DNA of 34,296 bases from IMG/VR virus record IMGVR_UViG_3300042560_001403, positions 1 through 34,296 of that record; one strand, given 5' to 3'. This DNA comes from a virus. Below the pieces are notes generated by a model. That model was not told the DNA's origin and ran no database searches. It worked only from the letters and a program-made list of their open reading frames with translations. The translations under genes and the position numbers were made by a program. Positions 1-34,296 of the stretch are shown piece after piece. The stretch's first letter is position 1, and each line of letters starts with the position of its first letter.

Positions 1-41
1 GTACTGCTAAAAACGCGTCAAAAAAACGTGCGATGTTGTCA

Positions 42-698
42 TCAGTTACCGACCCATGTTTCCATTGTCACGCACGCCTCGCGCTCACCGATCAGCAGCC
101 TTTTCTGTGGAGCGGTATCCACCCGGTCACGAACTTCTTTTGCGTGGTACACATACGCTGCGGCGCTGGTATAGATCGGTACGCCAGCCTCCTGCAATCT
201 CACACACTGGTGAAGGTCTGACGCGCTCCCACTGTATGTTCCGAACGGGAATCGTAGCCAATGATCTCGACTCATTGTTGCAAAGGTCATTGCGTGAAAG
301 TATGTGCGCTGGGTGTTGTGCATTGCGTGTGCGGTGGCGAGCGGTGTGAAGTTGTACGCGTCGCGTCGTGGCCAGTTGACATCCGCACTGAATGGTGTGG
401 GTTGGTAGGTAGATAGTCCGCAAGATGCGTCAATGTTCACCCATCCGCATGCTACTGCGTTGGAGTGCTGGTCGTGAATGCAAAGTACCTCGTGGAATGC
501 TGCGATCGTTGGGATCGTGTCGTCACTGATAATGCTGTACCTATCGTAACTGGTGGTATTCACTACATCCCGAACGACGGCTTCCAGTTCGGTTTCGGTG
601 TAGTTAGATAGCCACGCTTTGTCGACAGGTAATCGTCTGATGGTCGTGATCGCCTCGGGAATTTGTCGTGGATTCATAATCATAAGAAGTGTTCGCAT
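42..698 (-). CDS. Glycosyltransferase-like phage protein
   Basis: A 218-residue protein. The N-terminus (MRTLLMIMNPRQIPEA), the following 'DKAWLSNYTE' stretch and 'SIISDDTIP' resemble a family annotated as glycosyltransferase in actinobacterial phages, recalled from memory and not searched. The SDD motif about 50 residues in could act as a DxD-like nucleotide-sugar and metal site. The ORF is open further upstream, but the ATG at 698 overlaps the stop of the HNH gene by one base (TAATG), so I chose it. It is the last gene before the terminase block if the genome is circular. A role in modifying virion or host surface glycans is inference. No signal peptide or membrane segment is visible. Confidence 0.6.
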   Translation of the reverse strand: MRTLLMIMNPRQIPEAITTIRRLPVDKAWLSNYTETELEAVVRDVVNTTSYDRYSIISDDTIPTIAAFHEVLCIHDQHSNAVACGWVNIDASCGLSTYQPTPFSADVNWPRRDAYNFTPLATAHAMHNTQRTYFHAMTFATMSRDHWLRFPFGTYSGSASDLHQCVRLQEAGVPIYTSAAAYVYHAKEVRDRVDTAPQKRLLIGEREACVTMETWVGN

Positions 699-1063
699 TA
701 CTGGTCCTGCTGCATGTAAGCGTTGATGATGGTCTGCGTTTCGTGATCGCCGTGTTCGATTCGATTGTGGCAGTGGTGGCAAAGGGTCACGAGGTTTTCG
801 GGGCTGTCTGCGCCGCCTTGATTGCGGGCAATGATGTGGTGCACAGCGAGGCGATGAGTGCTAGTGCACGCAACACACTGTTGGTAGTCGCGTTGAATAA
901 CGTGAGCTCGTAATCGATTCCATTCAGCGGTGTGATAGTACGCGCGTTGCTGATTGTGCTTGCGGTTGTGTTGTGGCTTGCAGGTGTCACATCGTTGCCC
1001 GGTGTTCGCGGTAAGCAGGCCACATGATCGGCATGGGCGTTTGATAATGATTGGATCGCTCAC
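698..1063 (-). CDS. HNH endonuclease
   Basis: A 121-residue HNH nuclease. The C-terminal half has paired CxxC motifs (CVAC, later CHHC) around the HNH core: 'LAVHHIIARNQGG', 'SPENLVTLCHHCHNRIEHG'. An N-terminal CRSC...CDTC pair suggests a second zinc knuckle. In many phages with HK97-type packaging an HNH protein is encoded next to the terminase and assists cos cleavage. Here it is two genes from the terminase small subunit once the window ends are joined, which fits. An ATG at 1120 is possible, but the GTG at 1063 overlaps the preceding stop (GTGA), so I prefer GTG. The function call is firm; the packaging role is inferred from position. Confidence 0.88.
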   Translation of the reverse strand: MSDPIIIKRPCRSCGLLTANTGQRCDTCKPQHNRKHNQQRAYYHTAEWNRLRAHVIQRDYQQCVACTSTHRLAVHHIIARNQGGADSPENLVTLCHHCHNRIEHGDHETQTIINAYMQQDQ

Positions 1064-1362
1064 AGATTGCCGGTGTCCTTGCGTATTACCTTTGGGCGCT
1101 GTGCGAATAGCGAATTGCATACCTCTTGAGCAGTGTGCTGAACGCTTGGCTTGTGCGCCTGATGGAACGCTTCAAGTGCGTAACTGTTTGCGCTCGATGC
1201 TGGTAGGGATGCTTCACAATTAAAGCTTGCTGCATCCATCGTGCCTGCACGTTTTCGGCGCTGATTCTGTATTCGCTCGTAATCATGCGCCTGGAAGCGG
1301 TCGTCCGCTCCCGGATCTACTGTCTGGCCAATAGCATGAACGCTTTCAACGAATCGGTGCAC
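1060..1362 (-). CDS. Hypothetical protein, start uncertain
   Basis: About 100 residues from a GTG at 1362; a shorter 59-residue version would start at the ATG at 1239. The sequence is hydrophilic with an Arg/Gln-rich stretch (ERIQNQRRKR) and no recognised domain. The frame is favoured because its stop overlaps the HNH GTG start. A competing ORF at 1086-1286 starts at an ATG only 31 bases after the preceding stop, but it ends inside the HNH upstream region and its composition looks less protein-like. The longer version overlaps the preceding gene by 46 bases, which is unusual in this genome, so the true start is unresolved. Confidence 0.4.
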   Translation of the reverse strand: MHRFVESVHAIGQTVDPGADDRFQAHDYERIQNQRRKRAGTMDAASFNCEASLPASSANSYALEAFHQAHKPSVQHTAQEVCNSLFAQRPKVIRKDTGNL

Positions 1363-2054
1363 ATGCGACTCGGCACTCCCACCCAGCTTTTTGCTTGGAA
1401 CCACAGGTTCCTTACGTGTTGCGGGCGGCACCCCATTCTCGCTGCGATGCTTTCGAACGTCCATTGGTTGCCGATGCTCCCATCGTCGTTGATGCCCATC
1501 ACCATCGTGTAGACATATGCGTGTGCATGCGTCCATTTGAAGCCTTCGCAGAACGTTCCGTGGGGTACATGAATAGCGGCGTTGATGGTATCGGCAACGA
1601 ACTGCCACAACGCTTCTGATAGGTCTGCGCTAACACGCCGCGCGATGCTGGCTTCGACCGTTGGTGCGACGTAGTTCTCAAACGCGCGCAGCTGCTTCGA
1701 TTCAACGCGTCCCTGACTGGGGAGTAGTTTGAGTGCACCGTCACGGGTACCTTCCTTACCGGATGCGAGCTGGCGCGCAAAGTAGTCGTCAAGTTCAGCG
1801 ATTGGCAGCTGTACGAATCGTTCTGCCTTTTTGATGCGGTACTGATTCCACCCTGAGCTTTGTAATACCTCAACCGCGCTTGCGGCTTCTTGCTCGTCTT
1901 GAGTGTTCACGTATTGGTCTGCGATCTGGCGTTCTGCCAGGACCCTCAGCCGCGCGTTTGCGTTCTGCTGTAACAGGTTATCGTCGGCGATTCGGATGAG
2001 CTCTTCGAGCGTGCAGTGGCCATTGATGATGCGTTCTACTTGGGCAGGGTCCAT
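1317..2054 (-). CDS. HTH-containing protein, possible late regulator
   Basis: A 245-residue protein with no family I can name. The ATG at 2054 is preceded by GGAGG with six-base spacing, which decides the start. The C-terminal third contains a helix-turn-helix-like stretch, 'WTFESIAARMGC' followed by 'PQHVRNLWFQAK', resembling sigma-region-4 or RinA-type recognition helices. The centre is rich in charged helices. It lies in the operon that leads into HNH and, across the window ends, the terminase. Many temperate phages of Gram-positive hosts place a late transcription activator there. That role is inference from position and one motif; it could also be a DNA-binding accessory protein of another kind. 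Confidence 0.6.
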   Translation of the reverse strand: MDPAQVERIINGHCTLEELIRIADDNLLQQNANARLRVLAERQIADQYVNTQDEQEAASAVEVLQSSGWNQYRIKKAERFVQLPIAELDDYFARQLASGKEGTRDGALKLLPSQGRVESKQLRAFENYVAPTVEASIARRVSADLSEALWQFVADTINAAIHVPHGTFCEGFKWTHAHAYVYTMVMGINDDGSIGNQWTFESIAARMGCRPQHVRNLWFQAKSWVGVPSRMCTDSLKAFMLLARQ

Positions 2055-2350
2055 AGGAGTCCTCCGGCGAGTAGCAGGGTGAGCAGGGTAGTGGTGTTTC
2101 GTTTGACCCAAGATGCGCGTACTTGTTCTGAAACATCACATTGATCGGCTGCAACCAGGCGCGCTTCTTGCGCGGCCTTCAAGCGTTTGTAATCACCGAC
2201 GATGCCTGCTGCGTCACTGATTTCGACAACACCATCAATGATCAGAACGCTGTTGTGCCGAGCGTTGTCGGCGCGCCACTGTTCCATCTCGGAAATCATT
2301 ACCGCGCAGCGTGCGAGCTCTGTGCATGTCAACGCTTGATCAGTCCTCAT
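2036..2350 (-). CDS. Small protein with C-terminal membrane segment
   Basis: A 104-residue protein. The first about 80 residues are soluble and helical with an acidic and Ala-rich middle. The last about 17 residues (TTLLTLLLAGGLLWTLP) form a single hydrophobic segment followed by one Lys, so it looks like a tail-anchored membrane protein. The ATG at 2350 overlaps the end of the preceding gene by 11 bases. Its own end overlaps the next start at 2054. No family was recognised. A role in lysis (a spanin- or holin-like partner) or superinfection control is possible but unsupported beyond the topology. Confidence 0.6.
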   Translation of the reverse strand: MRTDQALTCTELARCAVMISEMEQWRADNARHNSVLIIDGVVEISDAAGIVGDYKRLKAAQEARLVAADQCDVSEQVRASWVKRNTTTLLTLLLAGGLLWTLPK

Positions 2351-2555
2351 ATTCGTGACCCAACGCTTTTGCCACCCACTCTGCAGCGATGATGGTAGCG
2401 TGGTCCTCGCTGATGCGCTCTCCGTTGTCTGGAATGCGCAATTCGTGCCATACCGCGCGGATGAGTTCAGCTTGTTGCCGAACGATTCGCAGGTCTTGCT
2501 CGTGGTTAAGCATGTCGGCGATTTGGTCATCGGTGAGGAACCCGTCGTCAGACAT
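2340..2555 (-). CDS. Hypothetical acidic small protein
   Basis: A 71-residue acidic helical protein starting MSDDGFLTDDQ. The ATG at 2555 has GAGG five bases upstream and overlaps the stop of the preceding gene. A GTG at 2561 is the alternative start. No domain was recognised. It sits in a chain of short overlapping accessory genes between the RlpA-like gene and the HNH gene. Confidence 0.6.
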   Translation of the reverse strand: MSDDGFLTDDQIADMLNHEQDLRIVRQQAELIRAVWHELRIPDNGERISEDHATIIAAEWVAKALGHEYED

Positions 2556-2829
2556 GCTCACCTCGCGCTGCTAGTTCTGCCTCGTACACAATGCGATCTG
2601 CTTCTTCCTGAAGTGCCTCGAACCGCAAACGGGGTGTGGGGATATGAAAGAGCTTGTCGCCATACGTTCTCGCGCCTTCGGCAAATCGGACACCAGCAAG
2701 AAACAGGGCGGCGTCGGCTGGTGTGAAGGTACCGATGATGCGTGCGAGCTGTTCGGCGAATGGCATCCCTGCCGTTTCGCGGATCGATGCTGGGCAGTTG
2801 CATTCGGGTGGGGTGCAGGTGTCGCACAC
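2548..2829 (-). CDS. Hypothetical protein with Cys-rich N-terminus
   Basis: A 93-residue protein read from a GTG at 2829. The GTG overlaps the previous stop (TAGTG) and has AAGGAG upstream at good spacing. The N-terminus carries four Cys in about a dozen residues (CDTCTPPECNC), which could bind metal. The rest is helical ('FAEQLARIIGTFTPADAALFLAGVRFAEGA'-like, split here for length). The ORF is open for another 54 codons upstream, but that part is the antisense-frame shadow of the preceding zinc-ribbon gene. No family recognised. Confidence 0.6.
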   Translation of the reverse strand: MCDTCTPPECNCPASIRETAGMPFAEQLARIIGTFTPADAALFLAGVRFAEGARTYGDKLFHIPTPRLRFEALQEEADRIVYEAELAARGEHV

Positions 2830-3008
2830 TACGTCGGCTCCTTCTCGGTGTGTGCTCCGAGCCAGTCTGCGAGTTCCATAAGGCACGCTGGGCACAGTTC
2901 CACGCTTCGTTCCTGTACAGGAATGGTGGTGGTCTTTGTCGTAACTCTCAGCGCGGGGATGCCTTCGTCGAAGGATGCGCACCGGTCGCACTGGTAGGCG
3001 CTACCCAT
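2829..3008 (-). CDS. Small zinc-ribbon-like protein
   Basis: A 59-residue ORF below the usual length cut-off. It begins MGSAYQCDRC and has a second Cys pair, CPAC, about 30 residues later, giving a CxxC-N29-CxxC zinc-ribbon arrangement. The rest is soluble. The ATG at 3008 overlaps the stop of the preceding gene by eight bases (ATGGGTAG). Its TAG overlaps the GTG of the next gene. This double overlap and the Cys spacing are the evidence that it is real. Such one-domain zinc ribbons are common in phages and usually have no known function. Confidence 0.65.
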   Translation of the reverse strand: MGSAYQCDRCASFDEGIPALRVTTKTTTIPVQERSVELCPACLMELADWLGAHTEKEPT

Positions 3009-3213
3009 CGGCGAGCTCGCGTCGGCGGATGGTGTATGCGATCTCCCGGCGCTGCTGCGCTATCCATCCGGCTACGTCTTTTCCGATCACTTGCTCGTAT
3101 CCGTCCGTTTCCCGCTTCCAGATGCGTGGTGTGTCTGGGTGTAGCACTGGTGGTTGTAGCCACGGTGGAACAATGCCACCGTTGTGTGGTGGTTGTATTT
3201 GGCGGATATTCAT
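3001..3213 (-). CDS. Hypothetical protein
   Basis: A 70-residue protein starting MNIRQIQPPHNGG. The N-terminal half is Pro-rich, with repeated PP pairs. The C-terminal half is a charged helix ('IAQQRREIAYTIRRRELADG'). The start ATGA overlaps the stop of the RlpA-like gene and the end overlaps the zinc-ribbon gene, so translation is probably coupled. No family recognised. Confidence 0.6.
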   Translation of the reverse strand: MNIRQIQPPHNGGIVPPWLQPPVLHPDTPRIWKRETDGYEQVIGKDVAGWIAQQRREIAYTIRRRELADG

Positions 3214-3575
3214 TTCCAGCCCTTTCGGATTTGGATATTGATCGTGCCGTAGAAACCAATGCGCTTGCGCAGGCCGGGTGCTGCGTCAAGGGTGAGTGGG
3301 TGCTGGTGGAATGCGCCGCGGTCGTACACTTTGACGTGATACTTCTTGCCACGCGCCCAAATGGTGAGCCGCATCCCGCAGCGTGCATATCGTGGAGTGA
3401 GCGCGGCCACCCACAAACTGCGCTCGGTCAGGGTTTTACCGCACGCAGTTCGATTCCCGTAGAAACCGGGCCCGTACCACGTCATCGACGCAGCATGAGC
3501 TGGCATGGCCCAAAGCATGCTAAATGCCAGCACAAGCGTCCCGACAGTTACAGCGTTAAGGCGCGAAATCCGCAT
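3210..3575 (-). CDS. Secreted RlpA-like double-psi beta-barrel protein
   Basis: A 121-residue protein. Residues 1-28 form a typical signal peptide: MRISR, a hydrophobic core, and a likely cut after AHA. The mature part resembles the RlpA-like double-psi beta-barrel: 'MTWYGPGFYGNRTACGKTL' at the start, 'PRYARCGMRLTI' in the middle, then 'VYDRGAF' and 'LTLDAAPGLRKRIGF', matching the DRG and D-x-(S/A) elements that shape the active cleft. Two Cys could form a disulfide. RlpA proteins act on peptidoglycan. The start at 3575 is chosen for the signal peptide; ATGs upstream in frame would add 5 or 13 residues. It is the first gene left of attP, so cell-wall conversion of the lysogen or help in lysis are both possible. 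Confidence 0.72.
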   Translation of the reverse strand: MRISRLNAVTVGTLVLAFSMLWAMPAHAASMTWYGPGFYGNRTACGKTLTERSLWVAALTPRYARCGMRLTIWARGKKYHVKVYDRGAFHQHPLTLDAAPGLRKRIGFYGTINIQIRKGWK

Positions 3576-3614
3576 CACGATTCCACCCATTTTTGCATTT
3601 CGGTGAACAAGCAA

Positions 3615-3624
3615 AGGGTGAATA
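3615..3624 (+). repeat. Candidate integrase arm site, copy 1
   Basis: AGGGTGAATA, 64 bases from the tRNA fragment on its left side. The same ten bases occur in the same orientation at 3863-3872 and 3875-3884 on the other side. Tyrosine integrases bind such arm-type direct repeats through their N-terminal domain. Confidence 0.55.
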
Positions 3625-3687
3625 TGGGGGTGAGTTTCGCAGTTCGCGCGAACGCTGGAAATCGCCGAATCGACGCTCCAATGCGGA

Positions 3688-3734
3688 TGCCCCCGGGACG
3701 ATTCGAACGTCCGACCTGCGGATTAGAAGTCCGT
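3688..3734 (-). other. attP: tRNA-Arg(UCU) 3' fragment, attP core
   Basis: On the - strand this segment reads as the 3' part of a tRNA. It has an anticodon loop CTTCTAA (anticodon TCT), stem CGGA/TCCG, variable loop, T-arm GGACG-TTCGAAT-CGTCC, 3' acceptor strand CGGGGGC and discriminator A, with no encoded CCA. The 5' half is missing: upstream there is no D-arm of normal form and no GCCCCCG partner strand. A truncated tRNA 3' end beside an integrase gene is the classic attP that restores a host tRNA gene on integration. The target is therefore predicted to be the host tRNA-Arg(UCU) gene. Confidence 0.82.
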
Positions 3735-3862
3735 GCACAGCTCATACCAGTAATGATATTCGCCGCGCAGGACGCATCTCCTTCCCCTGCAAATCAACAA
3801 TTTTTGAAAGTCACTGCTGGTTGGTTTCGCGCAACGAGATCTGTGGTGTACTTCGCAAACTG

Positions 3863-3884
3863 AGGGTGAATAATAGGGTGAATA
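3863..3884 (+). repeat. Candidate integrase arm sites, copies 2 and 3
   Basis: Two copies of AGGGTGAATA at 3863-3872 and 3875-3884, with starts 12 bases apart, so they sit on nearly the same helical face. They lie just beyond the integrase stop codon. With the copy at 3615 they bracket the tRNA fragment, as arm sites do in attP. Confidence 0.6.
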
Positions 3885-3894
3885 ACCCAAGCCG

Positions 3895-4935
3895 CTAATC
3901 AAGCATTTGAGCAAGCAGCTCATCGGCCTTGCTGATGAATGATGGTCGCTTGCTATCAAGCAGGCCACCGTATCGGCTGATAGTCGTTTGCACGCTGCTG
4001 TGACCCATGCGCAAACACAGCTCACCCACGTTCACGTCGCCGGTGGCGATCAGTAGGCTGGCATACGTGTCACGCAGGTTGTGCATCTGTAGGCCGGGTA
4101 GCGCCCTGCGTGCTTCTTGGTCCAGCACCGTTCGTCGCCACGACGCCCCCAGCGGTCCTCCGGCACGGTTTGGAAACACGAGGGGAACATCGGGAGCGTG
4201 CTCGCGCCATTCTTCAAGTGCTTTCACAGCTGGCAGAAGGATCACTGCCGGTCGCTGCTTTCCGCTTTTTGGGTCTTTTAGGTGCCCGCGCCGATCGCTG
4301 GCCTGTGCTCTGCGAACATGAACCACCCGATTTGCGAGGTCGATGTCGTCCCACTGAACAGCTCGAAGCTCGCTCCACCTGAGCCCGGTGTAAGCAGCGA
4401 ACTGGAAAAGCGTTGCATCACGCATCCTGCTGCATGCGGCTGCCACTGCTTGCACTTGTTTAGGTGTTAGCGGCCGTGGTGGCTGTGGCGCGTTCTGAGC
4501 GAGGCTGCGTACATCGTCCAGCACTCGAGTTGTGCACAGGCCTTTGGAGCGCCCCCACCGCATCATTGCGCGTAGTGTTCGCAGTGTGCTGTTCGCAGTC
4601 GCCGGGCTTGTTGTGTCCGCTACCTTGTCCAGCCAACTGCTGATCTGCGCCACGGTTAGATCATCGGCGCGTACTCCGCCGAGCTCCGGCAGGATGTACA
4701 TTGCCAGTTTGGCTTTGTAGCCCCTGATCGTGTTGTGTGCGAGTGTGGGCAGGTGTTCGACTTCCCAGCGGGTTGCAATGTGCTCGACGCTGGTGCGTTG
4801 CGGATTGTCTCCTGCTTGGACACGTCGTAGGAATGCTTGCGCGTCCTTGTATTTTGCGAACACGCGCTCACGCTTGCCGTACCGCACGCGGTAATACGGG
4901 GTTCCTTTTTTTGTGATGCGGTGCATGTGCGCCAT
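3895..4935 (-). CDS. int: Tyrosine site-specific integrase
   Basis: A 346-residue tyrosine recombinase, full length for phage integrases. Residues about 1-45 are a basic arm-binding domain (MAHMHRITKKGTPYYRVRYG). A SAM-like core-binding domain follows ('TLAHNTIRGYKAKLAMYI'). The catalytic domain has the first Arg in 'TGLRWSELRAVQW', the second box 'HNLRDTYASL', 'MGHSS' and the nucleophile Tyr in 'ISRYGGLL'. The second box has Asp where HxLRHT has His, a tolerated but notable change. The gene ends 11 bases from the candidate arm sites and is followed by attP. It lies at the end of the early operon, directly after the Gly-rich micro-ORFs. Confidence 0.95.
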   Translation of the reverse strand: MAHMHRITKKGTPYYRVRYGKRERVFAKYKDAQAFLRRVQAGDNPQRTSVEHIATRWEVEHLPTLAHNTIRGYKAKLAMYILPELGGVRADDLTVAQISSWLDKVADTTSPATANSTLRTLRAMMRWGRSKGLCTTRVLDDVRSLAQNAPQPPRPLTPKQVQAVAAACSRMRDATLFQFAAYTGLRWSELRAVQWDDIDLANRVVHVRRAQASDRRGHLKDPKSGKQRPAVILLPAVKALEEWREHAPDVPLVFPNRAGGPLGASWRRTVLDQEARRALPGLQMHNLRDTYASLLIATGDVNVGELCLRMGHSSVQTTISRYGGLLDSKRPSFISKADELLAQMLD

Positions 4936-4944
4936 GCGCGTAGT

Positions 4945-4992
4945 TTACGTGGTGATCGCCGGACAGCCATTGCCGCCGATGCCGTTACTCAT
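4945..4992 (-). CDS. Gly-rich micro-ORF E (last of tandem array)
   Basis: A possible 15-residue peptide, MSNGIGGNGCPAITT. It starts at the ATG in GATGAGTAACGGC, the same junction that separates the other array members; its first bases include the TAA stop of ORF D. It ends ten bases before the integrase ATG. It could be a translated leader that couples integrase translation to the array. It is very short, and translation is unproven. Confidence 0.35.
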   Translation of the reverse strand: MSNGIGGNGCPAITT

Positions 4993-5209
4993 CGTCGTCT
5001 CCGTTGCCGTAGCCGTTGCCGTCGCCGTTGCCGTAGCTGTAGCCGTAGCCGTTGCCGATGCCGTTGCCGTTGCCGTTGCCGATGCCGTTGCCGTAGACGT
5101 TGCCGTGGCCGTAGACGTTGCCGTAGCCGTTGCCGTTGCCGTAGCCGTCGCCGATGCCGTAGCCGTACCAGTAGCCATACCCGTCGCCGTAGCCGTCGCC
5201 GCTACTCAT
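4985..5209 (-). CDS. Gly-rich micro-ORF D
   Basis: A 74-residue peptide beginning MSSGDGYGDGYGY and ending GDDDE. Nearly every second residue is Gly; the alternate positions are mostly Tyr, Asn or Asp, with some Ile and Val. At DNA level it is a degenerate hexamer, GGC followed by NAC. There is no signal peptide or fold signature, and it should be disordered or sticky. The start lies inside ATGAGTAG, whose TAG ends ORF C, and its own TAA lies inside the start of ORF E. Similar Gly-rich ORFs occur beside small conserved genes in other phages (recalled, not searched). Confidence 0.55.
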   Translation of the reverse strand: MSSGDGYGDGYGYWYGYGIGDGYGNGNGYGNVYGHGNVYGNGIGNGNGNGIGNGYGYSYGNGDGNGYGNGDDDE

Positions 5210-5261
5210 CGTTGTATCCGTTGCCGTTGCCGTAGCCGTCGCCTTTGTTGCCGCTACTCAT
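5202..5261 (-). CDS. Gly-rich micro-ORF C
   Basis: A 19-residue ORF, MSSGNKGDGYGNGNGYNDE. It has the same MSSG start and D-E-stop end as its neighbours, bounded on both sides by ATGAGTAG overlaps. The extreme shortness with intact boundaries suggests that the unit start...junction is the thing being kept. Translation is unproven. Confidence 0.4.
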   Translation of the reverse strand: MSSGNKGDGYGNGNGYNDE

Positions 5262-5406
5262 CGTAGTCTCCGTCACCGTAGCGATCGTATCCGTATCCGT
5301 TGCCGTCGCCGTAGCCGATGCCGTAGCCGCCGTAGCCGCCGCCGTAGCCGTCGCCGTATCCGTATCCGTTGCCGTCTTCGCTTCCGATACCGTAGCCGCT
5401 ACTCAT
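5254..5406 (-). CDS. Gly-rich micro-ORF B
   Basis: A 50-residue peptide beginning MSSGYGIGSEDG and ending GDYDE. It is rich in Gly-Tyr and Gly-Asp pairs built on the same hexamer. In the same frame the ORF extends upstream as an Ala-Thr repeat, because the hexamer is open in that frame too, but the conserved MSSG junction marks the likely start. It overlaps ORF A by eight bases. Confidence 0.5.
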   Translation of the reverse strand: MSSGYGIGSEDGNGYGYGDGYGGGYGGYGIGYGDGNGYGYDRYGDGDYDE

Positions 5407-5575
5407 CGTCCTTTCCGCCTCCGTCGTCGTAGACGTAGCCGTTGCCGTAGCCGTTGCCGTAGCCGTCGCCGTCGCCATAGCCGCCGTAGCCTCCGTCTCC
5501 GTTGCTGTAGCCGCCGCCGCCGTAGCCTCCGTCTCCGTAGCCGTAGCCGTCGCCGATGCGGTCGCCGCTACTCAC
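5399..5575 (-). CDS. Gly-rich micro-ORF A (first of array)
   Basis: A 58-residue peptide, starting MSSGDRIGDGYGYGDG from a GTG and ending KDDE. The GTG overlaps the TGA of the preceding 98-residue gene (GTGA), so the array is translationally linked to that gene. The composition is Gly with Tyr, Asp and Asn, as in ORFs B-D. Start context TGTGAGTAGCGGC matches the internal junctions except for the initiating base. Confidence 0.5.
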   Translation of the reverse strand: MSSGDRIGDGYGYGDGGYGGGGYSNGDGGYGGYGDGDGYGNGYGNGYVYDDGGGKDDE

Positions 5576-5868
5576 AGATCCACACCATCAACGACATCAA
5601 TCACAGCAATCACATTCTGTTCGCAAACAGTCATACTGCCGAAGAAGTCAAGCACCGTCTTATCCGTCTTACCCTCAAGCGCGAGCTGTCCGAGGCCTTT
5701 TGTTGTACCCCAGCGGCGGATCACACTCGCATTGGTGTAGTTCACGCCGTCGCCGGTGTCACTTCCGACGAATACCCATCCATTAGTACAGATAACGATC
5801 TTGCGGTCGCCTGTAGCTGCTCCGACTGGTGTGTATTCCATGCCGTTGATAGTGATGTTTTCGCTCAT
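5572..5868 (-). CDS. Conserved-looking small protein upstream of Gly-rich array
   Basis: A 98-residue soluble protein with an excellent AAGGAG site before the ATG at 5868. The pattern 'GWVFVGSDTG', 'NASVIRRWGTTKGLGQLALEG' (split here) and a C-terminal hydrophobic strand 'VIAVIDVVD' matches, from memory, a widespread small phage and plasmid protein whose gene is often followed by a Gly-rich repeat ORF. The function is unknown. It is beta-rich with no catalytic motif I recognise. Its stop overlaps the first micro-ORF start (GTGA), so the two are probably co-translated. Confidence 0.65.
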   Translation of the reverse strand: MSENITINGMEYTPVGAATGDRKIVICTNGWVFVGSDTGDGVNYTNASVIRRWGTTKGLGQLALEGKTDKTVLDFFGSMTVCEQNVIAVIDVVDGVDL

Positions 5869-5900
5869 TGTTTTCTCCTTGTGGTATCGGTGTTGAAATT

Positions 5901-6152
5901 TTACGCGCCGCGCCTCGGAAATGGCACTAGCTCTCCAGGCACCGCATAAACCGGATTCGGCACATCAACGTTATGACACTCAACCGCGCGCCTACTCGCC
6001 CACGCTTTGATCGCTTCGACATCCTGCGGACTGAAACGAATAGTCCGCCCCAAACGATGATGCGGAATCTTCCGCTCCCGACACCAATGCTGAATAGTGC
6101 GCGAACTCATACCAAGCTCGTTCGCAAGATCATTGCAACTCAACCACTTCAT
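5901..6152 (-). CDS. xis: Excisionase-like HTH protein
   Basis: An 83-residue protein. The first 50 residues are a MerR/excisionase-type winged helix: 'LSCNDLANELGMSSRTIQHWCRERKIPHHRLGRTIRFSPQDV' (given in outline), with the helix-turn-helix at about residues 5-28 and the wing 'LGRTIRFSP'. This is the helix-turn-helix 17 architecture of phage and plasmid excisionases. The tail is Pro- and Val-rich. It lies upstream of integrase in the same operon, which fits a directionality factor; a plain transcription regulator is the alternative. Its start overlaps the preceding stop (ATGA). Confidence 0.7.
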   Translation of the reverse strand: MKWLSCNDLANELGMSSRTIQHWCRERKIPHHRLGRTIRFSPQDVEAIKAWASRRAVECHNVDVPNPVYAVPGELVPFPRRGA

Positions 6153-6349
6153 ACCGTCACACCCTTCTCCTCAGCATCAAGAATCAACAATCGAAGATCG
6201 GCCAACGCCGCATCCCGCCCCGCGCTATCGCTAGCAAACACATACGTGTACGCAGCCTCCAAAATGCCATCAATCAACTGCTCTCGGAATCTGTCCTCAA
6301 CGGCCAACTTGTTGCGGAAATACTCTTCCAGATTCGCGTCGCTGCTCAT
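6149..6349 (-). CDS. Hypothetical helical protein
   Basis: A 66-residue, acidic, all-helical-looking protein beginning MSSDANLEEYFRN. No family recognised. It is locked between the helicase loader (ATGA overlap at 6346-6349) and the excisionase-like gene (ATGA overlap). It may be a partner of the loader, by position only. Confidence 0.65.
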   Translation of the reverse strand: MSSDANLEEYFRNKLAVEDRFREQLIDGILEAAYTYVFASDSAGRDAALADLRLLILDAEEKGVTV

Positions 6350-7029
6350 GCGCTCTTACCTACCAACCGGCGATCTTTGCCATCCAAACGAACACTGATA
6401 CACATCTCAGCCAATCGCGACACCAACCGATCGCCAAGACGATCACGCAACTGCACACCAGTGAGATTCGTTGTCACAAACAACGGCAAACAATTCCGAT
6501 ACCGCTCATCCACAATGCGATACAGCTGCTCACTCACCCACTCAGTCGGGCGCTCAACCCCAAGATCATCAATCACCAACAGCTCACTTGGTACAAGCTC
6601 GATGCGTTCGCCGTCATACGACTTTCTGATGCGTTCCAACAAATCAGCAGCGGTGTAGAACTGAGCATCAGGAACGCGGTCACGCGTCGCATAGAACGCC
6701 CAGCGACGCCACCACGCCCATGCCTGAAAGGTTTTTCCCGTCCCGGTTGGACCCGTCAGGATCACACTCGCATCGGTCGGTAGATCTGACAGCTCTGCAA
6801 CTAGCTGATTGCTATACGCATGCTGATACCGCGGCCAAACACGCTTGCGGACATACCCGATAATCGCGTCGATTCGTTCCTGCCGCGCAGCAGCAGCCAG
6901 CCACATTTCCCCGCGGTGCTTCTGCTCGTCAGTTAGCAAAGCCAGCTGGCCCTCATCCAGATAACTACTCAACGGGAAGTGTGGTGATCCGCTGGGCAAC
7001 GGCTCTGACCATTTTTTCCAACTACTCAT
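6346..7029 (-). CDS. DnaC-like helicase loader ATPase
   Basis: A 227-residue AAA+ ATPase. Walker A is 'GPTGTGKT', Walker B is 'LLVIDDLG', the sensor-1 region is 'LFVTTNLTG', and the Arg-rich end is 'RLGDRLVSRLAEM'. This is the DnaC/IstB-type loader that brings the host replicative helicase to the phage origin. The ATG at 7029 is chosen because it overlaps the stop of the replication initiator gene through ATGAGTAG. A longer ORF from 7062 would overlap that gene by 41 bases. Together with the preceding gene it makes a two-protein initiation module, and no phage polymerase is visible. Confidence 0.88.
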   Translation of the reverse strand: MSSWKKWSEPLPSGSPHFPLSSYLDEGQLALLTDEQKHRGEMWLAAAARQERIDAIIGYVRKRVWPRYQHAYSNQLVAELSDLPTDASVILTGPTGTGKTFQAWAWWRRWAFYATRDRVPDAQFYTAADLLERIRKSYDGERIELVPSELLVIDDLGVERPTEWVSEQLYRIVDERYRNCLPLFVTTNLTGVQLRDRLGDRLVSRLAEMCISVRLDGKDRRLVGKSA

Positions 7030-7894
7030 TGCCGCCTCCCACGATGATGCTGTTTGTTGCAAAGAACGCGTCGTACTCGTCGTTCGTTGTTTTGCTCAGG
7101 TGCGGCTGCACGACTGCGCGCAGAGTTGTAGCCCGTCCTGGGTTTGTGTGCAGCGAAAGTCCGCGTTCGATTTCTTCCGTTGATGCCAACCTGTAGGCGA
7201 TTTCTAACTTTGGCTTGCCGTCATTTTCACCCCGCCAGAATGGGTCACGGCTGTAACCTGTTAGCGCCTGCTTGATTTGATCAACTGTCCATCCGTCTGC
7301 AATACGCGCTTTGATGCGTTGTCGTCGTTTAGGCGACAGCTTCGGCTTTGGGCCTTTTCCGGTGTATGTCAGTGAAACCCAGTGGTCAAATATCTCTGCA
7401 ATGTCGGCAGAGCCGGACGGCTTCTCCGACAAGATAACGTTAGTTATCTCTTGTTTATTGGTTGAAGTTGAAGTTGAAGTTATGGGGGCAACCATTTCGT
7501 GCCCTTCGCTGCCCCTAGGGCAGACCACGCCGTTTTGCAGGATGTTTTCCGGCGGAGTTGGAGATTTCCTCAACCCGCGCTTTCGGAGAAAGTCCGCTGA
7601 TTGATGCTTGTCGTGTCCAATAACGTGCAGATATTTGCGGCCATCGTGCTCCCAAACGGCCAACAATCCAAGCTGATGCAGCTCGTCTACAGCATGCTGA
7701 ACCTTGTTTTCGGTCACGCCCGCAACGCCTGGCGCTGCTTCTTGCCACACGTCCCACGGATCCGCGCTCATGGTGCCGTAGTTGTCCGACGCCATATAGA
7801 TGCGCCAGTACATACGCTCGCCCATGCACGATGCTTTTGCGAGCTTGCGGCTGCGGATCGCTCCCGTAGTCAAAATCTTGCGACGCGCGTTCAT
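7022..7894 (-). CDS. Replication initiator, winged-helix DnaD-like
   Basis: A 290-residue protein starting MNARRKILTTGAIRSRKLA. The N-terminal about 110 residues form the winged-helix replisome-organiser domain ('MYWRIYMASDNYG', 'PWDVWQEAAPGVAGVTENKV', 'LGLLAVWEHDGRKYL', shown in outline). A variable Ser/Thr linker follows. A C-terminal segment ('KRRQRIKARIADGW', 'IKQALTGYSRDPFWRG') is typical of phage initiators that recruit the loader. The start is set by the ATGA overlap with the preceding gene. In such phages the origin often lies within the linker-coding part; I see no clear iterons there. Confidence 0.78.
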   Translation of the reverse strand: MNARRKILTTGAIRSRKLAKASCMGERMYWRIYMASDNYGTMSADPWDVWQEAAPGVAGVTENKVQHAVDELHQLGLLAVWEHDGRKYLHVIGHDKHQSADFLRKRGLRKSPTPPENILQNGVVCPRGSEGHEMVAPITSTSTSTNKQEITNVILSEKPSGSADIAEIFDHWVSLTYTGKGPKPKLSPKRRQRIKARIADGWTVDQIKQALTGYSRDPFWRGENDGKPKLEIAYRLASTEEIERGLSLHTNPGRATTLRAVVQPHLSKTTNDEYDAFFATNSIIVGGGNE

Positions 7895-8439
7895 CGCAGG
7901 TACCCAGCTTCGCGTCCACGGTAAATTGCACCAATCACGTACTTGTGAGATGGCACAGCATGCCTTGTTGCAGCTTTTACTCCGTAGGCAATCTCGTCGC
8001 CAGTTGTATCGAACGGGGCAGATACCAGATACGAAAGTTCTTGGCGATATTTTCGCGCACTCATGCATGAAACTTCCTTCCATGCACGCAATAGAATCGT
8101 GTTTTCGCCAAACATTTTTTCTATGTCGCGAGCACGAACCTTCGGAAGCGCATTTTCGCTACTTGGATCGTTCCATGTCGGAAATTCCCGCACGAGAACT
8201 TTTGCAGCTGAAATAACATCATCAAGGCTGCCGGTTCGCTCAAACCACTCGCCGTGTACACGATAACGCTCAAACCTTTTGTGCAATCGGCGTTCATCTT
8301 CGGCAACGCCTGGAACAAACGCCTCGAGCGTAAGTTGCGCTGCGCTTGCAGTCTGCAGCCTTTTCAACCGCGAGAATGGATTTTCAGCCACTCCAATCTT
8401 GACATGCTCTCCATTAGATATGAAATACACCCATGACAT
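7891..8439 (-). CDS. T5orf172/GIY-YIG-like domain protein
   Basis: A 182-residue protein. The N-terminal about 85 residues are a T5orf172/Mug113-type domain related to GIY-YIG nucleases: 'SWVYFISNGEHVKIGVAENPF' (outline), 'RLKRLQTAS', 'ERRLHKRFERYRVHGEWFE'. The C-terminal half is unassigned and contains 'RDIEKMFGEN' and 'SAPFDTTGDEIAYG'. The ATG at 8439 has AAAGGGGAG seven bases upstream, so the long upstream ORF extension is spurious. It sits between RusA and the replication initiator. DNA binding or cleavage is expected from the family; the in vivo role is unknown. Confidence 0.78.
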   Translation of the reverse strand: MSWVYFISNGEHVKIGVAENPFSRLKRLQTASAAQLTLEAFVPGVAEDERRLHKRFERYRVHGEWFERTGSLDDVISAAKVLVREFPTWNDPSSENALPKVRARDIEKMFGENTILLRAWKEVSCMSARKYRQELSYLVSAPFDTTGDEIAYGVKAATRHAVPSHKYVIGAIYRGREAGYLR

Positions 8440-8470
8440 GCGACTCCCCTTTCCGCATTTTTTTGCTGTG

Positions 8471-8953
8471 TTATTTGATTGCGTCCCCACCCAATCCGGC
8501 CAGCCGCGAAACGGCCACCGAAACCCTGTGTGCGCCTTCCGTCCACTCCTTTGATGCGTAGACGCGCGCGATCTGCGAGTCGTCGCGGATCCAGCCCGCG
8601 TCCGTGATCGCGTCGTAGATACTGCGCTGCAGCTTGTCGATGTCGCCGATGCCACGCGATAACACCCACACGGGAGCGTCGTCGCGCAGCACGAGGCCCG
8701 ACTTGCGCTGGTAGTAGTGCGACTTCGGCCTGGCGAATGCGAACACCACATTCACTGCCACTGGACCTTCGATCGGTTGCTTTGGTTTGTTGGCTGCTTC
8801 CTGCGCACAGAGCTTCACGAGGTCTCGCCAGTCGCGGTGCCCTGTGCTGGATTCGCGCATCTGGGCACGGCCCGTGTATTTGTTCACGAACGCTGTTTTT
8901 GAGCCTTGCGGCCGCGCACGGCCGTACACGGTGAGCTCGTACACACTACTCAT
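8471..8953 (-). CDS. rusA: RusA-like Holliday junction resolvase
   Basis: A 160-residue protein of the usual RusA length. It has an N-terminal 'YGRARPQGSKTAF' strand and the active-site block 'GDIDKLQRSIYDAI' followed by 'AGWIRDDSQIA', giving the expected conserved Asp residues that bind magnesium and a Lys near the dyad. It cuts four-way junctions during phage recombination or before packaging. It lies next to a Rad52-type annealing gene, which makes a coherent recombination module. The start ATGA overlaps the stop of the repeat-protein gene. Confidence 0.9.
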   Translation of the reverse strand: MSSVYELTVYGRARPQGSKTAFVNKYTGRAQMRESSTGHRDWRDLVKLCAQEAANKPKQPIEGPVAVNVVFAFARPKSHYYQRKSGLVLRDDAPVWVLSRGIGDIDKLQRSIYDAITDAGWIRDDSQIARVYASKEWTEGAHRVSVAVSRLAGLGGDAIK

Positions 8954-9651
8954 GCGCTCACCTCGCGGTACGCACGCCGCTGGATATGTGTACCATCCGG
9001 AGAGCTCACTTGCCCGTCGAAGTTGTGAGTGAACACAACACTGGGCTTGTACGCGGTTATGGTACTTAACCCGCGAGCGTGTACCGTGACCTCATTACCG
9101 GAGGTGACGTGGCATCCCCCATACGCATACACGACGCATTGATCAAACGCGTGCACTTTTGTCTCTGAGTACGCGCGGATGGTGCATTCACCTCGAGCGG
9201 TGACTGTTGCGTGTTGGCGCGCATCGATACGCACTTCGCCTTTGGCGCGAACGCTCGTGTGCCCGTTTGCTATTACTCGAGCTCGGAGTTCGGCGTGTAC
9301 TGATGCTAGGTGGTGTGCGGTGACGATTGAATCACCGGATGCCTCCACGAAGGAACTATTTTGCGCCCACACCTGTGCGTTACTTGACGCGTGGATTGTG
9401 GCAACATCGGCGGCGTGTACCCACGAGTCGCGCGCCGCAAATACTGTGGTGGTGTCTGTCGCGTACACGCGAGTGTTTGGACAGGCCCATACCGTTGCCT
9501 TTTCAGCAGCGGTGACGGTCATTCCTTTCGCTAGGTTGAAATCGGCCATACCGCTGCAAATAATCGTCGCGCCACTCGCGACAGCTTGCGGGTAGCGCTC
9601 GGTGAGCTCGTCGTTGGAGTACACCCGAATTATTGGTACTTGCTCCCCCAT
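8950..9651 (-). CDS. Octapeptide-repeat beta-solenoid protein
   Basis: A 233-residue protein. After a 44-residue N-terminus come 19 uninterrupted eight-residue repeats of the form x-V-x-A-x-x-x-x (for example TVWACPNT, RVYATDTT, TVFAARDS), followed by a 36-residue tail. The Val/Ile at position 2 and the Ala at position 4 are almost invariant. That pattern suits a beta-helix in which two repeats make one coil. The ATG at 9651 has AGGGG at seven-base spacing; an ATG at 9657 is too close to it. It sits among early recombination genes, so it is not obviously a virion protein. Function unknown. Confidence 0.8.
   Translation of the reverse strand: MGEQVPIIRVYSNDELTERYPQAVASGATIICSGMADFNLAKGMTVTAAEKATVWACPNTRVYATDTTTVFAARDSWVHAADVATIHASSNAQVWAQNSSFVEASGDSIVTAHHLASVHAELRARVIANGHTSVRAKGEVRIDARQHATVTARGECTIRAYSETKVHAFDQCVVYAYGGCHVTSGNEVTVHARGLSTITAYKPSVVFTHNFDGQVSSPDGTHIQRRAYREVSA
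9064..9519 (-). repeat. Nineteen octapeptide-coding repeats
   Basis: Nineteen consecutive 24-base units code for the x-V-x-A repeats. The DNA is well diverged between units even where the amino-acid pattern is kept, which argues for selection on the fold rather than recent expansion. A partial twentieth unit follows. Confidence 0.8.
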
Positions 9652-9664
9652 AACCATTCCCCTT

Positions 9665-9865
9665 CTATTCCTCGTCGTGCTCGTCGCGTACTGCCGGTAG
9701 CACCCCGAATCGTGCCGCTTCGATGTCTGCGCACTCGATGCAGAACTCGGCAGTGATTGTCAGTGGTCGCCCGGTGTGGTCGTTGGTGTGCAGCTGGAAT
9801 TCGGCACCTGGTTTACCGGTGTAGAACGCGGCGCACTGACCGTTGCAAATGAAGCCACGCGTCAT
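9665..9865 (-). CDS. Hypothetical Cys-containing protein
   Basis: A 66-residue protein with four Cys: 'GFICNGQCAAFY' near the start and 'FCIECADI' in the middle, a spacing compatible with a small zinc site. The C-terminus is acidic (DEHDEE). The start ATGA overlaps the end of the annealing-protein gene, which suggests co-translation with it. No family recognised. Confidence 0.65.
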   Translation of the reverse strand: MTRGFICNGQCAAFYTGKPGAEFQLHTNDHTGRPLTITAEFCIECADIEAARFGVLPAVRDEHDEE

Positions 9866-10515
9866 GCTGCACCCCCGCGTTTCACCGACCGTCCTTGTGA
9901 AAGCGCATCCGACACTGGGAGCGTTTCGTGCACTGGGTCGGCGCTGCGCTCATCGTCAGCGATGTCGCCGTAGTCTGTGGGCTCGCCGAATCGTTCTGCG
10001 AACTTTGGGTGATTTACCACGGTGGCGTACTGCTTCCGTAGCTGTTTCACACCTTCGGGTTTGAGCCCTCCTACCGTTCCGTCGGATTTCGCCCAGTACC
10101 CTTTCGCGTCCACTTTGAATACCGGCATTGCGTACAGATATGCACCTACGCCGAACTCCACCCCGGCGCGTTTGATTGCATCACTGGTTGCGCTTTTGAC
10201 ACTTGCGGCGCTGGGCTTGCTGGATGCGATCTGTCCCATGCCACTTCGGGTAACACCTTTTACGGTGAGGTGGCACCATGTTGGTGCGTGCAGGTTATGT
10301 CCGACTGGATCGCTGTGGTTGGCTGCAAGAAACTCGAAGCGAGCTGTCCACGCAGGGTCAATCTCTGTAATGCGTTCTGCGGTTAGGCGCGCATCAAGGT
10401 ACACGAGGCAGCGCACGTTCCCAGCTGCGTCTGGTTTTTTTTGGTCGGCTCGCCACTTCACAGCTTCCGGGGTGAACGGTCGGCGTAGGTGTCGCACATC
10501 ATCAGTGTTCAGCAT
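9862..10515 (-). CDS. Rad52-family single-strand annealing protein
   Basis: A 217-residue protein. The diagnostic block is 'SATSDAIKRAGVEFGVGAYLYAM', given here in outline; it matches the Rad52/22 family motif of phage annealing proteins (S-D-A-x-K-R-A-x-x-x-F-G-x-G-x-Y-L-Y). The N-terminal 'LRRPFTPEAVKWR' and 'RCLVYLDARLTAERI' fit the same beta-sheet domain. The C-terminal about 50 residues are variable. It anneals complementary single strands during phage recombination. No exonuclease partner is visible next to it. The first gene pair of the module overlaps by seven bases upstream. Confidence 0.85.
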   Translation of the reverse strand: MLNTDDVRHLRRPFTPEAVKWRADQKKPDAAGNVRCLVYLDARLTAERITEIDPAWTARFEFLAANHSDPVGHNLHAPTWCHLTVKGVTRSGMGQIASSKPSAASVKSATSDAIKRAGVEFGVGAYLYAMPVFKVDAKGYWAKSDGTVGGLKPEGVKQLRKQYATVVNHPKFAERFGEPTDYGDIADDERSADPVHETLPVSDALSQGRSVKRGGAA

Positions 10516-10715
10516 GATGCCGCTCCTTGTACTTCGATCACGTTCCGCGCTGTTTCGATCGTTGCAAGTGCTTCTGCGAGTGCGTCGATCGCGGTTTCTA
10601 ACTCGACTGCGATTTTGCCGAAGTGGTGTGTTTCGAAGCGGTGTGCGGCAACAATCATGTCGATGTGTGCACGCTTAAGAATTGATTGGTGCCAGGACAG
10701 GTCAGCGAGCTGCAT
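10509..10715 (-). CDS. Hypothetical helical protein
   Basis: A 68-residue protein, MQLADLSWHQ..., mostly helical with an Ala-rich heptad-like C-terminal half ('LETAIDALAEALATIETA'). It has a likely coiled coil. It overlaps the annealing-protein start by seven bases and the preceding gene by 14. No family recognised. Confidence 0.6.
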   Translation of the reverse strand: MQLADLSWHQSILKRAHIDMIVAAHRFETHHFGKIAVELETAIDALAEALATIETARNVIEVQGAASC

Positions 10716-10983
10716 GAACAGCCTCCAATGGTAGGTCGTAGTCGGCGGCGATTGCGATCGCGTCGATGTCGTAATAGGGGTAGAGGCGGCCACACGCGGA
10801 TGGGGGATGTGCAGTTGTTGCACGTTCCATCGATGTCATCATCAGCAACGATGGGTTTGTATTTGGAAGGGTGCGTGTGGCCGCCTCCCTCGGGTTGCTA
10901 GTGGGCTTCCCGAAGCCTTTAAGGTTGTTGCGTGCTGCTGCGCGTCGCGCCATTTCGCGGTACTGTTCGTGGGTGAGGGTCAT
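10702..10983 (-). CDS. Hypothetical protein, possible DNA-associated
   Basis: A 93-residue protein starting MTLTHEQYREMARRAAARN. Its N-terminus is basic. The C-terminus 'DIDAIAIAADYDLPLEAVHAA' resembles the helical DUF433/antitoxin-like or VapB-like recognition pattern 'W.iDpdaiA..f.i..e.v', but this is weak. The start ATGA overlaps the small membrane-protein gene. No firm function. Confidence 0.55.
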   Translation of the reverse strand: MTLTHEQYREMARRAAARNNLKGFGKPTSNPREAATRTLPNTNPSLLMMTSMERATTAHPPSACGRLYPYYDIDAIAIAADYDLPLEAVHAAR

Positions 10984-11090
10984 TGGTTGCCCTCTTCCAT
11001 GTCGCGACGCTTGATGTAGTGGTGATGCGACCACGCTCCGATTGCAACACCAATCAGGTAGGGGCCCCAGATGTAAATCGATACGCTCAT
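10980..11090 (-). CDS. Small single-span membrane protein
   Basis: A 36-residue ORF below usual cut-offs. Residues about 4-21 (SIYIWGPYLIGVAIGAW) form one membrane span, followed by a His/Arg/Lys-rich tail that should stay in the cytoplasm. Both ends are ATGA overlaps, with 11087-11090 upstream and 10980-10983 downstream, which is strong support that it is a real gene. Its early-operon position makes a lysis role unlikely; membrane anchoring or superinfection exclusion are possibilities only. Confidence 0.65.
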   Translation of the reverse strand: MSVSIYIWGPYLIGVAIGAWSHHHYIKRRDMEEGNQ

Positions 11091-11335
11091 CGTGCGCCCT
11101 CGCTCGTGTTGAGGAGGTGGTGGCGTTCGACAGCGGCGGCCATGATGCTTAGGCGTTGCGCGGTTGCTGATGCTTGTTGGCGTAGGTCGCGTGTGGTGGT
11201 CGCGTGGAGTTTGGTGAGTGCGTGGTCAAAGATGGTGATGCACTCGCGGAGCTCGCGGATCGCGGTGGTGAAATCGTGTGTGGTGCACGTACAGGTTTCT
11301 GGGTACGCTGACGCGCGGGGTGTGGTGGGTGGCAT
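11087..11335 (-). CDS. Hypothetical protein
   Basis: An 82-residue protein. After a Thr/Pro-rich start with a Cys pair (CTCTTHD) it is helical: 'AIRELRECITIFDHALTKL' and 'QASATAQRLSIMAAAVERH'. A coiled-coil bundle is likely. It is the second gene of the early operon after the Cro-like regulator. No family recognised. Confidence 0.55.
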   Translation of the reverse strand: MPPTTPRASAYPETCTCTTHDFTTAIRELRECITIFDHALTKLHATTTRDLRQQASATAQRLSIMAAAVERHHLLNTSEGAR

Positions 11336-11359
11336 AGGATGGTTTCCCCCGGGTTCGTG

Positions 11360-11599
11360 TTAGGCGGTCTGGGTGGCGGGTCGCTTCGGGTTGGTAGCTG
11401 GGAGCGGCCCGTTGTTGTTAATCGTGATGGTGAGAAGTCCGGCGTCGATGTAGCGTTGTATGACTCCGCCGCGGGGTGTCATCAGCCCTTCTTCCCACCG
11501 GTACACATTGACTTCTGATAGGTCAAGCAGTGCGGCAATTTCTCGCCGCTTCAGCCCCCTGCTGATTCTTGCGTGTTTAAGTGATTCGGAGATGTTCAC
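11360..11599 (-). CDS. Cro-like HTH regulator
   Basis: A 79-residue XRE-type helix-turn-helix protein. The helix-turn-helix runs through 'ARISRGLKRREIAALLDLSEVNVYRWEEG' (outline, residues about 10-38), with the typical 'R.eiA..l..s...v.rWE.G' pattern. The start is the GTG at 11599, with AAGGAG seven bases upstream; the longer ORF from 11638 would run through the promoter. It is the first gene of the leftward early operon and faces the repressor gene, the Cro position of a lambda-like switch. Confidence 0.82.
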   Translation of the reverse strand: MNISESLKHARISRGLKRREIAALLDLSEVNVYRWEEGLMTPRGGVIQRYIDAGLLTITINNNGPLPATNPKRPATQTA

Positions 11600-11646
11600 T
11601 ACTGCTCCTTGTGGATCTGACAGGAGAAGAATACACAAATCGCAGT

Positions 11647-11659
11647 ACGTTTGAAACGT
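11647..11659. promoter_or_regulatory. Candidate operator, 13-base palindrome
   Basis: ACGTTT-G-AAACGT, perfect. It covers the proposed -35 of the early - strand promoter, where repressor binding would block early transcription. Confidence 0.5.
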
Positions 11660-11692
11660 TTTAAGTAACTTTTGTTTGCAATGATATTTCCA

Positions 11693-11712
11693 ATGCTGCT
11701 ATTTCGCAGCAT
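11693..11712. promoter_or_regulatory. Candidate operator, 7-6-7 inverted repeat
   Basis: ATGCTGC, six bases, GCAGCAT: perfect seven-base arms. It lies between and over the proposed -35 and -10 of the + strand repressor promoter, a position suited to autoregulation. Confidence 0.5.
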
Positions 11713-11733
11713 AATTCCGCATTGCAGCGTACT

Positions 11734-11745
11734 TCAGTAAACTGA
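11734..11745. promoter_or_regulatory. Inverted repeat near repressor start
   Basis: TCAGT-AA-ACTGA, perfect five-base arms, ending five bases before the GTG of the repressor gene. It could be a third operator or an mRNA hairpin at the ribosome binding site. It is weak alone. Confidence 0.3.
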
Positions 11746-11750
11746 GAGGT

Positions 11751-12083
11751 GTGAAAAACAATGTCGACACGTCGGAGATCGTGCGCGCTGTTCTTAGGGA
11801 TCAGCGCATGACACACAAGGAGCTCGCTGAATACGCGGGTGTAACGTCCACGCAGATCGGACGGTGGACGCGTCCTGAGTCTATGCCGAGGCCGCGAAAA
11901 CTCGCTGCCACATTGGAGCGGCTTGGTTTGAACCCTGTTGACTACGGTTTGCGGCCGTCGTCCACGATCCCGCCACAACCCTCAAGGACCGCGAGTAGCG
12001 GTGATGAGATGCTGGCAGCGTTGTATGAAATAAACGCAAAGCTGGATCGCGTTCTACGCGCTTTGCAACACCCACCACGCTGA
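11751..12083 (+). CDS. HTH repressor-like protein
   Basis: A 110-residue protein and the only confident + strand gene in the window. The N-terminal helix-turn-helix is clear: 'RMTHKELAEYAGVTSTQIGRWTRPESMPRP' (outline, residues about 19-48). A short Pro/Ser linker leads to a C-terminal helix, 'EMLAALYEINAKLDRVLRAL', likely a dimerising coiled coil. There is no LexA-type Ser-Lys peptidase domain, so induction must work differently from lambda CI. The GTG start follows GAGAGG closely. Divergent orientation to the Cro-like gene and the operators between them make a lysogeny repressor the natural call. Confidence 0.75.
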   Translation: MKNNVDTSEIVRAVLRDQRMTHKELAEYAGVTSTQIGRWTRPESMPRPRKLAATLERLGLNPVDYGLRPSSTIPPQPSRTASSGDEMLAALYEINAKLDRVLRALQHPPR

Positions 12084-12094
12084 CAAGCTACTTT

Positions 12095-12292
12095 TCACCC
12101 CTTCCGGGGGGGGGGGGGGAAAATCGGGTATCCGCACGAATCCAAACCCACCAGCTCGTCAATCAACTCACGCACACGAGCAATACGATCCGCAAGCTCA
12201 CGCTCAGCAACGACCAGCCGCCCAATCAGCATATGACGATCAGCGGGCAGCATTAGCCCTTCAAACACTTCGGTCAGTAGACGATCACACAT
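12095..12292 (-). CDS. Hypothetical helical protein ending at C-tract
   Basis: A 65-residue protein. The body is a long amphipathic helix ('VVAERELADRIARVRELIDELVG', outline). The last residues are four Pro followed by RKG, encoded by the 14-base C run on this strand. A one-base change in the run would replace the ending: one C fewer gives a short GRGEK-type tail, one C more gives a tail of about 17 residues. It is the last gene of the late direction and converges on the repressor gene. No family recognised. Confidence 0.6.
   Translation of the reverse strand: MCDRLLTEVFEGLMLPADRHMLIGRLVVAERELADRIARVRELIDELVGLDSCGYPIFPPPPRKG
12106..12119 (+). repeat. G14 homopolymer tract
   Basis: Fourteen consecutive G in the gap between the convergent repressor and 12095-12292 genes, overlapping the 3' end of the latter. 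It is preceded by CCCC-TTCC, so four bases can pair into a small hairpin, but there is no T run as expected for a terminator. The length should be treated with care because sequencing errors are common in such runs. Confidence 0.9.
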
Positions 12293-12308
12293 CTACCTTG
12301 GTATCGCA

Positions 12309-12330
12309 AATCGTCTTGCAATCGTCTTGC
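12309..12330 (-). repeat. Two tandem 11-base repeats
   Basis: AATCGTCTTGC occurs twice head to tail, upstream of the 12095-12292 gene. The 11-base period is one helical turn, so the two copies could form a protein-binding site. There is no other support. Confidence 0.45.
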
Positions 12331-12344
12331 AACGCCACAACGCG

Positions 12345-13625
12345 TCACGCATCAAACACCTGATCACGCCACACAAGCCGCCCACGAGCCTGATCAAACC
12401 GTGCAAGCTCCACGTTCCAGTACCCGTCGGAGTGAATCACCAGCGTTGCGAACCCTTGTTGCGCATCTGGATCAGCAACATACCCCAGATCCCGACGTGC
12501 CATCATCCCAACGCTCACATTCACATGCTGCACCGCATCACCATCCCGGTACCGCACAACATACGTAATAGCTTGTTTATGATCGTGACCTTGTGCGCGA
12601 CTTCCCTCATGCCTTGCAGCTGCTTTGACCGCACCGCCCACCGGCCCTGCATGCGTTCCATGCGTTACTACCAAGCCTCGCGCTAACCGCAAACTCGCGG
12701 CGTGGTATTCACCCACCGCGCGGTGCACGCGCACACCCAACTGGTCCAACCCCAGCATGAATTCCAGATCCCACCAAGGGTGCTCTTCTCCCGGTCGGCG
12801 CAACTCATACGCATCAGGAAGCCGCTCAAGCGTCGCGATCTGCAACCGCAAATCGTGATTACCCGGCAACTGATCCGCTTCACACCACCCAGCAGCATCA
12901 AGCGAACGACGCCACCAATCATGCGCGGCCTGGTAACATTCGTTCAGAGTGTCATTGAACGCGGCGTGCAAGTTCGGGCGGTGCCGACTCGGCTTTGACG
13001 CATTAACGAGATCCCCAAGGCCCACTATGCGATCAGGTTGATTCTCGGCAAGCCATGCAAGCCAGCACGCGTCGAGCTGCTCGTCGTGGTGTGGGCAATG
13101 CTGATCACTCACCAACGCAATGAGCTGCGAACGCTCACTCTCAGTGCGCTGTGCGCGCCTTTGCGGCGCTGCGAACACCTCCGGGCGTGCTGGTATCAAC
13201 CCGCTCGCAGAACGCTTCCTACGAGCTGTGACAGCGACTTGATACTTTTTCGGTTCGTTCGAACCGTCCACGCCCTGCACTCGGCTTTTATACTCGACAA
13301 GTTCGAACTCAGCAGGATCAACATGATGCTCTGCGAGAACATCGTCGGCGGTCATGCGACGACCCGAATGCGCCTCCGTGACAATCCGCACGGCGTCAGG
13401 GGTTATCTGCGCCCCTGCCTCGTCGAACATTACTTCGAGGTTTACACCGCCGCTGCGATTCTGGTTTGAGGTGCGCGCGTTGTTTGGGTGCTCGCTGCGT
13501 ATCCCATACCGAGTGGCCCACCTCTGCAGCGTTGTCCGTTTGATACCAGTTACACGAGCAGTGGCGGCGATGCTGCCACACTCCGCGATCTTCGCAGCTA
13601 ACGCATCGGCGTTTTGGTACCACAA
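12345..13625 (-). CDS. HTH-metallophosphoesterase
   Basis: A 426-residue protein. Residues 1-40 are a helix-turn-helix ('IAATARVTGIKRTTLQRWATRYG', outline). Residues about 165-360 are a calcineurin-like phosphoesterase: D174-x-H176, GD at 204-205, GNHD at 255-258, THG at 321-323 and GHDH at 346-349, a complete set of metal ligands. The central linker (45-165) is unassigned. The family includes nucleases and phosphodiesterases. Related HTH-phosphoesterases occur in actinobacterial phages near lysis genes (recalled). It comes directly after the holin-like gene. The substrate is unknown; a nucleic acid is suggested by the HTH. Confidence 0.85.
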   Translation of the reverse strand: MWYQNADALAAKIAECGSIAATARVTGIKRTTLQRWATRYGIRSEHPNNARTSNQNRSGGVNLEVMFDEAGAQITPDAVRIVTEAHSGRRMTADDVLAEHHVDPAEFELVEYKSRVQGVDGSNEPKKYQVAVTARRKRSASGLIPARPEVFAAPQRRAQRTESERSQLIALVSDQHCPHHDEQLDACWLAWLAENQPDRIVGLGDLVNASKPSRHRPNLHAAFNDTLNECYQAAHDWWRRSLDAAGWCEADQLPGNHDLRLQIATLERLPDAYELRRPGEEHPWWDLEFMLGLDQLGVRVHRAVGEYHAASLRLARGLVVTHGTHAGPVGGAVKAAARHEGSRAQGHDHKQAITYVVRYRDGDAVQHVNVSVGMMARRDLGYVADPDAQQGFATLVIHSDGYWNVELARFDQARGRLVWRDQVFDA

Positions 13626-13646
13626 AAACGCATCCCCTTTGCTGGG

Positions 13647-13865
13647 TTACTCGTCGTTTTTCTCTGCGGGCAAAATCACCGACTCAAGTTTTTCGATACG
13701 CGCCTCGAGGCGGTCAACGGCATCACGCAATGTCTTGCCGCCGTTCGGGTTCAACTCGAAGTGAATCTTCCCGATCTTCGCTTCAATACGTCGACCCATC
13801 AGCAGTGCGAATACCAGCACCACACCGGCCACAATGAACATCACATCATTCGGCGTGAAACTCAT
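13647..13865 (-). CDS. Holin-like membrane protein
   Basis: A 72-residue protein with one N-terminal membrane span (residues about 8-24, 'MFIVAGVVLVFALLMG'), then basic residues and a coiled coil 'LRDAVDRLEARIEKLESVI'. It resembles the DUF2746-type proteins placed after the endolysin in actinobacterial phages. The start ATGA overlaps the end of the amidase, so a holin or lysis-control role is likely from position and topology. It has a single span, so a second small membrane protein may be needed for pore formation. Confidence 0.65.
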   Translation of the reverse strand: MSFTPNDVMFIVAGVVLVFALLMGRRIEAKIGKIHFELNPNGGKTLRDAVDRLEARIEKLESVILPAEKNDE

Positions 13866-14380
13866 GCGCGCGCCTTCTTTTTCTCAGCACGCGCCCACCG
13901 CAACACCCTACGCAGCGGAAAGCCATACCCGGGATCCCAATGCCCACCCTGCGGGATGTCACGATGTAAACACACACCATGCTGCACGTTATGCACCAAT
14001 GGAATATCAAACCGCACCGACAAATATGCCAGCAGCAGCGCCACTTTCTTCAACTGCCTGCGCCGCTGGTACCACGTTTTCACCGTGAAGCGTGCGAACC
14101 CAATCATTTCAATGCCAACGCTGTTCGCGTTCGCGCCAGCTGCGTGATAACACATCCGCAGTACAGACGCCCCTTGTCCGACACGCCCTTCCTTGTCGAC
14201 AACAAAATGGATGCCGAGCTTGTCAGGGGTTCGCTCCAAATACGAGAGCACGCCGATGATGTCACTGTTGCCGGGACGGTCATGCGACTCGGTGCTGTGT
14301 AGCACGATGCGGTAAGGACGCTGCGCGCCGTGAGTGTTTCCCGTTGAACGCCGATCGACGTGAATGTGTGGCTTGCGCAT
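13862..14380 (-). CDS. N-acetylmuramoyl-L-alanine amidase endolysin
   Basis: A 172-residue single-domain amidase of the Amidase_2/PGRP fold. Zinc ligands and catalytic residues fit: 'RIVLHSTES' (His28), 'GIHFVVDKEGRVGQ', 'CYHAAGANANSVGIEMIG' and 'HRDIPQGGHWDPGYGF', the last giving the second His and the Asp. There is no separate cell-wall-binding domain. The C-terminus is Lys/Arg-rich (RWARAEKKKARA), which may give affinity for the wall. The ATG at 14380 is chosen because upstream residues look like non-coding extension. It follows the tail genes and precedes the holin-like gene, the usual lysis cassette. Confidence 0.9.
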   Translation of the reverse strand: MRKPHIHVDRRSTGNTHGAQRPYRIVLHSTESHDRPGNSDIIGVLSYLERTPDKLGIHFVVDKEGRVGQGASVLRMCYHAAGANANSVGIEMIGFARFTVKTWYQRRRQLKKVALLLAYLSVRFDIPLVHNVQHGVCLHRDIPQGGHWDPGYGFPLRRVLRWARAEKKKARA

Positions 14381-14409
14381 AAACACGCCCGCATACACGT
14401 TTGGTGTAA

Positions 14410-15066
14410 CTATCCAACAACAATCGGTATGACACGCAGCCACCGATCTTGCCAACGTCCGGTATCAGCTGGCACGCGGTATTGAACACGCAACTCGTCT
14501 CCAGCAGCAGCGGTGATATCTAGCACACGGCTGATGCTTTGCCGCAGTCCGGTAAGGTTTGGAGAAGCGGAGTACACACTGTTTGCACTGCCCGCAGCTG
14601 CGCTTCCGACCTTCACTGTTTGCTCGATCACACGGTTTGATGTGATGACGCTGAAATCCATTGCACTGCCGTGCGCGACCTCGTACACCCCAGCGAACGG
14701 AACTGTGATACTTGGCCCGCTTGTTGCAAGATCCTGATACGCGCCACCTGTAGCAGCTGTTTGTTGTGCTGCGATCTCAACGATCCACGCGCCACCACCG
14801 ACAAACTCCCACTTGTATGTGCCAGCGTTCTCGTTGTAGCGGAATCTCCACACTACGTTCGCGCTGCTCATTGCACTGGTTTGCACTTGCACAACCATCC
14901 CGTTGTACGGGTTCGTGGGTAGTGTGGTGACAATACTTGCCGCGTTTACCTGTCCGCGCTCGAGCTTCTCCACCCGATTCGATTGTTTTCCCAGCATGGC
15001 AATAACACGCTGGAAATGATTCGCGCCAAGTGCGAGCTCGTGTTGTGGGCGCTGCGGCAAACCCAT
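14410..15066 (-). CDS. Tail-tip or appendage protein
   Basis: A 218-residue protein. Residues about 30-90 hold the common phage appendage pattern 'LPTNPYNGMVVQVQT...WRFRYNENAGTYKWEFVGGGAW' (outline). The C-terminal about 120 residues are beta-rich and repetitive in Ser/Thr/Ala, like a jelly-roll head of a host-binding protein. The ATG at 15066 has AAGGAG six bases upstream and overlaps the preceding stop (TGATG). It is the last tail gene before lysis, where receptor-binding proteins often sit. The exact role is inferred. Confidence 0.65.
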   Translation of the reverse strand: MGLPQRPQHELALGANHFQRVIAMLGKQSNRVEKLERGQVNAASIVTTLPTNPYNGMVVQVQTSAMSSANVVWRFRYNENAGTYKWEFVGGGAWIVEIAAQQTAATGGAYQDLATSGPSITVPFAGVYEVAHGSAMDFSVITSNRVIEQTVKVGSAAAGSANSVYSASPNLTGLRQSISRVLDITAAAGDELRVQYRVPADTGRWQDRWLRVIPIVVG

Positions 15067-16127
15067 CACATACTCCTTGTCTGCAATGCGGATATTGCCT
15101 CACGCCCAGTGTCATCAATGTTCACTGATACGCTATACACGCGCTGGGTGGTCTGGAACACGACGCCTTGATCGAATACGACGGGGACGGTATCCCCCAC
15201 TTCGAAATCGTCGAACACGCGCGGCGCACGAGGCCCAGGTGTAATCGAATACTCGGCCACCATACTGGGATCGGTGTGCGTGTCCAAATAGTATTTTGTT
15301 CGATTGGCAAGCACACTGCTGCTTGTTTCTTGTGTGTATGACACAACCGTTTCTAACCGCTTATATGTGTTGCGACTGGTTGCATCCTGATACGTGACAC
15401 TGCCGAGCTCTGCGGTACCGATCACGTAGTTCGCAACCATGTCAGCGTTTCTGGTGCGCGTCACTGAGACGCAATTGCTGATGGTATTTGCCCCGTATGC
15501 GAACACCGCGCCCTGCCGAATAATGCCCCGCCGGTTATACACATTCAGCTGCGCGATCTTCCCTGCGGAGTATTCAATCGGACTGACGCCAACATCAACT
15601 CCATCTAGTGCTTCAGAATGCTGTGTAATGACATCGAGGATCGTAGGATTTTCTTCTGCGTAGTCCACGCTGATCGTAGCACTCGACGCTATCAATGCGC
15701 TGTTTGTCTGAATGCCGGTATCGTTTGCTGTGTTGGTTGTATCAAGAATTGTTTTGATAATGGTGCCGCGTTGGGTGTTTGCAAATGCGCTTGTTGTGTA
15801 CCTGCGGGATAGGTAGATCATCGGGTCGAATGCAGTGACAGCGATCTGGTCAATACCGTTCCCGCCGCTTGTTTGCAGCTCGTCTACCCATACTGGTCCG
15901 TAGAACCGCAACGTTTTAGTGTTGGTGAGATCGGTGCGGTACGCTTTGATGAATGTGCTACCGGGCTCGACAAGGTTCGCTGCGCTGCTGGTTAGTGGCA
16001 GTGTGAATGAGCATACTGTGGGTTGGTTAAGTTGAAGTGTAAGTTGCCGGTCGGTGGCAAGGCTTAGGTCGGCAAGGAGATTGCCTGCCTGGTTGTATAA
16101 CCCCATCTGCCAGTGTGGTTGTGCCAC
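15066..16127 (-). CDS. Tail protein, Gp37-like hub
   Basis: A 353-residue protein resembling the siphovirus ReqiPepy6 Gp37-like family of tail-hub components: 'GLYNQAGNLLADLSLATDRQLTLQLN', 'IKAYRTD.....RFYGPVWV' and 'GIDQIAVTAFDPMIYLSRR', then 'IDDTGREAISALQTR' at the end (outlines). These proteins form baseplate-hub-like rings after the distal tail protein. The GTG at 16127 overlaps the preceding stop (TAGTG); the upstream extension is rejected. The order Dit, 16127-17200, then this gene fits a tail tip. Confidence 0.75.
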   Translation of the reverse strand: MAQPHWQMGLYNQAGNLLADLSLATDRQLTLQLNQPTVCSFTLPLTSSAANLVEPGSTFIKAYRTDLTNTKTLRFYGPVWVDELQTSGGNGIDQIAVTAFDPMIYLSRRYTTSAFANTQRGTIIKTILDTTNTANDTGIQTNSALIASSATISVDYAEENPTILDVITQHSEALDGVDVGVSPIEYSAGKIAQLNVYNRRGIIRQGAVFAYGANTISNCVSVTRTRNADMVANYVIGTAELGSVTYQDATSRNTYKRLETVVSYTQETSSSVLANRTKYYLDTHTDPSMVAEYSITPGPRAPRVFDDFEVGDTVPVVFDQGVVFQTTQRVYSVSVNIDDTGREAISALQTRSM

Positions 16128-17200
16128 TACGCGATGACCTCGGCCCACATGCTGCGGTTGGATACGGTCAGCGTGTTTGCACTGGTCTTGTATCGTTGTT
16201 CGATTACGTACCACCCCGCTGCAAGCTGGCTAATTTCCAGCGCTGCGATACTTGGTCCAGATGCCACTCCAAACAAGCCCACAGCTACACCACTCGTGAC
16301 GTTTGTTACATCAGCAGTAGCACCGGCGATTGACGAATAGAACTGAGTTGTTGCTGTGTTAGTCGAAGTTACCGCGCTCGCAAAGCGGCTGGTGAACGTG
16401 CCAAGGCTTGTAATTTCATACCCTGCAACAAGCGGCGCAGCGTTATTACCAACTCGACTCCGCAACTGGCTATCGTTCAAAAATAGTGTGATGCCTTGCG
16501 TGCCGCTCGCTGCACTAATTTTCCAATGCCCTTCCGAGAAAACCCGGATACGAGCATTCGCGTGAGGAACATACACCGCAACAAAATCAGGAGTCGCCAA
16601 CCGCGTATAACTCGTGCTCGTCGTTGTCTCCGCCGTCGCCACACTGTTATACGACGCACGCCCAGCAATCGGATTGAGATTCGTGATATTCGCCGTCGTC
16701 AGCGTCGTCGCGGCAGCAGGCACACGAATTGCAGCAATCGGCACACAACCCGCAGGAATAGCCGGCCACTGACTCGTCACCAACTGGTGAGTTGCACCAG
16801 CATTCGGCGTGCCATCAACAATACGAAAACGGAAACCCGTAACACCACTGGCATCCTCCGCATTGTCCTTAACTTCAAGACACACCAAATCAATCCGCGG
16901 ATTCGTAGGATCAGCAGACGCCCAGGTATAACCACCATTCGTCTGCGTATTAAACGACGCATCATTCTGCACGTAATACGGACCCTGAAACGAACTCACA
17001 GCAGGCAACACAAACCCGCGGCCCGCAGCGATATTTACGTTCATTGCGCCAGCACCATTCTGCGTGACCGCAAAATCACCATTCGCAATAATGCCGGGTA
17101 GCGTTACCATCCCGATCGTTGCGTTTCGCACAGCTTTCGCACCATACGTTCCCGTAACAAATCCGGGGCTGCTACTTACAACACTTGTTTGACCAGCCAT
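16127..17200 (-). CDS. Tail fibre or receptor-binding protein
   Basis: A 357-residue, beta-rich, Ser/Thr/Ala-rich protein. The N-terminal about 140 residues follow the pattern of phage upper-baseplate and fibre attachment domains: 'GDFAVTQNGAGAMNVNIAAGRGFV' (outline), 'WASADPTNPRIDLVCLEV', and 'AGCVPIAAIRVPA'. The C-terminal half looks like a jelly-roll or adhesin head. A clear GGAGAG site lies before the ATG at 17200. It lies between the distal tail protein and the hub-like protein. Receptor binding is likely but not shown. Confidence 0.7.
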   Translation of the reverse strand: MAGQTSVVSSSPGFVTGTYGAKAVRNATIGMVTLPGIIANGDFAVTQNGAGAMNVNIAAGRGFVLPAVSSFQGPYYVQNDASFNTQTNGGYTWASADPTNPRIDLVCLEVKDNAEDASGVTGFRFRIVDGTPNAGATHQLVTSQWPAIPAGCVPIAAIRVPAAATTLTTANITNLNPIAGRASYNSVATAETTTSTSYTRLATPDFVAVYVPHANARIRVFSEGHWKISAASGTQGITLFLNDSQLRSRVGNNAAPLVAGYEITSLGTFTSRFASAVTSTNTATTQFYSSIAGATADVTNVTSGVAVGLFGVASGPSIAALEISQLAAGWYVIEQRYKTSANTLTVSNRSMWAEVIA

Positions 17201-17209
17201 CGTTCTCTC

Positions 17210-18136
17210 CTATATCCACGCGTCGCGCATCAACACGCGGGCTTTGGTGCTTGCTGTATAACCACTCGCTGTCATCTGCAATACGTCATCCGTTGGCAAA
17301 AACCCGAACCATTTGGATGATGCAAGATCCATCGCGCTGATCATGGACGGTCCAGCATCCTGATACACGACAGTGCGACGGAATAAATCGATCGTCCAAT
17401 AATCACCCGAAGCGATCGACGCGTTCGGAAATGACAGGGAGCGAACCTCGAGCTCTGGAGTGTTTGACAGATTAGACAACGCAAACCCCGTACACGGCCC
17501 ATACACCTGCACCAATGGGAACGCTTCCACATTTCCATTGTTCGTGACCGTTACTTGACCCGCCCCACCTGCAGTGAACGTCACCGGAATCGTGAGAGGT
17601 ATCGTAAATCCACCTCCCGTATCAGTGAGGCTTGCAGTATCAAGATTCGTGACACTGGATTCTGCATAGGGCAGCTCAGTTTGTAGTACCAGTTGCACGC
17701 TTTTCAGCGCCCCGCCAACACTGCTCCATGCTGGGGGCTGCACGAGGCGTAGCGCGCGGATTGATCGCTGATGCGCGGTACCAACTCCAAGATCTAAAAC
17801 CCCGCCGATGTAATCGTTTGCAGCGTACCCAGAAGCACGATCAGCCAGCATATTCCCAGCAAGCTGCATGAAGGTGTCTGCTTGGTTGCGTCGTGTTGTC
17901 GCATCACCCGCGTAATTCAACAGCGTCATACTGACGCTCATACCTTCCCGGTATGCTGCGTCGATGTACGAGCCGTGTTGCATCGGACGATTCGCGATCG
18001 ATGTTTGCAGGCCGCTCTGTATTACGAGCTCTTCGCATAACCACCCGTTTTGAGTATATGGGGGGTCGTTAATAGTGATGCTGCTGCTTCCGGGTGCTGT
18101 GAGCGTCATGCGGGTTCCGTATTCGCGCCAGCTCAT
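17210..18136 (-). CDS. Distal tail protein (Dit-like)
   Basis: A 308-residue protein. Its position directly after the tape measure (ATGA overlap), its length and features such as 'DPPYTQNGWLCEELVIQSGLQ' (outline), repeated beta strands, and the C-terminal 'GDYWTIDLFRRTVVYQDAG' match siphovirus phage-tail family proteins that form the Dit ring. The last strand pattern of 'nG.v...pl..v.G.c' is also typical. It links the tail tube to the tip. Confidence 0.8.
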   Translation of the reverse strand: MSWREYGTRMTLTAPGSSSITINDPPYTQNGWLCEELVIQSGLQTSIANRPMQHGSYIDAAYREGMSVSMTLLNYAGDATTRRNQADTFMQLAGNMLADRASGYAANDYIGGVLDLGVGTAHQRSIRALRLVQPPAWSSVGGALKSVQLVLQTELPYAESSVTNLDTASLTDTGGGFTIPLTIPVTFTAGGAGQVTVTNNGNVEAFPLVQVYGPCTGFALSNLSNTPELEVRSLSFPNASIASGDYWTIDLFRRTVVYQDAGPSMISAMDLASSKWFGFLPTDDVLQMTASGYTASTKARVLMRDAWI

Positions 18137-20043
18137 CCGATCACCAGTCCCGCCGATTGGAACTGGAAGCGGGCTGCTTGGCTTGCCGCGAACATGTCGG
18201 GATTACCGGAAAAATATTGTTTGATCACAACGCTCTGAGCGCGAGGCGCGCGGTCCAATGGTGATACCACAGCACCACGCGGCAAACTTAGCATCTCTGG
18301 GCCGCGCTCTCCGACAATAACACTGCCTGCGCGCTGCACACGCCCACCATCTGCAAGCAACGGAATGTTCGGCGTGTCCATCTTAAAACCGCCAACACGC
18401 CCACCACCCAGTTTCTTCGGTAACGAAATTCCATCAAACCCGAAGCTGAGATTATTCCACTTCCCGATCACCCAGTTGATAACTGTGCGAAACGCGGTCT
18501 TGATGCCATCGAACATACCCCTGAAGTTCAAGCTGTCCCGGATCCCATTGAAGAATGTTGATGCTTTCCCCCACGACAGTTTTATGGCACTCCACACTGT
18601 GCGTGCTGCACGTCCAACACTACGAAATGCGGTTGCGACTTCTGCGATACCATCACGCACGCCATTGAATACCGCTTTGGCACCACCCCAGACAATGCTT
18701 ACCGCGCGAAAATATGTTGTTGCAACGGTCTTGATGTACGAGAAATACAGCTTTACGACCGTCCACACGCCACGAAATATCATGGAAAACGCTGGACGCA
18801 ACTGCGCCCACTTTGCTTGCACCAACTGCAACGCCTGTAACCCGGCAGCCTTTATCCCACCCCACGCAGCGACAGCAACACGAGCCACAACACGAAATAC
18901 CGCATTTATCACCCCGCGGAAACGCTCACTACGCTTATACGCCACCACGAGCGCACCAGCCAACCCAACAACTGCCAGTACCACCAACCCAACAGGATTC
19001 GCCGCCAGCACAAGATTGAATGCAATCGACGCAGCAGTAGCCGCAGCCGTAACAATACGCCACACTTTCAACGCAGCAACAATCGCCAGAATCCCCGCAC
19101 CAACGGGAATCAACACGCTCCGCCAATCATACAACTTGCGAGCAACACCACCAACAAACCCTGCAACACTCTGCAGCACACCACCAACACGAACCAGTAC
19201 ACCGCGAAGCTTCTCGAGCTGCGAACGCCCCTCAGCGGACTGCAAAAACAAATCAAGTCGAAGCATGGCAGCACTTAACTGGTTCGCGAGATTGCCCATC
19301 CCCTTCCCGAGCCCACCAACTATTGTTGCAGTTAGATTATTAAATGTTTCCCGCAGTCGATTGTACGGATCAGCATCCCCCGCAGCATCAGCAGCACCCT
19401 TATACCGTTTCTCTAACTCTGCGAGAATCAGCTTCTGAGCATCCAATGTACGACCAGACGCAGCAAACTTTTTCACCTGGTCCTCTTGCTGCTTACTCAA
19501 CGTAACACCGGCAGTACGCAGCAGCTTCGCTGCCTTCTCTGGCTGATTCAACGCTCGAGCAAGACGCTGCTGAGACGGAATCAAATCTTTTTCGGTACGA
19601 GCTGCGTAATCCAACGACACCTGTGACAAGCGATCGAAGATGTCATTGCCCCGACCAGCTTCATTACGGACGTTACGAAACGCAAGAGTTTGCGCAGCAG
19701 CATTCTTGATAACCTCATCATCAACACCACTCTTGTACGCAAGCGACGAACTCATCCGATCAATCTGATCAGCACTGATGAACGCCTGATTACCCATTGC
19801 GCGAACAGCTGTGGCAACCTGCGCGCTTACCTTGCGCGACTCTCGCAGCTCGTTGATACCGGTGCGGACGCTTAGTGCCATTCCGGCACCCAACGCAACG
19901 CCAGTGATTTTTGCGATTCGCCCGAAATCAACACCGATCGCATTTTTAAGTTCACTACTTGCGCGTTTAAACTTCCGAAGCTCGCGCTGTGCCTGTCGGC
20001 TGTCACCACGAATTGCAACCAGCAAGTCATACACTCGAGCCAT
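18133..20043 (-). CDS. Tape measure protein
   Basis: A 636-residue protein. The N-terminus shows the TP901/tape-measure signature ('LRKFKRASSELKNAIG', 'GTGxNELRESRKVSAQV'-like). Long Ala-rich helices and a hydrophobic region of several predicted membrane spans follow (about residues 310-370, 'VLIPVGAGILAIVAALK' and 'PVGLVVLAVVGLAGALVVA'). Amphipathic repeats come next, ending in 'AGSVIVGERGPEMLSLPRG', a common tape-measure tail motif. It sets tail length; at roughly 1.5 angstroms per residue this predicts a tail near 95 nm. The ATG at 20043 has GGAG six bases upstream. Confidence 0.93.
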   Translation of the reverse strand: MARVYDLLVAIRGDSRQAQRELRKFKRASSELKNAIGVDFGRIAKITGVALGAGMALSVRTGINELRESRKVSAQVATAVRAMGNQAFISADQIDRMSSSLAYKSGVDDEVIKNAAAQTLAFRNVRNEAGRGNDIFDRLSQVSLDYAARTEKDLIPSQQRLARALNQPEKAAKLLRTAGVTLSKQQEDQVKKFAASGRTLDAQKLILAELEKRYKGAADAAGDADPYNRLRETFNNLTATIVGGLGKGMGNLANQLSAAMLRLDLFLQSAEGRSQLEKLRGVLVRVGGVLQSVAGFVGGVARKLYDWRSVLIPVGAGILAIVAALKVWRIVTAAATAASIAFNLVLAANPVGLVVLAVVGLAGALVVAYKRSERFRGVINAVFRVVARVAVAAWGGIKAAGLQALQLVQAKWAQLRPAFSMIFRGVWTVVKLYFSYIKTVATTYFRAVSIVWGGAKAVFNGVRDGIAEVATAFRSVGRAARTVWSAIKLSWGKASTFFNGIRDSLNFRGMFDGIKTAFRTVINWVIGKWNNLSFGFDGISLPKKLGGGRVGGFKMDTPNIPLLADGGRVQRAGSVIVGERGPEMLSLPRGAVVSPLDRAPRAQSVVIKQYFSGNPDMFAASQAARFQFQSAGLVIG

Positions 20044-20061
20044 CACAAACTCCGATCAGCT

Positions 20062-20258
20062 TCAAGTGATAATCCGACGCACGTCTGCGTCTGACAGCTC
20101 TCCATCTTCAGACGCATCCAACCCGATGATACTGCGCCCGCTGGCCACCAATAGGTCAAACTCCCACATCGGGAGCTGTGCGGCGCTGCTACGGCTGAGG
20201 CCGTACACATGCCGAAGAATGACCACCGCTTCAGCATCCTCCGGCCTTATCCTTCCCC
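20062..20258 (-). CDS. Tail assembly chaperone, frameshift extension (T part)
   Basis: In the -1 frame after the 20247-20603 gene, an open frame continues and encodes 'EDAEAVVILRHVYGLSRSSA', then 'AQLPMWEFDLLVASGRSIIG' and an acidic end 'SEDGELSDADVRRIIT', stopping at 20062. The 'LP.WEF..L......' pattern is typical of the T part of siphovirus GT chaperones. There is no good independent start. A G5 run (- strand; CCCCC at 20255-20259) just before the G stop allows a -1 slip. The fused G-T protein would help build the tail with the tape measure, whose start lies just downstream. Confidence 0.75.
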
Positions 20259-20603
20259 CACCGACTGCTCATCAGCGACCCACTCCAACACATAACTGAT
20301 CAGCCCCGTGACAGCTTTCACGCCGAGCGCATTCGCACCCTGCACCTGCTCATCACACAACCACCGCAACTTCGCCCCGAACCCCTCAGGATCCGCAAGT
20401 GCCGCCTCGGCAAGCTCAATAGCCATCTCCACGAGTTCGCCAATCGTAATGCCGTCATCATCGGCAGCGACCTCGAAACGCTTTGAAACAGCCTTCAATC
20501 GCTCGTTACGTGAATGCGTGATATCGGCAAGCGTCCATTCGCCGTGTTCACCCAAGCGTATTACTGGCTTTTCGAGTGCAAATGGGTCAAACGTTTTACT
20601 CAC
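20247..20603 (-). CDS. Tail assembly chaperone, G part
   Basis: A 118-residue protein starting MSKTFDPFALEKPVIRLGEHGEW. The N-terminal strand is followed by helices ('MAIELAEAALADPEGFGAKL', 'ALGVKAVTGLISYVLEW'). It is the usual size and position for the lambda gpG-like chaperone between the major tail protein and the tape measure. Translation ends normally after GEG at 20247, or shifts -1 at the preceding G run to make the longer GT form. Confidence 0.82.
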   Translation of the reverse strand: MSKTFDPFALEKPVIRLGEHGEWTLADITHSRNERLKAVSKRFEVAADDDGITIGELVEMAIELAEAALADPEGFGAKLRWLCDEQVQGANALGVKAVTGLISYVLEWVADEQSVGEG

Positions 20604-20647
20604 AGGATTCCCTCCCCAATAACAACGGCGCGTCCTACACCAGAAAG

Positions 20648-21229
20648 TTATGCAACACGGTCAATGAGCTTCCACAGCCGCTCAGTCGCAGCTTGCGAAG
20701 TGTCGATCGTCGCGCGCATTGTGTATTGCACCACCATCGACTCGTCTTTTTTACCATTCAACTCAACTTCACTCTTCGGCAGCGCCTTCCACACAACTGC
20801 ACGCCGATAGTAGTTGTTAGAGCTTGACGCACCCGGTCCAAAGACCTCGAACCCGACTGCGTAATATGTTGGAAAGCCATCGGCACCGCTAATCCCAAGT
20901 GTGGATTCTGTGCTTCCTGCAGTAATCGTTCCATATCCAAGTGCCTGCCTGATGTTCAAAAGCGTAGCTTCGGACGCTCCGAACGTAACTTCACCAGTCT
21001 GCTCAGTAACAAAGTCCGCAACGCTCGCGTTGTACTGATCCACCATCTTCTCGAAATACTCAGTGGATTGCTTGAGGACAACACCACCCTCGGTGAACCC
21101 GACCTCAACCCAACTACCACCCCACTCCGTATTCTTCGAAACACTCGATGCGGGCGCTGCGGTTCCCGACGGTGCGATATAAACCCGGCACGGCCCCGGC
21201 AGTACAATATTGCTAACGCTTTGCGCCAC
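20648..21229 (-). CDS. Major tail protein
   Basis: A 193-residue protein with the tube-protein pattern: 'GPCRVYIAPSGTAAP' (N-terminal strand), 'GGSWVEVGFTEGGVVLKQS', 'VTFGASEATLLNIRQALG' and the C-terminal 'YTMRATIDTS' strand. It is the expected size and place before the chaperones. The GTG at 21229 has AGGGG nine bases upstream; a TTG at 21238 is the alternative. The gene is preceded by two sugar-modification genes and a small unknown gene, which makes this protein a prime candidate for their target. Confidence 0.82.
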   Translation of the reverse strand: MAQSVSNIVLPGPCRVYIAPSGTAAPASSVSKNTEWGGSWVEVGFTEGGVVLKQSTEYFEKMVDQYNASVADFVTEQTGEVTFGASEATLLNIRQALGYGTITAGSTESTLGISGADGFPTYYAVGFEVFGPGASSSNNYYRRAVVWKALPKSEVELNGKKDESMVVQYTMRATIDTSQAATERLWKLIDRVA

Positions 21230-21440
21230 GATCCTCAACCCCTGTTGCTATACGACAAACAGGCGTGCCGTGCGCGTTGCGCAGTGCAAGCAAAGCATCA
21301 GCTTCAGCTTTAGTGAAACCCCTGGCAACCGACCCAACAAGGATCGGAGGATCGCCAAGTACGTCCACGCCACCGGCCGGATTGAGCTCCACCCAAACAT
21401 TGATCTGCGATGGCTTTTCCGACTTCGCTGCCACGTACAC
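21213..21440 (-). CDS. Hypothetical protein, GT cassette neighbour
   Basis: A 75-residue protein, from a GTG, with 'KSEKPSQINVWVELNPAGG' (outline) and a helical 'FTKAEADALLALRNA' followed by a strand. It overlaps the start of the major tail protein by 17 bases. No family recognised. It could be a head-tail completion or tail accessory protein. Confidence 0.55.
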   Translation of the reverse strand: MYVAAKSEKPSQINVWVELNPAGGVDVLGDPPILVGSVARGFTKAEADALLALRNAHGTPVCRIATGVEDRGAKR

Positions 21441-21468
21441 ACCCCCGTGTGTACGACCACCCCGCGTG

Positions 21469-22254
21469 TTAGGTAACTACACGCTCCAACCCGAGATCAT
21501 CACGCAACTGGTAATACTCAGCTTTCTGACGCCGCCGATACATCGTACGCCACGGATCACGATGCTCCAACGTCACCCGCGGACCATCCAAAAACCGGTG
21601 CACACCACCATCAGCAAGATCAGGAAAGTTGCTCTTTCCAATGTCCGGCCGCAAGTTATGTGTCACCCCGACCGCATCATCACCCAAATAGTTGAAGTGT
21701 GTGGTATCACTTCGCATGTTTCGCATCACCCGAAACAAGCGGGACTGCAACTGGCCGAACTCCGGATTGATTTCCATATTTCGATAAATGTTCGGGGTGT
21801 GCGATGTATTGTTTTTCCCGGTAGTCGTCTGCGGATCGATTCGTTCAATCAAACGAACAGCAGCAACATGCATTGGAGGAGTAATCGTCGCGAGCTCCGC
21901 TTTCACATCGAACCCTTCCACCACCACCTCATCAGCATCAATAACAATCACCCAGTCCTCGAACAGTGTTGCAACGCTCTCTACCAAACGAAACCCCAGC
22001 GACCGCTTCTCAGCTTCGGTGACACGTTCGACACTAGGCCGGTGCAGCGTCAACGAAATACCAGCCGCATCAGCCGCCAAGCTCACAGCCTCCGATTGTT
22101 CTACGCCGCTATTTGCGCGCGCATCGGGAAAATGTGCATACGCTCCATCCACTGCCACCAAGTGATCCACGCCGATCCTGCGCAAACTACTTACAGTGGC
22201 CGACAACCAACTCGGTGCCTCGTCATACCAAACCAACACAGCGTGTAATCGCAT
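21469..22254 (-). CDS. GT-A type glycosyltransferase
   Basis: A 261-residue protein with a GT-2-like fold. The N-terminal 'HAVLVWYDEAPSWLSATVSSL' begins the nucleotide-sugar domain, 'VAVDGAY' forms the next strand, and 'WVIVIDADEVV' contains a D-x-D (D106, D108) for metal and nucleotide-sugar binding. The C-terminus ('VHRFLDGPRVTLEHRDPWRTMYRRRQK', outline) resembles family catalytic and acceptor regions. The ATG at 22254 forms a TGATG overlap with the oxidoreductase gene, so they are co-translated. It lies within the tail operon, so the acceptor is probably a virion protein (inference). Confidence 0.85.
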   Translation of the reverse strand: MRLHAVLVWYDEAPSWLSATVSSLRRIGVDHLVAVDGAYAHFPDARANSGVEQSEAVSLAADAAGISLTLHRPSVERVTEAEKRSLGFRLVESVATLFEDWVIVIDADEVVVEGFDVKAELATITPPMHVAAVRLIERIDPQTTTGKNNTSHTPNIYRNMEINPEFGQLQSRLFRVMRNMRSDTTHFNYLGDDAVGVTHNLRPDIGKSNFPDLADGGVHRFLDGPRVTLEHRDPWRTMYRRRQKAEYYQLRDDLGLERVVT

Positions 22255-23135
22255 CACACACCACCCGTAAACTCGCCGCTAACAATCTGCCTCCGGATCT
22301 GCTGATCAATCTGCTCGCACAACTCCACAACGCGCACACCGATCCGTAGTGGGAAACCACCACCTTGACGCCACGTTTCGAGCTCGCGTTGCAACGGATC
22401 ATCATCCGCGAACACCCGGCCCTCCCCGCCAATCACCAGCTTCCGGTCAGCTTCCGAATACCCCCACCCACTACCAACTATGGTGCGACGATTACGATCA
22501 CTCTGCCACGACGCCACAAACGCGCTGCCATCACTCAGCCTCGCTGTCCACATTCCATCGTGATACCCGACCGCAGCAACCGACAAATTCTCGTTATTAA
22601 CCATTAACAAGTGCGCTGCGATGTCGTGACACATCAAGTCATACACCGGGCTGGTAGCAGCCGCATGACGAGGAGCTCGAGCACACAACCTGCCATACAC
22701 CACGGGATTCGGATCCGCAGCCACCAAGCGAGCAACATAAGGAATTGCCTGCTGGAAGCATGTGGTGTGTCCAACGGTGACAGTGGTTTCGTACTCTGCG
22801 GCAAGCATCCGCATCCGAACAGCATCCACAAACGATTGCGCTAGCGGCTTCTCTACCCGAACTCGATCAACGTGTGGAGCAACGATTTCAAACACGTCAG
22901 CGTGCGTATGTGGTGGAGTAGCGATCACTACGCTGTCACACCCTACAACCGCGTCAGCGACACTGTGCGCGGTATTCGCACCAACACAAGTTGCAAGCGT
23001 ACGACCCGCTTCCAGATCCGGGTCAAAAACATGGCGGACAAGGAAACCATCCATGTCCCTCAGCTTCGTTGCTACGGTTGACCCCCACCGACCAGCGCCG
23101 ATGATGCCAACACGCAAAAGGGGGTGCGCGTTCAT
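22254..23135 (-). CDS. Gfo/Idh/MocA-type sugar oxidoreductase
   Basis: A 293-residue protein. Residues about 9-20 are a Rossmann motif, 'VGIIGAGRWGSTV'. 'VVIATPPHTHADV' follows. The family motif with the catalytic Lys is 'RVEKPLAQS', and a His lies in 'VYDLMCHDIAAHLL'. These enzymes oxidise or reduce sugar nucleotides or cyclitols with NAD(P). It is unusual within a structural operon and coupled to a glycosyltransferase (TGATG), so it probably makes the sugar donor that the transferase uses. Substrate unknown. An upstream GTG two codons earlier is possible. Confidence 0.88.
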   Translation of the reverse strand: MNAHPLLRVGIIGAGRWGSTVATKLRDMDGFLVRHVFDPDLEAGRTLATCVGANTAHSVADAVVGCDSVVIATPPHTHADVFEIVAPHVDRVRVEKPLAQSFVDAVRMRMLAAEYETTVTVGHTTCFQQAIPYVARLVAADPNPVVYGRLCARAPRHAAATSPVYDLMCHDIAAHLLMVNNENLSVAAVGYHDGMWTARLSDGSAFVASWQSDRNRRTIVGSGWGYSEADRKLVIGGEGRVFADDDPLQRELETWRQGGGFPLRIGVRVVELCEQIDQQIRRQIVSGEFTGGV

Positions 23136-23164
23136 ACACACACCCAGAACCCGAGTTTTCCTAA

Positions 23165-23581
23165 CTAAGCAACATTCGGGTGAGGTATCACATGGAACTC
23201 AATCACACACATACTGACCACAGCACCGTTCTCTAACCGGACAACATCGAAGCTAATGCGTTCAATGTCAGACGAACGACACTTATTGCCCAGCGTACGA
23301 TCAGCACCCAACCCGGTGAGAGCCTTCGCAACGTTCGCGTCTTGATACGCCATAGACTGTTCAGCGTTCGCATCGACAATCTGGTACAGGTAAATATCGA
23401 ACGATAAACGACGCCACCCATACTTCTGATCGGGCTGGTCCATCGTGTCCGCGCTCCGCAACGACAGGGTTGCCAACGGCGTTTTTGACACATCCCACGG
23501 CTCATACTTCCGACACGTAATCCCAGCCGCTTCGATCTGAGTTTTAATCGCGGTGCGAATATCTTGAATGACCGTACCCAT
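23165..23581 (-). CDS. Tail terminator-like protein
   Basis: A 138-residue protein beginning MGTVIQDIRTAIKTQIEAAG. The helical start followed by beta strands ('PLATLSLRSAD', 'RRLSFDIYLYQIVD', 'AVVSMCVIEFHV') resembles the lambda gpU-like tail terminator family. Its position after the HK97 gp10-like gene and before the tail tube genes fits. The TGATG overlap with the preceding gene suggests coupling. Confidence 0.68.
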   Translation of the reverse strand: MGTVIQDIRTAIKTQIEAAGITCRKYEPWDVSKTPLATLSLRSADTMDQPDQKYGWRRLSFDIYLYQIVDANAEQSMAYQDANVAKALTGLGADRTLGNKCRSSDIERISFDVVRLENGAVVSMCVIEFHVIPHPNVA

Positions 23582-24102
23582 CAGCCCCTTGAACCTTCGG
23601 GAATGTCGTTCAGTTTTTGCACCACATCACTCATCATCGCCCACTCAACAGCCCGCAACGACTTATCTGCAACCTTGTACTTGCGGCTTCCCGGGTGTTG
23701 CACAACTTCTACATTGCGACCACCCGCGATCAACAAACTGCCCCCACGAGTTCGCGCACGGATCTCATGCGGACGGGTACCCGACTCAATCCACGCACCC
23801 TTCTGAAAGCGGCCCCCACCACGATTGCCATGCGACAACTCGCCCTGGTATCCAACGCGCACATCATTACCATCATTATGCTTTCGGATATTCCGATGCA
23901 GCTCGCCGGTTTTACCCTTTGGAGCGCGACGCTTCATCTCATCAACCAGCGTGTCACCACCATCACCTTGCAGGGATAGTCGCAAAGCCATTGGCAGCCG
24001 CTTCTCGAAATTTGTGAGATCTGCTCCGAGCTCGCCAAGCCCGTCAACATCCACAAACAGGCCACCATACCGACCACGACTCAGTGCACGCTTACGCGCC
24101 AT
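23581..24102 (-). CDS. HK97 gp10-like head-tail protein
   Basis: A 173-residue protein. It has the gp10 pattern: an amphipathic helix ('LGELGADLTNFEKRLPMALRLSLQ', outline), 'DEMKRRAPKGKTGELHRNI', a Gly-rich 'GNRGGGRFQKGAWIESGT' turn and a C-terminal helix. It sits between the connector and terminator genes, overlapping both. It probably joins the head completion complex to the tail. Confidence 0.75.
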   Translation of the reverse strand: MARKRALSRGRYGGLFVDVDGLGELGADLTNFEKRLPMALRLSLQGDGGDTLVDEMKRRAPKGKTGELHRNIRKHNDGNDVRVGYQGELSHGNRGGGRFQKGAWIESGTRPHEIRARTRGGSLLIAGGRNVEVVQHPGSRKYKVADKSLRAVEWAMMSDVVQKLNDIPEGSRG

Positions 24103-24725
24103 CAGAGGCCCACCGCGAAGCTCTGCACCCGGTACCGTGCCAGTAACGCAAGCACACTGGTTGGCATCAATACAGCGCCGTACCGATCGCCCTGTGCGGC
24201 AAGATCATTGCCCGGGACAGTAGAGTGCTGGCGGTACAACCAAGCAACCAGCTGGTTGCATGCCAACCGTACAGCGTCCGGAACGGTTGGGAACCCCCAC
24301 ACGCCTGTCACCGTCACCTCGCGCCACGGACGCCGCACATTCAAACTGCTACGCGACGCAGGTTCAAAACCCACCAACTCGATACCTTCCCAAACCCCAG
24401 CATCTTTGTTGCGCGGCTTCAGGTAGTAATCCTCATTCGCCGTGAGCGTTGTGGGATTCGTTGTGTGCGTATCGATCACAATACTGGTACACGTCTGTAA
24501 ATCGTACGGCGCGAAATACAACATACCGTTACCACGATACTCGAACACGCGAGCTTGGCTTGCAGTGCTCAACGCTTGGAACTCGCGTCCACAATAATCC
24601 TTGATTGCGTCACTTGCTTGCGTAATAAACGAAGATAGCAACGCGTCCATGTCATTCTGTGTGGCATCGGTCAAGCGTAGGAACTCGCGCACGTTAGCGA
24701 GTGTTGTCAGATCACCTTGCGGCAC
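24102..24725 (-). CDS. Head-tail connector (gp6-like)
   Basis: A 207-residue protein. The helical start 'LTTLANVREFLRLTDATQND' and 'ITQASDAIKDYCGREF' is diagnostic of the HK97 gp6-type adaptor family. Beta-strand parts ('VFEYRGNGMLYF', 'REVTVTGVWGFPTVPDAVRLACNQLVAWLY', outline) and a C-terminal helix follow. The GTG start overlaps the preceding small gene. It binds the portal side of the neck. Confidence 0.82.
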   Translation of the reverse strand: MPQGDLTTLANVREFLRLTDATQNDMDALLSSFITQASDAIKDYCGREFQALSTASQARVFEYRGNGMLYFAPYDLQTCTSIVIDTHTTNPTTLTANEDYYLKPRNKDAGVWEGIELVGFEPASRSSLNVRRPWREVTVTGVWGFPTVPDAVRLACNQLVAWLYRQHSTVPGNDLAAQGDRYGAVLMPTSVLALLARYRVQSFAVGL

Positions 24726-24930
24726 TTCTCACCTCGACCTTAGCTAGTTGTTGACGCCACGCACCAACAACGACAGCAGCGCGACCATTATCAATAGCGG
24801 TACGTATATGGTCGCGTAACTCGACCGCGTACTTTTCGCGATCGCATAGTGAAGGGGAGCGCGACGCACCCCCGACGCCGCGCTCCCCTCTCCCACTAGC
24901 CACCCCGCTAGTTTCTGATCGAAACACCAT
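24712..24930 (-). CDS. Small protein spanning a strong hairpin
   Basis: A 72-residue ORF from the ATG at 24930, just after the capsid stop. The C-terminal half ('DREKYAVELRDHIRTAIDN', 'AAVVVGAWRQQLAKVEV') looks like a normal helical protein. The N-terminal part is low-complexity Gly/Arg/Ser, encoded by an 11-base perfect hairpin (24853-24889). The real start may lie elsewhere. Possibly a short head accessory protein; no family recognised. Confidence 0.5.
   Translation of the reverse strand: MVFRSETSGVASGRGERGVGGASRSPSLCDREKYAVELRDHIRTAIDNGRAAVVVGAWRQQLAKVEVRSAAR
24853..24889 (-). other. Strong RNA hairpin after capsid gene
   Basis: AGGGGAGCGCG pairs perfectly with CGCGCTCCCCT over a 15-base loop, 11 GC-rich pairs. 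It lies about 50 bases after the capsid stop. There is no T run after it, so it is unlike a simple intrinsic terminator. Such stems often stabilise the 3' end of a capsid mRNA or reduce downstream expression. Confidence 0.6.
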
Positions 24931-24935
24931 CACGA

Positions 24936-26333
24936 TCAAACGTCGTTCAGCGCCGTTCCACTCACAACACTGAATGCGCCTGGATACCGCTCCGCGGTGA
25001 ACGCGATATCCTGCGTGACCTTCACCAGTGTCTGATCTCGCAGGAACTCGGCTTCAGTGCTAAGCGAGAACTGAGGCGCACCACTGAACAGCATTGCCTC
25101 CCGGAACACACCAACAATGATGCGATCCTCATCCGTACCAGCACCCAGATTTGTTGGAATGCTCGAGTCCAGATACACAGGAATGCCAAGGATCGAACCA
25201 ACTGCACGAATACCCTGATCAGCACCTGCAGGACCAGCAAGCTGATACCCAGCAATTGGATTCATCGGCGAACCGTTCACCCCGACCAGTGGGCGCTTGT
25301 CAGCATCCACCTGGCTGAGGATCCACGCCCACCTTCGCGGGCTCATCAGAATCGCATCAGGATTCGAATAATGCGCACCCTGCACATCAGCAACAGCGTT
25401 CACGATAGCCGGGTACACGTCACCCCACGTAGCCGTTCCAGCATTCGCAGTGGCAACTCCGATCCCGTCAGCGTTAAGAATGCCCTCAATACCGGTCAGC
25501 CCGTTACCACTAGCACCCACAATGTCGGTGTTCACCTTGTAAGCCAGCTGGCGTCCAAGATCACGCATCACAACCGCATCAACACCGGGCAAAGACCGCT
25601 CCAACAGGAAGTTCGGAATGGTCTGCGCTCCGCCATATCGGAACGCGTTGAACTGCACCGTGTCAAACGCCGCATCAGTTTCACTAAGCGTGTTGTTCTG
25701 CGTATGCACACCAATCGAAGTTCCAGTGGACTGCTTCGGCAGATTGATCTGGTCGGTCTTTGCAGGCAGCGGCATCTTCGACACCAGCTGCACAGCAGGC
25801 GCACCAGCAACCATCAGCTCAGCGAACATCTCCTGCAAGTGTGCAGGCGCAACCAAGTAACCGCCCTGGCTATCCGTTGTGCTAGACAGTGCACGTACCT
25901 GCCGACCAGCGGCTTCATCACGCGCAGAAGCGTAGTGCTTGGACATACGATCGCGTGCTTCAGTGTACTCACGATCAGTAGAGTAACCACTGCGCATGGT
26001 ATGCATATCAGCAAACCACGAGTGCTCACTCTTATCACCATACGGTGATACCTCGCGCACCTCACCTGAAGGCATCTGCTGGCGTGGTCGTGCAACAAGG
26101 CGAATGTCAACATCACCATGCTGGTCCACATCGCCACGCTGCTCCAGTGCTGGTTCGCGATCACCGATCTCCTGTGCACGCTCGTATCGATCAAGCGCGG
26201 TGTCCAAACGGGTGATTTCACCCTCGAGCTCCGCGAAGCGTGCCTCTTCAGTTTCGGTCAGCTCATCCTTAGCGGCAAGCGTCTTAAGTTCCGTGACAGC
26301 AGCATTCCGCTGCTCATACATTGCAAGACTCAT
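24936..26333 (-). CDS. HK97-fold major capsid protein
   Basis: A 465-residue protein. The N-terminal about 165 residues form a coiled-coil scaffold or delta domain ('MYEQRNAAVTELKTLAAKDEL', 'LEGEITRLDTALDRYER', outlines) that the prohead protease should remove. The core has the HK97 signature: 'SQGGYLVAPAHLQEM', 'FRYGGAQTIPNFLLERS', 'NTDIVGASGNGLTGIEGIL', 'ILMSPRRWAWILSQVD' and the C-terminal 'FRDQTLVKVTQDIAF'-like strand (outlines). The ATG at 26333 is preceded by CGGAG at eight bases; the long ORF start would overlap the protease heavily. It forms the capsid shell. Confidence 0.93.
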   Translation of the reverse strand: MSLAMYEQRNAAVTELKTLAAKDELTETEEARFAELEGEITRLDTALDRYERAQEIGDREPALEQRGDVDQHGDVDIRLVARPRQQMPSGEVREVSPYGDKSEHSWFADMHTMRSGYSTDREYTEARDRMSKHYASARDEAAGRQVRALSSTTDSQGGYLVAPAHLQEMFAELMVAGAPAVQLVSKMPLPAKTDQINLPKQSTGTSIGVHTQNNTLSETDAAFDTVQFNAFRYGGAQTIPNFLLERSLPGVDAVVMRDLGRQLAYKVNTDIVGASGNGLTGIEGILNADGIGVATANAGTATWGDVYPAIVNAVADVQGAHYSNPDAILMSPRRWAWILSQVDADKRPLVGVNGSPMNPIAGYQLAGPAGADQGIRAVGSILGIPVYLDSSIPTNLGAGTDEDRIIVGVFREAMLFSGAPQFSLSTEAEFLRDQTLVKVTQDIAFTAERYPGAFSVVSGTALNDV

Positions 26334-27081
26334 TTGATACTCCGGTTCTGATTCGTAGCGACGCAGCAATCGCTCGCCGCTGCCTAATACGAACCGCGTC
26401 CGGAGTTCGGACAACTACAACCACTTCGCTGCCGTCATCGGTCTGCGTCCTTTCGCCACCGACCGGCCCGGATGGTTGCTCCTCGCTACGCGGCTCAACA
26501 CTGGTCGCCCCGTACGCTGGAAAGGTAACTACACTCACTTCGAACAGTGACCCAATCTCAGTAATCGTGCGCTCCCACACACAGTCACAATTGCGAGTAC
26601 AGTTACACGTCACCCAGTCATCGCTTTGCACGGTAAACGCAAAACTCATCTGGTCCATATCGCCGCGTTTTACGAGCTCGTACAGGTCGCGACTTAGCTG
26701 CACAGTTGGGTTGAGATCTGCGGAAAACAGTAACCCTTTGCCGTCCTCTTTCAGCCGCAGGGTCCCATTCGTAGTACGTGCAAGTGCAACGCCCTCATGA
26801 TTAATCATCAACCGGACATCAGGATTCGCAGCAATTGCCTTACGAAACGCACCACGCTTTATGCGCTCCGTAAACACCCCACCTATAAGCTCGCTATCCG
26901 AATCAAACACAGCTGCGTAACCGCTGATCAGATACGACTGCTCACCAGCATCAGCAGCGCGTTGTTCCGACGCGTCCAAACCGCGAACACTTGCCCGAAT
27001 AGTTATGCAACCGTCACCAAGATAGGACGCTGCGTGTGTGCTGCGAGCTTCGATACGCTCGCGAATATCAAGACCGGTCAT
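26314..27081 (-). CDS. HK97-family prohead protease
   Basis: A 255-residue protein. 'SGYAAVFDSDSEL', 'ERIKRGAFRKAI' and 'INHEGVALART' (catalytic His95) with 'MDQMSFAFTV' (catalytic Ser146) make a complete protease core. Immediately after comes an unusual Cys-rich block with Cys at 159, 161, 165 and 167 (VTCNCTRNCDCVW), then 'VSVVTFPAYGATSVE', a common end of the domain. The C-terminal tail is variable. It removes the scaffold domain of the capsid protein whose gene overlaps its end. Confidence 0.9.
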   Translation of the reverse strand: MTGLDIRERIEARSTHAASYLGDGCITIRASVRGLDASEQRAADAGEQSYLISGYAAVFDSDSELIGGVFTERIKRGAFRKAIAANPDVRLMINHEGVALARTTNGTLRLKEDGKGLLFSADLNPTVQLSRDLYELVKRGDMDQMSFAFTVQSDDWVTCNCTRNCDCVWERTITEIGSLFEVSVVTFPAYGATSVEPRSEEQPSGPVGGERTQTDDGSEVVVVVRTPDAVRIRQRRAIAASLRIRTGVSNESCNV

Positions 27082-27110
27082 ACAACCGGCGCATCACAGG
27101 CGGCGTGTAA

Positions 27111-27350
27111 CTACGCGGCCAGCAGTAACGCGATCGCGATCAACGCATCCTCTTCATCGAGCATTGCTGCAAGTTCGCGTGCTGCAATCTGCTCTTGTTC
27201 GATAAGTGGGTCTCCAACGCGGAGCTCTTGTCCGGGACGCCTGATACCACCCCGCGGACGACGCAACTCGTCAACACCTTGTTGAGCGTCCTCCAGTGGT
27301 GGGAAGTACCTGCCCGGAAAATAGGTGTCTGCGAAATACCGGGTGAACAT
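27111..27350 (-). CDS. Small structural-region protein with YF-repeat
   Basis: A 79-residue protein. The start, MFTRYFADTYFPGRYFPP, has repeated aromatic-Pro units typical of short phage proteins seen near capsid genes. The remainder is a helix-rich, Arg/Gln and acidic segment ending in an Ala/Leu run. Its ATG overlaps the preceding stop (TGATG). No defined function; it may be a head accessory protein. Confidence 0.6.
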   Translation of the reverse strand: MFTRYFADTYFPGRYFPPLEDAQQGVDELRRPRGGIRRPGQELRVGDPLIEQEQIAARELAAMLDEEDALIAIALLLAA

Positions 27351-28102
27351 CAGTCGGTCAGATCGTACGTGATGCTGGTACGGTTTCCGTCGTCATCAAC
27401 ATTTGCGGTAATACGGTTGCGTGAATCAGCAACAGCATTACGAATCGTGACAGTTGGGCCTGCAGCTCCACTTAGCTTACCAGCAACCGCTGCGCTCACA
27501 AGTCGCATTGCGTCCTTTGCATCCAGACCCGGTTCGATCTCTTCTGTCCACGGGTTTGCCGCAGCTCCAGCATCGTTGAGTTTCTCACCCATGCTGCCGG
27601 TATCGTTGTTTGCGCTAGCTGTTGCTCCCCACACGGCAGTCGCTATGCTTTGCGGTGACAGGGCAGCTGCCAAAGATATGTCGGCGCTAACGTACGATTT
27701 TATGAACCCATTAATCGCACTGCTGCCAACTGCTGTAATCGATGCAAGCAGCTGCCCCTGAGTAATACTGCTCAGCAAGCCGGTAACACTTGCAGCGCCA
27801 GCGATAGTTGCGCTAACTGCGCTAGGCACAACAAACGTACCAGACACACTCGCGCTACCATTAATCGCACGATAACTACTCACACCACCAGTTCGCTGCG
27901 GCATTAGCCACGCGGAAGGATGTGTCCGCCCATTTGGCACACTCGCAGTGTTCAATGCGGGAACACCGCCCCAGTTAATTGTGCGATTCTTTCGCCGCCC
28001 TGGACTGTCCCAACCAATAAGCACGCCGCCGAATCCCGTGCTGCCAAGTTGGCGGCCACGGAACCCAGAAGCGTTGCGGTTATAGTTCAGGACAAGTGCC
28101 AT
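27350..28102 (-). CDS. Virion-associated protein
   Basis: A 250-residue protein. The N-terminal 'NYNRNASGFRGRQLGSTGFGGVLIGWDSPGRRKNRTI' is disordered-looking (outline). The centre is a Ser/Ala/Thr/Val beta-rich repeat region. The C-terminal about 75 residues, 'GSMGEKLNDAGAAANPWTEEIEP' to 'TSITYDLTD', follow a domain often found at the end of phage head-region proteins (recalled). The domain is likely a capsid-attached or neck protein. It starts four bases after the previous gene. Confidence 0.62.
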   Translation of the reverse strand: MALVLNYNRNASGFRGRQLGSTGFGGVLIGWDSPGRRKNRTINWGGVPALNTASVPNGRTHPSAWLMPQRTGGVSSYRAINGSASVSGTFVVPSAVSATIAGAASVTGLLSSITQGQLLASITAVGSSAINGFIKSYVSADISLAAALSPQSIATAVWGATASANNDTGSMGEKLNDAGAAANPWTEEIEPGLDAKDAMRLVSAAVAGKLSGAAGPTVTIRNAVADSRNRITANVDDDGNRTSITYDLTD

Positions 28103-28105
28103 TTG

Positions 28106-28993
28106 TTATCCCCACGCAGTTTCAACAGTTCCAAAGAAGTTAGTGCTTGCAGCCGTTGCCGCCCCCGCATAAAACAGTGGGACAATGCACGCACCATCTT
28201 GCACCTGAGGCAGCGATGGAAGCTGATTCATCAAGTCTCGTTCGGTCAATACGCTTGCGGTGAGTAGCGGAATAGTTGCAAGCGGACGGCCGATACACAA
28301 CGCGGCAGTTCCAGCACCACTCGCCGACGTTAGCTTGAAGCTCGAATATCTACGTACACCGTTATCACCAGATGCGAGCGGCAGGAACGGCCCATAGTTG
28401 TTAGCAGCCGTGCCCGAGTGCGTAATGTGTGGTGTGATCGCTGACGCGGTACAACTGATCGTACCGGGATGCTGCGCCGTGTTACCGTCCTGATCGACAT
28501 ATTCGGTGCCTGTTCCCGCAGTATTGTCAATGTTGTGAGCCGTTGCACCAGTCGTGGTTGTAACAGTCAGCCATGATCGCAGCCCAGCACCCGACGTGTA
28601 GCGTGTGAGTGTGTTCGTATTGGTAAGCGTTTGCTGCGTTGCCACATTCATATTGATGCCCGGATAATACAAACACAAATCAACAAACATAAGCACGCCA
28701 GGAACACCAGTCGCGGCGGTAGCCATTGCCGCCACATTAATAAGGTGCTTTGTGTCCGTTGATACGTTACCACCGTGGTACATGCCAAACCCAGACGACT
28801 GAGAAGGCGTTTGGGCGTTCAATGCCGTTCCGGTGAATGCGTTCGCAACGGGATTCCCGTTCAGCGTCGAAAGGTCATACCAACGACCTGCGGTATATGC
28901 CGCTGCACCGGTAATCTTGTTCCAATCGTAACGATTCCACTTCCCGTTAGATGTGACCTCGGTAACGAAATCATCAAGCGATGAAAACCCCAT
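28106..28993 (-). CDS. Virion protein, paralogue 1
   Basis: A 295-residue, beta-rich protein with the pattern 'GRWYDLSTLNGNPVANAF', 'LMFVDLCLYYPGINM', 'TLTRYTSGAGLRSWLTVTT' and 'GPFLPLASGDNGVRRYSSF' shared with the next gene upstream (28995-29825). The start ATG at 28993 has AAGGAG seven bases upstream. It is a likely decoration or capsid-surface protein, judged from its place between portal and protease and from its beta-rich nature. No named family recognised. Confidence 0.72.
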   Translation of the reverse strand: MGFSSLDDFVTEVTSNGKWNRYDWNKITGAAAYTAGRWYDLSTLNGNPVANAFTGTALNAQTPSQSSGFGMYHGGNVSTDTKHLINVAAMATAATGVPGVLMFVDLCLYYPGINMNVATQQTLTNTNTLTRYTSGAGLRSWLTVTTTTGATAHNIDNTAGTGTEYVDQDGNTAQHPGTISCTASAITPHITHSGTAANNYGPFLPLASGDNGVRRYSSFKLTSASGAGTAALCIGRPLATIPLLTASVLTERDLMNQLPSLPQVQDGACIVPLFYAGAATAASTNFFGTVETAWG

Positions 28994-28994
28994 G

Positions 28995-29825
28995 TTATTG
29001 CTCCTTGATAGTTGTGACTTGTCCAACCAGTTGTTGAGCCGCAGACATTGCTACGCCAGCGTTCCTGATTACACCAAGATATGCGCCGTTTGGTATCTCC
29101 GGCATTCGTTCATGGAACTGTGATTCAGCCACCGATGCAGACTCAATCGTTTGTAGCATCGTGATGGTTTTCACGAGCACAATCGCCGCCAACCCACCCG
29201 GAGGAGTCGTCCACGTAATCGACTGAATCGACCTGATGCCGGTGTCACCGCTTTGCAGCGGAATGAACGGTGCGTGCTGCCCCGCTACTGCTTGATTACT
29301 TGTCAATAACTGACCAACGGCTGTAGCACTCGCCGTGGTCCCACTACTTATGCGCCCACTCACACCATTCTGATTTGTGTAGGAAATTTCATACACTCCA
29401 TTTGAGGCAGCACTGTTTTGCGTAACGATCATCGCTCGCAGCGACTGACCAGACGTGTGACGCGGCAACGCTACCGTGTTGTCCATCTCTTGAACGTCTG
29501 CGATGTCACAATCGACGAACGGATAGAAAAGTACAAAATCAGCGAGAATGTATAACGCTGGCGCGTCACCAGCCGTGCCGTGCGTCCACCACTCAACACA
29601 ATGCTCAGTTTCACCACCAGCGAGCGACCAATGCCTGATCCCATTGTTCCCGTTTAGTGTGGATGCAGTAAGCGGAGCAGCAGCATACAAATTCGCAACG
29701 GGAGTACCAGCAAGCATCGTGTCGTCATACCACGCACCAACCTGGTTGGTCGTCCCGATTACCTTGCGGTAAACACTCGTCTGCACGTTCGCAGGATCAA
29801 TATCACCGAACCCGAGGAAGCCCAC
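28995..29825 (-). CDS. Virion protein, paralogue 2
   Basis: A 276-residue paralogue of 28106-28993. It has matching segments: 'GAWYDDTMLAGTPVANLY', 'YILADFVLFYPFVD', 'ALPRHTSGQSLRAMIV' and 'APFIPLQSGDTGIRSI'. The two genes are adjacent and in the same orientation, so tandem duplication is likely, with marked divergence since. The GTG start follows the Cys-rich small gene by one base. It may form a mixed capsid decoration with its partner. Confidence 0.72.
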   Translation of the reverse strand: MGFLGFGDIDPANVQTSVYRKVIGTTNQVGAWYDDTMLAGTPVANLYAAAPLTASTLNGNNGIRHWSLAGGETEHCVEWWTHGTAGDAPALYILADFVLFYPFVDCDIADVQEMDNTVALPRHTSGQSLRAMIVTQNSAASNGVYEISYTNQNGVSGRISSGTTASATAVGQLLTSNQAVAGQHAPFIPLQSGDTGIRSIQSITWTTPPGGLAAIVLVKTITMLQTIESASVAESQFHERMPEIPNGAYLGVIRNAGVAMSAAQQLVGQVTTIKEQ

Positions 29826-29826
29826 G

Positions 29827-29979
29827 TTACTTCAGCCCGCCTTTTCCATAAGCGGTCGCGCTAATAAATACCTGAACCGGCGCGTCGTGGCTTTCGTTAC
29901 GGTTACTGCTCCACACTGGCGAAACGCAGACGCAGTTATCACCGTTTGGGCAACCATCGCATGATCCGCGCTTTTCCAC
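29827..29979 (-). CDS. Small Cys-rich protein
   Basis: A 50-residue ORF below usual cut-offs. The N-terminus is MEKRGSCDGCPNGDNCVCV, with four Cys in 12 residues, then a beta-like 'APVQVFISATAYGKGGLK'. The GTG at 29979 has GGAGG seven bases upstream and follows the preceding stop by two bases; its stop is one base before the next GTG. The tight packing supports it. The Cys cluster could bind metal or form disulfides within the particle. Confidence 0.62.
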   Translation of the reverse strand: MEKRGSCDGCPNGDNCVCVSPVWSSNRNESHDAPVQVFISATAYGKGGLK

Positions 29980-29981
29980 GA

Positions 29982-30392
29982 TCAGTCCTCCGTGATCGTA
30001 AGCGCGCCGCTGCCAAACACTGGCTGCACGTTATTACTCACGGCAAGACTGCTTGTGAGCGCACCCTTGTAAAGCACTTGACCAGCACCGGAGCTTGCCG
30101 TACCAATCGCCACATGCGTGATCGTATTCGAACCACCCGTACAGAGCGGGAACGTAATCGCCGAGGCATTCTGCGCGGTATTACCACTCACAGTCCACCC
30201 CGACCCACTACGCGCAACAGTCTGACGCGAATACCCCGTATACGTCGCTTCCGAACTGGTCTGACTGCCCGCCTCACCAGGATCGGAAGTGTGAAGCGAA
30301 ACAAAAAGATCGGTGTTTGCGTTCCACGAAAACGCAGTGCCGTTAAAAATACTCAACAGCACATCGTTCTCGGTTGTATTTCCCTTACTCAT
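29982..30392 (-). CDS. Phage tail-fibre or decoration-like protein
   Basis: A 136-residue protein of a family annotated as phage tail fibre or structural protein: 'LFVSLHTSDPGEAGSQTSSEATYTGYSRQTVARSG' (outline), 'ITHVAIGTASSGAGQVLYKGAL' (outline) and a beta-rich body. Members are often encoded near the portal. The ATG at 30392 has a G-rich upstream element. Which surface it decorates is unclear. Confidence 0.68.
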   Translation of the reverse strand: MSKGNTTENDVLLSIFNGTAFSWNANTDLFVSLHTSDPGEAGSQTSSEATYTGYSRQTVARSGSGWTVSGNTAQNASAITFPLCTGGSNTITHVAIGTASSGAGQVLYKGALTSSLAVSNNVQPVFGSGALTITED

Positions 30393-30419
30393 TGCCCCAT
30401 CCCCCGGCTTTGCATTGAC

Positions 30420-30776
30420 TTACTCCTCAACAATCTCCGCACCAACAATACGCCCACTACGATCACGCTCAAACGACACACTCTTCGGAGAAGCCATCGG
30501 AGCGTCAGGCATCGGCGGCAACTCAATCACCACATTTGGCTCAACACGAACATCGGGCGCTTTCGCAGCTTCAACCGTTACCGGCGCGTCAATCCGCACG
30601 TCAGGCGGTTGCACATCCACATGCACCTCAGGAGCCGCAACATTTACTATGGGAACAGGCTGGTTAGGGATATTCACGGTTACATGCGGAGCAGGGACCT
30701 CCGGAACGTTCAACACCACCTGCTGCGCCGGACGCGTCACACCAACACCCAACGCAGCATCGTCCTCATAATCGTC
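30420..30776 (-). repeat. Pro/Val repeat region in portal C-terminus
   Basis: The last about 115 residues of the portal alternate Val and acidic or Pro residues in short units like V-x-V-x-x-P. This ends in a motif about residue 530 (FERDRSGRIVGAEI) seen in other phage portals and head proteins from memory. The tail is probably extended and lies outside the ring. Confidence 0.6.
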
Positions 30777-32063
30777 ACGCACAACAGGACGCACGGCCTC
30801 ATCATCACCCATCAACCCACCACGCACCTGCACCCCGCGCACACCACCATCACCAGCACCATCACCAGTGGTCACAGACCCCATCGACGTTGGGGTGTAA
30901 TCATCACCACCACTAACAGGACTCAACCCCTCCGCAGCACGAATATCATTCGCGCTAAACACACCCATACCACGACCCTGCTCATAAACCCTAAACCGAG
31001 TTTCAATATCCGCCCGAAGTAACGCATCCGCATTAAACCGAGGCACCCACGAACTCTGATAACCAAACAAATCAGGATCCATATTCAACGACTGCTCAAT
31101 CGTTGTCAGCCGCGGCAACACACCCTGCTTGTAGTAGAACAAATCATCCTGCCCCTGATTGCTATACGTCAGGCTCGAACCCTCACCATTCAACCGCGAC
31201 GCAGGAATACCAAACGCCGTCGCAACCTCCGTATGACCCCACCGCATAGTCTCAATAAACTGCGCATCCTCAGGACTCAAACTGACCTGCTGAAACTGTG
31301 TGCCACTATGCAACACGGCAATACTATGGCTGTTATCCATCCCACCATACGCCGTATTCCACTGGTCCTTAATCCTCTGCGCAGCCTCCGGACCCAACTT
31401 CTCCGGCGTCGACAAAACACCCTTAATGCTCATGCCCTGCTGATAGAAACGCCCCTGATACTCTGACTGAGCAACCTGCACACCAATGCGCTGTCGCAAC
31501 ACCGCAATCGGCGACGCACCCTGCACACCATCATCAAACGACGGACCCATAATGTGCAGAATGTCGCGGCTGGACATATCACCCTCAACGGCCTCATCCC
31601 CCGTGTAAATCCGCACACGGAACACTTTCTCACCGTTAACGCCACCCCTGTACGGTGTGACATTCGCAGGGTTTATCGGCCACAACTCCGTGACCACACC
31701 AGCACTATTGCGGATCTTTACGAGATACGCGTTCCCACGTAGCAACAAATGAGCAGCAACCGTCGTCCATAACGCCGCACCCGTCATCTCCGGATTCGGC
31801 TGATACCGCAACATCAACGCAACCTGTGCGCCACCCACTACCTCACGACGCCCACCAAGCTCGTTAATAACCTGCAACGGCATCGACCCGATGGTATTAC
31901 TAACAAGGCTCACCGCGCCGTACACACTCGCCAAACTAAGCGCACTCTCCGGGCGGACAATACGCCCAGCAAACGTATCTTGCGCGAGCTGCGCATACGC
32001 CCCCGTCGACCGGCGAGGATGCGCAACAACACTGATCACACCGTTTGTCGTGTCCAGTATCAC
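30420..32063 (-). CDS. Portal protein
   Basis: A 547-residue HK97-type portal. It has a helix and wing 'ASVYGAVSLVSNTIGSMPLQV', 'LLLRGNAYLVKI', 'DILHIMGPSFDDGVQGASPI', 'FIETMRWGHTEVATAFGIP' and 'LLRADIETRFRVYEQ' in order (outlines). From about residue 435 comes a Pro/Val-rich repetitive tail ('VTVNIPNQPVP', 'EVHVDVQPPDVRID'), ending in 'SFERDRSGRIVGAEIVEE'. The GTG start overlaps the preceding stop (GTGA). It makes the DNA entry ring and docks the terminase. Confidence 0.92.
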   Translation of the reverse strand: MILDTTNGVISVVAHPRRSTGAYAQLAQDTFAGRIVRPESALSLASVYGAVSLVSNTIGSMPLQVINELGGRREVVGGAQVALMLRYQPNPEMTGAALWTTVAAHLLLRGNAYLVKIRNSAGVVTELWPINPANVTPYRGGVNGEKVFRVRIYTGDEAVEGDMSSRDILHIMGPSFDDGVQGASPIAVLRQRIGVQVAQSEYQGRFYQQGMSIKGVLSTPEKLGPEAAQRIKDQWNTAYGGMDNSHSIAVLHSGTQFQQVSLSPEDAQFIETMRWGHTEVATAFGIPASRLNGEGSSLTYSNQGQDDLFYYKQGVLPRLTTIEQSLNMDPDLFGYQSSWVPRFNADALLRADIETRFRVYEQGRGMGVFSANDIRAAEGLSPVSGGDDYTPTSMGSVTTGDGAGDGGVRGVQVRGGLMGDDEAVRPVVRDDYEDDAALGVGVTRPAQQVVLNVPEVPAPHVTVNIPNQPVPIVNVAAPEVHVDVQPPDVRIDAPVTVEAAKAPDVRVEPNVVIELPPMPDAPMASPKSVSFERDRSGRIVGAEIVEE

Positions 32064-32293
32064 TGGCCCACCACTTCAACCAGCTTCACCAAACCCCGCG
32101 GCACCAACACACGCTCCGACGTAGTTTCATGCAAAACGCCACCAGCCTCAATACGCCCACTGGTCAAATGCACAAACGCGCGACTCGCCCGCACAAGCGA
32201 GCCCTCAACGGTCGTCTGATCCGTCAAATGTATCCGCAGCACCAAGCCGCGCTTCAAATCGCGATGCATCACGCAAACAGCCGCACACCGCAC
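32060..32293 (-). CDS. Small beta-barrel-like protein between terminase and portal
   Basis: A 77-residue protein (69 if started at the ATG at 32269). 'RGLVLRIHLTDQTTVEGSLVRASRAFVHL' (outline) and 'GLVKLVEVV' have the alternating strands of an Sm-like small beta-barrel. Genes of this type are common between large terminase and portal genes in siphoviruses of Actinomycetota (recalled). Function unknown. The stop overlaps the portal GTG. Confidence 0.65.
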   Translation of the reverse strand: MRCAAVCVMHRDLKRGLVLRIHLTDQTTVEGSLVRASRAFVHLTSGRIEAGGVLHETTSERVLVPRGLVKLVEVVGQ

Positions 32294-32307
32294 ACGGCGT
32301 AACTACA

Positions 32308-33822
32308 CTAGATGTAGATCCCATACGTCTCGAGCGTAGACTGCTCAGACGCCACAGCCTGATGCACCGCAGCAACCGCAGCCAGCGCCATATCCGTCTT
32401 AAATGCATCACTGTCATCATTACGAGGATGCTTCACAAACTTCCACGCCAACCCCACATCACGCGTCCGCAAGTTCAACACCTGCTGCCGCAACTCGGGA
32501 TCACCATCATGCGCAATACGCCTCTGCTTCACCGCCTCATAGAACGACACACTCGCAGGACACATATACGCATTCTCACCGCTGTACATACCAACCGGCA
32601 ACCCATCCGCAGACCACTCCTGCAACAACAATCGAGCATTCCACTTATCCACCAGCATCGACTGCATCTGCAACCGCTCCGCCTCACGACGCGCATACAG
32701 ATCGACAGTACTGCGAATGTCGATCTCGCCAGCAGCAGGCGGAACCCACCCACGACCTGCGACCACCAACCGATCACCAAGCGGCGCGGCAAGCAAATGC
32801 GCTGACCAGTCACCAGTAAACCCCAAATCGGTGGCGCTATACGCCAACGCGTCATCGGGAATGCTGACACCATCCACCCGGCACGCATCCCACATCTCCG
32901 CCGTAATCGGCGCATCATCATCAGCAACAAGCTGATTCAAATGATACCTCCGGAAATCAACCTCACGACTTCCCGGAGCGTGCAAATACTCGTTAATCAA
33001 CCGCTGCGGATCCAACCACCCAGCCGGATTACACGCCCGAATCACCGCAGGATCCTCGATGTCAGCATCCTCCCCCCACGGAATACCCCACCGAATCATC
33101 AAACTACGCGACTCATGATGCTTGGCAACCATCAGAAACGGAGTAACCATCTCCACATCAGCACTATCCAAGAATCCGCGCTGCATATCCCCCAACGGAC
33201 TGCCCGCATCAGCACCCTCAGTCGTGATAATTGCAATCATCGGACTGCGACGCGCCTGAGTTCCACGCTTGAACGCGTCATACAAATCACTGCGCTGATG
33301 CACATGATACTCGTCAATCAACGCAAAATGCGGATTCGTGCCCTGCTGCGTTTCAGCAATACGACTAACCACCCGCCACGATCCCGCATTCGCAGGACAC
33401 GTAATCGCTTTCGCAAACTTCTTTGTCAACTTCTGCAACAACGGTGACGCATCATGCATCGTTCGCGCTGCATCAAACGTGTTGCGAGCCTGCTGCTCTC
33501 CCCACGCCGCGCTAAATCCCTCCGGACCACCCTCACCATCAGCACACAAAAAATAGTAACCCAGCGTCGACAAACGCGTACTCTTCGCGTTTTTCCGTGG
33601 AATCACCTCGAGATACTGTCGCCAGTAACGATGCCCCGTTACAGGATCAACTCGCAGCATCTCGTTCAGCACCCACACACTCCACGGCTCCAAAATCAGC
33701 GGCTTGCCAAACCACTCACCCTTCGCATGAGTACAGTTATTCTCAATGAACCAGCGAGCATGCGGCCCCTGCGTTGCATACCGCGGGTTGTCAACATCCC
33801 CAAAAGGGTCACGCTTCGGCAT
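32308..33822 (-). CDS. terL: Terminase large subunit
   Basis: A 504-residue protein. The ATPase part has Walker A variant 'IPRKNAKST', Walker B 'FALIDEYHVH', and the coupling region 'IAIITTEGADAGSP'. The nuclease part has 'AYSATDLGFTGDWSA' (first Asp) and later 'VDKWNARLLLQEW' and 'HPRNDDSDAFKTDMALA'. This is the HK97/lambda-like P-loop terminase with the Pro-for-Gly P-loop that is common in the family. The ATG at 33822 overlaps the small subunit gene end by 14 bases; upstream in-frame codons are unlikely. It cuts and pumps DNA through the portal. Confidence 0.95.
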   Translation of the reverse strand: MPKRDPFGDVDNPRYATQGPHARWFIENNCTHAKGEWFGKPLILEPWSVWVLNEMLRVDPVTGHRYWRQYLEVIPRKNAKSTRLSTLGYYFLCADGEGGPEGFSAAWGEQQARNTFDAARTMHDASPLLQKLTKKFAKAITCPANAGSWRVVSRIAETQQGTNPHFALIDEYHVHQRSDLYDAFKRGTQARRSPMIAIITTEGADAGSPLGDMQRGFLDSADVEMVTPFLMVAKHHESRSLMIRWGIPWGEDADIEDPAVIRACNPAGWLDPQRLINEYLHAPGSREVDFRRYHLNQLVADDDAPITAEMWDACRVDGVSIPDDALAYSATDLGFTGDWSAHLLAAPLGDRLVVAGRGWVPPAAGEIDIRSTVDLYARREAERLQMQSMLVDKWNARLLLQEWSADGLPVGMYSGENAYMCPASVSFYEAVKQRRIAHDGDPELRQQVLNLRTRDVGLAWKFVKHPRNDDSDAFKTDMALAAVAAVHQAVASEQSTLETYGIYI

Positions 33823-34174
33823 CGGGATTCCACACCCGTGGAGGAGCAATCGAAACGAGCTCACCACCAGCACCGTTCGTGGTGTCATCAAACCTGTCAA
33901 CCATCACAACCAACGCCTCGATACGCTTCGACGCTGCCTCTAAAACAGTGACACCGGGATGCTTCTGCACCTGATCACCAGCGTTCACAATCGTGACAGT
34001 TGTTTCCGCCTCAATCTCCGCGACAGCTGTACGAGCGACACGCGCCCACGCGTCAAGCAAGTAGGTCAAGTGTTCGCGCCCCGGGTTAGACCCCTTGAGC
34101 AATCGCTCTTCACGCACAGTCGCAGCTTGAGCGAGCTCGCGAGCGGTTTTCCGATTGTGACCACCACTTGCCAC
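33809..34174 (-). CDS. terS: Terminase small subunit
   Basis: A 121-residue protein. The GTG at 34174 has AGGAGG five bases upstream, and this beats the longer ORF start. Its N-terminus is basic ('SGGHNRKTARELAQAATV') and is followed by long helices ('YLLDAWARVARTAVAEIEAET') and an acidic end. Size, helical make-up and position before the large subunit support the call, although no classic HTH pattern stands out. It would bind the cos or pac region just upstream (34175-34296 and the left end). Confidence 0.75.
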   Translation of the reverse strand: MASGGHNRKTARELAQAATVREERLLKGSNPGREHLTYLLDAWARVARTAVAEIEAETTVTIVNAGDQVQKHPGVTVLEAASKRIEALVVMVDRFDDTTNGAGGELVSIAPPRVWNPDAEA

Positions 34175-34296
34175 ACTACCCTCCTGGTACACAAACAGCC
34201 CCCAATACAAGCAGCTGTAACTACACAACAGCGTCGGGCGCGCGCGCGACCCCCGCCCCGTTTGCTGACACCGTACGAAAAAGACTGAGGCGCGGT
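34175..34296. other. Intergenic, possible cos or pac flank
   Basis: No gene seen in these 122 bases. It includes alternating GCGCGC (about 34238-34247) followed by C-rich sequence. Joined to positions 1-41, it would make an about 160-base gap between the glycosyltransferase and the small terminase. That is where a cos site is expected for this gene order. No overhang can be fixed from one sequence. Confidence 0.4.

Follow-up and report, generated by a model that had tools for sequence, protein, structure and literature searches.

Tandem Gly-X open reading frames joined by repeated stop-start overlaps in a phage-like genome, and their relatives

Five short open reading frames (ORFs) follow one another on the - strand of the window, by which the whole stretch of 34,296 nucleotides from an IMG/VR virus record is meant, and at each boundary the stop of one ORF and the start of the next occupy the same eight bases. 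How did the same start come to stand at every break, and are peptides made from such a chain? A preliminary description, based on the letters alone, proposed a modular unit rather than frame decay of one gene. It is fairly probable that the ORFs are tandem copies of one (Gly-X)n gene, termed GX below, that they arose by duplication and hexamer slippage, and that each peptide is made by termination-reinitiation.

Layout of the array and its junctions

The first member, ORF1 (5399–5575, - strand), has 58 codons, begins with a GTG start, reads VSSG...KDDE and ends in TAG. It is followed on the same strand by ORF2 (5254–5406, 50 codons, MSSG...DYDE, TAG stop), ORF3 (5202–5261, 19 codons, MSSGNKGDGYGNGNGYNDE, MSSG...NDE, TAG stop) and ORF4 (4985–5209, 74 codons, MSSG...DDDE, TAA stop). 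The last, ORF5 (4945–4992, - strand, 15 codons, MSNGIGGNGCPAITT, TAA stop), is a short terminal module in which the Gly-X pattern does not reach the end, and it is possibly a remnant. The positions and codon numbers of all five ORFs are as first described, and so is the D-E that precedes the stop in the first four (KDDE, DYDE, NDE and DDDE). The common MSSG or MSNG start holds for ORF2 to ORF4, which begin MSSG, but ORF1 begins VSSG from GTG and not from ATG.

The eight shared bases, which also agree with the preliminary description, are ATGAGTAG at three junctions and ATGAGTAA at the fourth, all on the - strand. Junction 1 (5399–5406) joins the ORF1 stop to the ORF2 start and has strong upstream anti-SD pairing (-10.3 kcal/mol). 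Junction 2 (5254–5261, ORF2 stop and ORF3 start) and junction 4 (4985–4992, ORF4 stop and ORF5 start) have moderate pairing (-7.4 and -7.1 kcal/mol), and junction 3 (5202–5209, ORF3 stop and ORF4 start) has weak pairing (-3.3 kcal/mol). At three of the four junctions the SD-like pairing exceeds that of about 86–98% of array positions. The GTG of ORF1 in turn overlaps the TGA stop of the preceding gene, here called the W gene, by 4 nt (GTGA, 5575–5572; GTGAGTAGCGGC), and this overlap shares the TGAGTAGCGGC context with the internal junctions. The chain therefore comprises six members, the W gene and ORF1 to ORF5, and an integrase gene comes after it.

The repetition of the junction context is nearly exact, as had been claimed. 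The 13-mer GATGAGTAGCGGC occurs in the array three times without mismatch, once with one mismatch and once with two, each time at an ORF start. When up to two mismatches are allowed, the whole window contains 8 matches, five of them at the array starts, compared to 0.87 expected and a maximum of 4 in 100 dinucleotide shuffles. A 6-mer shuffle is uninformative as a control for the junction because it retains the junction hexamers.

The start-to-start distances in the array are 169, 145, 52 and 217 nt, each equal to 1 modulo 3. This means that every junction brings a one-base frame step and that the Gly-X frame is regained from each start; all four GX modules keep this frame throughout. The array has strong repeats with a 6-nt unit, and DNA built of GGCNAC hexamers is open in several frames, so that openness by itself is no proof of coding. 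Unlike mere openness, a repeated junction with restoration of the frame does need an explanation.

Such an explanation could be sought in duplication alone. The W gene and ORF1 would then be all that matters, and the later ORFs would be non-functional debris that stays open since GGCNAC lacks forward-frame stops. The openness of the repeat in several frames fits this account, as does the stub-like ORF5, and module lengths of 1 modulo 3 would follow automatically from one duplication and slippage by 3 or 6 nt. The account is nevertheless unlikely, because three or four copies have kept stop and start joined, three of the four starts are preceded by SD-like sequence and the GX frame is kept by all four modules. 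Two independent chains, described below, also speak against it. The constant ends of the window modules themselves are too alike for a test of selection.

The W gene and the single GX gene of relatives

The W gene (5572–5868, - strand) encodes 98 amino acids with a WGTTKGLG motif and is a distant relative of DUF6948 with a predicted Sm/LSm-like fold. Relatives that encode WGTTKGLG were found in at least 168 viral stretches. The window protein gives no match to Pfam DUF6948 (PF22253) at the gathering cut-off, while 20 of the 51 aligned W-family members match DUF6948 at E ≤ 0.01 (best 5.5e-7), and for a homologue encoded ahead of a GX gene in a Dickeya phage the score is 106.9, with the cut-off at 27. 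Pfam assigns DUF6948 alone to the W family and no Sm/LSm family, and a profile search of PDB chains gave no Sm/LSm sequence match and one non-Sm match (E 0.072).

The fold is suggested by structure models. That of the window protein has a pLDDT of 90, and nearly all of its best PDB matches are Sm/LSm proteins, at E ≥ 0.015. For the model of a homologue (L029), the best Foldseek match is 3by7, which is described as an Sm/LSm-like protein (E 6.6e-4, TM about 0.5), and the top 50 matches are mostly Sm/LSm. On these models an Sm-like fold is likely. The W protein may resemble Sm/LSm/Hfq-like RNA-binding proteins in its predicted fold, but differs from them in the TM of about 0.5 and the lack of a sequence match, and ring formation and RNA binding are putative.

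A GX ORF lies close by in 90 of the 93 distinct loci that have at least 700 nt downstream of the W gene. In 81 of the 93 there is exactly one such ORF, unlike the five of the window. The X residues of (Gly-X)n in these relatives are mostly Tyr, Asp, Asn and Ser. The preliminary description knew of no system like this one; that judgment did not hold for the unit itself, which forms a pair with a phage gene that is widespread.

The start of GX is commonly embedded in the end of the W gene. Of 86 loci, 81 allow GX to start within the W gene. The C-terminal Trp of the W family is nearly invariant, and its codon carries the A/GTGG that serves as the GX start. GX is in frame with this embedded A/GTGG in 66 of 78 loci, compared to 26 expected by chance, in a set of related sequences that are not independent. 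Because the GX ORF usually starts within the end of the W gene, coupling of stop and start appears to be ancestral, and GX is probably coupled translationally to the W gene in the relatives, judging from sequence. In the W family, the codons for the conserved EExKW at the C-terminus (for example L064, 5237–5264) double as the SD sequence and start codon of GX, so that conservation of the W-protein C-terminus may stem from the downstream start.

The dominant Gly codon of GX differs among loci (GGC in 76, GGG in 6, GGT in 2 and GGA in 2), yet the Gly-X pattern persists, which indicates that the amino-acid pattern is conserved rather than the DNA hexamer. The length of the gene changes among isolates. 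Six Rheinheimera phages differ from one another by 0–2 of 315 nt in the W gene but by in-frame indels of 6 and 36 nt in GX; steps of this kind can account for the variable interiors of the copies in the window.

The pair is present in 115 Rheinheimera phage records and in many metagenomic phages. Among named phages, a single-copy pair is found in Eggerthella phage PMBT5 (gp37-gp38) and in Rhodobacter phage RcapNL, and in Dickeya phage Setonix the gene ahead of GX encodes a DUF6948 protein of a different subtype. DUF6948-type homologues occur in Pectobacterium, Vibrio and Iodobacter phages. Loci with a single GX, such as those of the Rheinheimera Barba phages, PMBT5 and RcapNL, are like the window in gene order, GX composition, hexamer slippage and an overlapping or very close start. 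They differ in having one ORF instead of five, mostly with an N-terminal lead of their own (e.g. EDxQxS) and a C-terminus other than that of the window ORFs.

Some records in this set carry unexpected labels. PMBT5 gp38 (L377, 3288–3614), the GX gene beside a W-family relative, is annotated as an “adsorption protein”, probably a misannotation based on composition. In Neisseria gonorrhoeae (L411, NZ_CP119140.1, about 1150–1152 kb), a GX ORF comes after a gene that reads in translation as DUF6948-like, and the two presumably belong to a prophage; this record is 2.17 Mb long and chromosome-sized, yet it is filed as a plasmid in PLSDB.

Tandem copies, chains and the proposed mechanism

More than one GX ORF was found in 8 of 109 distinct related loci (L006, L008, L056, L064, L065, L086, L254 and L294). 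A second match in L075 was rejected as a tandem copy, being a long EGEG-rich protein. In L294, three GX copies share the same N-terminus and are separated by a stop-to-start spacing of exactly 9 nt.

Overlapping stop-start chains occur in two contigs besides the window. In L086, GX ORFs at 4390–4485, 4482–4736 and 4733–4972 are joined by ATGA overlaps, each junction being GGGGGGGGAATGAAATGA; the first two end in GGGMK, and the chain has the SD-like sequence GGGGGGGGA (-11.2 kcal/mol). In L383 (reverse-complement coordinates), four GX ORFs (1886–2107, 2104–2310, 2307–2525 and 2522–2752) are linked by 4-nt GTGA overlaps, and a fifth copy lies outside the chain at 3787–4107. The L383 copies have RYPVG after the start codon and GRR at the end, and in one copy the residue after RYPVG is Cys, where the others have Tyr or Phe. 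Both chains are like the window in their tandem GX ORFs with constant ends and a variable interior, and in the frame step and overlap at each junction. They differ from it in overlap length, in their termini (MSG/MNG...GGGMK in L086, MRYPVG...GRR in L383) and in surroundings: in L086 the W gene lies downstream of the array, and no W gene was seen beside the array of L383. A Cas4-like PD-(D/E)XK nuclease gene (L086, 3257–4393) ends just ahead of the first GX ORF of that chain, and the L383 array (reverse complement, 1886–4107) adjoins DNA cytosine methyltransferase-like genes.

The constant ends of L383 vary in three of five N-terminal and two of three C-terminal codons, and all five variable codons are synonymous; the pattern comes from few codons and from L383 alone among the arrays. 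It suggests that the start frame of L383 is translated, and it is the best evidence, at the level of sequence, that GX starts of this kind are used. Debris would not be expected to recur as independent chains with the same layout, or to vary at synonymous sites only.

The chains also bear on two further explanations. The metagenomic window might be misassembled, since it comes from a virus record with 6-nt-unit repeats, and short-read assembly can collapse or join repeats. This is barely credible given that stop and start are intact and in the right frame at all junctions, that similar arrays occur in unrelated contigs and that the pair and its variable length are present in sequenced phage isolates. 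Alternatively, one polyprotein might be made by programmed frameshifting at every junction, as the frame shifts by one base at each junction, where a stop codon stands, and the Gly-X frame resumes behind it. This is highly improbable because the junctions offer no slippery sequence. By eye, GAT GAG TAG C permits no re-pairing of tRNA-Glu on +1 (AGT) or -2, and by inspection the L086 junction (AUG AAA UGA G) is without a slippery heptamer. Moreover, a fresh start codon stands at every junction of all three arrays, and GX has its own start in the relatives.

Duplication, slippage and reinitiation together offer the better account. The duplicated unit would have run from an overlapped start as far as the following one and would have been copied several times, taking the junction TGAGTAGCGGC along. 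Slippage and unequal recombination between GGCNAC hexamers would have produced copy-specific lengths, in multiples of 3 or 6 nt and with the frame kept. A ribosome stopping at TAG or TAA would restart at the ATG 5 nt upstream, aided in several cases by SD-like GGAGG or GGAG. The products would be the W protein, four low-complexity GX peptides of 19–74 residues and one end peptide of 15 residues. Tandem duplication of a gene with a coupled start, followed by hexamer slippage, would suffice to give identical starts, and no special system is needed for them, contrary to what had been supposed. Pure frame decay of one long ORF is rejected, since the relatives carry intact single ORFs, intact tandem copies or, in two contigs, chains; a single long Gly-rich ORF with random frameshifts was not seen among them. 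The recurrence of stop-start chains in two other contigs also favours termination-reinitiation, which had been suggested at the outset.

At all window junctions the stop and the next start lie within -8 to +10 nt, with four overlaps of 8 nt and the 4-nt overlap of W and ORF1. The commonest gene overlaps are of 4 or 1 nt, and the 8-nt junction of the window counts against the coupling model, as do the lack of a good SD sequence at the ORF4 start and the shortness of ORF5. Reinitiation is strongly distance dependent, and gene pairs at -8 to +10 nt, a class treated as near enough to be coupled by reinitiation, are enriched for subunits of complexes (PMC10666635). In 13 of 14 overlapping pairs tested, coupling was strict, with a variable need for an SD sequence (PMC6728339). 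The window resembles such pairs in stop-start distance and variable SD use; they were described for different genes, whereas the window has near-identical junctions in tandem copies (PMC6728339, PMC10666635).

The search for the junction and for MSSG-type ORFs in relatives, which the preliminary description had proposed, gave a divided result: GX relatives and the two chains were found, but the exact junction pattern GATGAGTAGCGGCNACGGCNACGG had no match in viral contigs besides the window. The looser pattern TGAGTARCGGCNNCGGC has at least 120 matches; among the matches listed, only L182 and L191 have GX ORFs, both single-copy, and the remaining ones were dismissed as chance. Viral contigs yielded no array closely related to that of the window, the window integrase has two weak loci as relatives, and a 95-nt probe modelled on the start and end sequence of L383 had no match in the phage collection. 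Plasmid matches to GX DNA (Haloterrigena, Bosea, Streptomyces) were set aside, as annotation or reading shows them to be repeat proteins of other kinds.

Coupled overlapping genes and low-complexity slippage are both already known. In the open-access literature searched, outside which most subscription journals lie, neither the W/GX pair nor GX arrays were the subject of any paper found. The stop-start GX array is apparently an undescribed arrangement, and it recurs: at least two further phage-like sequences have it, and their start and stop sequences are unrelated. The arrays show a low-complexity gene multiplied while each copy stays linked to the preceding one.

Genomic context and possible role

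The apparent operon segment begins with an excisionase-like gene of the HTH_17 type (5901–6152, - strand, 83 aa; Pfam HTH_17 1.5e-11, PHROG excisionase 1.8e-7), which has a strong SD sequence. At the other end, the ATG of the tyrosine integrase gene (3895–4935, - strand) lies 9 nt past the ORF5 stop without an SD sequence (+0.5 kcal/mol), so that translation of the integrase may be coupled to the micro-ORF chain. A gene for a DnaC-like loader lies just upstream in the window, which further carries a replication initiation gene and one that is Erf-like. In annotated phages, the neighbours of the pair are replication, recombination or regulatory genes: phage by phage, DNA polymerase and exonuclease, Erf and a RelE-type gene, SSB and a DnaC-like loader, or a repressor and a DUF2303 gene.

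The position between an excisionase-like gene and an integrase, together with the strong hexamer repeats, could mean that the repeats act as DNA or RNA (a recombination site, an origin or a regulatory RNA) and that the ORFs are incidental. This is very unlikely, because the dominant Gly codon varies among phages under a constant Gly-X pattern, GX is in frame with its own start in most loci and the pairs elsewhere are found in replication or other regions rather than beside int. In addition, no Rfam family matches the array region, and promoter and terminator matches there do not rise above the shuffled expectation.

What the coupled peptides do can be addressed tentatively. Searches of PHROGs, Pfam and PADLOC gave no assignment for the GX peptides, and a Pfam TrAA12 match to ORF4 was rejected as a composition match below the cut-off. 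With low confidence, GX may be disordered, rich in Gly, Tyr, Asp and Asn, and act as a partner of the W protein with its Sm-like predicted fold; the array would raise its dose or length variety. A more speculative proposal, and a doubtful one, is that GX arrays are a recurrent phage architecture by which the dose and the range of lengths are set for a phase-separating, low-complexity partner of the Sm-like protein, rich in Gly and Tyr, so that the phage builds an RNA-protein assembly, while in the window the chain may also throttle integrase translation. If true, the pairing of a phage Sm-like protein with a disordered Gly-X peptide coupled to it would offer an RNA-protein system open to direct test.

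The HTH gene at 5901–6152 also matches PADLOC mad1 (6.4e-11). Given the neighbouring integrase, it is more likely to be an HTH gene of the excisionase type than mad1.
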